DNA from: a virus
Length of the DNA: 45,426 nucleotides
Strand: one strand, 5' to 3'
Virus record (IMG/VR): IMGVR_UViG_3300027736_000077
Span: 1 to 45,426 of that record
Positions 1 through 45,426 of the stretch are shown piece after piece. Positions within the stretch are counted from its first letter, which is position 1. Each line of letters opens with the position of its first letter. The notes under the pieces are model-generated. The model did no database searches and had not been told where the DNA came from. It worked only from the letters and a program-made list of their open reading frames with translations. A program made the position numbers and the translations under genes.

Positions 1-35
1 GTAGGCCACAGGTTCAATTCCTGTCGGACAGGCCA
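1..35 (+). tRNA. 3' part of a tRNA gene, cut by the window edge
   Basis: The visible part folds as the end of a tRNA: a T-stem (ACAGG with CCTGT) enclosing the loop TTCAATT, then a seven-base acceptor strand CGGACAG, a discriminator G and an encoded CCA. The acceptor and D arms and the anticodon lie outside the window, so the amino acid cannot be assigned. It may be a host tRNA used as an attachment site, the tRNA remnant in attP, or a phage tRNA. Confidence 0.75.
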
Positions 36-40
36 AATAA

Positions 41-66
41 AAAAGGGAGCAATTACGCTCCCTTTT
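41..66. terminator. bidirectional rho-independent terminator
   Basis: A perfect 10-bp stem (AAAAGGGAGC with GCTCCCTTTT) around a six-base loop. It is followed by a T-rich tract on both strands: CTTTTCTTT rightward and TTTTTTATTT leftward. It sits between the tRNA and the last gene of the leftward late operon, so it probably ends transcription from both sides. Confidence 0.85.
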
Positions 67-83
67 CTTTCACCTAAAGAAGA

Positions 84-335
84 TTACTCTTCGCCTTCTT
101 CTTCTTCTTCTACGTCAACCACATACCAATCGCCAGACTCTTCATCATAGACCCACCATGTGCCTTCTTCATCCTCAGCAAATACTTCTTCTTCTTCCTC
201 AGCAAGATACTCAGACCAACCATCAGCCTCTTGCTCTACGATGAAGCCTTGAATAGCAGCTAGCTTCTCAAAGCTGTCACTCTCCAACACAAAAGTCTCA
301 TCCCATCCATTAGAAATTTCCAACTTATATTGCAT
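84..335 (-). CDS. small very acidic protein, last gene of the late operon
   Basis: An 83-residue protein with a beta-like N-terminal half and an extremely acidic C-terminal half: runs of Glu and Asp broken by WWVYDEESGDWYVV, and a Glu-rich tail. The start is backed by a strong Shine-Dalgarno (TAGGAGG) a few bases upstream. It is the last gene before the terminator. I do not recognise a family. The strong negative charge could suit a DNA-mimic or a chaperone-like partner, but that is only an inference from composition. Confidence 0.7.
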   Translation of the reverse strand: MQYKLEISNGWDETFVLESDSFEKLAAIQGFIVEQEADGWSEYLAEEEEEVFAEDEEGTWWVYDEESGDWYVVDVEEEEEGEE

Positions 336-372
336 ATTACCTCCTATAAAAATAGCAATAAACTACACACAC

Positions 373-3300
373 TCACATTACCCTCGAAGCTAGTCCACCC
401 TTAGAAAACTTAGGAGTTAGTTCTCTTATTGCATTAACTGTCTCTTTCTGTTTCTTTGCTGGTGCTCTAGATGATCCAAACATATTAACATCTAAAGATG
501 ACAGTTGTTTTCTGAGATTATCTATTACATCAGCCTTCTGCGTGGAGCCAGAGTTGCGAAGAGTATAAGATAATTGGCTAAGCATTTGAGAAGTATTAAT
601 AGATTGAGGTTCTTTTAAGAGTGTAGATCCCTCAAATGGTTCTCTATAACTAATATTAGAAGCAACGTTCTCTAAGAATCTTTGATAGCGTTGACCCAAT
701 CCTGTTTTAGTTGATGTGGCTTCTGATGTATCCAAAGCTGAGTTCATCAGTGTCTTAATCTTTCCATACATTTGATTAGCCAGCACTTTGCTTTGGCTAG
801 ATGTCTGTGCTTGACCAATGTTCTTGTATAGATCAATGATATCTTTAGACAGCGTAGCCTGTCCCTCTATCCGCTCTTTAATCTTAGCTTGTATAGGCTC
901 AACAATATCTTCGGCAGGGCTCAGTCTTGGTTGATTACCAACAGCCTTAGCTGCTGGCACAAGTTTGTCTGCTTCAATGATGGCATCTTCTGTCTCATGC
1001 ATACCAGATCTAGGTAAGCCTATAGATCGCACAGTGTTGGGACTACCATTGACAACACGAGCAAGGATGTTCATATCCTTTGTATCATATTGAGTAGGCT
1101 TCATATTCACACGCTGGAATACAAAGTCTGCATACGGGATTTCCGTATACAAATATTGCTTAGGATTTCTACCACCAAAGTCTTGTGTCTCATATCCCAG
1201 ATTTAAATCTCTAGTAAAAGAAGGAGCACCAACCCTTAGTTCGCTGTGGTACTTACCATAGGTAAGAGGGTTTTGAAAACCAGCATCGCCTATGTCTGTT
1301 GCATTTCTAGTACCATGAAACAGTTTAACTGGCGGCTCATCTTTATATTTAATACGCAACTCATCCAGCTTGTTCTGATACTTCTTAGCCATGTCAGCAA
1401 ACTCTGCAACATCTGCGGCGTTCTTTGGATTAATCTCCGCACCCGTCTTAGCTCTGAAGTCACCCTGCACTACACCAACAACTTGCTCAGCATCAGGCAA
1501 AGCACTAATCGCTTCATTGTTTATTAGCTTATCAAAGCTTCTCTCACGAATGGTTCTAATTTTTTGCAGGATGGCATTTCTATCTGAGACACTAGCACCT
1601 GTTCCACCTACTGGGCCAAACGCCACTTCATTGAAGGGAACTGTAGGCCCACCCAAGGATGGTGTTGGCTCATTAGTAATCTGCTCATTGGTAGCAAACA
1701 TGTCTTCCATGTCATTACCCTTAGTCTTCCACGATGAGGGAGTCTCAGGATTGAAATCACCAACATCTTCACCAGCAGCTTCAGCTTGTTTGTATGCTTT
1801 GTATTCCTCTTCCCAAGGAGCTTTAGTTGCACCTGTCTCTGCCTTATAAACAAAGGCAGGAATCTCATCAGGCTGTAATTTCAATGCCTTGGCTGTGGAG
1901 TCATGCAGAGCTTTGGCATATCCCTCTGGATCGCTGCTGGCCCAATCTGCTAGGTTCTGTTTAGCAACATCATCATCCATTTCAGTACCTAGCTTCTGTG
2001 CTGTCTGGTATTCCTTAGCCACCAGCACCTTCTCACCTTTGGCGTACTGATCAGGAGAGAAAGCAGCAGACTCAACAGGTGTTTCTGCCATCGAAGCTTT
2101 AGGTAGCTCTGTAGGAATAGCCTCAGGTGTGGAAGGAACAGGCATTGCTGGCTCTTCAGCAGCAGCCTTAAGGGTGGACATAGGCTCAGGAGCTTTAGCC
2201 GCTTTCTTGCTGGGCATGTTGGCAGCGGAGGTGTTAACAATGCCCTTCATCTGCGCTTCGATTGCTGGAGTAATGGAAGACTTTGGTCTTTCAGATAAGA
2301 CTTTGTTAACGATGGACTCAGCAGCAACACCAGAAGACTCAGCTTTCTTGGCTAAGATATTGGCTATTCTTTCTCCAGCGGGTACTGTTTTGCCCAACAT
2401 CTTTCCTACCATACCGCCGATAGAGAAACGAAGATCTTTTAATGATGCTTGATAGCCAATGTAAGACTGATAATCTTTGTTGTCTTCAAGTGTTTTACCT
2501 TCGTGGTCTTTGGCATATCTCTCATTAATGATGGAGCGCTGCGGTGCTGGAAGTTTATTCCACTGCATCTTATAGACACGATCTAAATGTTCGCCTTTGA
2601 ATTGACCATCAGCAATCTTTCTTGATGTAGCTACAGCCTCTCCAACCATCTTGTACATGGCTTGTTGTTGCTCTAACAAAGGTAACGTAGCATAACGAGG
2701 ATCACTCAATGCTCTGCCGATAGTGTCAATAACAAAAGGATTGGCTGTCTTTACAAAAGCCCTGTCGTATTCTTTATCACCTGACGAAGGGCCATATAGT
2801 TTATATGGATCAATACCTAAGCGTGTAATCTCTTTCTCTTGTGGTGTCTTCTCTGGGTTGCTTCTAACACCAGTAAGACCATAATAGAATTCACCTTCTT
2901 TGTACACTGGCCCTTCACGCAAACGTGGGACAGCCTCAGGCAAAGACTCTTTAAGAATAGGAAGCTTTCCCTGTACTCTCGTAGCACCAGCCTCAACTAT
3001 ATTACCCGCTGATATATCTGTTCCGGGAATCTTGTATTCACCCTTAGATTCAAGCAAGTTAGGGTCACGCTGCACTGCGCCCTGTTCTCTAAACATATCA
3101 AGGAATTGCCACGCTGTCTTAACTACAAAAGGCTGGGTAAATCTAGCAGTAAAATCACCAAGCACTTTACCAATAGCTATCTCCATCTTATCTGCTTCTT
3201 TCTCAGAAGAAATGGCAGCAGACATTTGATTTAGGAATGTTGCTTGAGTACCAGCAGGTAGCTTCATACCAGCAATAGCCTCTAACATACCAGCAGTATC

Positions 3301-5814
3301 TGGCTCCAGCCCTTGTTTTCTTTTTACCAAGAAGTCAGCAATGGCAAGTTGAGGGGCCAGTACACTCAATGATCTAGTATCAACAGTAGTGCCATCAGCA
3401 TTCTTCATGTTGAACCAATCAGTATCTTGGTTGTTCATGCGGTAGTCATAGGCAGCAGCAAGAGAAGCTGTACCAACAATACCTTTAGCTAGGTTTTCCT
3501 GTCCTTTTCTAATGAGGGCATCACCACCTTCTTTACCAGCACTCTTCAATACGGCCCCTTGTAGCATATCCTGAGCACCAGAAGCAGCACCAAATACACT
3601 GTAGCGATATTGAAACGCTACAGCATTAGCCATGAAGCGGGGGAAAGTAGCAAACAAGCTACCACCGGGAAGCTCAGCAGCCTTGATGAACAGGTTAGCG
3701 GCTGTCTCAGCCCCTGCCTCAAAGGTCATTCCCTTAACAGCCTTAGGCTGATAGGCAAACGTAGCCTTAAGCGTTTCATCTGCTGCATTCTTAAGGATGG
3801 ATGCAGGTATTGCTTTACCATTGGCAATGGCATCGTACATATCAAGACCTGCCCTACGCATGCTCTTATCAACAGAAGCAGCAAACAAAGCCTTTCTAAA
3901 GAAAGCATCTTGTGCTACGTTCAATGTGTTGAATACCTGTGCAACCTTTGATATCTCCTGAGTAGAGTTTTCTTGTGTTGCACTAAGAATATTGTTACGG
4001 ATGGCAGGGTTGTGTTCTAACAGCTTATCTGTTACTTCAGAAGACAAGCCTTGTTTAGACAGATAACCGTAGATACCAAAAGCATCCTTCATGGTATCAG
4101 ATAAGCCCTGCTTCATTGTGGCAATGCGTTGGCCTTTGGCAGCGTTGTCCAGTGTTCTACCCATAGTGTAGAGCGCCCCCTCAACCAAAGAAGCCGCTGA
4201 GTTAAAAGTAATGGCTTGACCAGTACCAATAACATTTCGCATTGTGGTATCTAGACCACTGACAATCCAAGCTTTGGATTCTCTTTCTGCACTACGAATA
4301 ACTTGACCAACCCTACCCATAGCTGATGTAATTTCATCGGGTTGATTAAACAAAGAATCAATAAGCTTCTTAGCCTCAGGATCAATCTCTGTCAGTCTGT
4401 TCATAATCTTAGAAGCAACAGAGTATTGCTGCATGATCTGTGCAGCCTCAGTGACAGTTAGCTTGTTGGCTTGTGCAAATTGCTCAGGGCTTAAACCCTC
4501 TCTTCTGATGGCGTTTTCTAGGACAACATCATCCACCTTGTCCAGATTTGAAAACACTTCTGCAATGGCGTGGCTAGTGCTTTGGCTAGGCTTAAGCTGG
4601 AATGTAGGATCAGTGGTGATAACATGCAGAGCTACACGCACGGCTCTCTTAGACATATCAACAGCAATCTTACTGTCTGTTAATGGTGTGGCTGGGTTTA
4701 TATCATCCAACACCCTAGCGCCCTGCAAGTTCATAAACTCTTCTGCAAGGCTGTCCATATTCTTTGAAACTGGATCTGCCAATAGCTTTTCAATGGAAGT
4801 CATTGGCGCGTTTGGATTTGCGGGGGATCTTGCTTTACTATTAATAATATCTTGCAACGCTTCAGCGCCAGTTTTACCATCAGCTAGTTTCATACCAGCC
4901 TTAGCACCACCATAACCAACAGCAGAAAATAAAGCAGCAGCACCAAGAGACAAAGCGCTAAGCTCTTCTGGTTCTGTTCCCATAACTTTAGCTACTTCTT
5001 GTTGCTTCTTGTTTTCTGCAACAACACTGCCCACATTGACAGCAGCGTCAGCGGCTGTGGCACCTAAGGCTAGCTGTGTAGATTTCTTTGCTGTAACTTC
5101 AGCAGCTTCTTTAGCACCAAGACCAACCACTGCTTTCTTGATTGCACCTTTACCAATAGAACCAAAGCCAACACCAATGTAATTAGTCAAGTCTGTTAGT
5201 GCTGCCCCAGCAATGTCAATAACTGGCTGCATGCCCGGTTGACCGCCCTCACCAGTGAAGCTCTTTACTTCATCATAAAGCTTCTGACCAAGAGCAAGTT
5301 TCTCTTTATCAGGCAAAGGAGAGTTCTTAAGTCTATTAAGCGCAGATAGTTGTTGGAAGATATTCCAATCTTGTCCACGCATGTTAGACATGAAGTCTTG
5401 AACAAACTGTTCTTTGCTTTCACCTTCTTTGTATGTAAGAGGCTGACCCGGTTTACCTCTAGTGGTGGGTGACTTCATTGCAACAGAAGCATAGTCTGTA
5501 ACAATCTTAAACATCTCAGGATTTTTATAAAGCTCTTCGTAGTTGATCTTTGTGTCTGGTGCAGTGGTCATGCCAGATACATCCACTTCACCTGTAGCAG
5601 AAACAGGAGAGCCACCACCAGTAGGGACAATTGGTGTGTCGTCTGTGGATGGCTTAGCTACAGGTGTGGGAGCAGCAGAAGCAGGGGCTCTAAAAGGAGT
5701 GACACCCCTACTTGCTGCTGGCTTAGCTAATGGTTGAGACAAATATGCGTCTGGGTCAAACCCTGTAGTAGCAGGGGTAGAAGTTGCTAAGTAAGCGTCT
5801 GGATCAAATGCCAT
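373..5814 (-). CDS. giant 1813-residue virion protein (probably ejected) with ADP-ribosyltransferase-like domain
   Basis: By far the largest gene of the late region, placed last among the virion genes where short-tailed phages keep their ejected internal proteins. The N-terminus carries two copies of FDPDAYL (residues 3-9 and 19-25), and a related FSPDQY recurs near residue 1250. Around residues 200-310 there are Gly/Ala-rich hydrophobic stretches that could interact with membrane. Near residues 1490-1620 there is a probable ADP-ribosyltransferase fold: KLFHGTR (H1500), then SFTRDLNLGYE (Y1541) and HETEDAIIEA (E1607/E1609), in the His-Tyr-Glu order of PARP/toxin-type enzymes. The C-terminus ends in SKGGLASRVM, a Lys-Gly-Gly motif shared with other virion proteins here. 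The architecture resembles a large polyvalent protein delivered with phage DNA. Virion role is likely; the ADP-ribosyltransferase call is moderate. Confidence 0.75.
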   Translation of the reverse strand: MAFDPDAYLATSTPATTGFDPDAYLSQPLAKPAASRGVTPFRAPASAAPTPVAKPSTDDTPIVPTGGGSPVSATGEVDVSGMTTAPDTKINYEELYKNPEMFKIVTDYASVAMKSPTTRGKPGQPLTYKEGESKEQFVQDFMSNMRGQDWNIFQQLSALNRLKNSPLPDKEKLALGQKLYDEVKSFTGEGGQPGMQPVIDIAGAALTDLTNYIGVGFGSIGKGAIKKAVVGLGAKEAAEVTAKKSTQLALGATAADAAVNVGSVVAENKKQQEVAKVMGTEPEELSALSLGAAALFSAVGYGGAKAGMKLADGKTGAEALQDIINSKARSPANPNAPMTSIEKLLADPVSKNMDSLAEEFMNLQGARVLDDINPATPLTDSKIAVDMSKRAVRVALHVITTDPTFQLKPSQSTSHAIAEVFSNLDKVDDVVLENAIRREGLSPEQFAQANKLTVTEAAQIMQQYSVASKIMNRLTEIDPEAKKLIDSLFNQPDEITSAMGRVGQVIRSAERESKAWIVSGLDTTMRNVIGTGQAITFNSAASLVEGALYTMGRTLDNAAKGQRIATMKQGLSDTMKDAFGIYGYLSKQGLSSEVTDKLLEHNPAIRNNILSATQENSTQEISKVAQVFNTLNVAQDAFFRKALFAASVDKSMRRAGLDMYDAIANGKAIPASILKNAADETLKATFAYQPKAVKGMTFEAGAETAANLFIKAAELPGGSLFATFPRFMANAVAFQYRYSVFGAASGAQDMLQGAVLKSAGKEGGDALIRKGQENLAKGIVGTASLAAAYDYRMNNQDTDWFNMKNADGTTVDTRSLSVLAPQLAIADFLVKRKQGLEPDTAGMLEAIAGMKLPAGTQATFLNQMSAAISSEKEADKMEIAIGKVLGDFTARFTQPFVVKTAWQFLDMFREQGAVQRDPNLLESKGEYKIPGTDISAGNIVEAGATRVQGKLPILKESLPEAVPRLREGPVYKEGEFYYGLTGVRSNPEKTPQEKEITRLGIDPYKLYGPSSGDKEYDRAFVKTANPFVIDTIGRALSDPRYATLPLLEQQQAMYKMVGEAVATSRKIADGQFKGEHLDRVYKMQWNKLPAPQRSIINERYAKDHEGKTLEDNKDYQSYIGYQASLKDLRFSIGGMVGKMLGKTVPAGERIANILAKKAESSGVAAESIVNKVLSERPKSSITPAIEAQMKGIVNTSAANMPSKKAAKAPEPMSTLKAAAEEPAMPVPSTPEAIPTELPKASMAETPVESAAFSPDQYAKGEKVLVAKEYQTAQKLGTEMDDDVAKQNLADWASSDPEGYAKALHDSTAKALKLQPDEIPAFVYKAETGATKAPWEEEYKAYKQAEAAGEDVGDFNPETPSSWKTKGNDMEDMFATNEQITNEPTPSLGGPTVPFNEVAFGPVGGTGASVSDRNAILQKIRTIRERSFDKLINNEAISALPDAEQVVGVVQGDFRAKTGAEINPKNAADVAEFADMAKKYQNKLDELRIKYKDEPPVKLFHGTRNATDIGDAGFQNPLTYGKYHSELRVGAPSFTRDLNLGYETQDFGGRNPKQYLYTEIPYADFVFQRVNMKPTQYDTKDMNILARVVNGSPNTVRSIGLPRSGMHETEDAIIEADKLVPAAKAVGNQPRLSPAEDIVEPIQAKIKERIEGQATLSKDIIDLYKNIGQAQTSSQSKVLANQMYGKIKTLMNSALDTSEATSTKTGLGQRYQRFLENVASNISYREPFEGSTLLKEPQSINTSQMLSQLSYTLRNSGSTQKADVIDNLRKQLSSLDVNMFGSSRAPAKKQKETVNAIRELTPKFSKGGLASRVM

Positions 5815-5815
5815 C

Positions 5816-7309
5816 TTATTGCCCTAATCTTTTCTTGATTGCTGCTGAACGTGGATCTGTTGGATTAGCATTGGCCCATGCTAAAGCTTCTTGGTCTTGC
5901 TGTGACGGGGCTGGTGCAGCGCCCCTTGTTGGCAACGAGGATGAGCCTCTTGCAGGTGCTGGTGGTGGTGCTGTAGGTACACTACCAGAAGCTTCAACGT
6001 ATTTGTTAAGTACAGCGCCTACGTTAGTGTTCAATGGTTTACCATTAAGGTCTATCCAAGGGCTAAGCGCATTAGATGCAGAAGCAGCCATAAAGTTATA
6101 AATTTCTTTACGCTTGGCTGCATCTGTACCAACATACTTAAATGTTCCATTACCTTGTGCATCTGTTTCTACAATGAGTTCGTCCTTTAATAGACTGCCA
6201 TATTTAGCAGCTACAGCCAGAGCAACAGAGTTAGAAGCATGGCTAGCCAAGGCGCTGATTGCTGGGATCTTATCTTCTGCTGGCTTAACCTCTTTGATAT
6301 GCTTAGCCTGAGCTTCTCTGCGCTCAATAGCAAGAAGCCCTTGTAGATCAGACTCTGCTGATCTCTTCTCTTCCACTGTACCAAACATAGCTTTCTGTTT
6401 AGTAATGGCAATCTTATCAGCCAGCTTCTCAGCATCTGTGCGTACAGGCTCAACAAGTCTGTTGTATGCTTCTGTTGCTGCTGCTTTCTGTGCAGGGTCA
6501 CCCATCAAATAGTCACGTTTAATCCTAGATGTTTCATTAACAAAGTTTTCTTGGTCTGAGTTAAGCTTAGACTTGATATCTTTATATACCAGCAGTTTGC
6601 CGTTTGCTGCATTGAGGCCAGCAGTATCACCTTTTTGTTGAGCAGCAAAAGCCTCTCTTTGAGCTTTCTTAAGTTCATCCTCAATACCAAGTGGAGGTCT
6701 GAGTTGAGCCATATCAAACTGAACACCCTTGGTGAAGTCTGGCTTAGTCCAAGTTTGAGCACCTTTAAGCTGTTCAATAGTAGTGCCTAAAGCTGCTGCT
6801 GTTTGTGCTGCCGTAGCATCACCAGCGTTCTTTGATTTTCTGTTGATCAGATCACGCAGATAGTTACCTGTCTCAGCAGAATCAGGGGAAGCAGCAACAG
6901 TAGTTGCAATCTTAGGAATGGCAAATGCAGCAGCTACTTTTTCAGCGGCTGTTCCGGGACTAGCTTGGTTATCACCAATAATCTTGGCAAAGACATTCAT
7001 ATCCAAACTCTTTGGATCAAAGTCTTTATCTTTAACAGCAGTCATGAAAGACTCCATGACAGGCTTACTGGAGGCAATAGCAAGAAGCTGAGCATCTGTT
7101 GCTTCTGGTTTGTATGCTCTAACAGTATTGATATTTTCTTCAATCTCAGAGCGCAGCTTTCTATTATCCTTCATTGACTGTTCGTACCCAGCATACATTG
7201 TCTTAACACCAGCAGCCGCTAGAGCTCTGGCATTCTTTGTTTCTTCTTCAATAGTATTTGTTACAGCAGTGGCAGCACCACCTAGAAAAGAGCCAAAATT
7301 AAAGTCCAT
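5816..7309 (-). CDS. internal virion protein candidate, 497 aa, helical
   Basis: A mostly helical, Ala/Lys/Glu-rich protein that starts with a short Gly/Ala hydrophobic segment (FGSFLGGAATAVT) and continues in long amphipathic helices. The C-terminus has a Pro/Ala/Ser-rich linker (residues about 440-475). The stop lies one base before the giant virion gene, and the start overlaps the end of the upstream gene, so these are translated as one unit. Position and composition fit an internal or ejected core protein of a short-tailed phage. No enzymatic motif is visible and I do not recognise a named family. Confidence 0.65.
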   Translation of the reverse strand: MDFNFGSFLGGAATAVTNTIEEETKNARALAAAGVKTMYAGYEQSMKDNRKLRSEIEENINTVRAYKPEATDAQLLAIASSKPVMESFMTAVKDKDFDPKSLDMNVFAKIIGDNQASPGTAAEKVAAAFAIPKIATTVAASPDSAETGNYLRDLINRKSKNAGDATAAQTAAALGTTIEQLKGAQTWTKPDFTKGVQFDMAQLRPPLGIEDELKKAQREAFAAQQKGDTAGLNAANGKLLVYKDIKSKLNSDQENFVNETSRIKRDYLMGDPAQKAAATEAYNRLVEPVRTDAEKLADKIAITKQKAMFGTVEEKRSAESDLQGLLAIERREAQAKHIKEVKPAEDKIPAISALASHASNSVALAVAAKYGSLLKDELIVETDAQGNGTFKYVGTDAAKRKEIYNFMAASASNALSPWIDLNGKPLNTNVGAVLNKYVEASGSVPTAPPPAPARGSSSLPTRGAAPAPSQQDQEALAWANANPTDPRSAAIKKRLGQ

Positions 7310-7817
7310 TGTTTTCCTCCGTTGTAGGCTTAGCCATCAATCCACCAGAAGGAGCCAGCCCTTCGGGAGTCTCTTCGGGAGTGCCTGTTTTAATTTGTTC
7401 CATAGATTTAAGCAGGGCTTCTCTAGCAACACGGGGATGAATCTTTGAACCTGCATCTAGATCTGACGCAAAGTTAGTGGTTTCAATGCTATGAAAAACA
7501 GCAACAGTTTTCATCATCTCCATAATGACAGGCATTACCAAGATACCAGAGTCTAGGGTATGCAAACCAGCACCAACACCGTTGAGCATCAAAGCTTCTG
7601 CCAAAGTAGCAAGAGGAACCTTAGTATCCAAAGCATCCAATAAATCGTTAATGGCTTGCGGATCAGATAGACGATCAATGTAGGTCTGAGCTACATCACT
7701 TAGGTCTGTATATTTAGGAGGACGGAGCCAAGGACGGCCTTGATCTTCAGCAGTCCAAGAGATTCCCGGTGGGACAGACTGCAACATGTCCATCGGAGTT
7801 ACTTTAGGATCTGCCAT
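7299..7817 (-). CDS. putative virion-associated protein, 172 aa
   Basis: An unrecognised protein with a Pro-rich N-terminus (GISWTAEDQGRPWLRPPKY) followed by a helical region with a hydrophobic stretch (LATLAEALMLNGVGAGLHTLDSG region) and a Pro/Thr/Gly-rich tail. It overlaps the genes on both sides by about 11-14 bases, which argues for translational coupling inside the ejected-protein cluster. A structural or assembly role is inferred from the neighbourhood only. Confidence 0.6.
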   Translation of the reverse strand: MADPKVTPMDMLQSVPPGISWTAEDQGRPWLRPPKYTDLSDVAQTYIDRLSDPQAINDLLDALDTKVPLATLAEALMLNGVGAGLHTLDSGILVMPVIMEMMKTVAVFHSIETTNFASDLDAGSKIHPRVAREALLKSMEQIKTGTPEETPEGLAPSGGLMAKPTTEENNGL

Positions 7818-8034
7818 TTAATACCTCATCTCTTGTGCTACGAATACCTTCAACGAAATCAGCAATTATCTTTAGCTCTCTGGGATCTTCACCGCCTGTG
7901 TCAGCTTTAACTGGCATAGTTTTAGAAGGAGCTAACAAACCCGCAGAAGATTTAGTCTTAGTGGTTTTTCCACTAGATTTTCTTTTATCAAGAATAGCTT
8001 CAATCTTGTTGTAATAAACTTGTATATTCTTCAT
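7804..8034 (-). CDS. small basic protein in virion gene cluster
   Basis: A 76-residue protein with a Lys/Ser/Thr-rich middle and an acidic helical end. The start overlaps the stop of the upstream Ala-rich gene (ATGA), and its end overlaps the next gene, so it is sandwiched by coupled translation between two presumed virion proteins. No family recognised. Confidence 0.55.
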   Translation of the reverse strand: MKNIQVYYNKIEAILDKRKSSGKTTKTKSSAGLLAPSKTMPVKADTGGEDPRELKIIADFVEGIRSTRDEVLNGRS

Positions 8035-10340
8035 TTCTTAATCCCCATCCAATCCAGAACAATTGTTCCAGCAAGTGAGCCAATGGCAGCAGAAGCGTCT
8101 GATGCTGCTTTGATATTCGCAGCAGAGGTGGCAGCGTTACCAGTGATGGTGGCGGTGGCAATGTTAGTAGCTCTGTCTAGCATATTCTCTCCGCTCTTCC
8201 ACGACAACTCAAGCTTGTCTCTAAAGGTCTGCGACTCTTGTGCATACTCTACAGAAGCCAAGTCTGTAGCATTCTTAGCTGACACAGCAGCGGCTGCATT
8301 AGTTGCCGCTGTATTAGCTGTAGAAATATCAGCCAAGATTTTAGCATTAGCAACGCTCACTTCACTTGCCATCTTGGCATTGAACTGATCTCTGTTGTTA
8401 GCTTCCTGTGCATTGAACTTGGCAATGTCATTAGCTGTAGCAGAGTTTGCAATGGCAATCCTGTTCTTCTCACCAGCGTTAAATGTAGAAGCAGTGAGAG
8501 CAAGCTGTGCAGATATCTTGTCTGCATCCAGTTTGTTAGTAGCATTAGTTGCTTTAGCTGCTTGAGCTAAAGCGGCATCAGATACGATAGAATCAACGAC
8601 CTTCTGAGCAACAATCATTTTAGTTTGCTGTGTGTTGTCTAGATTTTTAATGTCCATAGCCAAGAAAGCTTTGGCATTCTCTACAGCGGCCTGTTGTCTA
8701 TTGTTAAGATTGGTTGTCTCTAGTGTAGCTACTTGAGCAATCTTAGACAGAGCCACTGCGTTATCAGCAGAAAGCTGAGCAATGTTCATGGAGTTTGCTA
8801 GTCGAGAATTCTCTAGTGCAATGGTTACATTAGCATCAAAGTTTTTATTAGCAATGTCAGAAATCTTAGCTGCGTTCTTTACCTTAGCATCATATGCCTG
8901 ATCATATGCTTGGCCTAGAAACTTAGCTCTTTGCTCACCAATAAGAACAGCCACTGCTTCTCTGTTAGATAGATTCTGTTCATTCATCTTCTGATACACA
9001 GCAGCATCAGAAGTTGCAATGGGTGTAGCTGCTTCTAGAGCAGCCTGTACGATGGCTTGTCCAGCTAAGCTACTAGCACCTAAGCCTCTAGCAGCTAACG
9101 TAGCCATAGCTGTACGCATAGACGCTGCTGCCCACGGAGGTGGGTTGCCAGCATCAAAGTTTTTCATCAGCTTATTAAGCTGACCAGTGGTGGTAGATTC
9201 ATCTGTCACTGTACCTTGCTCAGCCTTGAGCTTAGCCAGTTCCTTATCCACCTCTGTCATATTAACAGCAGTACCAGAGATAGTCTCGCCAGCTTGTAAC
9301 TTTCTTTCCTCTGGTGCAACAACAGTGGCAGCAGTTCCTGTTGCTCCTGTCATTCCTGATACGGCAGTTGTAGATGGAGTTTGTTGTGCTGCTGTAACCT
9401 GTGCTTTATCAGAAACAGTACCTTGCGCTGCTGTAACACCTGCTAAGTAGGCTTTAACATCCGCAGCAGAAGAAGCGGCGGTTATCTGATCAGCCGTTAC
9501 TGTACCGGGGGTAGCTGCTTGAGAAGCAGCAGTGATTTGATTAGCCAAGGCAGTAGTTGTGGCACCTTGTTGGGTGGCTGTTCCACCCTGACCAGTAGTG
9601 GCAGTTTGTGCTGCTGTATAGCTGGGGGCTCCTCCCATAACAGGAGCACCTGTTGTGCTTGTAGTTACACCTGTAGCTGTTGTTGTTGCCCCACCAGAAG
9701 AACCCATCAGGGCAGCCATCCTAGCTGATGATACGCCATATCTAGCAGCAGCACCTTCAAGAATCTGTGCATCAGTAAAGCCTTGTGCTTTAGAAGCAGC
9801 AATGGCGTCTCTTATTTGTTGATCAGTATAAGAAGTAGTTGTAGATCCTGATGCTGATTGAGCTAACACTCTTCTCTGTGCAGCCGCCATCTCTGGAGTC
9901 GTAGGAGCAGTCCCCGGATTCTGTTTGTAGTAAGCATCCCAATCAGTTATTCCTGTGGTAGCTCCTCCAGTAATAGCACCAACAGCGCTTGTGGAGAGGG
10001 GTGCTACTGACTGTGTTGTCAAAGCGGAAGTGCCTGTAGTGGACGCGCTGCGGTTTGCATCAATTTGATTTTTCTCAAACTCCCCAATTCCAATATCATT
10101 ACCACCACCACCTGCATATCCTGCAACGCTCTCGTCAACAACACCGCCGATAGCGTAGCGGCGTTTCTTCACCATGCCACCCTTAGCCATGCGCTCAGCA
10201 AGCTTAGCTGTGATGTTGGAATATTTGTTAGCATCAGAGGGGGTTGATGCCAGATAGTCATCAAACATATCCATTGGCCCGTTGTAGCCCATCTTACGAG
10301 CTACAATTTCTCTTTGCTGTGCTGTGAAATTTTCTTTCAT
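8031..10340 (-). CDS. Ala/Thr-rich virion protein, 769 aa
   Basis: The N-terminal 35 residues are ordinary globular sequence, followed by an AKGGMVKKRRYAIGGVV motif and long low-complexity Thr/Ala/Gln/Gly regions with loosely repeated QITAA/TVTAD segments. The C-terminal half (about residues 400-750) is an Ala/Asn-rich helical or coiled-coil region, and the last residues form a hydrophobic segment (GSLAGTIVLDWMGIKK). Composition and position fit an internal or ejected protein able to form extended helices. Start and stop overlap their neighbours by four bases (ATGA). No enzymatic domain is visible. Confidence 0.65.
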   Translation of the reverse strand: MKENFTAQQREIVARKMGYNGPMDMFDDYLASTPSDANKYSNITAKLAERMAKGGMVKKRRYAIGGVVDESVAGYAGGGGNDIGIGEFEKNQIDANRSASTTGTSALTTQSVAPLSTSAVGAITGGATTGITDWDAYYKQNPGTAPTTPEMAAAQRRVLAQSASGSTTTSYTDQQIRDAIAASKAQGFTDAQILEGAAARYGVSSARMAALMGSSGGATTTATGVTTSTTGAPVMGGAPSYTAAQTATTGQGGTATQQGATTTALANQITAASQAATPGTVTADQITAASSAADVKAYLAGVTAAQGTVSDKAQVTAAQQTPSTTAVSGMTGATGTAATVVAPEERKLQAGETISGTAVNMTEVDKELAKLKAEQGTVTDESTTTGQLNKLMKNFDAGNPPPWAAASMRTAMATLAARGLGASSLAGQAIVQAALEAATPIATSDAAVYQKMNEQNLSNREAVAVLIGEQRAKFLGQAYDQAYDAKVKNAAKISDIANKNFDANVTIALENSRLANSMNIAQLSADNAVALSKIAQVATLETTNLNNRQQAAVENAKAFLAMDIKNLDNTQQTKMIVAQKVVDSIVSDAALAQAAKATNATNKLDADKISAQLALTASTFNAGEKNRIAIANSATANDIAKFNAQEANNRDQFNAKMASEVSVANAKILADISTANTAATNAAAAVSAKNATDLASVEYAQESQTFRDKLELSWKSGENMLDRATNIATATITGNAATSAANIKAASDASAAIGSLAGTIVLDWMGIKK

Positions 10341-10633
10341 TTCTTGGTTGCCTTATACAAATATTCTAAAAGTGGCTGGTTATACTTCAATACTGACAAA
10401 ATGCCAACAGTCATACAGTATATTTGCCGCTCCTCCAACTCAGTGTTCATAGAATAATCTATGGCATGAAGGATTTCATGTAACACTGTATCCAATTCCA
10501 TAGCAGGTTGCTGGTCTGCCTTTATTTTAATCAACAAATTCTCATAGTCACAGTAGCCAAACATGTTGGGCAGGTGCTGTTCTATTTCTATTTGATATTC
10601 CCTGCCTAAAACATTTACTGACTTAGGTATCAT
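10337..10633 (-). CDS. small HExxH metallopeptidase-like protein
   Basis: A 98-residue protein with the zinc-binding helix LHEILHAID (His52, Glu53, His56), the signature of gluzincin-type peptidases such as the ImmA/IrrE and SprT-like families. The first 45 residues look like a beta-rich scaffold (VNVLGREYQIEIE). The start chosen is two bases after the endolysin stop; a start seven codons upstream would overlap the endolysin. Coupled to the lysis genes, so a role in envelope breakdown or in cleaving a host or virion protein are both possible. The third zinc ligand is not clear. Confidence 0.65.
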   Translation of the reverse strand: MIPKSVNVLGREYQIEIEQHLPNMFGYCDYENLLIKIKADQQPAMELDTVLHEILHAIDYSMNTELEERQIYCMTVGILSVLKYNQPLLEYLYKATKK

Positions 10634-10635
10634 TG

Positions 10636-11079
10636 TCAGTCCAATAGTTTGCATTCAGCAGCACGGCGCTTTACCAGCCCCGGCAACACTCTGCCACCGC
10701 CCTTTGTCCATAACATCAATTGTTCTTGGGCTGCTTCCCAATCCTGCTCATTTATCTTACGCTTAAGAGTGCTGGTTTGTAACCGGCCTATCCCCAAGTT
10801 GTAGCAGAAGTCTACGATGGCATTGCACTTGCGCTCATCTGTTAACAAGATAGGACAAAAGCGCAAGACCCCCGGAAGGTACGTGTGTTCCAACTCTTTC
10901 ATCAACAAGGCGTAAGCCTCTGGTTCTGAGATAGGAGGGTCAGTTAAGACCACCTTCCTACCACCAGCATAATAGGTACTGCCATAGCCTATCGTTGGGA
11001 CACCAGCAGGACAGAGGTATGTCTTGCTGGAAAACCCCTCGAATTGCTTACACAAATTGGCAGCAATAGTTAGGTTCAT
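10636..11079 (-). CDS. endolysin, T4-type lysozyme (glycoside hydrolase 24)
   Basis: Peptidoglycan-degrading lysozyme for host lysis. The catalytic signature is E14-x8-C23-x5-T29, within FEGFSSKTYLCPAGVPTIGYGST, where Cys replaces the Asp of T4 lysozyme. This E-C-T triad is known in some phage lysozymes. At 147 residues it has the normal single-domain length. No N-terminal signal-anchor is evident, so release through the neighbouring holin is expected. The start codon overlaps the holin stop (ATGA). Confidence 0.92.
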   Translation of the reverse strand: MNLTIAANLCKQFEGFSSKTYLCPAGVPTIGYGSTYYAGGRKVVLTDPPISEPEAYALLMKELEHTYLPGVLRFCPILLTDERKCNAIVDFCYNLGIGRLQTSTLKRKINEQDWEAAQEQLMLWTKGGGRVLPGLVKRRAAECKLLD

Positions 11080-11570
11080 AGACCACGCTTGGATAAGGTA
11101 CGATCAAGGAACCAGTAGTTCAATGTTCCACTAACCAGAGCAGCGAAGTCACCGCTCATCATGAGCTTAAATACAACGTCAGGTGGAGAACCCATGTTCC
11201 ATGAATTCCATGCAAACCAGATGTGAACAAAGCTCCACAAAGCCAAGATCCAATAGGTAACCATAGGACGCACAGAAGCGGATAGGCTAGCTACCCAGCC
11301 ACCTGCTGCCTTAACCATTTCTGTCTGCTGCTCAATGGCGCTGTTGAAGGCATTCATGACACCAGCATCCACTGTTGCCTCACGCACTGCACCAATCTCT
11401 GCCAGCTTCTGTTGACCACGAAGAGTCTCTAGGGAGCATTGCTGCTCAAACATTAAGCGCTCGTGGATGCGCTCGTCTTTCTTATCCAGCCACTTGAGCA
11501 CCTCTGGGGCAAGCCTAAAGATACCTCCAAGCAAGCTGCCTAATACACCACCGCTTAATATTTCAAACAT
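11076..11570 (-). CDS. holin-type membrane protein
   Basis: A 164-residue protein with an N-terminal Gly/Leu hydrophobic stretch (SGGVLGSLLGGIF), a charged helical centre, and two C-terminal membrane segments (MVTYWILALWSFVHIWFAW and the region DFAALVSGTLNYWFLD). This matches the layout of the three-segment holin family linked to phages and gene transfer agents. It is expected to form lesions in the inner membrane that let the endolysin out. It lies directly before the endolysin with a four-base overlap. Confidence 0.75.
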   Translation of the reverse strand: MFEILSGGVLGSLLGGIFRLAPEVLKWLDKKDERIHERLMFEQQCSLETLRGQQKLAEIGAVREATVDAGVMNAFNSAIEQQTEMVKAAGGWVASLSASVRPMVTYWILALWSFVHIWFAWNSWNMGSPPDVVFKLMMSGDFAALVSGTLNYWFLDRTLSKRGL

Positions 11571-11571
11571 G

Positions 11572-12015
11572 TTATTTCAGATTCTTGAGTTTGTACAAGG
11601 TGCTGAGGAACAGCGCCACGGCTTCGTCAATCAGATTCTGGATGGCTGTGTCACCTTGATCAACAGCGTCATAGCGCATGTTCTCTACTTCGTCCAGCAG
11701 AGATTGGATCATATCAATGGTGGCTCCGCTGTAGTTGTTGGGGACAAAAGGAATATCAATGATGCCGTGGCGGCCTTGGTATGCCTCAGTGATGCTATCA
11801 GCAATCTCAACAATACCATCATAGAAAGTATTGAGAGCCATGTGATCAGCAAAGCTGCGTGTCTTCAGATGTTCTCTGTGAGCAATCTCTCTGCTCAAGA
11901 ATAGCGTACCAATCAATTGACCAATATCACCACCAGAAGATTGGCTAGAAGAGATGCCCCCTAGATTCTCATTACCGCTATTACGCTTAACAATCAAACT
12001 CGTCAACACTGCCAT
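11572..12015 (-). CDS. ferritin/Dps-like phage protein (DUF5856-type)
   Basis: A helical protein whose core, HREHLKTRSFADHMALNTFYD followed by IVEIADSITEAYQG, has the spacing of His and Glu residues seen in Dps/ferritin-like four-helix proteins. I recall very similar phage proteins grouped as DUF5856; I cannot confirm that here. A role in binding iron or protecting DNA or the particle is possible but unproven. It sits between the holin and a membrane protein gene, each one or two bases away. Confidence 0.65.
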   Translation of the reverse strand: MAVLTSLIVKRNSGNENLGGISSSQSSGGDIGQLIGTLFLSREIAHREHLKTRSFADHMALNTFYDGIVEIADSITEAYQGRHGIIDIPFVPNNYSGATIDMIQSLLDEVENMRYDAVDQGDTAIQNLIDEAVALFLSTLYKLKNLK

Positions 12016-12016
12016 A

Positions 12017-12517
12017 TCAAACTCCTCTAGTAAAAACCATGTGCCATATCAAAGCACCTATGGGGATTATTGCTGCTACACCCCCAATGAATAAAAATAT
12101 ATTCATAAACAATTCGCCAAGAGCTTCTTTATCTTTTTGCTTCTTATCAGCTATGGCCTTCTCCATGTCGGCCTTTTCTTTATGCATCCTAACCCTGTGT
12201 GCCATCATCTCTTCCCACACACTCTTGTTACCTGTCATAAAGAGCATACTCTTAAGCTCTTTCTCCGCTTCCCAAAGCTGCTTAGATTGCCAAGCTAGCT
12301 CCAATGCTTCCTTGTTTATCTGCTCATCAGACTTACCTATGTTGTGTACTCTAGCCTTATTGTTGGCTGTGTGTATTGCATCTGCGCTTTCATAGAAAGT
12401 AGAGAACTCTTTATATAAACTCTTTACATCCTTACCAAGCGCAACAGCCTTCTTGATATTCGCAACCACTGTCTGGGCTGTAGCAAACGCTATGCCTATA
12501 GAGATTGGGTCTATCAC
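12017..12517 (-). CDS. C-terminally anchored coiled-coil protein, lysis region
   Basis: A 166-residue protein with a GTG start that overlaps the stop of the preceding small gene (GTGA). An N-terminal hydrophobic segment (ISIGIAFATAQTVVANI) is followed by charged coiled-coil helices, ending in a strong membrane segment (LFIGGVAAIIPIGALIWHMVF). Membrane topology and position next to the holin suggest a lysis or membrane function, possibly spanin-like or a holin regulator. No family assignment is secure. Confidence 0.6.
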   Translation of the reverse strand: MIDPISIGIAFATAQTVVANIKKAVALGKDVKSLYKEFSTFYESADAIHTANNKARVHNIGKSDEQINKEALELAWQSKQLWEAEKELKSMLFMTGNKSVWEEMMAHRVRMHKEKADMEKAIADKKQKDKEALGELFMNIFLFIGGVAAIIPIGALIWHMVFTRGV

Positions 12518-12690
12518 TTCTTTGTCTCATCGGGTTTCTTAACAACTATAGTCCAACGGCATATCTTCTTGTCATAAATAAATTCATTAACTCCGTATGT
12601 GTCCTTTGGCTTTATGTCTCTGCATACTAAGACTAGGTAAGTCTCTGTGTTAGGCCAAGGAATGTCATACGAAGCTAACAGGTGCTCCAT
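12514..12690 (-). CDS. 58-residue small protein
   Basis: Too short for common ORF thresholds but well supported by context. Its ATG overlaps the stop of the upstream gene by one base (TGATG), and its own stop overlaps the GTG start of the downstream gene (GTGA), so it fills the gap exactly. The protein begins MEHLLASYDIPWPNTETY and contains the beta-like segment YLVLVCRDIKPKD and a Lys-rich end. No membrane segment and no family recognised. Confidence 0.7.
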   Translation of the reverse strand: MEHLLASYDIPWPNTETYLVLVCRDIKPKDTYGVNEFIYDKKICRWTIVVKKPDETKK

Positions 12691-12926
12691 CACTTGTCTG
12701 CTTTGTGATCTAGCTTATCTACTATCTTGCTTAGCATTTCTTTAATGTCTTTTAGATCGCTGCGATAATCTTCACGCATGACAAATTCTCTGGGTAGCTC
12801 CTCACGAAGCTTAGCCAGATCATTCTTTAGCTCTTTCACAGCAGCCCATATTTCTCTAGCAAACCAGCCAACTAACGAGAAGAGAACAGCAATGACAGAG
12901 TTAACGACATGTTGAAGATCATCCAT
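12690..12926 (-). CDS. single-span membrane protein with coiled-coil tail
   Basis: A 78-residue protein with one N-terminal membrane segment (VVNSVIAVLFSLVGWFAREIWAAV), then an extended charged coiled coil ending IKEMLSKIVDKLDHKADK. This layout is common for small phage membrane proteins in lysis regions, such as accessory holins. The start overlaps the stop of the kinase gene (TAATG). Confidence 0.65.
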   Translation of the reverse strand: MDDLQHVVNSVIAVLFSLVGWFAREIWAAVKELKNDLAKLREELPREFVMREDYRSDLKDIKEMLSKIVDKLDHKADK

Positions 12927-13768
12927 TACACACCCATTTTCTTTCTAATTTCCGTAGCAGAAATTGCATGAGTGGCAGCATCAAACACTTCTTGTTCAAT
13001 CTTGTAGCCAACGTCTCTACCATATGTGATGTTCACGACATTAGGTACAAGCTGAATCTCATACTGTCCTTGATACAAAGGATCAAGATCGCGCCTAATC
13101 AAATCTTTGACTTGCTCAGCAGCAAAAGGATTAGAACCGTTCCACCCTTGGCAGTCTCTGATCTGAATAACCACTTGACCTGTCTTGGCAATGGCTCTGT
13201 CAAACAAAGCACGATGCCCCGGATGCCACGGTTGCCAGCGTCCTAACATCTGCACTGTTTCTTTTTTCCAATCAAACACAGGACGGCGGCGCTCATCAAG
13301 GATATGATTGCCGATGAACTCAGCCCACTTATCGCAGTCTTGTTCTGTCACTCTGAAGTCGTAGACTGTTGGAGGAATGAATGCCTTGTTGGTATCATCA
13401 AAGCGTCCCTTGTCAATGGTGTCTACCCAGATAGTCCAATCAGCTTTGAAGTTGTTACGCATCTCAACCAAGGGAGCTACGAAGTCACAGATGACATAGT
13501 CGCTGTTAGACTTGAGAGCAAACTCAGCCATACGCAAAGACTGACGAATACGTCCTTCATTAGAGAAGTCCCAATCGTTATAGCTCTTGCGTACATCGTC
13601 TGCATTGAACCACTGCACACTGCACTTATAGCTTGTGGGAATGAAGTCCATTGCCCGATAGGCTGGCATGTTCTTAACTGTTGAATTCTCCTCAAGATAT
13701 TTCTTGAGTGCAGCAGCTAGATATGTCTTGCCAGATCCGGGCAGACCCATGATTAAAATCTTTTTCAT
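12926..13768 (-). CDS. bifunctional APS-kinase-like kinase / nucleotidylyltransferase
   Basis: Residues 1-160 are a P-loop kinase: Walker A GLPGSGKT (8-15), then WFNADDVR and DWDFSNEGRIRQSLRMAEFA, which match the substrate and helix motifs of adenylylsulfate kinase (CysC), and a DFVAP segment at the place of the CysC ISP motif. Residues 172-280 are a nucleotidylyltransferase: GRWQPWHPGH (H182-x-x-H185) and ISATEIRKKM, typical of the NMNAT/cytidylyltransferase superfamily. If the kinase is a true APS kinase, it would make PAPS, the donor for the sulfotransferase encoded nearby. The partner domain is not an ATP sulfurylase by motif, so the substrate chain is uncertain. Confidence 0.75.
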   Translation of the reverse strand: MKKILIMGLPGSGKTYLAAALKKYLEENSTVKNMPAYRAMDFIPTSYKCSVQWFNADDVRKSYNDWDFSNEGRIRQSLRMAEFALKSNSDYVICDFVAPLVEMRNNFKADWTIWVDTIDKGRFDDTNKAFIPPTVYDFRVTEQDCDKWAEFIGNHILDERRRPVFDWKKETVQMLGRWQPWHPGHRALFDRAIAKTGQVVIQIRDCQGWNGSNPFAAEQVKDLIRRDLDPLYQGQYEIQLVPNVVNITYGRDVGYKIEQEVFDAATHAISATEIRKKMGV

Positions 13769-14346
13769 TCTTTAATCGCTTTCATTTTGATAAGTGTGTG
13801 TACTGCTACGTTGTTTGCTTCACGCATCAACCGGCGAAACATGAAGTCTTCATCATGGGTGATTGTCTTATCTTCCATCTTCTTCTTCATACGCTCTACC
13901 ATCTCTGCATAGAACTGGTCATATTCAAAATCAAACCAAACCATTTCCCAATTCACGTTGTACTTAAGACCCATTCCAGAACTGGAGCCATAGGCTGCAA
14001 TGTGTTCCTTGTTAGTCTTTTGGCAGAACATATACATGCCACCTACAGTGATTGGCCTACAGTGTGTAGGATCTGAGTAGAAGTTATCGTGGAAATGATG
14101 AGGCACAACAATGTCAAGAATTGCGCCGTGCTTTGCAACACGATACAGTTCTTGCATTAGTCCAATGAACCCACTCCCGATATGCTCAAGAATGTGATGT
14201 GCTCTAATTTCATCTACTGAGTTGTCCTCTAGTGGAAGCTTTTCTTTCTCAATGTTGCAGAGAAAGTCAGGCTCCACTAAAGGATCATCATCAATATTGA
14301 GAAATCCATCAATGCGTTTATAACCGCTACCCAGATTTATTTTCAT
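13765..14346 (-). CDS. SAM-dependent methyltransferase (class I)
   Basis: A 193-residue Rossmann-type methyltransferase. Motif I is INLGSG (residues 3-8), followed by an acidic NIDDD end of strand 2, LPLEDNSVDEIRAHHILEHI (the Methyltransf_11-like DxVxxxHVLEH region) and LYRVAKHGAILDIVVPHHFH. The substrate cannot be read from sequence; it has no DNA-methylase catalytic motif (no NPPY or DPPY). Four-base overlaps on both sides put it in one translational unit with the kinase gene and the small protein upstream, and close to a sulfotransferase/glycosyltransferase, so a sugar or surface modification is a reasonable inference. Confidence 0.8.
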   Translation of the reverse strand: MKINLGSGYKRIDGFLNIDDDPLVEPDFLCNIEKEKLPLEDNSVDEIRAHHILEHIGSGFIGLMQELYRVAKHGAILDIVVPHHFHDNFYSDPTHCRPITVGGMYMFCQKTNKEHIAAYGSSSGMGLKYNVNWEMVWFDFEYDQFYAEMVERMKKKMEDKTITHDEDFMFRRLMREANNVAVHTLIKMKAIKE

Positions 14347-14735
14347 AGAAGTGCGTCTAGTTCGTCATGAGTTGTACAAGCATCTATTGTAGCTTGTTTT
14401 GTAACCATAGCCTGACGAGCTAGTTCAATGGCAGACGCATCAAACGTCAGCGGGTTGCTGGCTTGCTGGTTGACCACACGCTGGAACTCGAACTGGGCAT
14501 TGCCCTTCATGCCGCCTTTGCGCTCGTCCACCGAGATGTCGAACGTGCCGTACACAATTTGCACTGGGTCTTGGCTGATATCAAAGGTGTGGGCTGTGTA
14601 GCCTTGACGATGGGCTGTGATTGCAGGGCGCACTTCAACAGCGTTTTTCCAGCCGTTGTTGCCAACACCTTCAGATGGTGGAGTGTCCCAGCATTGCTTG
14701 ACCTCACCGTTAACTACTTGCACATATAAAGACAT
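14343..14735 (-). CDS. tail-associated small protein with assembly-type C-terminus
   Basis: A 130-residue protein opening with MSLYVQVVNGEVKQCWDTPPSEGVG, a beta-rich start often seen in small phage tail proteins, and ending in a helical segment (ELARQAMVTKQATIDACTTHDELDALL) similar to the C-termini of tail-fibre assembly or attachment proteins. A good ribosome site (AAGGAG) precedes the ATG. It follows a propeller gene. The function is inferred from position. Confidence 0.55.
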   Translation of the reverse strand: MSLYVQVVNGEVKQCWDTPPSEGVGNNGWKNAVEVRPAITAHRQGYTAHTFDISQDPVQIVYGTFDISVDERKGGMKGNAQFEFQRVVNQQASNPLTFDASAIELARQAMVTKQATIDACTTHDELDALL

Positions 14736-14756
14736 AAAAATACTCCTTGTAAAAAA

Positions 14757-15974
14757 TTAAATTGATTTTAAAGCTAGTGTAAACCCAGCGCCAGACATTA
14801 TGTCTGACCATTTAGTAAGTGAGCCAACTTGTTTTGGGGAAGAGTATGCTGTAGTATTTCCAAGACCTAACTCCCCATTTGGAGAAGAACCCCAGCCCCA
14901 TAAAGTACCATTTGTTTGAATAGCTAAAGTGCTGTAACCACTACCTGATGCTTTTAACCAATTAGTAAGTGCGCCTACTTGTTTTGGGGAAGAATAATTT
15001 GTATTGTTTCCAAGCCCAAGAACCCCACTAGAATTGCTACCCCAACTCCATAATGTTCCATCAGTTTTAATTGCTAAGGACATTTCCCCACAAGGAGATA
15101 TTTTTGACCAGTCAGTTAATGCTCCAACTTGTTTTGGTGATGAATAATTTGTTCTATTATTTAAACCGAGTTGACCAGCAGCGTTATAGCCCCAAGACCA
15201 CAATGTTCCATCAGTTTTAATAGCTAAAGTTTGCGCTCTTCCTGCATAAACATTTGACCAAGCAGTTAAAGCACCAACTTGTTTTGGAGAAGAATAATTT
15301 GTTGTGTTTCCAAGGCCAAGTTGACCATTATTATTTCTACCCCAAGACCATAACGTACCATCGGTTTTAATTGCAATAGTAAAATATGATCCACAGGCTA
15401 CCTTTAACCAGCTAGTTAAAGCGCCTACTTGCTTTGGGGATGAGTAGTAGGTTACGTTTCCTAAACCAAGACCACCTAGAGCGTTATATCCCCAGCCCCA
15501 TAATGTTCCATCAGTTTTAATTGCAATTGCCGCCGTGCCGCCGCCAGTACTTATAGTACTCCAGTTAGTCAGAGCGCCAACTTGCTTTGGGGATGAGTAA
15601 GCTGTTGTGTTGCCCAGACCAAGCGCACCAGAACTAGCAGTCCCCCAACTCCACAAAGTCCCATCTGTTTTAATGGCAAATGAAGCACCATCAGCTTTAC
15701 CAATATTCAGTTTTGACCAAGTAGTCAATGACCCAACTTGCTTTGGAGAAGAATAATAAGTCCTGTTATTTAAACCAAGATTGCCATTGTTGCCATTTCC
15801 CCAACTCCATAATCCATTTGGGGCAGCAACACCCGGAGTAGGCCACAAACTTTGACCTAACCAATACTCAACTTGATCAATTGTCCAAATACCAGATGCG
15901 GACGCAGTTGCCCAATTGCCAGACGGAACTGGAGCAGTCTTGCTGATTATTCCACCGGGGTACTTTGTAGACAT
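14757..15974 (-). CDS. RCC1-type seven-bladed beta-propeller protein (copy 3), probable receptor-binding tail protein
   Basis: After a 55-residue N-terminal domain (PGGIISKTAPVPSGNW, then GIWTIDQVEYWLG...LWP), the protein is seven repeats of about 52 residues. Each repeat has an AIKTDGTLWSWG strand, a GxLGLGN turn and YSSPKQVGALTNW. This is the RCC1/BLIP-II fold. The N-terminal GIWT...WP pattern is one I associate with phage tail proteins and may anchor it to the tail. The start overlaps the stop of the sulfotransferase gene (TAATG). One of three paralogues in this block. Confidence 0.8.
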   Translation of the reverse strand: MSTKYPGGIISKTAPVPSGNWATASASGIWTIDQVEYWLGQSLWPTPGVAAPNGLWSWGNGNNGNLGLNNRTYYSSPKQVGSLTTWSKLNIGKADGASFAIKTDGTLWSWGTASSGALGLGNTTAYSSPKQVGALTNWSTISTGGGTAAIAIKTDGTLWGWGYNALGGLGLGNVTYYSSPKQVGALTSWLKVACGSYFTIAIKTDGTLWSWGRNNNGQLGLGNTTNYSSPKQVGALTAWSNVYAGRAQTLAIKTDGTLWSWGYNAAGQLGLNNRTNYSSPKQVGALTDWSKISPCGEMSLAIKTDGTLWSWGSNSSGVLGLGNNTNYSSPKQVGALTNWLKASGSGYSTLAIQTNGTLWGWGSSPNGELGLGNTTAYSSPKQVGSLTKWSDIMSGAGFTLALKSI

Positions 15975-17743
15975 TAAGCTACGCTCCTAAGTGCTGGCTT
16001 TGCGCCCAAGCGGTCTTTGATGCGGTCAAACGGGGCTTGCCAGTCGCCAAAGACTTCTTGCCTGAACAGGCGCATCGAATCATAGTAAGGTGTTTTGTCG
16101 CCGTCAAGGGCGTACAGATAGTATCCCATTACAGGAATGACCACCCAAGTCTCAATACCCATAGCGGATGCCAGATGGCTCACGCTGGTGCAGGACGATA
16201 TCACCAAGTCGCAGCTTGCCACCGCATTGCGGGTCTCATCCCAAGTGTTGAGCGGAACACGGTTCACCCAGATCGGGCAAGCCTCGGCACCTTCATCACG
16301 CTGCAAGCTGATGAACTCGTAGTCTGCATCCTTGACGGCGTTGAACAGAAGCTCGTAGGGGAACCGCTTGTTGTGGTCGTCCTCAAACTTGCTGTTTCCC
16401 TGCCAGCGCAGTCCAATGCGTTTCTTGCGGCCTTTGATAGTGGGCGGCTTGGCAATGTACGGGTCACCACGCAAGTCACTCATCTCATAGCCAAGATAAT
16501 TAGGGGCTGTCATGCCATAGCACCAGAAGTCGTGGTATACACCAAACTCAGCGCCAACTTGTACAACTGCCGACACACCTTCAATGCCAGAGAACAGGCC
16601 AGCCAATTGACCAGAGCAGCACACCACCACTTTATTACCACGAGCTACCAAGTCACGAGCATAGCGCACCTGATGAATCTGATCACCTAAGCCATGATCG
16701 CAATACAGTAAGATCGTACCCTTAGTCTTACCATCCCACTCAGGCGCAGGAGAGTCTGGGCGTTTCTCGCCAATGATTCCACAATAGCGACCACGATCCA
16801 TCTGCTTATAGCCTTCAGCAATCTTCCCTTGCTTGAGCAAGTACCAGCTACGGTTATAGGCAGCACGATGATCTGTAGGGCGCTCTGCATGCAGCTTCTC
16901 TGACAAGCGCCAGCCTTCAGCAAAGTCACCCATCTTACCGGCAGCTACTTGCAAATCTAGATCATCAAGCTCTGGCAAAGTGCGGTTGCCGCCTGCCCAG
17001 AACTCTGGCTGGCAGAATTGGTTGTAGTGGTGCTTGAGCAGGTCACGAGCGTTGTCGTTGTGTTGCTTTTCCAGCTTGGGCTTGACATCGTGCATTCCAG
17101 CATAGCCATGCAGATTTTCATCGTCTTCTTTTACACTAGATCCATCAATGTTGCTGAAATCGTACTCGTAGTCGGGTAGCCCCAAGAACTCATGGATACG
17201 GGCCAACTCAGCGCGGGGGTCAGACAGCAGTTTGTCGTACTCAACGAACAGGAAATTCTCTGGCATGGCTTGGTAGCCAGCCTCTACGGACAGGTAAGCG
17301 GCCTTGAGGTGATCTGCAAGTTGGCCTGAGTACATGAACGCATCCAGATCGTCAGGCTTGGCAACACGGACAAACGATGCCATGCAGTCAGGCACTGGAC
17401 GAACGGTAGCGATTATCTTGCAAGGGCGATTCAGCACCTGAGCCATTGCGCCCATGATCTGTGGAATGGGCCAGCCACGGGACTTGTCGATGATGACGGG
17501 CTTGTCGGTGTCATCATAGAACGCATCAATACAGCCACGCATGGTCTGCGCCAGCTTCTTGCGCTCTGGGTCATTGTCATTGAGCAAACCAGCAGAGTGC
17601 CAAGTGTTTGCCAAGCCATCCAGAGCATGAACCAAGCCCGATGTGGTGGACACATGGGTCATGGGGTTCTGGTTGAGGATAGCCGCAAGCACGGTGGAAC
17701 CGCTGCGGGGAATGCCAGAGAGGAAATGTAGTGTTTTGTTCAT
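15974..17743 (-). CDS. sulfotransferase / TPR / glycosyltransferase fusion
   Basis: Residues 1-230 are a PAPS-dependent sulfotransferase: LSGIPRSGSTVLAAIL is the 5'-phosphosulfate-binding loop, and FLFVEYDKLLSDPRAELARIHEFLGL is the 3'-phosphate-binding region. A TPR-like helical stretch follows (AAYNRSWYLLKQGKIAEGY). The C-terminal 230 residues match TPR-linked glycosyltransferases: GLGDQIHQVRYARDL, GLRWQGNSKFEDDHNKRF and ASCDLVISSCTSVSHLASAMG. The start used is the ATG that overlaps the upstream propeller stop (ATGA), not an earlier in-frame codon. By eye the gene is clearly more GC-rich than the propeller genes on both sides. It probably sulfates and glycosylates a surface or tail component. 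Confidence 0.8.
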   Translation of the reverse strand: MNKTLHFLSGIPRSGSTVLAAILNQNPMTHVSTTSGLVHALDGLANTWHSAGLLNDNDPERKKLAQTMRGCIDAFYDDTDKPVIIDKSRGWPIPQIMGAMAQVLNRPCKIIATVRPVPDCMASFVRVAKPDDLDAFMYSGQLADHLKAAYLSVEAGYQAMPENFLFVEYDKLLSDPRAELARIHEFLGLPDYEYDFSNIDGSSVKEDDENLHGYAGMHDVKPKLEKQHNDNARDLLKHHYNQFCQPEFWAGGNRTLPELDDLDLQVAAGKMGDFAEGWRLSEKLHAERPTDHRAAYNRSWYLLKQGKIAEGYKQMDRGRYCGIIGEKRPDSPAPEWDGKTKGTILLYCDHGLGDQIHQVRYARDLVARGNKVVVCCSGQLAGLFSGIEGVSAVVQVGAEFGVYHDFWCYGMTAPNYLGYEMSDLRGDPYIAKPPTIKGRKKRIGLRWQGNSKFEDDHNKRFPYELLFNAVKDADYEFISLQRDEGAEACPIWVNRVPLNTWDETRNAVASCDLVISSCTSVSHLASAMGIETWVVIPVMGYYLYALDGDKTPYYDSMRLFRQEVFGDWQAPFDRIKDRLGAKPALRSVA

Positions 17744-18912
17744 GTTTTTAATGCTGCGCCAAAAGTGCCACCACTGCTTGATACTTGAGTCCAAGTAGTT
17801 AAAGCACCAACTTGTTTTGGTGATGAATAAGTTGTTCTATTATTTAGACCAAGTTCTCCATTGCCACCATAACCCCAATCCCACAAAGTTCCATCAGTTT
17901 TAATGGCTAATGTTGTGTTGTTAAAAGCACCAATTTTTGACCAGTTAGTTAAAGCGCCAACTTGTTTTGGAGATGAATAGTAGGTTGTATTGTTTTGCCC
18001 AAGTTCTCCATTACCGTTATACCCCCAAGACCATAAAGTGCCGTCTGTTTTAAGCACTTGGCTAAAATACACACCCCCACCACCGTTGCTCCAAGTGGTT
18101 AAAGCACCAACTTGTTTTGGTGATGAATAACTTGTTCTATTACCCAATCCAAGTTGACCATCTGCATTTTTACCACAGACCCATAAAGTACCATCAGTTT
18201 TTGTAGCTAAAAGATGGAGTCCTCCGGGAAATATGTTTGCCCAAGTAGTTAAAGCTCCAACTTGTTTTGGAGAAGAATAATAAGTTCTATTTCCTAATCC
18301 TAATTGACCATCTGCATTTCTTCCCCAAGACCATAAAGTACCATCAGTTTTAATTGCAAAACAAGCATAGATTTTAGCCATTGCAACAGATGACCAAGTA
18401 GTTAATGACCCAACTTGTTTTGGGGAGGAATATTTTGTTCTGTTTCCTAAACCGCATTCTCCACTCAGATTAAATCCCCAAGTCCATAAAGAACCATCAG
18501 ATTTAATAGCTGCTGCTGAGTAATAACCAGCACTAACTTTAAGCCAATTAGTAAGTGCGCCTACTTGTTTTGGGGATGAGTAGTAGGTTACGTTTCCTAA
18601 ACCAAGTTGTCCTTGGGAATTGTTTCCCCAAGTCCAAAGTGAGCCATCATTTTTAATAGTAAGCATCCAATTACGTCCACCTGTAATTTGATACCAAGTA
18701 GTAAGAGAGCCAACTTGTTTGGGAGAAGAATACGAAGTTTGATTGCCTAATCCTAAAGTGCCATTAGTTCCGCTTTCACCCCAAGTCCAAAGGTAATAAC
18801 CAGTACCAATAGGTGGGTTAGGCCAAGTCGATGCCGCCACAGCCTGTGCTTGTGACTGCAATGTCCACTTGCCTGAGTATTGAACGCCTGATATAGATAC
18901 TATTGTTGCCAT
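17740..18912 (-). CDS. RCC1-type seven-bladed beta-propeller protein (copy 2)
   Basis: A 390-residue paralogue of the two other propeller genes. It has a short N-terminal domain (SGVQYSGKWTLQSQAQAVAASTWP) in the style of phage tail proteins, then seven repeats each with a DGTLWxWG strand and a YSSPKQVGALTTW end. The repeats are AT-rich and very alike at DNA level. The tail-receptor role is inferred from the location just after the tail fibre and from the repeat fold. Confidence 0.8.
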   Translation of the reverse strand: MATIVSISGVQYSGKWTLQSQAQAVAASTWPNPPIGTGYYLWTWGESGTNGTLGLGNQTSYSSPKQVGSLTTWYQITGGRNWMLTIKNDGSLWTWGNNSQGQLGLGNVTYYSSPKQVGALTNWLKVSAGYYSAAAIKSDGSLWTWGFNLSGECGLGNRTKYSSPKQVGSLTTWSSVAMAKIYACFAIKTDGTLWSWGRNADGQLGLGNRTYYSSPKQVGALTTWANIFPGGLHLLATKTDGTLWVCGKNADGQLGLGNRTSYSSPKQVGALTTWSNGGGGVYFSQVLKTDGTLWSWGYNGNGELGQNNTTYYSSPKQVGALTNWSKIGAFNNTTLAIKTDGTLWDWGYGGNGELGLNNRTTYSSPKQVGALTTWTQVSSSGGTFGAALKT

Positions 18913-18915
18913 ACT

Positions 18916-20046
18916 TTAACCTATTGCAACTGTGTGTGTATTACCACAGCTAACTTTCTGCCACGTTGTCAAAGACCCAACTTGTTTTGGTGACGAATAA
19001 TAAATTATATTGCCCGATCCTAGTTGACCGTAATTATTAACACCCCACGACCATAGTGTGCCATCAGTTTTGATTGATGCAACAAAAGAACCACTCTTTG
19101 CACCCGAAATCTGTGACCAATTAGTAAGGGCTCCAACTTGTTTTGGTGAAGAATATTTAGTTATATTTCCTAATCCTAATCCTCCATAACTGTTATATCC
19201 CCAAGACCAAAGACTGCCATCTGTTTTTATGGAATATGTAGAATATCCTGATGCAGAAATAGTTAACCATGTTGTTAACGCACCTACTTGTTTTGGTGAA
19301 GAGTAGTTTGTTATATTACCAATTCCTAACATCCCAAATTCATTATATCCCCAAGTCCATAATGTGCCATCTGTTTTAACTGCTACTGTATGATTTTGCC
19401 CACCTACAATTGATGCCCACGTGGTTAGAGCACCAATTTGTAGTGGAGATGAATAGTTAGAAGCCGTTGTTCCATAACCTAGTTGACCATAACTATTTTG
19501 ACCCCATGACCAAAGAGTACCATCTGTTTTAATACCTAAAGAGTGGAAGCCACCAGTAGCAATTTTTGACCAAGTTGTTAATACACCAATCTGCTTTGGA
19601 GAGGAGTAACTGGTAAGATTAAAAAGCCCTAATTGACCAAAAGCGTTTGAACCCCAACTCCACAATGTGCCATTAGTTTTTGTAGCTAAAGTATAATTTC
19701 TACCAGAAGCAATCGTAGACCAGTTAGTAAGTGCGCCTACTTGTTTTGGGGAAGAATATTTTGTTGTGTTTCCTAATCCTAGTTGACCGTTTGAATTTAT
19801 TCCAAAAGTCCACAAGGTGCCATCAGATTTAATTAACGCTGAGTGTTGATACCCACTGGAAATACTTGACCAATCAGTAAGTGACCCAACTTGTTTTGGA
19901 GATGAATAATAAGTTCGATTATTCAAGCCAAGCTCACCATCGGCATTGTAACCCCAAGTCAACAAATTGTACCCAAGAGTAGCCGTCTGCGTCCCCAGAG
20001 GATTGAACCCCGGCTTAACAATAGCAGCTTGCCAGCGCATTGACAT
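18916..20046 (-). CDS. RCC1-type seven-bladed beta-propeller protein (copy 1)
   Basis: A 376-residue protein with a short, distinct N-terminus (MSMRWQAAIVKPGFNPLG) and seven RCC1-like repeats. One repeat is variant (TTASNYSSPLQIG), the others have YSSPKQVG. An AAGGT ribosome site precedes the ATG. It lies between a small beta-rich protein and the second propeller gene, so it belongs to the tail or adsorption module. Confidence 0.8.
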   Translation of the reverse strand: MSMRWQAAIVKPGFNPLGTQTATLGYNLLTWGYNADGELGLNNRTYYSSPKQVGSLTDWSSISSGYQHSALIKSDGTLWTFGINSNGQLGLGNTTKYSSPKQVGALTNWSTIASGRNYTLATKTNGTLWSWGSNAFGQLGLFNLTSYSSPKQIGVLTTWSKIATGGFHSLGIKTDGTLWSWGQNSYGQLGYGTTASNYSSPLQIGALTTWASIVGGQNHTVAVKTDGTLWTWGYNEFGMLGIGNITNYSSPKQVGALTTWLTISASGYSTYSIKTDGSLWSWGYNSYGGLGLGNITKYSSPKQVGALTNWSQISGAKSGSFVASIKTDGTLWSWGVNNYGQLGSGNIIYYSSPKQVGSLTTWQKVSCGNTHTVAIG

Positions 20047-20057
20047 TGGATAATACC

Positions 20058-20453
20058 TTAGCTAATCTCTTCGTATGATACGCTATAAGTGATACCGCTT
20101 GCTGTACCACTTGTGACTGAAATGGATGTACCTTCTTGTAAGTATATCGCAGTGGTCTTATCTACCACAATTAATGAAGCATTGGCAGGTACAGACACTG
20201 TACTAACAACTGGGTAGGCAGTACCACCAGAAGGAGCAGAGTTCTGTGCTACAGCGCCATTGGTGTAAATGGACACTGTAGTATTAACAGCAGTAGATCC
20301 ATTGACATTGGCTGCAACGATCTGGTTAATCTTGAACACCTTACCAGAACTAGCTGCATTAGGTAATAGAACAACAGCCGTTGTTACACTAGGTGTTAGA
20401 TATGTAGTAGTACCTAAGATTGATGTTACGTTTGTGATATTTGGATTTGCCAT
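20058..20453 (-). CDS. small beta-rich virion protein, 131 aa
   Basis: A Thr/Val/Ser-rich protein with alternating strands (VFKINQIVAANVNGSTAVNTTVSIYTNG, and SLIVVDKTTAIYLQEGTSISVTSG). It resembles small jelly-roll or decoration-type phage proteins in composition. An AAGGAAAT ribosome site precedes the ATG. Placed directly after the tail fibre gene. No family assigned. Confidence 0.6.
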   Translation of the reverse strand: MANPNITNVTSILGTTTYLTPSVTTAVVLLPNAASSGKVFKINQIVAANVNGSTAVNTTVSIYTNGAVAQNSAPSGGTAYPVVSTVSVPANASLIVVDKTTAIYLQEGTSISVTSGTASGITYSVSYEEIS

Positions 20454-20462
20454 AATATTTCC

Positions 20463-22562
20463 TTAGAATCCCATAACCATTGCAAAGGCAATAGCTTTAC
20501 CTGCTGACACACCAGCAGTACCCCATGTAGGTGCAGCACCTGCGCCAGCAGAAAGCAGCGCTTGTCCTGACGTACCTGCTGCACCCGCTATTGTAAGGCC
20601 AGTTGTAATGTTTAGTGTAGCAATTGTTGGGTTTGTTCCCAACACAACAGAGCCTGTACCAGTTGCTGTACTAAAATCAGTGAGGCCAGCTTCCCAATCA
20701 GCAGCGGTGGTTAGTGTAATACCAATACAGGTAACCATAGCAGTTATTCCAGCAGGTACTGTAATCACTGCATTGCTGCCAGAAGAATTAATAGTGAGTG
20801 TACCAGTGCTGTTGTTACAAATGTGGAATGTCCATCCTGTAGCCAAAGTGCTAGTCACTGGAAGCTGAATAGTCTGAGCAAGAGTACCTGTAAATACTTG
20901 ATAGTAGCTGCTGGTATTTGTCAAGGTGGTTGTAGCACCTGCTGTGGCTGTGGAAGTAAATCCCATCAGCTTTGCCATAGCCTGAGTAGCAGAACTAGAA
21001 GCTGTACCACCATTTGCAAAAGGCAAGATGCCAGTTACTTGTGATGTAAGATCTACATTGGTAACTGCTGGGACATAAGCAACTTGCCAAGCACTGCCAC
21101 TCCATACCCGCATTTCATTGCTGGTTGTATTGAAGTACAGCGCCCCTGTAAGCAGGGCGTTACCATCATTATCTACAGTGGGGTTAGATGCCTTAGGGCC
21201 AAGATATCTATCATCAAAGCTATCATAGCTTGCAGCAGCAGATGTAGCAGAAGAAGCTGCATTTGTAGCTGATGTAGAAGCATTGGACTCAGACGTAGCA
21301 GCGTTGCTAGCAGAGGTGGCAGCAGCAGCAGCAGATGTTGCAGCAGATGTTGCGCTGCCTAAGATGCCATCAACATACAGCTTTGTTGTTGCGTCTTGAT
21401 TTGCTGTAGGAGTTCCAAGACCAGTGATCTTGCTTGAGCCCATAGCAATAGCACCCGACATAGTGCCACCAGTTAAAGAAAGCTTTAAAGCATCGGCGGT
21501 ATCTACATAGGTCTTGGTTGCTGCGTCTTGATTAGCTGTGGGATCTCCAAGACCTGTAATCTTTGAAGTACCCATAGCAATAGCACCCGACATAGTACCA
21601 CCGGCTAGAGCTAACTTTGTAGCAATGCTATTAGTGACAGTGGTTGCAAAGTTTGCATCAGCACCCAAGGCTGTTGACAATTCATTAAGAGTATCTAAAG
21701 CACCCGGTGCTCCATTAACAAGAGCACTGATAGATGTATCAACATAGCCTTTGGTTGCAGCATCATTAGTATTGGTGGGGCTGGTAAGATTGGTAATGGT
21801 GGCGGCAGTGCCAGCATTCATGTTTAGCCCACCATTGATGGTGACATCGTTGAATGAAGAAGTGCCAGTAGAAGCTGTTACGTTCCCTGTAAGTCCACCT
21901 GTAACAGTTCCTGTAACGTTTCCTGTAACGTTTCCTGTAACGTTTCCTGTCACTGCGCCAGTAAGGCCACCAACAAATCCTGTGTTGGCTGTGATGGTTG
22001 TACCAGTGATGGCTTGTGCGCTAGTGCCACCAATCACTGCACCGTTGATAGTACCCGCAGAAATGGCAGCAGTGCTGGCAATAAGCGAAGAAGCTGTAAC
22101 AGTTGTTCCAGTAATTGCGGCAGCAGTGGAGTTACCAATGACAGTGTTATTGATCGTGCCACCAGAGATAGTAGCTGTAGTTGCTGCAAGTGTAGCAAGC
22201 GTTGCTGTACCAGCTAAATAGAAGTCTTTAACCTTGAAAGAAGAAGAGCCAATGTCTAATACATTGTTGGTAACAGGAACAATTAAATTGTTCTGGAAAC
22301 GTACTTGTTCAACAGCAGCACTGCTTACATTAACAAATACACCAACTCTATTGTTGGTGGAATCAGTGGCTACCTTGTTATATCCATTGTCATCAGATAT
22401 AAAGGGAACAACGTGTCCCTCAGCAGCAGTGCCGTCATGTCTGTGACCAGTAGCCAAAGCAAAAGCATCACGAATTAAATTAAATTCATTGTTAAGTGGT
22501 GTCGCTCTAACTACAGCGGTAGGAACGATATCAGCAGATGATTGTCTAGTGTAGCCTGTCAA
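20463..22562 (-). CDS. tail fibre protein
   Basis: A 699-residue fibre. The start is TTG, chosen because AAGGAG lies about eight bases upstream and no better codon is available. The N-terminal domain (residues 1-80, including LNNEFNLIRDAFALATGHRHDG) is a typical fibre base. It is followed by a Thr/Ala-rich shaft, a GNVT repeat tract, two LSLAGGTMSGAIAMG(T/S)SKITGLG(D/T)P-type fibre repeats around ATKxYVD segments, an Ala/Ser coiled region and a C-terminal tip. The C-terminus GKAIAFAMVMGF is a fibre ending I associate with phages of this kind. It mediates host contact. Confidence 0.88.
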   Translation of the reverse strand: MTGYTRQSSADIVPTAVVRATPLNNEFNLIRDAFALATGHRHDGTAAEGHVVPFISDDNGYNKVATDSTNNRVGVFVNVSSAAVEQVRFQNNLIVPVTNNVLDIGSSSFKVKDFYLAGTATLATLAATTATISGGTINNTVIGNSTAAAITGTTVTASSLIASTAAISAGTINGAVIGGTSAQAITGTTITANTGFVGGLTGAVTGNVTGNVTGNVTGTVTGGLTGNVTASTGTSSFNDVTINGGLNMNAGTAATITNLTSPTNTNDAATKGYVDTSISALVNGAPGALDTLNELSTALGADANFATTVTNSIATKLALAGGTMSGAIAMGTSKITGLGDPTANQDAATKTYVDTADALKLSLTGGTMSGAIAMGSSKITGLGTPTANQDATTKLYVDGILGSATSAATSAAAAATSASNAATSESNASTSATNAASSATSAAASYDSFDDRYLGPKASNPTVDNDGNALLTGALYFNTTSNEMRVWSGSAWQVAYVPAVTNVDLTSQVTGILPFANGGTASSSATQAMAKLMGFTSTATAGATTTLTNTSSYYQVFTGTLAQTIQLPVTSTLATGWTFHICNNSTGTLTINSSGSNAVITVPAGITAMVTCIGITLTTAADWEAGLTDFSTATGTGSVVLGTNPTIATLNITTGLTIAGAAGTSGQALLSAGAGAAPTWGTAGVSAGKAIAFAMVMGF
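21898..21953 (-). repeat. 12-bp tandem repeats within the tail fibre gene
   Basis: About 4.7 copies of the 12-base unit CCTGTAACGTTT (plus strand) with minor variants, encoding GNVT repeats in the fibre shaft. Such tracts can change copy number by slippage and so alter shaft length. Confidence 0.85.
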
Positions 22563-22574
22563 AGTGGTTTCTCC

Positions 22575-24125
22575 TTAGCGTCTATCATTCATAGAGTAGT
22601 CTAATACAAGTCCTTGAATGGTATGGCTGGCATTAGTATCATTAGTAACATAATTGAATGCAATGGAGAATCCTGAGCCTTCAATATTTGTTTTTACAAC
22701 GGGCGATGGATTACCATCATAAATTGCGGTGGCATCATATACAGCTTCGTTGTAATAAGCAGCAGTACCTACTGTTGCAATATTAAAGTTTGCTGGATTA
22801 AACACACCAACGCTATCATCAAAATCATAGCTAACACCAAATACAATTGATGTTGTCCCTTCGCTTCGCAAGTATGTAGTTATATTATAAAAGTTCTTTC
22901 TTATCGTAGGATCTTGAAAATAATAATAGGGGGTCTTGTACACACTAAGGATGGAAGCTCCAGCAAAGGAAGTACCAAGCTCTTGTCTATACACTTTACC
23001 AGTGGAGTCCCCATGAATTACAATTTCATCTACACCAACATATCCGCTAGAAGCACACGTGACAGCAAAACCATACATCTGAGAATATTCAAAACCCAGA
23101 CCAGACTCGTTAGCTCTCAGGCCACCCAACAATCCGAAGTTACCTTCGTTAGGGAAGAACAGTCTGAACTGTGACTTCTTACGCAAGACAACAGAACTAA
23201 GCGTCTCAGGATCAATAGAGCCAGCAACAATCTCATTGAGCAATGTACTGACAGTGAATTGAATCTGTCTGGATATAGTCTCTAGTTCAACGTCACCAAT
23301 CTTATTCGTACCTGCAACAGGTCTAAAGCCGTCTGGGCCAAGGAAGACTAGATTACCACCAAGCTCAATAACACTATCAGGTACAACACAACCTAAGTTG
23401 TTTGTCACTTCATTCATAACAAAGTCTGCTATGCTATTACCAGACAGACTCTTAATGTGGTTCTTGCCAAAGATGTACAGCGTGTCCCTAAACATCTTGA
23501 TCTGCACAATCTCAAAGCCTACATTGATAACACCAGCACCAGTGGCTGGATTGAAATCAGTTTCAGCTAGTGGTGCTGAGAAATAAAGATTGTACGGATC
23601 TGTTGGATCGCCAGCAAGGAATATATGGTTCTTAAAAGCCTCTGCATACTTAGGCGAGTTAGGTGCATAAGTGTGTGTAATCTGTGTGTACGTTGTACCG
23701 TCATAGACAGCGGCTGGATTAATACCGTCCACCATCACAAACTTGTCAGCACTCCAGTTGTATCTAGTAAACCTTACCTTCTTAACACCCGTCATTGTGA
23801 TAGTGCCGGGAGTGGCGATAGCTGTCCAAGCACTACCTGTCCAACGATAGAGATAATTTGTACCAGCAGAAGGTGCTCTGCAAGCAAATATACCAGCGTT
23901 TAAATTCTCAGCTACGCAGACACCTAAGACATTACCAGTTCCTGTTACAGTGCCATAGGAATTGGTGAAGCCACTTATGCGCCTATAGCCACCACTGATA
24001 GATGGCTCATAGTTGATAAGCTGTGTGGCAGATCCGGGTTGTACTTCGCTTTGAGACAGCACATCCCTGTTGGTATTCATACCACCAGCACATACTGCCT
24101 TAAACGCAAGTATTCTATCTGCCAT
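22575..24125 (-). CDS. tail hub / stabilisation protein (P22 gp10-like position)
   Basis: A 516-residue beta-rich protein. It opens with a segment typical of podovirus tail tubular or hub proteins (VLSQSEVQPGSATQLINYEP, then GYRRISGF) and continues with repeated strands (FRDTLYIFGKNHIKSL, LVFLGPDGFRPV). The gene sits immediately after the adaptor gene, with an 11-base overlap, in the order seen in short-tailed phages. It probably forms the tail tube or hub below the portal. Confidence 0.75.
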   Translation of the reverse strand: MADRILAFKAVCAGGMNTNRDVLSQSEVQPGSATQLINYEPSISGGYRRISGFTNSYGTVTGTGNVLGVCVAENLNAGIFACRAPSAGTNYLYRWTGSAWTAIATPGTITMTGVKKVRFTRYNWSADKFVMVDGINPAAVYDGTTYTQITHTYAPNSPKYAEAFKNHIFLAGDPTDPYNLYFSAPLAETDFNPATGAGVINVGFEIVQIKMFRDTLYIFGKNHIKSLSGNSIADFVMNEVTNNLGCVVPDSVIELGGNLVFLGPDGFRPVAGTNKIGDVELETISRQIQFTVSTLLNEIVAGSIDPETLSSVVLRKKSQFRLFFPNEGNFGLLGGLRANESGLGFEYSQMYGFAVTCASSGYVGVDEIVIHGDSTGKVYRQELGTSFAGASILSVYKTPYYYFQDPTIRKNFYNITTYLRSEGTTSIVFGVSYDFDDSVGVFNPANFNIATVGTAAYYNEAVYDATAIYDGNPSPVVKTNIEGSGFSIAFNYVTNDTNASHTIQGLVLDYSMNDRR

Positions 24126-24828
24126 TTACGCCAGACCTAGTGCGGCTAACAATCATAGTAGAACTCATGTACAAGGAATCATCAAGCAACAGCCTACGCA
24201 TATACTTAATACCCTGATCAAATTTGTCTTTGTAGATGTTAGCACCCTGCTCATTAGATCTGAACATTAGCATATAGAACATGGCCCCGTCAATCACTAC
24301 GTTGTCAAAGCGTGAAGGGACAATGCATTCGTCTGTTGAGTTAGTAAGTTCAGCAGGATACACCCAATACTTATACTCAATAGTATAAGGATTATCAGGA
24401 AGAGGAGTAATACCAAAGCTATCTGTCTGTGTTAGGTAGACGTAGTTTGGCGCTGTGTAGCCACCAGTACCACCTGTGTCCTCTACAGGCCGCCACACTT
24501 CGATGTAGTCTGAGTAGGAAAGGGGGTATAGCTTCTTAGGCTGATTGTTGTATGTTGAGTTGTACTTCAGATAGAAGGACTGCCAATCAACACTAGATTG
24601 AAGAGTAGGAAAATCGTATTGACCCAGACCAACGGTCAAAACTTGTGTGCCGGTTGTGAGAGTGAAGGGCCACTCAGCGGCAGTATGTAACAGTTCCCTA
24701 ACAGATGAATTGATAGCTTGCTTGGCTAGGGCTTGTACGTTCCTAGCGCCATCGAATTCGGTAACGTCCATAACGACTTCACCCATTCTACGCAGCAATC
24801 CATTTGTTAAGGTAATGTATGTAGACAT
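24115..24828 (-). CDS. head-tail adaptor (tail tubular protein A-like)
   Basis: A 237-residue protein with an N-terminal helical part (ITLTNGLLRRMGEVVMDVTEF and VQALAKQAINSSVRELLHTAAEWPF), then a beta-rich region and a C-terminal helix (KDKFDQGIKYMRRLLLDD). This pattern is the usual gatekeeper or adaptor of podoviruses that docks to the portal. No Shine-Dalgarno is visible: the ATG lies only a few bases after the T-tract of a terminator. Confidence 0.75.
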   Translation of the reverse strand: MSTYITLTNGLLRRMGEVVMDVTEFDGARNVQALAKQAINSSVRELLHTAAEWPFTLTTGTQVLTVGLGQYDFPTLQSSVDWQSFYLKYNSTYNNQPKKLYPLSYSDYIEVWRPVEDTGGTGGYTAPNYVYLTQTDSFGITPLPDNPYTIEYKYWVYPAELTNSTDECIVPSRFDNVVIDGAMFYMLMFRSNEQGANIYKDKFDQGIKYMRRLLLDDSLYMSSTMIVSRTRSGVNGR

Positions 24829-24834
24829 ATGTAT

Positions 24835-24873
24835 AAAGAATAAAAGGGAGCGCCGAGAATCCCCAGCGCCCCC
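24835..24873 (-). terminator. rho-independent terminator between head and tail genes
   Basis: Leftward RNA reads GGGGGCGC, a loop, then GCGCUCCC, followed by UUUUAUUCUUU. The stem has one G-U pair. It lies after the capsid accessory gene and directly before the adaptor ATG. Read-through would be needed for tail genes, so it may set the head-to-tail expression ratio. Confidence 0.8.
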
Positions 24874-24886
24874 AGTATGTTAACGA

Positions 24887-25381
24887 TTAAGCCAACTGTT
24901 CACGGTCTACCGAAGCAGGGCCAACACGGTCAGATGCATCCACAATCAAAGCGAACACACGGACAGAGCCAGCACTGAGAGTTGTAGTCTCAGTAACCAA
25001 CAGCAAGTCAATCGTATCAGCAGATTGCGAAACAATCGGATAGCCAGCAGTTGCTGGGGTTGCGTAAGTACCAGCAGTTGCTGAGCTTGTGACAGCAAAA
25101 GCCGACACATAAGCAGCAGCAGTTACGCCAGTTACACCCAAGCTCACTGTGCAGCTACCTGTAGCAGCAGTGATAACTTCGAAGCCAGCAGCCAACACAA
25201 TGGATTGTGCAGGAATTTGCAGAGCTTCGATGACATCAGCAGCAGCTAGGGCAGAACCCTTGGCTGTAACAGCAGCAGACCAGCTAACGGTATTCTCAAC
25301 CATATAGGGCATATTGCGAACAGAGCGAACTGGTTGCAGACCAGAACCAACAGCGTTAGAGAGAGTAGTAATAGTTGCCAT
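24887..25381 (-). CDS. capsid decoration or accessory head protein, 164 aa
   Basis: A small Ala/Thr/Val-rich, beta-rich protein directly downstream of the major capsid gene and upstream of a terminator, so it is co-expressed with the capsid. Position and size fit a head decoration or stabilisation protein. The N-terminus includes GLQPVRSVRNMPYMVENTVSW. No specific family recognised. Confidence 0.65.
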   Translation of the reverse strand: MATITTLSNAVGSGLQPVRSVRNMPYMVENTVSWSAAVTAKGSALAAADVIEALQIPAQSIVLAAGFEVITAATGSCTVSLGVTGVTAAAYVSAFAVTSSATAGTYATPATAGYPIVSQSADTIDLLLVTETTTLSAGSVRVFALIVDASDRVGPASVDREQLA

Positions 25382-25392
25382 TTAGTTTCTCC

Positions 25393-26463
25393 TTAAGCGA
25401 CATTGTACTTAGCAGTAGTAACAGCTTCAGGACGCAAGATTTTGCGACCATAGAGATGCATACCACGCACGATGTCAGCAAAGCTGTCCGTATCACGATA
25501 GGTTTCAGTCTTCGTGATTTGTTGGGCGGTAGCCACAGCAGCTTGGTGACCAGCAACGATAACGCCATAGTTGGAGTTTTGATTGCTAGAACCAGCAGTG
25601 CTTGGGCCTGTACCAACGCTGGGCAGGTTATTAGACACATACACTTTGAAACCGTGCAGGTTGTCGATGACCAAACCATTTTGCAGACCAGCACCACCGA
25701 AGAGGCTGTTCAACAAACGGCTGTCCTCATCCTTCAATAGTTCGATGAAGATGGGGTCAACAACCAACCAGCGACCATTGGTGTCAACAAACTGTTGATC
25801 CAGCAAACGGCCCATACGTGCAATCACTTGCAGAGGGGTAACGGTTGCGGTGGGAACAGTGGTTGCACCGGGAAGACGCAGGGCCAACGGAATCGAATGA
25901 TCACCAGCCGAAGCCGTAGTGATGCTAGAGAAGTCACTTTTCTTCAGCTTCATGGTGGTCAGCAATTCGTCAGAGCCAGCCTCAGTCAGAGCCTTAGTAC
26001 CGGGATAAGTGGTACGTGCGGTGCTGGCTTTGGTGTGCTTAGCGGTCTGTGCAAAACCTGCCAGATAGCCTAGAACGTCTTGGTCATACTGGTCACGCAA
26101 GCGATAAGCTGCACGATCAGAAGCCATTGTCATGAAGTTGACATGCGAGTGAGCAGCTTCAATGTCGTCAATCTTGAAAGCGTAGTAATTCGCTTGATCA
26201 ACAACAAGTGTGAAGTCCTCATCATTCAGATCCTGAGCAGTGATCTGTGTGCCACGAGCATAGCTCTGCACCGACACTTCGGGTTCTTTGATGATTTTAA
26301 CGCTGTCGCCCATGTTGGCGATTTCGCCGAAGTAATCATTGTTAGTGATGGCTTCGACAGTCGATGCTTTACGGAATGCAAGTTGTACTTGCTTGGAATA
26401 GATTACCGGCGAAAAATTACCATTGGGTAAATTGCCGTAACCCGTTGCCTTGGGAAATGCCAT
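25393..26463 (-). CDS. major capsid protein
   Basis: A 356-residue HK97-fold-type capsid protein of the podovirus kind. Segments include FSPVIYSKQVQLAFRK, EITNNDYFGEIANMGDSVKI-like early strands, QITAQDLNDEDFTLVVDQ and YYAFKIDDIEAAHSHV, the usual linker into the long helix, then RLRDQYDQDVLGYLAGF. A very strong Shine-Dalgarno (TAGGAGG) precedes the ATG, as expected for the most abundant protein. It follows the scaffold gene and has its own promoter in the leader. Confidence 0.9.
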   Translation of the reverse strand: MAFPKATGYGNLPNGNFSPVIYSKQVQLAFRKASTVEAITNNDYFGEIANMGDSVKIIKEPEVSVQSYARGTQITAQDLNDEDFTLVVDQANYYAFKIDDIEAAHSHVNFMTMASDRAAYRLRDQYDQDVLGYLAGFAQTAKHTKASTARTTYPGTKALTEAGSDELLTTMKLKKSDFSSITTASAGDHSIPLALRLPGATTVPTATVTPLQVIARMGRLLDQQFVDTNGRWLVVDPIFIELLKDEDSRLLNSLFGGAGLQNGLVIDNLHGFKVYVSNNLPSVGTGPSTAGSSNQNSNYGVIVAGHQAAVATAQQITKTETYRDTDSFADIVRGMHLYGRKILRPEAVTTAKYNVA

Positions 26464-26538
26464 GATGTATCCTCCTATAGATATTGGGCATATAATTAAA
26501 TACGCTTACATTACCACAGAGGCTGGTTTGTTTGGGTG

Positions 26539-26571
26539 TATATACTGCTGGGATGCCTCCCTTGGTATATA
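26539..26571 (-). promoter_or_regulatory. stem-loop in the capsid mRNA leader
   Basis: A 7-bp outer stem (TATATAC with GTATATA) with a further GGGA/TCCC stem inside, in the 5' leader of the capsid message. No T-tract follows on either strand, so it is not a classical terminator. It could affect stability of the capsid mRNA. Confidence 0.5.
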
Positions 26572-26697
26572 GGCCAATAAACTACAGGTAGTTCTGACAG
26601 TGTCTTTGTTTGCGTTACGTGTCGCACTATTTAGTTTGGGCTGTAAACAGCGTTGAAACCTAGTTTGACAAGGCCAGATAAATCCAGCCGTGCCAAA

Positions 26698-26727
26698 GTT
26701 ATAGCACTAAAAATGGGGCCGTGTCAA
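26698..26727 (-). promoter_or_regulatory. sigma70-type promoter for the capsid genes
   Basis: On the minus strand a perfect TTGACA is followed, after an 18-base spacer, by TATAAC (five of six). It lies in the gap between scaffold and capsid, giving a leader of about 230 bases. It would give extra transcription of capsid and accessory protein, ended by the terminator before the adaptor gene. Confidence 0.65.
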
Positions 26728-26730
26728 GCT

Positions 26731-27579
26731 TTATCTAGCTTTTCCACTCTTATCATAAATAAATTTACCAGATCGAATGGCTTTCGCAATGGCTTCCTGA
26801 TTAGCCTCATACTCTTGCGAAGTCATTTTCTCTACAACTGATTCATAAAAAGTCCCAAGATCTTCATTATCTGACGGACTAGACCGACTAGATCTTGTAT
26901 TTACACTTTCAGCCGCGCCCTTATTACTAGAGGGCTTAGCCTTGCTAATCTTCTTGTCAGCCTTATATAGGTCAATTGCACGGGATGCTGCACGAGCGTC
27001 TGTGTCATTCTCATACAAAGCGTTCTGTACCCACTTAGGCTGCTCATCAGCCCACTCATGGAACTCATCACTGTTACGGATGGTGTCAAAGTCGGGATGT
27101 GCTTGGAGTAGTTCCACTTCAGCCCGTTCTCTAGCACTTAGTTTTTCACGTTCGTCCAACTCTTTGAATCTCGCATCGAGAGCTTGGGTTTGTTCCTTAG
27201 CTTTCTTGATTGCAATTGTCTCAACAATCCTAGCGACATCAGGATAGGTTGCAGCCCACTCAGCCAACTCTTCTTCACTCTTAGGAAGCTCAATCTGTTT
27301 GGTAGTTGACTGCTGAAGTTGGCGCTGGAGATCATCAATTTGCTTTTTGAATTGACCCTCAAGCTGCTGTGTATGTCTACGCAAGTCTCCATAACGCTTT
27401 TTAAAGCTGCGCTCTTCAGCGTTGGTGGGCTCTTCGTTGTTATCTTCTGGCTTACTCTCAGTATTTCTTTTTTGCAGTTCTGCAAGCTCTTGTTCTTCTT
27501 CCTTAATTCGCTCATCATTCGCATTACGGGCTCCAAAAGAAACTTTCTGTTCTTGCTTTTCCATAACCATATCTGTCAT
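26731..27579 (-). CDS. scaffolding protein
   Basis: A 282-residue, highly charged, helical protein with coiled-coil stretches (LRRHTQQLEGQFKKQIDDLQ; KAKEQTQALDARFKELDERE) and a Ser-rich linker (about residues 220-238), ending in a short basic tail. The position between portal and major capsid and the composition are typical of podovirus scaffolds that guide capsid assembly. An AAAGGT ribosome site precedes the ATG. Confidence 0.85.
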   Translation of the reverse strand: MTDMVMEKQEQKVSFGARNANDERIKEEEQELAELQKRNTESKPEDNNEEPTNAEERSFKKRYGDLRRHTQQLEGQFKKQIDDLQRQLQQSTTKQIELPKSEEELAEWAATYPDVARIVETIAIKKAKEQTQALDARFKELDEREKLSARERAEVELLQAHPDFDTIRNSDEFHEWADEQPKWVQNALYENDTDARAASRAIDLYKADKKISKAKPSSNKGAAESVNTRSSRSSPSDNEDLGTFYESVVEKMTSQEYEANQEAIAKAIRSGKFIYDKSGKAR

Positions 27580-27697
27580 ATATACCTTTAAAGTTGGGGC
27601 TGTGCTGTAGCCAACGAAGTTGGGGAGTCAGGTAAGCCAATAATGGTGGGTAATTATTTACTATCTTCCAGCCCACCACTGGAGTAGATATTATATA
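27580..27697 (-). promoter_or_regulatory. scaffold leader with possible -10 and hairpin
   Basis: This short gap contains, on the minus strand, a perfect TATAAT (27690-27695) with no convincing -35 box, and an inverted repeat TGGTGGG/CCCACCA with a 21-base loop. A weak promoter or a structured leader are both possible. Confidence 0.3.
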
Positions 27698-29248
27698 CTA
27701 ACGGGAAGCAAATCCAGATTTTTTATTTGCAGATTTTTTATGGGGTTTGGATACTAAGCCGCCTTTAGCCATGCCGCCGGGGCCACCTTCACCTCCACCT
27801 TTACCACCACCATCACCGCCACCCTCGCCACCACCATCGCCGCCACTGGAGCCACCTTCACCAGTAGTGCCGCCCTCTTTTCCACCAAAGTTCATCCCGC
27901 CAACAGAGACAGATCCTGACTTACCATCAACGCTAGATTTTGAACCACCGCCAGAAGTTCTACCACTTACATCCATGCTTCTTGTGGCTGTTACTGATTG
28001 TGCTTTATCTTTATCGTCTTGAGCCTTAGCTGCTGCCAATCCAGCAGCAATTGCATCAGACTGTGTAGCGCCTGACAAGGCTGAATTAGCAGCGGCTTGA
28101 CCAGCGGCAGCTTGAGCAGCATCAGAATATCCAGCATTCTGTGCAGAAGCAGCGGCAGCGCTGGCAGCTACAGCGGCTTTACCGCCAGTGCCTGTTTCTC
28201 CTTCGGTGGCAGTTCGTGAAGCAGGGCCAAACGGGGTATTTCCTAAAGCGTCCGCAAGTCCATTGATTGGGGCAGTGTCAGAAAACTTCATATTGTAGTC
28301 TTTTGCTTTTTCTTCAGCCATCTTGCCTTCTATGGTTTGCTCAGCCTTGTAGCCAAAAACTGGGCCTATTCCAAGAACAGTACCAACAACCGCCCCAAAC
28401 AAACCGTTCATTACAGAAGCTTTATCAGCAGAGGCTACCCCTGTATCAGGATTAACAGAAATACTACCGAAGCCAAGATCCCCTAAAAGAGACTTGCCGC
28501 TAAAGGAACTTGAAGAAGTATCAGTGGTGGTAGTCTTTCCTGTGTCTGCCCCGCCTGTAGTGCCAGTAGGGCCACCACCAGAAGGGCCGGGGCCACCACC
28601 AGTTTTTACACTACCGCCTGTAACTGCCCCTGTAACTGAAGTATCAGCAGGTGTAGAAGAAGCAACGCCGGTCTTCATCGTATATCCCTCAGGAACATCA
28701 AGCTGAGGCTTTCCATTAATATAGGGAATATAGATTGCAGTTCCATCAGGTCTTTCAAAACGCACCATTTCAAAACCCTTTAGAGGGGCTCTGGCATATT
28801 TAGTTGCGTTGGCTGGATCAACGTAGGTAGAAGTAACTGCGCCACCAACATCATAATGACCAATCATTCCTCCAGTGGCATGAGCTTGAGCATGTTCTTT
28901 CTCCACCTCAGTCATCACTTCATCAAGGGTGCTATCAAAGTCATCCTCATGCAAAGCTTCAGCATCAGGAACTTCAGATGCATTACCCATCTGCCCAATG
29001 CTCTCCATCTTAGCAAGACCAGCCTTAGCTTCATCACGGAGCTTCATCAGATTGTTAAGACCAACGTAGCGAACAACGTCAGCAGAAAAAATAAACTCGC
29101 CTTCGCTGATCTTAGCATCTATGTCATCTCTTACTTCGGATTGAAGAGATCCAGCAGGAACATCATTACCAGAGACAGGATCTTTAGTTCCACCCTGATC
29201 TTTCATTCCACCCTCTGCCATCAGGGTTTGCATTTCATTGTTGTACAT
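27698..29248 (-). CDS. conserved structural protein with EGEFIFSADVV motif, 516 aa
   Basis: The N-terminus has MAEGGM, PAGSLQSEVRDDIDAKISEGEFIFSADVVRYVG and LMKLRDEAKAGLAKM, a block I associate with a protein next to the portal in several marine and freshwater podoviruses. A Gly/Thr/Ser-rich middle is followed by an Ala-rich helical region and a strikingly Gly-rich region (about residues 440-490). The end is GGMAKGGLVSKPHKK and a basic tail. The function is unknown; it lies between portal and scaffold, so a head assembly or virion role is likely. Confidence 0.65.
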   Translation of the reverse strand: MYNNEMQTLMAEGGMKDQGGTKDPVSGNDVPAGSLQSEVRDDIDAKISEGEFIFSADVVRYVGLNNLMKLRDEAKAGLAKMESIGQMGNASEVPDAEALHEDDFDSTLDEVMTEVEKEHAQAHATGGMIGHYDVGGAVTSTYVDPANATKYARAPLKGFEMVRFERPDGTAIYIPYINGKPQLDVPEGYTMKTGVASSTPADTSVTGAVTGGSVKTGGGPGPSGGGPTGTTGGADTGKTTTTDTSSSSFSGKSLLGDLGFGSISVNPDTGVASADKASVMNGLFGAVVGTVLGIGPVFGYKAEQTIEGKMAEEKAKDYNMKFSDTAPINGLADALGNTPFGPASRTATEGETGTGGKAAVAASAAAASAQNAGYSDAAQAAAGQAAANSALSGATQSDAIAAGLAAAKAQDDKDKAQSVTATRSMDVSGRTSGGGSKSSVDGKSGSVSVGGMNFGGKEGGTTGEGGSSGGDGGGEGGGDGGGKGGGEGGPGGMAKGGLVSKPHKKSANKKSGFASR

Positions 29249-29450
29249 CTATTTCATCCTTAAGATACTTAAGCTGACGAAGGGCCGCAATGGCTCCTTG
29301 TGCTTTAAACACATCTGCCAAATCAATGGCTTGCTCCAACTTGCGCTGGTGCTGCTCAATGTTGTAATCAAGCATATCAACAAAAGCCCCCCATTGAAGG
29401 GTGGAGCCTACTAAGCCTTTAAGCTTGGGGAGGTATAGCTTGTTGTACAT
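29235..29450 (-). CDS. small helical protein overlapping the portal end
   Basis: About 71 residues (MYNKLYLPKLKGLVG, then helices ending ALRQLKYLKDEIDVQQ). The ATG chosen has AAGGA about ten bases upstream; a GTG 21 codons earlier is an alternative and would overlap the portal by 95 bases. The stop overlaps the start of the next gene. Unknown function. Confidence 0.55.
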   Translation of the reverse strand: MYNKLYLPKLKGLVGSTLQWGAFVDMLDYNIEQHQRKLEQAIDLADVFKAQGAIAALRQLKYLKDEIDVQQ

Positions 29451-31494
29451 TGCCAGCAAATCCTTGTTCACCCGGCGCAGGTGCAGCACCCACTCCGATA
29501 TTTCCACCACCACCGCCTGTCATATCTTGTACTCCCGGTGGGCCAGCAACGCCTTGCTCAGGAACACCAGCAGGTGCAGGGGGTTGATTCTGTTGTAGAA
29601 GCGCTGCTTGACGCAAAGCCTCATCCATGTTGTTAGTAACCTTATCAGGATCAAGATCCATTGCCTTAGCAATCTCACGAATGATGTAGGGGAACTTAGC
29701 AAACGGCATGAGCGATTGCTGGCTAGCAATCTGCAAGAACTGCATCAAGCGCTGGCTTCTAACCTCATTAGCCATCAAACTTTCAGTTCCTCTTGCGCTC
29801 ACCTCAAGATCACCCTTGATGGTGGGATCAAAATCAAACTGCATATTGAAGCTGTAGAAAGCTTTACCCAGCGGCCCAAGCAGATAGTCATCAACATTCT
29901 TAATGACAGTCTTGATAGATCCAGCAGCAGCATTCATCAACATGCTGATACCAGAGGCAGTGCGTCCTACACCAGAGACACCTGTCTGTCCATGTGAGAA
30001 GGAAGATAGGCCAGTGGATTCATCAGCAAGCTGACGGGCCTTATCAAATAGCTGCATGTTCTCTTGAGACACGTTAGGAAACTTAGTCCCAAACAAAGAC
30101 TGACCCGGTGCGCCTCCTTGTCTGCGGAACACTTTGCCGGGGTACACTGACAAGTCTTGTCCGGGGACTAGATTAGTCTCATCAATCTCAAACACCAAGT
30201 TGCCAGACAGCACAGCATTGTCAACAGCCATACGCATGAAGCCATTCATCAGCGTCTGTGTATCATCCATGTTCTCACCAATACCAACACCAGCAAGAGA
30301 GTAGGGGTTTAGTTCGTAAGGAACAGCATAGTATGGAATCTTGGAAGGCTTGAAAGGATTCAAGACACAGCGCAAGATCTTGTCATTGCACCACCAGATG
30401 TTTGCTTGCAGTTCCCCTACGTCTTCAAACTCAGGAGGTACTTCAACTTCGTTTTCTTTGAGCAAACTGATATCTACATTGCCCCAATACTCCAATACTT
30501 CAAAGCGATCAATGGATGAGTTGTTGGCGTAGTCTTTGAGATCATCTTCCCAATACTTCTTGACATAGCCTTCACCTTCGCGGATAAGCTGATCAATTAC
30601 ATTCTTGCGGAAGTAAGGACGAGTCTTCAGTTTGCGTAACTGGGTGCGACTCATCTTGTGGCGCTCAATTACAAACTGGCAATCCTCTGTGTTGTTAGCA
30701 TCAGGATCCCAATAAAAATCCCAGATGGAAACATGTGAAGCTTCTGGTACAGTTTTGATCAGGGGGCTGTATGTACCATCATCATTCCACTTGGGATATT
30801 CTTTGTTGGTAGCAAACGGGCCTTTCATGACACCTGTTCCAAACAGGGCCATCTCAAAAGCTGTAGAGCGCAGATGCTTACTAGCTCCGCTCTCATCCAA
30901 CTGATCATGGATCTTCTTCTCCATCTTCTTAGCTGCAACCATTGCAGGTTCAAAGGTGGCTGAGGTGGGAGTCTTACCCGGCCCCATCTTCAATCCCTTG
31001 ATGTCCTTTAGATCATCTTTCAAACCACCCAACATATCTTCGATGTTGTCTAGGGTGAATCCCTTAGGAATATTTGCAGATGCTTCTGGGCCATAAGGAA
31101 TCTCTGCTGGCTTAGCTTGATCTTTAGCATCAAAGCTAACAGAATCAGCCACGCCATCAGGTAACACTGTGGGATCAACGCTCAGGGGAAACTTATTTCC
31201 AGTAAACAAAACATCAATGACTTGCCCATAAGCAGCAAGCACTTTAGTCTTTGTCACCTTAATGAATACACGGGACTTCTCAGTTTCTGTGAACTGAACA
31301 TCAGGACTGTACAGACCACGATAGTTTCTGTACGCTTTCAGCCAACGGATCTCATCTGTCCTACGATATGTCTCAGACTTAGTATAGCGCTGCTCAATAA
31401 AGTCAATGAGGCCAGAGCCTTCTGTGGACTCGTCCTCAATATCTTTAGCATCAGCTAGAGCAAGCTCTTTACTATCTGTCGGTTTCTGTTCCAT
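29419..31494 (-). CDS. portal protein
   Basis: A 691-residue portal of the podovirus type, forming the dodecameric DNA-entry channel. Typical parts are the N-terminal RYTKSETYRRTDEIRWLKAYRNYRGLYS region, the wing and clip region with KTVPEASHVSIWDFYWDPDANNTEDCQFVIERH, and the later stem/crown helices (DYLLGPLGKAFYSFNMQFDFD, then NEVRSQRLMQFLQIASQQSLMPFAKFPYI). A Pro/Gly-rich tail ends the protein. The ATG is just after the large terminase stop; an earlier TTG in the same frame is less likely. Confidence 0.88.
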   Translation of the reverse strand: MEQKPTDSKELALADAKDIEDESTEGSGLIDFIEQRYTKSETYRRTDEIRWLKAYRNYRGLYSPDVQFTETEKSRVFIKVTKTKVLAAYGQVIDVLFTGNKFPLSVDPTVLPDGVADSVSFDAKDQAKPAEIPYGPEASANIPKGFTLDNIEDMLGGLKDDLKDIKGLKMGPGKTPTSATFEPAMVAAKKMEKKIHDQLDESGASKHLRSTAFEMALFGTGVMKGPFATNKEYPKWNDDGTYSPLIKTVPEASHVSIWDFYWDPDANNTEDCQFVIERHKMSRTQLRKLKTRPYFRKNVIDQLIREGEGYVKKYWEDDLKDYANNSSIDRFEVLEYWGNVDISLLKENEVEVPPEFEDVGELQANIWWCNDKILRCVLNPFKPSKIPYYAVPYELNPYSLAGVGIGENMDDTQTLMNGFMRMAVDNAVLSGNLVFEIDETNLVPGQDLSVYPGKVFRRQGGAPGQSLFGTKFPNVSQENMQLFDKARQLADESTGLSSFSHGQTGVSGVGRTASGISMLMNAAAGSIKTVIKNVDDYLLGPLGKAFYSFNMQFDFDPTIKGDLEVSARGTESLMANEVRSQRLMQFLQIASQQSLMPFAKFPYIIREIAKAMDLDPDKVTNNMDEALRQAALLQQNQPPAPAGVPEQGVAGPPGVQDMTGGGGGNIGVGAAPAPGEQGFAGNVQQAIPPQA

Positions 31495-31495
31495 A

Positions 31496-33082
31496 TCAAT
31501 ATCCAAAAGTTTTATCTGCCATACGCATACCTGTATGCGAAGTTGTCAGAGGGTTATAGTCAAACAGACTACTCCGGGGTCTACTCATTATCCCATATCT
31601 AATTGCATCGTACAGATGATCTTCAGCCTTTGTATCAATATCCTCAGGATTCTTCTTATCCAAAGGAATGATTGGAAGCTGTGCAATTATGTTCGTACAG
31701 TTACTAGTTATAACCATACGAGGCTCATCTGTAAACGTATCTACTTGCAAACGCTTGTGAAGTTGCTGCTTTCCAGCTATGCGGCTACCAGCACTACGAT
31801 CTGCTGGCCTCCAACGGCATCCTTCTTGTATCATCTGCTCAGCCAAGGAGGGGCCAGTGTCACCGCGCCTAGCCCAGCAGCTACTATCTAGCACACCATA
31901 GCGCATAGGCCCATCATTAACCTCTGCTGCCAGCACCATCTTCGCCAAATCTTTAGCCAACACCTTAGAGACGTACAATTCTCTGTAGATGACTAGCTGA
32001 TCGCTAGGAGATACAGCAAACCACACCACAGCGCTGTAGCTTCCATACCCATAGTCCGCAGATCTGAACTTAGTCCAGTTGCCGGGTATGTCAAACGAAG
32101 GAACAACGTGTATTTGCCTGTTAAACTCAGGGAATGCTGCGCCTTCTGCTACATCCCAGTTACCTTCTAGCAGTTGTTTCCTCTGATGCTCTGGCAAAGA
32201 CAGCAGCATCGTCTCATAATCACCAGTTTCTGCCAGATATGGGTTATCTGCTAGCATTGCGGGGATGAACCTACGCTTAAATAGGGGTTGTCCCTCTCTA
32301 CTGTGTCCTCTGGGATACACTAAAGTCTGACTTGTCTCAATATCCGTAGCCCAGAAGGGCTTCCCAGCCGGTGCTGGGTCAATAAACATCTTCTTCACCC
32401 AAGCATGACCGGGGCCACCGGGGTTGGTGGTGGCTCTCATGTATATCGACAGGTCAGACGCTGGTGTACGCAAGCGAGAACGCATATAGTTCCACGCAAA
32501 CGGCGTATGCCACTGTGTCAACTCATCAAAACCAATCCAGCTAAAGGCCAAACCCTGATAACGCAGTACATCCTCGTCTCTATCTAGATAGGACATCCAC
32601 AATCTAGCCCCACTTGGAGCTTGCCACTGCATCTTTCGCTCACTCCATTTGATGCCGGGGTAGATCTTGGGATATATCTCTTGGCTTTTCCATACCAACT
32701 CACGCAATTCCTCTGTCGTGTGACGCAAAAGCAGCCCAGAAAACTGTGGATGACCCATATATCTGAGCGGATCAGCCAACATAGCGTAGCTTTTACCACC
32801 ACCAGCAGCACCTCCGTACAAAACTTCCCTCTCGCCAGCAGCTAAGAAGAAGGTTTGTGGCCCAGCATTGGGCTTGAAGATGATGTTCTGTGCTTCTATC
32901 TCATTCAATGGTACTTCTGGAGAAAGACTCTCTGGTGTCTCTATATTTTCCTGAGTGGAAGTAACCGCTATCTTGGGCTGTTCCAGTTCTTTCTTCGTAC
33001 TCTTCGGCTTTCCTAAGGGCTTTTTCGTACCTTTCGGTAAGCTTGCGGTAAGTTGAAGCCTTTCTCTTGTGGGATTGCTCAT
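31496..33082 (-). CDS. terminase large subunit (DNA packaging ATPase/nuclease)
   Basis: Walker A is GGAAGGGKS (residues 90-98), Walker B FSWIGFDELTQW (D187, E188), with RATTNPGGPGHAWVK as coupling region. The C-terminal RNase H-like nuclease has aspartates at FRSADYGYGS, GVLDSSCW and EDHLYDAIRYG. It cuts concatemeric DNA and drives it through the portal. The ATG start overlaps the upstream small gene by 182 bases; an in-frame TTG at L59 (AGAAG upstream) would remove almost all overlap and give about 470 residues, a common family length. The true start is unresolved. Confidence 0.93.
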   Translation of the reverse strand: MSNPTRERLQLTASLPKGTKKPLGKPKSTKKELEQPKIAVTSTQENIETPESLSPEVPLNEIEAQNIIFKPNAGPQTFFLAAGEREVLYGGAAGGGKSYAMLADPLRYMGHPQFSGLLLRHTTEELRELVWKSQEIYPKIYPGIKWSERKMQWQAPSGARLWMSYLDRDEDVLRYQGLAFSWIGFDELTQWHTPFAWNYMRSRLRTPASDLSIYMRATTNPGGPGHAWVKKMFIDPAPAGKPFWATDIETSQTLVYPRGHSREGQPLFKRRFIPAMLADNPYLAETGDYETMLLSLPEHQRKQLLEGNWDVAEGAAFPEFNRQIHVVPSFDIPGNWTKFRSADYGYGSYSAVVWFAVSPSDQLVIYRELYVSKVLAKDLAKMVLAAEVNDGPMRYGVLDSSCWARRGDTGPSLAEQMIQEGCRWRPADRSAGSRIAGKQQLHKRLQVDTFTDEPRMVITSNCTNIIAQLPIIPLDKKNPEDIDTKAEDHLYDAIRYGIMSRPRSSLFDYNPLTTSHTGMRMADKTFGY

Positions 33083-33353
33083 GTTTAATTCGTTTAGCTA
33101 AGCCTACATGACTTATTGATCTACCTGTCTGTGTCGAAAGCCATGCTGCCACTTGCCTCATGGAATACTGTTTAAGAAATACCTTAGCCTTTTCTAAGAA
33201 ATCAAGCTCTAAAGGGATTGGTGCTAGCCAGCCTTCTTCGTCATCATCCTTATAACCGAAGGGTATGGTTCTACCCATCTTGGGTATCCTTACATATTCC
33301 TTCTTGTCAGGGGGCTGGGGTAGTATCCACTTACCTAAACCCAGTTCCTTCAT
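32901..33353 (-). CDS. helix-turn-helix packaging-region protein
   Basis: A 150-residue basic protein. Residues about 55-95 (FLEKAKVFLKQYSMRQVAAW, LSTQTGRSISHVGLAKRIK) look like a DNA-binding helix-turn-helix, followed by a charged helical tail. The start is TAATG-coupled to the small-terminase stop, and its end overlaps the terminase start. It may recognise the packaging site together with the small terminase, or regulate packaging; inference. Confidence 0.65.
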   Translation of the reverse strand: MKELGLGKWILPQPPDKKEYVRIPKMGRTIPFGYKDDDEEGWLAPIPLELDFLEKAKVFLKQYSMRQVAAWLSTQTGRSISHVGLAKRIKHEQSHKRKASTYRKLTERYEKALRKAEEYEERTGTAQDSGYFHSGKYRDTRESFSRSTIE

Positions 33354-33721
33354 TAGTCTTCCTCTTTATCCTTGGCTGGCAAGATCATCACGCCATTGGT
33401 TGCTTCCACTTGAATCTTGTCAGTCTTACCAAGTCCTGCTCTGTCTAACAAATCTTTGGCTGCACTCATCTTCTCCTTGAGGCCAAGCTCTGTAGGATCA
33501 TCAATACCGCTTACCATAGCCATAGCAGCCTTAGGCGCATTCATTGCGATGAAAAGCTGGGTAGCCTCAATGATCTCTTCTTTAAGATAGTTGGTAAGCA
33601 AGCGCGTACTATAGCCACGAGAAAAACCAGCCATCTCTTTCGCCTTGTTGAGACTACCACCAGCTTCATCGAATAGTACCTCTAGAAATTTCTTATGTTG
33701 TTCTGATAATTCTTTTGCCAT
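33353..33721 (-). CDS. terminase small subunit
   Basis: A 122-residue protein with an N-terminal DNA-binding region (HKKFLEVLFDEAGGSLNKAKEMAGFSRGYSTRLLTNYLKEEI: a helix-turn-helix of the kind found in small terminases) and a C-terminal helical oligomerisation part (LGLKEKMSAAKDLLDRAGLGKTDK). Located upstream of the large terminase. It should select the packaging site on phage DNA. Confidence 0.78.
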   Translation of the reverse strand: MAKELSEQHKKFLEVLFDEAGGSLNKAKEMAGFSRGYSTRLLTNYLKEEIIEATQLFIAMNAPKAAMAMVSGIDDPTELGLKEKMSAAKDLLDRAGLGKTDKIQVEATNGVMILPAKDKEED

Positions 33722-33729
33722 GTTCTTCC

Positions 33730-34071
33730 TTATGGGTTCACTGTAACGAAGTCTTCACTAACTCTGATGGACACTGTGATGGATGACCCAGCACTAGCTA
33801 GTCCTCTAATCTTATCTCTTGGTGCTAAGTAGAAAGCATTGGTTAGTTGTAACACACTATTGGGTTCCATGCGTACATTGGTAGCAATTGCGTAGTAGGT
33901 GGTAGATAGGACTTGGTACCAATCTAGAGAAAAAGTAACAGGTAATGAAGATGTGTTACTTATAACGACACTTTCCACAGTGGATCTGAAACTTGTAGGT
34001 ACAGTGTATACATCTTGATTGCTGGTAGTAAGCACCAGCCCCACTGTTCTATTCTTATTTGTTGTAGCCAT
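33730..34071 (-). CDS. small beta-rich virion protein, 113 aa
   Basis: A protein of mainly beta character (VGLVLTTSNQDVYTVPTSFRSTVESVVISNTSSLPVTFSLDW). The sequence resembles small phage proteins placed near head or tail genes. It is coupled by TAATG to the large beta-rich protein upstream. Unrecognised family. Confidence 0.55.
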   Translation of the reverse strand: MATTNKNRTVGLVLTTSNQDVYTVPTSFRSTVESVVISNTSSLPVTFSLDWYQVLSTTYYAIATNVRMEPNSVLQLTNAFYLAPRDKIRGLASAGSSITVSIRVSEDFVTVNP

Positions 34072-35315
34072 TATGTCAAATCATAGAAAGAAAGAGCACC
34101 AAAAGCATCGCCAGTGGTTGCTCCTGATACAGTGCGTATACCTAAAGTATAAACATCACTAACACCAGCCAAAGAAGCGCCAAGTTGCAAATCAAAATTG
34201 TAACCAGTAGGAGCCGTAAGAACTGCTTTACCTTGCGCGGATGATGTAACATAGTCTACCTGTACAATGGTTCCACCTGTCATAGCAGTAGCTGTTACAT
34301 CATAATCTACATTATTAAAACTTCCTGTAACATAGGAAGCACCTGTCAGTGTTGCATTCTTAACCAGCACAACTTCATAGTTCTGATTGGTTGTTGGAAG
34401 TACAGCCACCCGATTAGGGAGAATGACAGCACCTAGCTTACTGGCATTAAGTCTAATGGATAACAGCGGAAGGAGCGTAGTGGAGATGGTAGAAAGAATA
34501 GCAGTTCTTCTGACAACCTGTTCTGCTGACACGTTGTCATAGCCACCCTCAGACATAACAGAGGAACAGATCTGCTTCATTGCTGAAGAGGATGCTGTAG
34601 TTCCTGTGTTGGTTATCTCATAGCGTACAGGCAATATAGCAGTGGTCATATACACTGCTGTTTGTATATTGGCATTGTGGAAGGTGTGGCAGACAATGAA
34701 CTGTCCGTTAATGACAAAGCCACATCTAACGCTACCAACACCAAGCCATTCAAAGTCAAGGAACAAGATCTGTGTAGTGGTTAGATCAATGGTGATGCCA
34801 CTTGTTCCAGTACCATCTAGCTTATCCCCATTCCATGACGTTTGATCTACATAGCGGGTGTCAACAGGAGATCCGCTTGTACTAGTTCTAACAACAAAGC
34901 GAGGAACAGTAGTACCACTCTTCTCAAGGAACACACCGTTGCCTGTATTGAAATAACCTACACGCTGGCGTAGGTTAGCTTTGGCTGTGTCCATCTTGAA
35001 CGTAGCCAACAGCAACAGGCTCTTACCGGGCTGGTAAGGAAACACACGGAAGGTTTGCCTAACAACTTCAGAGCCTGAGGTTGTAGTGACAGCCATACTG
35101 ACAGAAGACTCGTTGCTTAGATGTGTAGCTGCACCACCCGTAGCTGTAGACGTATCAAACTGAGGATCTGCTGCATATCTGTTCTGACTATCGAACAGCG
35201 TATAAGGCTGGCTTACACGTAACCTACCAAAGGCATCAAGGTTAGTTCCTCCAATAGAGACAGTGTTGCCTGTGCTGGAGAAACTAACCTTCTGCGGGTA
35301 GGAAGTAATACTCAT
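34071..35315 (-). CDS. conserved virion protein, beta-rich, 414 aa
   Basis: A beta-rich protein with the segment NLDAFGRLRVSQPYTLFDSQNRY near the N-terminus, which I associate with a widespread virion protein of myo- and podoviruses. The middle has a lectin-like strand series (VGYFNTGNGVFLEKSG, LFLDFEWLGVGSVRCGFVINGQ). A structural role, possibly carbohydrate-binding, is likely. Start overlaps the stop of the DUF6496-like gene (ATGA). Confidence 0.65.
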   Translation of the reverse strand: MSITSYPQKVSFSSTGNTVSIGGTNLDAFGRLRVSQPYTLFDSQNRYAADPQFDTSTATGGAATHLSNESSVSMAVTTTSGSEVVRQTFRVFPYQPGKSLLLLATFKMDTAKANLRQRVGYFNTGNGVFLEKSGTTVPRFVVRTSTSGSPVDTRYVDQTSWNGDKLDGTGTSGITIDLTTTQILFLDFEWLGVGSVRCGFVINGQFIVCHTFHNANIQTAVYMTTAILPVRYEITNTGTTASSSAMKQICSSVMSEGGYDNVSAEQVVRRTAILSTISTTLLPLLSIRLNASKLGAVILPNRVAVLPTTNQNYEVVLVKNATLTGASYVTGSFNNVDYDVTATAMTGGTIVQVDYVTSSAQGKAVLTAPTGYNFDLQLGASLAGVSDVYTLGIRTVSGATTGDAFGALSFYDLT

Positions 35316-35476
35316 TTCTTCTTGAGCTTGCTTGCTTCAGACAGGGCAATGGCAATGGCTTGCTTGGGGTTCTTAACAACAGGGCCACCTTTGCCACTGT
35401 GCAGATCTTTGCCCTTAAACTCATGCATCACTTTACCAACCTTAGCGGTTTGCTTCTTAGTCAACTTGGTAGCCAT
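35312..35476 (-). CDS. DUF6496-like small basic protein
   Basis: A 54-residue Lys-rich protein: KVMHEFKGKDLHSGKGG followed by VKNPKQAIAIALSEASKLKKK, a pattern I recall from DUF6496, common in phage and bacterial genomes. GAGGAAG lies at a good distance from this ATG, which starts one base after the upstream stop; longer in-frame extensions overlap the neighbour and are unlikely. Function unknown. Confidence 0.7.
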   Translation of the reverse strand: MATKLTKKQTAKVGKVMHEFKGKDLHSGKGGPVVKNPKQAIAIALSEASKLKKK

Positions 35477-35477
35477 A

Positions 35478-35885
35478 TCAGTCTTCCTCTTTACCGTCTT
35501 CGCTAACATACTCTCTGTATTCCCATGCTTGGCATGAGCGCAGATTGTGGCAGATGAAATCAAAGCGATGGCAATAGCCTCTACCACCAGCATCAGTATC
35601 AAACTCATTGCGTGGGATGGTGTCCATCATCATCATCATCTCAGGGGTGTTCTCGAAGTATTCGCAATTAGCGCATAGCTGCTTACGTGCTACAGACTCC
35701 CCCACCTTCCAGATGTCAGCCATCTTAGTCCAGAAGGGCTTGTTAGTTCCGGGCTCATCAGAGGGCTTCAGAGGGCCAAGGTTCCAATTTTTAATGGTGC
35801 TGTCAGTGTTAGCCTTGTTCTCTTCTGTGCTAACAATGCAGACAACCTCCATATCGGCTTCTTCAGCCATCATCATCAGTCCCAT
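35478..35885 (-). CDS. cysteine-cluster protein, 135 aa
   Basis: Contains CANCEYF about 25-30 residues before GYCHRFDFICHNLRSCQAW, so four to six cysteines in a layout that suits zinc or an iron-sulfur cluster. A run of Met residues (EMMMMMD) precedes the second cluster. The start is the ATG one base after the upstream stop. Unknown function. Confidence 0.6.
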   Translation of the reverse strand: MGLMMMAEEADMEVVCIVSTEENKANTDSTIKNWNLGPLKPSDEPGTNKPFWTKMADIWKVGESVARKQLCANCEYFENTPEMMMMMDTIPRNEFDTDAGGRGYCHRFDFICHNLRSCQAWEYREYVSEDGKEED

Positions 35886-35886
35886 G

Positions 35887-36174
35887 TTAGCACTTACCCT
35901 TCTTAGCCATACCACCCTTGTTCATCATGGTCTTGCCCTTAGGCTTACCCATGCCAATGGCAATGACAACAGCGCCCTTAGCAGGAGCCTTAGTAGCCTT
36001 CTTCACAGCACCACCCTTAGCCATAGCCATCTTCTCTTTAGGCTTTGTAGCCTCATATTCAGCCCTCTCAAGCTCATTGGCTCTGTCTAGGTAGGTGTTA
36101 CGAACATCCTGTGGCAAAGACTTGTCCTTAGCCATCTCACGAAACTTTGCTACTTTCTCTGCATTTGATGCCAT
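35887..36174 (-). CDS. Lys/Ala-rich basic protein with KGG motifs
   Basis: A 95-residue protein. The N-terminal helical half (EKVAKFREMAKDKSLPQDVRNTYLDRANELE) is followed by a basic low-complexity tail with AKGGAVKKATKAPAKG and MNKGGMAKKGKC. The basic tail could bind nucleic acid. The Lys-Gly-Gly motif is shared with larger virion proteins in this phage. An AGGAAAAC ribosome site precedes the ATG. Confidence 0.65.
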   Translation of the reverse strand: MASNAEKVAKFREMAKDKSLPQDVRNTYLDRANELERAEYEATKPKEKMAMAKGGAVKKATKAPAKGAVVIAIGMGKPKGKTMMNKGGMAKKGKC

Positions 36175-36292
36175 TTTGTTTTCCTATTTAAAAAAATACC
36201 AACACGGCTGGGGACTGCATCTTGCGATAGGCTCCGTGCGCTCTCGGTTGACTACCAGCCTGTACCTTGTCCGAGGGTATCAATCCCCATGC

Positions 36293-36312
36293 GTGTTAAC
36301 AACGCGACTACC
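36293..36312. repeat. 20-bp element, copy 1 of a repeated operator-like sequence
   Basis: GTGTTAACAANNNGACTACC, with 17 of 20 bases identical to a copy at 36889-36908. It contains TGTTAACA, a perfect palindrome. This copy overlaps the stop of the 90-residue gene and precedes the leader of the basic-protein gene. Confidence 0.6.
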
Positions 36313-36580
36313 ATTTAGTTTTATTCGCCCAATATCCACCTGACATTTTACCAGCAGCTATGTCCTTAGCATGCCTAGCCTTGAAGCTTTCCCTGCGCTT
36401 CCTATCTGCCTCAGACTCACCAGCCTTCTTAGGAGATCCACTAACGCCCTGCTGTCCAAACCTAATCAGCTTTACCTTGTCACCCTCCTTAGCCAACACT
36501 GCATGGCTCTTGGTAGGATGATCTGGTGTACGCTTAGGCTGGTTATAACCTTTAAACTCTTCACCCGATCTGGTCAACAT
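36308..36580 (-). CDS. conserved small phage protein, 90 aa
   Basis: A basic protein ending SPKKAGESEADRKRRESFKA, then RHAKDIAAGKMSGGYWANKTKW, a C-terminus I have seen in many phage genomes without an assigned role. The FGQQGVSGSPKKAGES segment is characteristic. An AAGGAA ribosome site precedes the ATG; the start overlaps the previous gene by about 20 bases. Confidence 0.65.
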   Translation of the reverse strand: MLTRSGEEFKGYNQPKRTPDHPTKSHAVLAKEGDKVKLIRFGQQGVSGSPKKAGESEADRKRRESFKARHAKDIAAGKMSGGYWANKTKW

Positions 36581-36827
36581 ATCTAAAAGTTCCTTTTCTA
36601 TCTTTCCACCCCTCAGCTTTCATTGCTGTTTCAACAGCATCAAGACCGAAGTAGTAACCAGTATGCTTTTCTAAAGCAGCCCTAACAAAGTAAACATCCG
36701 AATGAGGAATATGTATTCCCTCTAAACGATCATTGTGTATTGCAATGTATATTTTATTGATTACTGAATAAGGAGGAGAATCAATTAGTCCTTCATCTTC
36801 TACTTGTTTTCTAGTCTTTAGTTGCAT
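36561..36827 (-). CDS. first gene of the leftward operon, 88 aa
   Basis: A small protein (SPPYSVINKIYIAIHNDRLEG, ending ETAMKAEGWKDRKGTFRYVDQ). No Shine-Dalgarno is seen, but a good promoter lies about 40 bases upstream. Function unknown. Confidence 0.6.
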   Translation of the reverse strand: MQLKTRKQVEDEGLIDSPPYSVINKIYIAIHNDRLEGIHIPHSDVYFVRAALEKHTGYYFGLDAVETAMKAEGWKDRKGTFRYVDQIG

Positions 36828-36866
36828 TGGGGTTATAAAGACAGGGCATTAGGCCCAGTCATTATC

Positions 36867-36895
36867 AGTATAACACAAAACACACAGGGTGTTAA
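36867..36895 (-). promoter_or_regulatory. promoter of the leftward operon
   Basis: On the minus strand: -35 TTAACA, a 17-base spacer and an extended -10 TGTTATACT. It should drive the late region leftward. The -35 lies inside the 20-bp element, so a protein binding that element would block or activate this promoter. Confidence 0.7.
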
Positions 36896-36908
36896 CAAGA
36901 AGACTACC
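36889..36908. repeat. 20-bp element, copy 2, overlapping the leftward promoter
   Basis: Same GTGTTAACAANNNGACTACC element as at 36293-36312, differing only in three central bases. It covers the -35 box of the leftward promoter, so it is a candidate operator. Confidence 0.6.
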
Positions 36909-37207
36909 GTCTTAGCTTAATTAGATATTCTATAGAGACTGTTATTTACTATTAGATAGAAAGCTTAGATTTCTATAAAGCTACTATATAGTTTAAATAT
37001 AGTTTAAAACATATACTATGTTCTGTATATACTTTAATGTAGTCTTTATATCAGGCTATATAGAGCATATCCATTGGCTCTAGTCTCTATCACCTCTATA
37101 GCCCCCTAATCCCCCAATGACAGTAGTTGTACGCTTGTTGGAAGATCTTGTCAAGTCTTTTATTTTCATGTGTTGTTAAGATGCAACAAGAAGCATAGAG
37201 GATAAAC

Positions 37208-37299
37208 AGACTCCATATGTCGAGATACTATGCTTTTGTAAGTAGTTATCCATTACTGGTACCTAAATCATATTCACTTAGAAAAGACTCCATATGTCG
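37208..37299 (+). repeat. 15-bp direct repeat pair
   Basis: AGACTCCATATGTCG occurs perfectly at 37208-37222 and 37285-37299, 77 bases apart (seven turns of helix is close). They could be binding sites for a replication initiator or regulator. Confidence 0.6.
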
Positions 37300-37412
37300 T
37301 TTTTCCACTTATGTACTTACGCTTGATACATTAGCACTATGGTATCTACCAAGATATCTACCATATTTGCTATCTGCAAATAAAGAATGTTGTGTAGTGC
37401 TGTGCAGATATA

Positions 37413-37428
37413 TGTTCCACGTGAAACA
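37413..37428. other. parS: parS centromere-like site (chromosomal ParB consensus)
   Basis: TGTTCCACGTGAAACA fits the bacterial chromosomal parS consensus TGTTNCACGTGAAACA at every defined position. ParB proteins load on this site, slide as clamps and direct segregation by ParA and loading of SMC. No parA or parB is visible in the window, so the site would be read by host ParB. It is not in a gene with credible start signals. Confidence 0.8.
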
Positions 37429-37510
37429 TGTTGGCCCTGTATACCACTTTTTAGCATTGTGGTTAACACTTCCATTTTTCCTGATTTTAGGACAGGGCTG
37501 TATACAACTA

Positions 37511-37581
37511 GCGCGGTACCCCCCCCGTGGCCCTCGCCCAGCCCCGCCCAGCCGCCGCCGCGCCGCCGCCAGCCAGCGCGC
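37511..37581. other. 71-bp GC-rich island
   Basis: 63 of 71 bases are G or C, in a strongly AT-rich region. It has a run of eight C and GCC/GCCGCCGCC steps on the plus strand. It may be a structural element (G-rich minus strand), a relic of other DNA, or an assembly artefact. Confidence 0.6.
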
Positions 37582-37820
37582 ATTATGACATGCGATGTAG
37601 CCCTGCGGTGAATTCATTGAAGATCTTAGGATTCACTGCATTCAAAAGAATGCCTTATAGATCAATGACTTATAAGATATTGGAAACTGATTCAAAATCA
37701 GGGTCAGAATCAGGGTTAACCCTCGATCATTGCCATATTTTGAACGATAACGCCCTGTCAGAAAGGCGGTATATCTAACAAGATATAATACATCCCATTG
37801 TTGTTTATTTGCAACACCAT

Positions 37821-37932
37821 CTATCCACAACTTATCCACAACCAAATCAACTGTTGCAAATTTACAACAACTTGCCAAATCTACAATAGGATATCCACAG
37901 GTTTTCCCAGTGGTTTGGCAGACTGTGGATAA
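37821..37932. promoter_or_regulatory. cluster of DnaA boxes
   Basis: CTATCCACA (37821-37829), TTATCCACA (37832-37840, perfect), ATATCCACA (37891-37899) and TGTGGATAA (37924-37932, a perfect box on the minus strand). Four boxes in 112 bases, two of them perfect, flanked by an inverted repeat TTGCAACA/TGTTGCAA. AT-rich DNA follows to the right. Typical of a DnaA-dependent origin. Confidence 0.75.
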
Positions 37933-38037
37933 CTCTGCTTCAACTTTAAATATTTATAATCGCTTTATATATGACAACTCTGTTGGCATAAGATAAAGCT
38001 TAAATATTTAAAGATCTGCGCGCATGCAGCGCAAAGT

Positions 38038-38122
38038 CTTGTCTTAATTCATAAGATAAAAGTAAAACTTTAACCTTTAGGGAAAGTTTAATACTTTTAT
38101 CTGATTTATGAATTAAGACAAG
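38038..38122. promoter_or_regulatory. 85-bp long hairpin upstream of the rightward operon
   Basis: Three matched blocks: CTTGTCTTAATTCATAA with TTATGAATTAAGACAAG (17 bp), GATAAAAGTA with TACTTTTATC (10 bp), AAACTTT with AAAGTTT (7 bp). Small bulges (four and two bases) sit only on the right arm, and the loop is 11 bases. The right arm ends in the AAGG of the ribosome site of the next gene, so the RNA hairpin could hide it. It could also be a cruciform at the origin. Confidence 0.8.
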
Positions 38123-38130
38123 GAACGAAA

Positions 38131-38406
38131 ATGAAAAATTTAGCGGCTCTCGAAAATGTTTTATCTGCCAATGGTGCAGCTTTTGATAACCTTTGGGATA
38201 TTCTTGAAAGCTTTCATACAGACTCTGAAATTGTAGATTACCTTAAGGATACCTTCAAGGCTTCCTCTAAGGAAATTGCAAATTTCCGTAAATTCACTAG
38301 TGACATCTATGATCTTCTGACTACAATGATTTCAGAAGATGAAATACAGTGGGCATCATGGCACGAGGTTCAAACCCTGATAAACCCTACAGTTGACATG
38401 GTTTAA
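38131..38406 (+). CDS. first gene of the rightward operon, 91 aa
   Basis: An acidic helical protein (ENVLSANGAAFDNLWDILESF, and ASSKEIANFRKFTSDIYDLL). The AAGGA ribosome site overlaps the end of the long hairpin, so its translation may be switched by RNA folding. The first gene of an operon next to a putative origin could be a regulator or replication accessory, but no motif shows this. Confidence 0.65.
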   Translation: MKNLAALENVLSANGAAFDNLWDILESFHTDSEIVDYLKDTFKASSKEIANFRKFTSDIYDLLTTMISEDEIQWASWHEVQTLINPTVDMV

Positions 38407-38469
38407 TTTTTTGTGATAACGTTGAAATAAGTAGCGATTTTGCTACGTCATTCCTAAAGGAAACACATC

Positions 38470-39225
38470 ATGTTCAAGTCTAAAGCTTTGCTTTCAATCG
38501 GTGCTGATGCAAAAACTGTCAAAGGGGAAACCTTTGGTTTCTTAACAGGTATTCTTTACCTTGCCCCATACCTTTCCACAAAGTGGAATACTTGCAGTAT
38601 GGCTAGCATTGCACAGTGTGGAAAGGCTTGCCTTTTTACTGCTGGACGGGGTGCAATGTCACCAGTGGCACAAGGCCGAATCAATAAAACGATTTGGTTC
38701 TTTGAAGAGCGTAGCTCTTTCATGATTCAACTCGCTGTTAACATTCGTCAGCTTGTTGCTAAAGCAACCAAACAAGGCAAAAAACCTTTGGTTCGATTGA
38801 ATGGCACCAGTGACATTCGTTGGGAAAGCGTAGCTTTTATTGATGCTGATGGCACTGAATATGTAAACATATTTGCTGCGTTTCCTGATGTTCAATTTTA
38901 CGATTATACAAAAATTGCCAATCGTAAAGATATCCCGTCAAATTATGATTTGACATTCAGCTATAGCGGTGTCAAGGCTTACCAGCCTTTTGTTGATATG
39001 GCAGTGGCACAGGGCATGAGGATCGCTGTGGTGTTTCGTAATCGTCAAGATATGCCTTCGGCATTCAACGGAATGTCGGTGGTTGATGGTGATAACAGTG
39101 ACATTCGTCACTTAGATGATCAAGGTGTTGTCGTTGGGCTGTATGCCAAGGGCAAAGCGAAGCTTGATGACACTGGATTTGTGGTTGAAACACGTAAAGT
39201 GTTTCCCATAGCAGTAGCGGCCTGA
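38470..39225 (+). CDS. conserved phage protein with Cys motif, 251 aa
   Basis: Contains CSMASIAQCGKACLFTAGRG (three Cys), LVRLNGTSDIRWE and FPDVQFYDYTKIANR, and a VVGLYAKGKAKLDD end. I have seen this combination in other phage genomes, as a family of unknown function. The Cys cluster could bind metal. A TTCCTAAAGGAA leader precedes the ATG. Function unknown. Confidence 0.75.
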   Translation: MFKSKALLSIGADAKTVKGETFGFLTGILYLAPYLSTKWNTCSMASIAQCGKACLFTAGRGAMSPVAQGRINKTIWFFEERSSFMIQLAVNIRQLVAKATKQGKKPLVRLNGTSDIRWESVAFIDADGTEYVNIFAAFPDVQFYDYTKIANRKDIPSNYDLTFSYSGVKAYQPFVDMAVAQGMRIAVVFRNRQDMPSAFNGMSVVDGDNSDIRHLDDQGVVVGLYAKGKAKLDDTGFVVETRKVFPIAVAA

Positions 39226-39575
39226 TAGCACTGCGTAAAGCCCTAAGGGGCTTTGCAGAGGGTTATCGTACTTTCTCTATAGGGTGAAGCCCTGCTGTGA
39301 AGCAAAGCTTCATTCGACTGTTCTTTAAAAATTTAATTTCAGCGTCAGTATGCTTTGGTGGTGTTGTCCCACAACACTACAGCGAAGCTGAAATTGGCTG
39401 GGCTTGAGTAGCGGCAAGGGAATTCCGCTATCCATGCTGACACATCATGGTGATAATGTGTGCAGGATGTGTTCACAGTGGCATTGGGGTCGGTGCTATA
39501 CGGTGAACGCTTTAAGATGCTTTGTGGCACAGGGTTACAGGGCATCTATCAAGCAATCTTCCTAAAGGAAACAAC
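39226..39575 (+). other. 350-bp non-coding segment with boxA-like site and RNA structure
   Basis: Holds the stem-loop above, a boxA-like TGTTCTTTAAAA (39319-39330; 10 of 12 to the E. coli TGCTCTTTAACA), an inverted repeat AATTTCAGC/GCTGAAATT (39335-39343 with 39387-39395) enclosing a perfect GTGTTGT/ACAACAC hairpin (39361-39377), and GTCAGTATG that can pair with CATGCTGAC (39344-39352 with 39433-39441, one G-U pair). No convincing gene. Possibly an antitermination site or a structured leader. Confidence 0.5.
39232..39258 (+). terminator. stem-loop after the 251-residue gene
   Basis: CTGC, GT bulge, AAAGCCC, loop TAAG, GGGCTTT, GCAG. A strong stem with no T-tract after it, so it may be a processing, pausing or rho-linked site rather than a classic terminator. 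Confidence 0.5.
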
Positions 39576-39887
39576 ATGCAAAAAGCATATATCAATTTGG
39601 TTAAATATGCCCTCGACAATGGCTACACTGTAAGTGTATTCGATGGTGAGGAATGGTCAACTGTTCGATCAACCCGCTTCAACGATATCATTAGTGATAT
39701 CGAAGGGGTTGAAGAGGCGGCATTAAATATCAGAGATGCTGGCGGTCACAGGGTGGGCTGGGCTTTAGTGTCGGCCTTTGGCCTTGCACCAGATGAGACA
39801 GTGGTGGACTACACAACCACACCGTTCATGAAAGGATGGGAAGCACAGTACTACCCACTTACGCTTCTCTGCGAGGTGACAGCATGA
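39576..39887 (+). CDS. small conserved phage protein, 103 aa
   Basis: Start chosen after the TTCCTAAAGGAA leader (AAGGAA six bases from ATG); longer extensions into the non-coding segment are not supported. The protein (LDNGYTVSVFDGEEWSTVRS, ending PFMKGWEAQYYPLTLLCEVTA) has a beta-alpha pattern. Family not identified. The stop overlaps the next start (ATGA). Confidence 0.65.
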   Translation: MQKAYINLVKYALDNGYTVSVFDGEEWSTVRSTRFNDIISDIEGVEEAALNIRDAGGHRVGWALVSAFGLAPDETVVDYTTTPFMKGWEAQYYPLTLLCEVTA

Positions 39888-40063
39888 AACAAACATTAGC
39901 AGAGCTATTTGGTTACACTGTGTGGTGTCCTCAATTTGATGCTATGCATCATACATTCACCTTCAAAGAAGCCCTCAGTTGGGCAGCATGCTACGACTGT
40001 GGTGCTGCTGTCTATAAAGGTAACACCTTTGTTGCTTATCGCCGAACCCTCAACCATTCCTAA
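39884..40063 (+). CDS. small protein, 59 aa
   Basis: Begins MKQTLAELFGYTVWCPQFD and continues HHTFTFKEALSWAACYDCGAAVYKG, with three Cys. ATGA overlap with the preceding gene supports the start. Unknown function. Confidence 0.6.
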   Translation: MKQTLAELFGYTVWCPQFDAMHHTFTFKEALSWAACYDCGAAVYKGNTFVAYRRTLNHS

Positions 40064-40073
40064 AGGAAACAAC

Positions 40074-40346
40074 ATGACAACCTCCGTAGAACTGAACGGC
40101 TACATTACAAACGACATGAAAATGTATGGCTGCAACATCGAAGCTTTCAAAGAAAGTGTCAAGCGATCCATCACCTACCGCTTATCAGGTGGTTCGATGG
40201 TGGTGGCAGGGCTGATGTCTGATGCCCAAGAGATGATGGCACATGGCGACACCGAAAGTGCTCGAATGTATTTGAACAGGGCGAAAGCCCTAGTGTTTGA
40301 TATGAGATATGGTGATATGGCCTTCGGCCCTAAGGAAAAAGCATGA
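40074..40346 (+). CDS. small helical protein, 90 aa
   Basis: Starts MTTSVELNGYITNDMKMYG directly after a TTCCTAAAGGAA leader. Helical and Met-rich in the middle (MVVAGLMSDAQEMMAHGDTESARMYLNRAKAL), a TPR-like helix pair. Stop overlaps the next start (ATGA). No family. Confidence 0.6.
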   Translation: MTTSVELNGYITNDMKMYGCNIEAFKESVKRSITYRLSGGSMVVAGLMSDAQEMMAHGDTESARMYLNRAKALVFDMRYGDMAFGPKEKA

Positions 40347-40711
40347 TTGGAATCAATGTTCGTAATGAAAAGGATTATCCTTTTGCTGACATGATTGTTG
40401 ATGGTTTAAAAACCATAGAGACAAGGGAGAGCCCCTCTCTACATTGCTATGCTGGGCGTAGAGTGGCAATTGTCAGGACAGGACAGGGCAAAGCCCTTGC
40501 AATTGGTGAGGTTACGATCTCATATTACAGTTGGACAAATGGAATACATTTGTTTGATTCTTTTTATGATGGTCATAAGGTAGGCAAAGGCTCTGCCTTT
40601 TATATCAATCCAAAAAAAGGAAAATATTTGTATCACCTTGAAAACCCTGTTAGATATGACACGCCACTTGAAGTGGCACAAGGCATTGTTGCTAGAAAGG
40701 TATTGAAATGA
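40343..40711 (+). CDS. ASCH/PUA-like domain protein
   Basis: A 122-residue single domain: IGINVRNEKDYPFADMIVDG followed by LKTIETRES, then AGRRVAIVRTGQG and AIGEVTI. The G-x-K-T-I-E-x-R motif is diagnostic of the ASCH family, which is thought to bind RNA or modified bases. The stop overlaps the next start. RNA-binding or nucleoside-linked role inferred. Confidence 0.7.
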   Translation: MIGINVRNEKDYPFADMIVDGLKTIETRESPSLHCYAGRRVAIVRTGQGKALAIGEVTISYYSWTNGIHLFDSFYDGHKVGKGSAFYINPKKGKYLYHLENPVRYDTPLEVAQGIVARKVLK

Positions 40712-40947
40712 AAGTAATTACATTCACGGTGATGGGAAAGGGGAAGTTTCCCCATGACATGCTACGTTATGACCGATGCTTCCCTAGTGATGGCATATCA
40801 GTACATAACATAGAGACTGACAAATGTCCAGTTGTGCGTTACGTCAAGCTTGTAAGCATAGCAAGCACTGGCATTACATCATTACGATGGGCCAGCTTCG
40901 GCTGGTATGTGGATACTGTCCAAGTTTATAACGATTACTCTTCCTAA
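40708..40947 (+). CDS. small protein, 79 aa
   Basis: Beta-rich (MKVITFTVMGKGKFPHDMLR, VRYVKLVSIASTGITSLRW). ATGA-coupled to the ASCH gene, so possibly functionally linked. Family not identified. Confidence 0.55.
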   Translation: MKVITFTVMGKGKFPHDMLRYDRCFPSDGISVHNIETDKCPVVRYVKLVSIASTGITSLRWASFGWYVDTVQVYNDYSS

Positions 40948-40957
40948 AGGAAACACC

Positions 40958-41341
40958 ATGTTAAAAGTCTTTGTTTATTTCAACCTCCACAAGAAATGCT
41001 TTAGCATTAAGGCTCTCAACGGCCCATACAAGGGGCTGGTCATTGGTCACACTAACAGTGTGTTGTTGTCTGATGTGACATTCAAGGTGTCCCCAGCAGG
41101 GCGGCGCAGGGTGCTGGCAGAGAAGCGCAAGAATGTCCATGCCGGTGTCGTTGGACATATGGCAGACAGTGGTGCTCATGATGTACACAATCGGTACATG
41201 ATGCTTGGCACAGCCATCACCTACAACCCCTACAAGTATGACAGCTTTGTGCAGCGCAGCACAGAGCAGCCTGTCCACAATGCTAAGTGGGCTGCACTAC
41301 TGGCACAGGATGGTAAGGGTTTCATCAGCGCTTCGCTGTGA
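40958..41341 (+). CDS. conserved phage protein, 127 aa
   Basis: Starts MLKVFVYFNLHKKCFSIKAL after a TTCCTAAAGGAA leader. The middle has RRRVLAEKRKNVHAGVVGHM and the end ITYNPYKYDSFV, features I associate with a phage family of unknown function. The N-terminal strand-helix pattern is small-domain-like. Confidence 0.65.
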   Translation: MLKVFVYFNLHKKCFSIKALNGPYKGLVIGHTNSVLLSDVTFKVSPAGRRRVLAEKRKNVHAGVVGHMADSGAHDVHNRYMMLGTAITYNPYKYDSFVQRSTEQPVHNAKWAALLAQDGKGFISASL

Positions 41342-41375
41342 AACGATTATGAAACAATTTTCTGAAGGAAACACA

Positions 41376-41600
41376 ATGAAAAATCGTATATGGATTGAGC
41401 TTGCGAAGGCTGAAAATGATGAGCATGCTGATGAGCAGTGCCAACTGGCAAACAAAATGCTAAAGCGTTTGGGCCTTGAGGTGATGGAATTTTGGTGGGG
41501 ATATGGCACTTACAACATCACCCTCAATGACAGCGGCATGTTCTTGAAGTGTCCTGACAGGGGCCACTGGTTCAACCTAGATAAACTAGCAGGGGAATAA
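41376..41600 (+). CDS. small protein, 74 aa
   Basis: Starts MKNRIWIELAKAENDEHADE, preceded by a GAAGGAAAC leader related to the recurrent one. Mixed helix and beta (LEVMEFWWGYGTYNITLND). Unknown. Confidence 0.6.
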   Translation: MKNRIWIELAKAENDEHADEQCQLANKMLKRLGLEVMEFWWGYGTYNITLNDSGMFLKCPDRGHWFNLDKLAGE

Positions 41601-41601
41601 C

Positions 41602-41817
41602 ATGACAGACGAAGACAAAGCATTCATTGATGCTTACATATCTTGCTTCGGTGCATCCAGCAGACAGTTTGTGGAGGATGTAATAGGTATGTACAAGTAC
41701 AACAGTTCAGAGACAGCGAATGAGGATCATCATGGTAGCGAATCTATTAAGGTGATGGATGCTTATCTACTGTGGCACAAGGCTATTCAGTTTGGCCTAA
41801 ACATTATTAAGGTATGA
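41602..41817 (+). CDS. small acidic helical protein, 71 aa
   Basis: MTDEDKAFIDAYISCFGASS followed by a helical part. An AGGGGA ribosome site overlaps the end of the preceding gene. Unknown function. Confidence 0.55.
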   Translation: MTDEDKAFIDAYISCFGASSRQFVEDVIGMYKYNSSETANEDHHGSESIKVMDAYLLWHKAIQFGLNIIKV

Positions 41818-41818
41818 C

Positions 41819-42004
41819 ATGACATACACACTCTATTGGACATTCCGAAACAGGCATGAATGGAACAGGCAATTCGATAACTTTGATCACTTGTGTTTAT
41901 TCCTAAACACTTGTGGCCTGACATCACACCATGATGTGTTGTCCATTCGATACACAACCAACCAAGATAACGAAGTTAGACACTTGAAAGTGACACACAA
42001 ATGA
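41819..42004 (+). CDS. small aromatic-rich protein, 61 aa
   Basis: MTYTLYWTFRNRHEWNRQFD, with many His, Trp and Phe. Lies one base after the preceding stop and overlaps the next start by four bases. Unknown. Confidence 0.5.
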   Translation: MTYTLYWTFRNRHEWNRQFDNFDHLCLFLNTCGLTSHHDVLSIRYTTNQDNEVRHLKVTHK

Positions 42005-42264
42005 AAACATTTACAGTGATTGTTTACAGTGATGCAGGGCATGCATGGGGTAAGGTGAAGCGAGAGGTGCTGCGAAACCTTGGCATTGCCCATAAGATTA
42101 GCTCTTACAGCTATCAGCGTAATGACTATGCATACCTCGAAGAGGACTGCGATCTGTACCTACTACAGCAAGCAATGGATGAGGACAATGTGCGTCTCAG
42201 ATATATTGAGCGCCGCACTGATGGCAGAAGCAAGATTCGTTCTTATGATCGGTATGCACCATGA
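42001..42264 (+). CDS. conserved small phage protein, 87 aa
   Basis: MKTFTVIVYSDAGHAWGKVK, then LGIAHKISSYSYQRNDYAYL and EEDCDLYLLQQAM. The AHKISSYSYQR...YLEEDCDLYL pattern is one I recall in other phages and plasmids, role unknown. ATGA overlaps both sides. Confidence 0.65.
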   Translation: MKTFTVIVYSDAGHAWGKVKREVLRNLGIAHKISSYSYQRNDYAYLEEDCDLYLLQQAMDEDNVRLRYIERRTDGRSKIRSYDRYAP

Positions 42265-42470
42265 ACTACTACCAGCTAGGCTTTTATGCAGGGCATAAGA
42301 ATGTGCCACTGCATAGGTACATTGACTTCCCCGAAGAGCCCCTTGATCTAACCTTATATGAGCAAGGCTGGCATGCTGGACACAAAGAACACCTTCTCGA
42401 ATTAGAGAAGCACAAGCAGGAAATGCTTGATCATTTTGATCATTTTAAATACTTCCGAAAGGCACTATGA
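42261..42470 (+). CDS. small His-rich protein, 69 aa
   Basis: Two GHK-type motifs (YAGHKN, HAGHKE) and a HFDHFKYF end; could bind metal, but this is speculative. ATGA overlaps both sides. Unknown. Confidence 0.5.
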   Translation: MNYYQLGFYAGHKNVPLHRYIDFPEEPLDLTLYEQGWHAGHKEHLLELEKHKQEMLDHFDHFKYFRKAL

Positions 42471-42694
42471 TGATATCTGAAATTGACATTAAAGACTTTG
42501 ACAAGGGAGAGCAGTGCTTGCTATACCAGTGCAAGCCACGAACCTATGTGCAGCACCCTGCCACTGGGTATGTGTACTTCTTTGATCACCTTGATGGGGC
42601 ATACAGCTACTGCACTGACATGTTCAATGAGGTGGTGCATCTAGTGGCACATGCCTTAGTAGTGCCTCTGACACGTAAGGAAAAGCCCGACTAA
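42467..42694 (+). CDS. small protein, 75 aa
   Basis: Starts MMISEIDIKDFDKGEQCLLY; beta-rich with ATGYVYFFDHLDGAYSYC. After it comes a 110-base gap with a hairpin CACAGGGC/GCCTTGTG (42712-42734) before the DUF932 gene. Unknown. Confidence 0.55.
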   Translation: MMISEIDIKDFDKGEQCLLYQCKPRTYVQHPATGYVYFFDHLDGAYSYCTDMFNEVVHLVAHALVVPLTRKEKPD

Positions 42695-42804
42695 AACAGT
42701 AGGACATTTTTCACAGGGCTTGACCGGCCTTGTGGAAAGCGACTAAAGTAATGTTGCTTTAACGGCAAGCCAGCCACTCTCAACCAACCTTAAAGGATTT
42801 TAAA

Positions 42805-43650
42805 ATGGCACACGTAATCTTCTCCCGCAATAACGACAACTCTGCTCTGACTACAGAGCGCATCATGCAGTTGGCTCCCGCTGCTTTCAGCACAACCAAA
42901 GCAGATCGTCTCACCAATCGTTACGTCCCCCTCAACACTGGTGACATGCTGACATTGATGCAAGACTATGGCTACCAGCCAGTGCAAGCAGCACAGAAAC
43001 GTAGCCGTAAGGCTGGTACCACTGAGCATGGTGCTCACATGTTAGCCTTTGCCAACCTCAACGAAGAGGCAGTCGATGGTGTACGTCCTGAGATTGTCCT
43101 GTTCAACAGCCATGATGGTACATCAGGTGTTCGTTTGTTTGCTGGTTGTTTCCGCTTCATCTGCTCCAATGGCATTGTGGCAGGTGATGGATTCAAGAGT
43201 AGCATGTACCACAGCAAAGCTTTGCTTGGCTTTGAAGATATGCTGCGTAACACAGTGGAGACGCTGCCCCTGTTGATGGCACGTATTGAGAAGCTGCGTA
43301 GTGTGAAGCTTGACTATGAGCAAGCACGCCGCTTGGCAGAGGACGCTGTGCTGACACGTTGGGACAGCTATGATGCAACACAGGAGAAGCACAAGCATGG
43401 TGTGTTTGCTGTGTCACAAACTGTGCGAGATGTAATGTCAGTGCAGCGTAGCGAAGACAACTTTGCTGATGCCTTCACTGTGCTCAACCGCATTCAAGAA
43501 GGTGTCATTCGTGGCAAGGCATTGATCCGCTCTGTGTCTGACAAGCACCCAACAGGAATGATGCGTAAAGCACGGCCTGTCAACAGCGTGAAGGAAAACA
43601 TTCGTATCAACAGCGAACTGTGGAACTTAGCTGAGGCAGTGGCAGCTTAA
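42805..43650 (+). CDS. DUF932 phage/plasmid-like protein
   Basis: A 281-residue protein of the DUF932 family, widespread in phages and plasmids. Typical parts are NTGDMLTLMQDYGYQPVQAA, HMLAFANLNE, VRPEIVLFNSHDGTSGVRLF and GCFRFICSNGIVAGDG. The exact biochemical role is unknown; a DNA or replication-associated role has been suggested from genomic association. It has an AAAGGA ribosome site and its own terminator. More GC-rich and more regular in codon use than the small neighbours. Confidence 0.85.
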   Translation: MAHVIFSRNNDNSALTTERIMQLAPAAFSTTKADRLTNRYVPLNTGDMLTLMQDYGYQPVQAAQKRSRKAGTTEHGAHMLAFANLNEEAVDGVRPEIVLFNSHDGTSGVRLFAGCFRFICSNGIVAGDGFKSSMYHSKALLGFEDMLRNTVETLPLLMARIEKLRSVKLDYEQARRLAEDAVLTRWDSYDATQEKHKHGVFAVSQTVRDVMSVQRSEDNFADAFTVLNRIQEGVIRGKALIRSVSDKHPTGMMRKARPVNSVKENIRINSELWNLAEAVAA

Positions 43651-43656
43651 TTTAAT

Positions 43657-43678
43657 GGGGGCTTCGGCCCCCTTGTTT
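43657..43678 (+). terminator. rho-independent terminator with UUCG tetraloop
   Basis: GGGGGC, TTCG, GCCCCC, then TTGTTT. The C(UUCG)G tetraloop is exceptionally stable. It ends the DUF932 transcript. Confidence 0.8.
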
Positions 43679-43706
43679 ACCCCATTAACATAAGGAATAC
43701 CCCATT

Positions 43707-43838
43707 ATGTCTAGAGAACGTCAACTATTGGAATGGTTGCTCAGATCTGTGTACGAAGAGGATGGAAGCTACTATCCATGCATGGATTTCGATGGCCTAA
43801 TTAAAACTGTCAAACTATTTTTAAAGGAAACCAAATGA
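43707..43838 (+). CDS. small protein, 43 aa
   Basis: Begins MSRERQLLEWLLRSVYEEDG and ends KTVKLFLKETK. A TAAGGA ribosome site precedes the ATG, and its stop overlaps the next start (ATGA). Below usual ORF cut-offs. Unknown function. Confidence 0.6.
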   Translation: MSRERQLLEWLLRSVYEEDGSYYPCMDFDGLIKTVKLFLKETK

Positions 43839-44026
43839 GCTTCATTGCATTCTTGAAAGAACAATACCGCCAGCCTGAGCCTAACACTGTGATGCTTAGA
43901 GAGCTTGCCACCGCACGGCTTGAGAAGCTTGAGGCTGAAACGGCTGTGGAATATGCACAAAGCATAGTCGATTACAACACCACTCGAATCACCCGACTTG
44001 AGTATTACTTATCGGATATTAAATGA
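43835..44026 (+). CDS. small coiled-coil protein, 63 aa
   Basis: MSFIAFLKEQYRQPEPNTVM, then TARLEKLEAETAVEYAQSIV. The AAAGGAAACCAA leader lies in the end of the previous gene, and it overlaps the hydrolase start. Possible partner for the hydrolase, but no evidence beyond position. Confidence 0.55.
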   Translation: MSFIAFLKEQYRQPEPNTVMLRELATARLEKLEAETAVEYAQSIVDYNTTRITRLEYYLSDIK

Positions 44027-44871
44027 TTACAGAAGATCAAGCAATAGGCATGCTAGTAGGCACTGCCATTGGTGATGCACTAGGTGCGCCGCTGGAGTTT
44101 ATTGAACCAGAAGATATCCGTGATGTACACGAAGAGATGACAGGTGGTGGTGTGCATGACACAGCCCCCGGCGAATGGACTGATGACACGGCTATGGCTA
44201 TGGCTATAGCTGATGCATACATTACACAGGGTAAGTTTGATCCAGCCGCCATCATGCTCAACTTCAAGGTGTGGAAAGACACTGGCCTCTACGGCACTAG
44301 GGAATATGTCTTTGACATTGGTAACACTACATCAGCAGCGCTGGTTGAGGCCAATGTATATACACCCTATGCTGGTAGCTCATCACCTAAGGCTAGCGGT
44401 AATGGCTCCATCATGCGGGTTGCTCCAATCATGATTGTTAATCACAGGAATTCAGTGAGGGCTATCGGTGAGGCAGTGGCTGTGTCGTTGATGACCCACG
44501 GCAGCAGAGATACAGTGCATTACATTTCAGCGTTTGTTGCTGAGTGCATGGAAGGCTTTCACTTTAGTTCTAACCAATCGTTGTTGCTCAAGACTAGGAT
44601 GCCACCGCATGGTATTCGTGGGACAATTATGTGGACTTACACTCAAGCATGGCGTAGCATTTCCCTCAACGGAAACTTCGAGGATGCTGTTATCCACGCT
44701 GTTAACAGAGGCAATGATGCTGACACTGTAGGTGCTGTCACTGGCATGTTAGCTGGACGGATGTTTGGATACAGCAAGATCCCTAAGCGTTGGCTGGATA
44801 AGCTGCACCAGCATGACCACATCGTTGACACTGCCAAACAACTATACAACTTATACCCTCCCACATTATGA
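44023..44871 (+). CDS. ADP-ribosylglycohydrolase (DraG/ARH family)
   Basis: A 282-residue hydrolase that removes ADP-ribose from proteins or other targets. Metal-site motifs are complete: AIGDALGAPLEF (16-26), EWTDDTAMAMAIADAY (from 51), GNGSIMRVAPIM and NRGNDADTVGAVTGMLAG (from 228), with the aspartates that bind two Mg2+ ions. Length matches the family. ATGA overlaps on both sides. Its substrate could be the product of the ADP-ribosyltransferase-like domain in the giant virion protein. Confidence 0.92.
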   Translation: MITEDQAIGMLVGTAIGDALGAPLEFIEPEDIRDVHEEMTGGGVHDTAPGEWTDDTAMAMAIADAYITQGKFDPAAIMLNFKVWKDTGLYGTREYVFDIGNTTSAALVEANVYTPYAGSSSPKASGNGSIMRVAPIMIVNHRNSVRAIGEAVAVSLMTHGSRDTVHYISAFVAECMEGFHFSSNQSLLLKTRMPPHGIRGTIMWTYTQAWRSISLNGNFEDAVIHAVNRGNDADTVGAVTGMLAGRMFGYSKIPKRWLDKLHQHDHIVDTAKQLYNLYPPTL

Positions 44872-45426
44872 AACTACCTAGATATTTAATGTCACAAGAT
44901 GGTGGGTACAGGTACAACCCTCCAGCAGATGCAGTGGAGGCTGGCATAGTGAGAAGGCAAGCGTGTGGCACAGACCAGCAGCAAGCCTTTGCCTATGCTG
45001 AGGAACAGAATGCCTTGATGGATGAGTGGCGCAAAGATGTACGTTACTTGCGTACACTATCCACCAAGAGCACAGTGGCTGATCTAGTCAGGGCTTATAA
45101 GGCAAGCATTGGTTACACCAAGCTTAGCCCTAAGAGTCAGGAAGACTATGCCTATTTCCTGAGCAAGTGGTATGGCAGCAAGACCTCAGGCACTACGCTG
45201 CTACACACTAGGATGGGTGATCTAGTCACACCAATATGTCAGCGTATCTACGACGAGCAAGCAAGCCATAGCGTTAGCCTAGCCAATCATGCCCTGTCTA
45301 TATACAGGCTGCTGTTTAGCTTTGCTATTCGTAATGGCTACACCCTGCACAATCCCTTCACCAATGTTGCAAAGCAAACAGACAAGCCACGTAGGGTGGT
45401 GTGGCAGAAAGACAACATAAAGAAAT
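44868..45426 (+). CDS. int: tyrosine recombinase / integrase, N-terminal part (cut by window)
   Basis: The visible 186 codons open with MKLPRYLMSQDGGYRYNPP and contain a core-binding (SAM-like) domain: TVADLVRAYKASIGYTKLSP, ending in SLANHALSIYRLLFSFAIRNGYTLHNPF. The catalytic domain with the R-H-R-Y residues lies beyond the window. It integrates the phage into an attachment site and indicates a temperate life style. The start overlaps the stop of the hydrolase gene (ATGA). Confidence 0.85.
   Translation, partial: MKLPRYLMSQDGGYRYNPPADAVEAGIVRRQACGTDQQQAFAYAEEQNALMDEWRKDVRYLRTLSTKSTVADLVRAYKASIGYTKLSPKSQEDYAYFLSKWYGSKTSGTTLLHTRMGDLVTPICQRIYDEQASHSVSLANHALSIYRLLFSFAIRNGYTLHNPFTNVAKQTDKPRRVVWQKDNIKK

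Follow-up and report, generated by a model that had tools for sequence, protein, structure and literature searches.

Very probably, the window analysed here, a stretch of 45,426 nucleotides from a virus of bacteria (IMG/VR record IMGVR_UViG_3300027736_000077), carries a gene set that makes active sulfate and attaches it, perhaps along with a sugar, to something tied to the host-binding tail proteins. The locus is likely to be a self-contained sulfation cassette in which APS would be converted to PAPS and the sulfate passed on to an acceptor, most likely a distal tail or adsorption protein. The core idea of a sequence-only reading of this DNA, that an APS-kinase-type PAPS maker feeds a sulfotransferase encoded in one unit with propeller-type tail proteins, finds strong support in the family scores, the predicted structures and a very tight, conserved linkage.

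Every ORF of that reading is found where it had been placed, on the minus strand. Following the direction of transcription, a tail fibre protein (20463-22562; phrog_38058 tail fiber, 3.7e-41) lies upstream of the cassette, followed by two RCC1-type propeller proteins (18916-20046, ~266 bits; 17740-18912, 196 bits), a 589-residue sulfotransferase-glycosyltransferase fusion (15974-17743), a third RCC1-type propeller protein of 405 residues (14757-15974, 226 bits), a conserved 130-residue protein (14343-14735), a SAM-dependent methyltransferase of 193 residues (13765-14346) and a 280-residue protein with an APS-kinase-family and a nucleotidyltransferase domain (12926-13768). RCC1 repeat scores across the propeller genes of the window range from 196 to 267 bits, above the Pfam cut-offs. 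Between neighbouring cassette ORFs, all on the minus strand, there is either an overlap of 1-4 nt or a gap of 3-21 nt, so that a single leftward, translationally coupled unit is plausible, and hundreds of relatives retain the 280-residue gene with its partner, an arrangement that is therefore not due to chance. The 130-residue protein, situated between tail protein and enzymes, keeps the same place in 34/80 kinase loci; it gave no family match in Pfam and phrog profile searches and is a possible tail-fibre assembly factor. The methyltransferase (Methyltransf_11, 23.1 bits against a cut-off of 21.2; phrog_6636) had been regarded as a member of the pathway; the gene is indeed there, but it occurs in only 11/56 loci and would provide an optional extra decoration.

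The description of the 280-residue protein as simply APS-kinase-like proved incomplete, since it comprises two domains, of which the nucleotidyltransferase had been overlooked. Its P-loop kinase domain (residues 1-160, 13289-13768) scores 29.7 bits against Pfam APS_kinase (PF01583, cut-off 21.1), and kinase-only relatives reach 34-62 bits against the same profile; against the TIGR00455 equivalog cut-off of 138.7 the phage kinases score at most 56.7 bits. Structure prediction, which had been proposed as a check, places the domain in fold among APS kinases and PAPS synthases, which make up all of the 13 best PDB matches of its AF2 model. In an alignment with E. coli CysC the equivalents of D65, R68, F77, R82, F107 and P110 are invariant in the phage kinases, and the N85 position is Q, N or H. 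A lack of APS-binding residues had been named as grounds for dropping the kinase assignment, and here the outcome is divided: in the first half of the APS site D65, R68, F77 and R82 are kept, but the lid segment, RDPKGLYKKARAGE...FTG in the same alignment, is missing. The phosphorylatable active-site serine of APS kinase is replaced by alanine or cysteine. From family, fold and linkage we infer that this domain phosphorylates APS at its 3'-OH to give PAPS.

The kinase gene is widespread in IMG/VR, and its surroundings argue for PAPS supply to a sulfotransferase rather than for sulfur assimilation. All 56 kinase-only loci with more than 4 kb of upstream sequence contain a sulfotransferase, as do 48/56 fused kinase-nucleotidyltransferase loci with at least 4 kb upstream; some of the 8 remaining fused loci have divergent sulfotransferase-like genes. 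Starting from the sulfotransferase domain, the kinase is recovered in 31/33 loci. A stand-alone sulfotransferase immediately precedes the kinase in 43 loci, overlapping it by 4 nt in 40 of them, and further sulfotransferase-like families are encoded directly upstream of the fused enzyme. Sulfotransferase-glycosyltransferase fusions up to 91% identical to that of the window adjoin either kinase-only or fused enzymes, a swap of donor enzymes. Among distant-type loci a sulfotransferase-like gene is nearby in only 27/74, and in Stenotrophomonas phages a relative of ~37% adjoins a NADAR gene, and no sulfotransferase is recognised there. A literature search returned nothing relevant on a phage APS kinase together with a sulfotransferase.

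Phage cysC genes in freshwater and hadal phages have been read as auxiliary metabolic genes of sulfate assimilation (PMC10914622, PMC9529941), whereby CysC would boost assimilatory sulfate reduction of the host. They encode CysC-like kinases of similar size and, by a likeness drawn without direct comparison, are probably the same kind of gene; the genes described here differ from that picture in being linked to sulfotransferase and tail genes, some of them with an extra nucleotidyltransferase domain. By inspection, the conserved neighbour clusters of kinase loci include no cysH-type reduction genes. For the present locus an assimilatory role is very improbable. It sits poorly with the sulfotransferase linkage of 56/56 and 48/56. 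The kinase and the nucleotidyltransferase are also chromosomal genes in the ocean bacteria SAR11 and SAR86, and the genomes with these homologues yielded no convincing CysH- or CysD-type proteins. SAR11 has been reported to carry cysC and cysQ without the assimilatory pathway, which likewise speaks against assimilation. Phage cysC genes of this kind, counted as sulfur-assimilation genes in published surveys, may thus serve sulfation.

The enzyme that would use the PAPS is the 589-residue fusion. Its sulfotransferase domain (residues 1-255, 16979-17743) scores 56.0 bits against Sulfotransfer_3 (PF13469, cut-off 27) and 42 against Sulfotransfer_1 (PF00685, cut-off 22), and the PAPS-binding motifs are nearly invariant, with PRSGST (P12 R13 S14 G15 S16 T17) as the 5'-PSB and R115/S123 at the 3'-phosphate. 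Failure to bind PAPS had been named as a refutation; by motif comparison both the 5'- and the 3'-PAPS motifs are kept. The AF2 model of this half has the fold of a tyrosylprotein sulfotransferase, in keeping with the structural check proposed earlier, and the top 13 Foldseek matches are all tyrosylprotein sulfotransferases. A helical, TPR-like linker (residues ~261-321, 16781-16963), recognised from AF2 helices and matches to TPR-containing SPY and OGT, leads to a GT-B-type domain (residues ~335-580, 16004-16741) with Foldseek matches to SPY, OGT and the ADP-heptosyltransferases WaaF and WaaC; judging from the model, the second half of the fusion is a TPR glycosyltransferase. The likeness to tyrosylprotein sulfotransferases and SPY/OGT lies in the predicted folds, with an identity of just 8-21%, and tyrosine sulfation is suggested by the fold match only. 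The sulfotransferase domain would transfer sulfate from PAPS to the acceptor, and the glycosyltransferase half would probably attach the sugar to which the sulfate is bound, or else modify the same acceptor.

How APS itself is formed leads to the C-terminal domain of the 280-residue protein (residues ~165-280, 12929-13276), an HxGH nucleotidyltransferase of ~110 residues with the motifs GRWQPWHPGH, YGRDVGY and ISATEIRKKM. It has no match to the Sat catalytic domain (PF01747) in Pfam, and hhalign against a Sat protein aligns just 18 columns, locally, around IS[GA]TKIR. In profile searches it matches NadM-type NMN adenylyltransferases (E 1.6e-10), with both the HxGH and the ISxTxIR motifs present. 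The likeness to NadM (MJ0541 and relatives) consists of the GRxQPxHxGH and ISxTxIR motifs over ~70 aligned residues; the alignment ends after ~75 residues, the NMN-binding part is not matched, and the domain scores 26 bits against the NadM equivalog TIGR01527, with its cut-off of 181. Unlike NadM, the phage domain is shorter, has an invariant YGR[DG]VGY-like motif in place of the NMN-binding part and lies in an operon with a kinase and a sulfotransferase.

The NadM-like profile match (E ~1e-10), together with the NADAR neighbour in Stenotrophomonas phages, raised the prospect of NAD salvage by a reversed NadR-like enzyme, a nicotinamide riboside kinase joined to an NMN adenylyltransferase. We regard this as highly unlikely: the kinase resembles APS kinases in both sequence and fold, the nucleotidyltransferase hardly aligns with NMN adenylyltransferases past its first ~75 residues, and in SAR86 its presence tracks sulfotransferases, with half of the genomes lacking the gene despite the essential nature of NAD synthesis. 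Of the 61 SAR86-order genomes compared, 28 have both the nucleotidyltransferase and a sulfotransferase and 29 have neither, with 2+2 discordant (p=9e-13); the SAR86 and SAR11 genomes may be incomplete, and the association weakens to p=0.03 once limited to genomes of at least 1.3 Mb. Several genomes of the order contain a sulfotransferase-kinase-nucleotidyltransferase operon, Sat occurs in 1/61, and no convincing CysD was found in any nucleotidyltransferase-positive genome. In five SAR11-type loci the nucleotidyltransferase gene is close to aprBA.

Because it tracks the sulfotransferase in the SAR86 order, whose genomes have hardly any ATP sulfurylase of a known type, the nucleotidyltransferase emerges as the leading candidate to catalyse the formation of APS despite its NMN adenylyltransferase-like sequence, a reading that draws its support from genome context. 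It would make APS from ATP and sulfate, and phages with the kinase only would take their APS from the host. For SAR86 and SAR11, which have few of the known ATP sulfurylases and yet possess sulfotransferases, this provides a concrete candidate for the enzyme that forms APS; a literature search for a sulfate-activating nucleotidyltransferase of SAR86 gave nothing relevant. More tentatively, the ~110-residue domain could represent a minimal ATP sulfurylase of a third type, without sequence relationship to Sat and CysDN, that forms with the lid-less APS kinase, fused or paired, the smallest PAPS synthase, present in SAR86, SAR11 and many aquatic phages, the phages sulfating and glycosylating their own receptor-binding proteins.

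CysC-family kinases with other substrates exist, as in the Campylobacter phosphoramidate pathway, where a CysC-like kinase phosphorylates CDP-amidate. The kinase-nucleotidyltransferase might by analogy make another 3'-phosphorylated nucleotidyl donor, from which the sulfotransferase-fold enzyme would move a group other than sulfate, and it fits this idea that the nucleotidyltransferase does not have the sequence of an ATP sulfurylase. It is nevertheless improbable: the GRxQP...ISATxIR signature is typical of adenylyltransferases, residues of the APS site are preserved, the same sulfotransferase is also served by kinase-only enzymes, and no conserved neighbour genes for another activated group are seen.

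Dedicated PAPS synthesis genes accompany a sulfotransferase in NodPQ-NodH of Sinorhizobium and RaxPQ-RaxST of Xanthomonas. There, as in the proposed phage cassette, the genes for PAPS supply come with a single sulfotransferase, which acts on an exported molecule. These systems use a CysDN-type ATP sulfurylase, whereas the phage cassette has a minimal APS kinase, either by itself or joined to the ~110-residue HxGH nucleotidyltransferase, and lies inside a tail gene block. The animal PAPS synthases PAPSS1/2 likewise combine an N-terminal APS kinase and a C-terminal nucleotidyltransferase of the HxGH superfamily in one polypeptide, but the phage protein has no PF01747 ATP sulfurylase domain, is 280 residues long compared with ~620 and lacks the APS-kinase lid.

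A distal tail or adsorption protein of the same unit is the most likely acceptor, with the RCC1 propellers as candidates, and a host surface glycan is less likely. The cassettes are accompanied by RCC1 genes or, where the sulfotransferase stands alone, by genes for a C-lectin-like tail protein (39/43) and for a 143-residue protein that is conserved, and this moderately favours modification of the tail over that of the host surface. Relatives of the gene at 22575-24125 occur without the entire block. The same chemistry might instead be directed at a surface polysaccharide or lipid of the host, sulfated and glycosylated late in infection so as to block re-adsorption or superinfection, and this has a real but clearly smaller chance of being correct. 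ADP-heptosyltransferases that act in LPS synthesis are among the enzymes that the glycosyltransferase half resembles, one locus has ADP-heptose-synthesis-like genes replacing the kinase gene, and near two loci lie genes for an RfaE-type nucleotidyltransferase and an epimerase-like protein. On the other hand, the unit is embedded among genes for tail and lysis, its gain or loss goes together with that of RCC1 or lectin-like tail proteins, and the best fold matches of both halves of the fusion include protein modifiers, tyrosylprotein sulfotransferase and SPY/OGT.

The isolate Synechococcus phage S-SRM01 encodes RCC1, TPR-glycosyltransferase, 2OG oxygenase and sulfotransferase genes beside a long tail fibre gene. 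The motif YSSPKQVG recurs in almost all RCC1 repeats of the window, and its tyrosine was considered as a conserved target; it was rejected, and no such target is evident, because the repeats of S-SRM01 read RSTP, without a tyrosine. No description of sulfation of phage adsorption proteins was found in the literature searched, and with S-SRM01 as an existing isolate it is directly testable.

The window is a 45.4-kb IMG/VR virus record with kinship to podoviruses of the HMO-2011 type: its portal is 79% identical to that of a Manatee Spring record and 68% to that of HMO-2011. From a tail fibre gene (20463-22562), a leftward unit extends past three genes for RCC1 propellers toward the lysis genes and includes a 589-aa sulfotransferase-TPR-glycosyltransferase fusion (15974-17743), a 280-aa kinase (12926-13768, minus strand), a methyltransferase and a 130-aa protein, neighbouring ORFs either overlapping by 1-4 nt or standing 3-21 nt apart. 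The sequence-only reading had placed a PAPS-maker-like kinase, a methyltransferase and the fusion in one leftward unit with propeller genes; ORF layout and domain matches bear this out, and the coordinates proved exact.

Judging from family profiles, PAPS motifs and fold matches, the partner of the kinase is a sulfotransferase. The N-terminal half of the fusion scores above cut-off for both Sulfotransfer_3 and Sulfotransfer_1 and retains the 5'- and 3'-PAPS motifs, in agreement, as far as motifs go, with the PAPS binding predicted earlier. The 13 top PDB matches of the modelled fusion are tyrosylprotein sulfotransferases, and its second half resembles SPY, O-GlcNAc transferase and ADP-heptosyltransferases.

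The 280-aa kinase is bifunctional, with two domains in one protein. Residues 1-160 fall in the APS-kinase family, scoring 29.7 bits against a cut-off of 21.1, and the AlphaFold2 model (mean pLDDT 88) finds only APS kinases or PAPS synthases among its best 13 PDB matches. Alignment with E. coli CysC upholds the proposed APS site in its first half, where the residues are invariant in the kinases, and fails to do so for the lid stretch, which is absent; A or C replaces the active-site serine, and the strict APS-kinase equivalog score is not reached. By sequence, the protein is therefore an APS-kinase family member below equivalog level. Residues 165-280 carry HxGH-nucleotidyltransferase motifs (GRWQPWHPGH, YGRDVGY, ISATEIR). 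A profile search with this domain matched NadM-type NMN adenylyltransferases (E 1.6e-10), a likeness that ends after about 75 residues, and returned no ATP sulfurylase among its matches.

Relatives of the kinase occur in at least 591 IMG/VR stretches, from which 80 loci were kept (75-98% identity). An HMM-detected sulfotransferase accompanies the fused enzyme in 48 of the 56 loci whose upstream sequence is 4 kb or longer; among the remaining eight, a Pfam-supported sulfotransferase is present in L059, and seemingly divergent ones in L024 and L033. Kinase-only proteins (142-165 aa), which lack the nucleotidyltransferase domain, occupy the same slot with stronger APS-kinase matches (34-62 bits), and a sulfotransferase is present in all 56 such loci whose upstream sequence exceeds 4 kb. 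A stand-alone sulfotransferase lies immediately 5' of the kinase in 43 loci, overlapping it by 4 nt in 40, and the reverse search from the sulfotransferase domain recovered the kinase in 31 of the 33 loci that were long enough. Since either donor enzyme can accompany sulfotransferase-glycosyltransferase fusions with up to 91% identity to that of the window, kinase-only and fused forms are exchangeable, and the activity they have in common should be the kinase's. Among control relatives of the window gene 22575-24125 (56-92% identical), kinase and sulfotransferase are absent except in two contigs already seen; many of these contigs are short, and the pair is also missing where the downstream sequence is long. 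The block is a swap-in module. At L124:4051-6528, beside an otherwise typical sulfotransferase-glycosyltransferase cassette, the place of the kinase gene is taken by ADP-heptose-synthesis-like genes (RfaE-type nucleotidyltransferase, cupin, HAD phosphatase, PfkB-type kinase, epimerase).

Cassettes with the sulfotransferase-glycosyltransferase fusion (type I) sit between RCC1 genes, and those with a stand-alone sulfotransferase (type II) follow a C-lectin-like tail protein, called by eye, in 39 of 43 loci and a 143-aa protein in 38. The cultured Synechococcus phage S-SRM01 carries, directly following its long tail fibre gene, a candidate tail-modification island (L499:4155-18486) of three RCC1 genes, a TPR-glycosyltransferase, a 2OG oxygenase, a sulfotransferase, a second glycosyltransferase and an epimerase, with no kinase in that stretch. 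Because of this proximity to tail genes, tail proteins are favoured as acceptors of the modification, a host glycan being a possible acceptor in their stead.

Bacteria possess dedicated PAPS-plus-sulfotransferase sets, NodPQ-NodH and RaxPQ-RaxST, which share with the phage cassette the combination of PAPS supply and sulfotransferase; the overall arrangement thus belongs to a known type of system, and the nucleotidyltransferase within it is possibly a new enzyme. Phage cysC has been described and interpreted as sulfate assimilation (PMC10914622, PMC9529941), and the role of phage sulfotransferases has been termed unclear (PMC10580990). The literature searched contained no paper connecting the two and no proposal that this nucleotidyltransferase activates sulfate.

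Among the bacterial genomes scanned, those of SAR11, SAR86 and a number of large alphaproteobacteria encode kinase and nucleotidyltransferase, in many cases as a pair of overlapping genes. In five SAR11-type loci aprBA is nearby, and at L403:6567-8893 and L406:9316-11642 the fused gene of SAR11 is within a few kb of aprB/aprA (APS reductase); the organisms concerned reportedly lack sat and cysDN. Among 30 genomes with the kinase/nucleotidyltransferase, 27 are without Sat, strong CysD/CysH-type matches are confined to four (all large alphaproteobacteria), AprA exceeds its cut-off in 16 (all outside SAR86) and Sulfotransfer_3 in 21. One of the few SAR11 genomes with Sat (Pelagibacteraceae, L483:1477-2547) encodes a 356-aa Sat-type ATP sulfurylase adjoining a glycosyltransferase-like gene. 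Across 61 mutually related SAR86-order genomes of unknown completeness, nucleotidyltransferase and Sulfotransfer_3 each occur in 30, both in 28 and neither in 29 (Fisher p 9e-13, which overstates independence given the kinship of the genomes; p 3e-6 when genomes are restricted to 1.2 Mb or more, 0.03 with the limit at 1.3 Mb). Within the same set, Sat occurs once and a convincing CysD in none of the nucleotidyltransferase-positive genomes. In twelve of the latter the distance from the sulfotransferase to the nucleotidyltransferase downstream is 547-576 nt, and the genes of three fully read examples are arranged as sulfotransferase-kinase-nucleotidyltransferase. Pelagibacter is reported to carry cysC and cysQ, with an incomplete cysDNCHIJ/sat set and no assimilatory pathway (PMC5069961). 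This co-occurrence with sulfotransferases, the near-absence of Sat and CysD and the incomplete assimilatory set make the nucleotidyltransferase, from context, the best candidate for APS formation in SAR11/SAR86-type bacteria.

More distant fused enzymes, of the type found in phage DLP_6 (L082), have a recognised sulfotransferase nearby less often (27 of 74 loci). The sulfotransferase-bearing loci bring in two further sulfotransferase-like families, in one of which, at several loci, two such genes lead straight into the fused gene. No recognised sulfotransferase lies near the fused gene in Stenotrophomonas phages of the DLP_6 type, and in phage Bhz60 (L083:5559-6735), whose enzyme resembles that of DLP_6, the fused gene overlaps a NADAR-domain gene and comes before one annotated as DNA methyltransferase. 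These loci call for caution with the sulfation reading, and the enzyme of Bhz60 and DLP_6 may have another role. Directly upstream of an intact fused kinase gene, L057:1512-2495, L058:5428-6411 and L053:2299-3249 each encode a protein without Pfam match that joins an N-terminal 2OG-Fe(II)-oxygenase-like part to a degenerate kinase domain (P-loop GLPESSK). A small DUF2061 membrane protein, present in 26 of the 74 distant-type loci, is encoded soon after the kinase-nucleotidyltransferase gene (L230:1908-2111, L042:6815-7048 and others) and is a possible transporter or partner for sulfate activation.

Follow-up and report, generated by a model that had tools for sequence, protein, structure and literature searches.

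The parS locus and its surroundings

The DNA analyzed here (the window) is a 45,426-base record of a freshwater virus, with no end repeats. Its terminase (large subunit, 31496 to 33082, minus strand), portal, major head protein, virion proteins, and gene order, together with its nearest named relatives, assign the phage to the HMO-2011 type. The window is incomplete: about 10 to 15 kb (~14.5 kb), placed by the relatives G055 and MW202701, is absent between a tyrosine integrase gene cut by the right end (44868 to 45425, plus strand), which has homologs in relatives, and a tRNA cut by the left end. In MW202701, an annotated complete genome, DNA polymerase, nuclease, and nucleotide genes fill this stretch. 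The idea of a phage that has no replication genes and lives from a DnaA origin was therefore rejected, the replication module being merely absent from the contig. The left-end fragment (1 to 35, plus strand) is the 3′ end of a tRNA-Arg(TCT). An attP within a host tRNA was discarded as an explanation of this end, because G055 has a phage tRNA-Arg(TCT) there, together with tRNA-Thr(TGT) (L367, 12818 to 12976), beside its homolog of 373 to 5814. Elsewhere in the window, the tail region encodes three related RCC1-like-repeat proteins (14757 to 15974, 17740 to 18912, and 18916 to 20046; the Pfam match is shown for the first), with a sulfotransferase-like protein (15974 to 17794) among them. The early genes include an ADP-ribosylglycohydrolase (PF03747; 44023 to 44871) and a weak, below-cutoff match to the ASCH domain (40343 to 40711), both possible counterdefense or host takeover genes.

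Leftward late genes, the last of them ending at 36827, and rightward early genes, the first of them at 38131, border a 1.3-kb noncoding stretch. Within it, at 37413 to 37428 on the plus strand, lies a stand-alone host-type parS, TGTTCCACGTGAAACA. This 16-mer is an exact match to the 16-bp ParB/Spo0J parS consensus TGTTNCACGTGAAACA, confirming what had been claimed from the letters alone, and it has no other exact copy in the window. It forms the core of an 18-bp near-palindrome, ATGTTCCACGTGAAACAT (37412 to 37429), with A and T as flanks, and differs by one base from the perfect palindrome TGTTTCACGTGAAACA. By chance, both strands of the window together would be expected to hold ~2e-5 such sites with 16 fixed bases and ~8e-5 with 15. 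ParB and Noc have distinct site specificities (PMC7383237), and a Noc binding site was ruled out for 37413 to 37428, as the core matches parS exactly.

On the side of the rightward genes is a cluster of four DnaA boxes (37821 to 37932). Two of them read TTATCCACA (37832 to 37840, plus strand; 37924 to 37932, minus strand), and two are DnaA-box-like, CTATCCACA (37821 to 37829, plus strand) and ATATCCACA (37891 to 37899, plus strand). The sister phage L002, with 93% DNA identity, conserves the minus-strand box and has altered but still box-like letters at the other positions: TTGTCCACA at the first, TTTTCCACA, still a DnaA box, at the second, and TTATCCACA at the third. In relatives, strict DnaA boxes occur at a density of 0.50/kb over the 1.8 kb that precedes the gene for a GP88 family protein (PF17338, phrog_1617; 38470 to 39225, plus strand in the window), which served as the anchor for finding relatives, versus 0.066/kb elsewhere. 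Hence, the cluster is real, and its distance from parS, described as close in the sequence-only reading, is ~390 bp. An AT-rich stretch that may serve as an unwinding element (37940 to 38015) adjoins the boxes, an inverted repeat with perfect 17/17-nt arms (38038 to 38054 and 38106 to 38122, 51 nt between them; 38038 to 38122 overall) lies upstream of the rightward genes, and the cumulative GC skew has its minimum at 37 to 38 kb. By its sequence features, the intergenic region is plausibly origin-like, though such phages also carry a polymerase. Between parS and the DnaA boxes, ~90 bp from parS, is a conserved GC-rich island, perhaps an origin, packaging, or regulatory element (37518 to 37587), with 90% G+C over 60 bp, versus 45% for the genome, and a core resembling CCCCCGGTGGCCCACGCCC. 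An island of 0.75 to 0.90 G+C is found upstream of the GP88 gene in all 17 relatives checked (L002 to L020). A search of the intergenic region against Rfam gave no credible match.

Within the phage's own family, parS is rare. Across 80 related loci, with up to 2 mismatches allowed, the site is present in L002 only and missing from the other 79, and the exact 16-mer occurs in none of 50 whole related records, which rules out family-wide conservation. The expectation that relatives would keep the 16-mer at the same place was thus borne out by the sister phage and not by the 79 other relatives. In L002, parS lies inside a longer identical block, meaning that no separate constraint on the site is demonstrable. 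The intergenic alignment to relatives begins ~30 bp to the right of parS, with the site itself in the nonaligning part. This boundary and the absence of the site from relatives suggest that parS was probably gained recently in this lineage.

Partition genes in the phage and its likely host

No ParA or ParB was detected among the window proteins scanned against Pfam and PHROGs, and ParB_N (PF02195) was found neither in the window nor in 41 relatives, 3 of which (G055, G064, and G065) are 56 to 60 kb, in agreement with the original remark that no parA or parB is in view. Since the window holds about three-quarters of the genome, the absence of par genes is read from that part and from these more complete relatives. 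Within this scope, there is no phage-encoded ParABS with parA and parB on the replicon and no cluster of own-type parS sites beside parAB, the window having a single site of host type. Could the absent quarter of the genome encode a phage ParB, alone or together with ParA, whose own site is this parS? The ~14.5 kb would offer room, and some phages do encode ParB-fold proteins (PMC12704722). However, the 56- to 60-kb relatives that lack ParB_N span the absent stretch, MW202701 has polymerase, nuclease, and nucleotide genes there, and the site is of the universal chromosomal type, all of which makes a ParB of the phage's own highly improbable.

Which host could supply the protein? The tRNA fragment shows two differences in 35 positions from the tRNA-Arg(TCT) of freshwater Comamonadaceae. 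A search of genomes with the exact 35-mer gave no match, and a relaxed tRNA pattern retrieved 47 genome stretches, all from Burkholderiales/betaproteobacteria by title and mostly from Comamonadaceae. Judged from the phage tRNA alone, freshwater Comamonadaceae are the likely host group; the fragment being part of a phage tRNA, this assignment is only a hint. All nine putative-host genomes searched encode ParB, and the host group also has ParA. Eight of the nine carry one or two parS sites, ~2 to 4 kb from parB, and three contain the identical 16-mer of the phage. At the two positions fixing the preference for parS or the Noc site (PMC7383237), the putative-host ParB has R and G (R..G) and should therefore bind the phage site.

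parS sites across other phages

In IMG/VR, the 16-mer has at least 120 matches and the 18-mer ATGTTCCACGTGAAACAT likewise at least 120, whereas control 16-mers of equal composition have 1 (reversed) and 2 (shuffled arms with the same CACGTG core). In INPHARED, some records of which are metagenomic fragments, a 30-mer holding the perfect palindrome matched 337 records, the C form 248, and the reversed palindrome 5; 131 records matched at ≥99% identity with E ≤1. Clustering by flanking DNA distributed 205 contig stretches over 155 clusters. Among the sites found by the 16-mer alone, 35 of 123 have A before and T after, versus 8.2 expected (P = 1.4e-13). The A and T flanks in the window fit this preference, indicative of palindromic constraint past the parS core, an extension to be expected where a protein dimer binds. 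Sites within open reading frames mostly translate to (D/N)VPRET, (D/N)VSRGT, or MFHVKH in unrelated proteins, indicating that the DNA is kept and not the peptide. A shared protein motif behind the excess was accordingly rejected, as these peptides come from several frames and the site is also overrepresented in intergenic DNA (27 of 141 parS sites versus 363 of 6000 random positions).

These counts bear on whether the window site is a chance match with no function in this phage. Its confinement to this species within the family would fit such a match, as would the many motifs in many windows that were looked at when it was spotted. Against this stand the ~2e-5 expectation for the window, the one and two matches of the controls versus at least 120 for the site, and the A..T flanks and origin-like surroundings. 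Since chance supplies few such 16-mers among the 120 or more, an exact match taken at random is far likelier to be a selected one, and we consider a functionless coincidence very unlikely. The assertion that the match is not due to chance is therefore upheld, by the window expectation and by the excess in viral collections. Moreover, the same site was gained repeatedly in unrelated phages, so its absence from relatives is no refutation of function.

Records with parS or near-parS include Listeria phage A511, the phi29-like phages B103 and Goe1, Clavibacter phage CMP1, and phages of Gordonia, Arthrobacter, and Microbacterium. In Pseudomonas syringae phage phiPsa374 (L353) and Vibrio phi 3 (L354), parS lies in the terminal repeat. 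Counting these two, parS or near-parS sites at terminal repeats or within a few kilobases of the ends are found in several unrelated phages, including Salva (L363), CMP1 (L359), and Ruegeria phage V10 (at 840). parS lies within 5% of a genome end in 6 of 23 phages, versus 2.3 expected (P = 0.02), which is only a lead, as the list was hand-picked. This placement suggests an action on the first-entering DNA in some phages. Most records, both large viral ones and named phages, have one parS; B103 and Goe1 have two each. Among 49 large parS-bearing records from the pattern scan, ParB_N was found in 5 of 50 when L002 is added, many viral contigs being fragments, and a Pfam-detectable integrase in 5 of 50 when the window is added. 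Among 22 named phage records with parS or near-parS, the exact motif is present in 19 and ParB_N in 3, with one of these ParB_N matches scoring under the family cutoff.

Very small phages of ~4 to 6 kb in INPHARED (gut microviruses, filamentous "bajarodino" viruses, and Spiroplasma phage 4) carry parS, some in several copies; Spiroplasma phage 4, with 4.4 kb, has one. Two large contigs, L125 (record G020) and L097 (record G008), contain 24 and 12 parS sites, in contrast to the usual one, with no detectable ParB_N; such sites might form a centromere-like array in a phage-plasmid or a phage of large size.

Escherichia coli, which is not known to have ParABS, served as an outgroup. In 28 Gb of E. 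coli genomes, prophages and plasmids included, no parS match was found at an E-value limit that just admits the 18-mer. Enterobacterial phages with parS were also dismissed, as the near-hits examined read TGTTCCACCCGAAACA, a capsid-gene sequence two bases off. A search of open-access papers, with subscription papers and preprints outside its range, found no earlier description of phages that carry a host-type parS but no parB. The wider pattern of phage parS, of which the sequence-only reading was unaware, is a more interesting result than the single site and is unreported as far as open-access papers show.

Proposed host ParB recruitment and comparison with known systems

Why would a phage carry a centromere site and no protein to read it? 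Many unrelated phages carry parS without ParB, suggesting that phages probably recruit host ParB to their own DNA. From these sequence comparisons, we consider it quite probable that recruiting host ParB is the selected function of phage parS. In the known ParB cycle, a CTP clamp loads at parS, slides, and activates ParA (PMC12704722), and SMC is a partner of ParB (PMC7383237). When lambda DNA with an engineered parS is injected, ParB collects on it within minutes (PMC13190303). Given this precedent and a cycle that needs only parS in cis, a partition complex would be expected to assemble from a phage parS and host ParB. We infer binding, spreading, and benefit on phage DNA as follows. The phage would give parS and the host ParB, which would load at the site and nucleate on the phage DNA once this has entered the cell. 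After clamp closure, ParB would slide several kilobases across the origin-like and early-promoter region and bring ParA and SMC condensin. The likeliest benefit would be in the handling of phage DNA, that is, placing, keeping apart, and condensing the replicating copies.

Borrowing of host ParB by the phage, as proposed in the sequence-only reading, is the best-supported interpretation, considering that no phage ParB was detected, that the match is not due to chance, and that the likely host group has a ParB of the fitting type. The version of a plasmid-like prophage, also from that reading, was not supported: an integrase fragment is present in the window; most other parS phages show none, are lytic, or are very small, and plasmid-style partition thus cannot be the general reason. 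The same reading had also raised titration; in the form considered here, phage parS would draw off or redirect host ParB, disturb chromosome segregation, and stall division during infection. Titration would suit both lytic phages and a lone site of high affinity, and by extension of the clamp model (PMC12704722) one site could load many ParB clamps. Nevertheless, exactly one site in most records would be a weak sponge when set against the host's own sites near parAB, of which there are one or two, and small or temperate phages would have no clear gain, which makes titration unlikely. Control of transcription would instead make ParB at parS mainly a regulator or insulator of divergent promoters. 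The position of the window site between leftward late and rightward early genes is suggestive of such a role, and ParB is reported to repress promoters adjoining parS in Pseudomonas aeruginosa (PMC5521831). In other phages, however, parS is often located inside a structural or lysis gene, within a terminal repeat, or well away from any promoter, which counts against promoter control as a general role, and we regard it as unlikely. As the carriers are lytic, temperate, or tiny and usually have one site, DNA handling by host ParB is favored over plasmid partition or titration. That the benefit lies in positioning, segregation, or SMC loading, and not in promoter control or titration, is in our judgment an even call.

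Overall, we lean toward the view that the stand-alone host-type parS is a general, so far unrecognized phage device that puts phage DNA under the host ParB-SMC machinery. Its carriers would include this HMO-2011-type podovirus, A511, B103, Goe1, the terminal-repeat phages, the Gordonia, Arthrobacter, and Microbacterium phages, and gut microviruses, with one to a few parS sites and mostly no ParB, and in some cases the host machinery would be engaged from the first DNA entering the cell. Nearly all bacteria use ParB-parS as their centromere. If the device holds across host phyla, chromosome segregation and condensin loading would be a standing part of phage infection, acting through a simple cis-acting site in well-known laboratory phages, the phi29-like ones of Bacillus subtilis among them. 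The relevant hosts, those with ParB, would then be predictable from sequence alone, and the device would account for E. coli work never having met the phenomenon.

The HMO-2011-type podoviruses (PMC9038755) share gene content, gene order, and integrase subgroup with the window phage; among the members examined, parS is present only in this phage and its sister L002. Phage and phage-plasmid ParABS systems, as in P1, other plasmid prophages, and extrachromosomal mycobacteriophages (PMC7157519), likewise provide a phage centromere that a ParB would bind. Those phages encode their own partition proteins and their own parS, whereas the window phage has no par genes in view and carries the host consensus. 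The engineered lambda-parS imaging phage (PMC13190303) indicates that a single parS is enough for ParB to collect on phage DNA shortly after this is injected. Its site is a man-made label read by supplied CFP-ParB, unlike the natural site of the window phage. The chromosomal parS of ParABS in Bacillus (Spo0J), Caulobacter, Pseudomonas, and Burkholderiales is the same 16-bp near-palindrome, identical in several Comamonadaceae genomes; a position near a putative origin may be a further likeness. Unlike it, the phage site is a single copy on a virus in which neither parA nor parB is in view, and its reader would come from the host. CTX-like filamentous phages use host XerCD and dif. Their dif is likewise a copy of a host chromosome maintenance site on which a host protein acts in trans, but its use is site-specific recombination, whereas the reading of phage parS proposed here concerns segregation.
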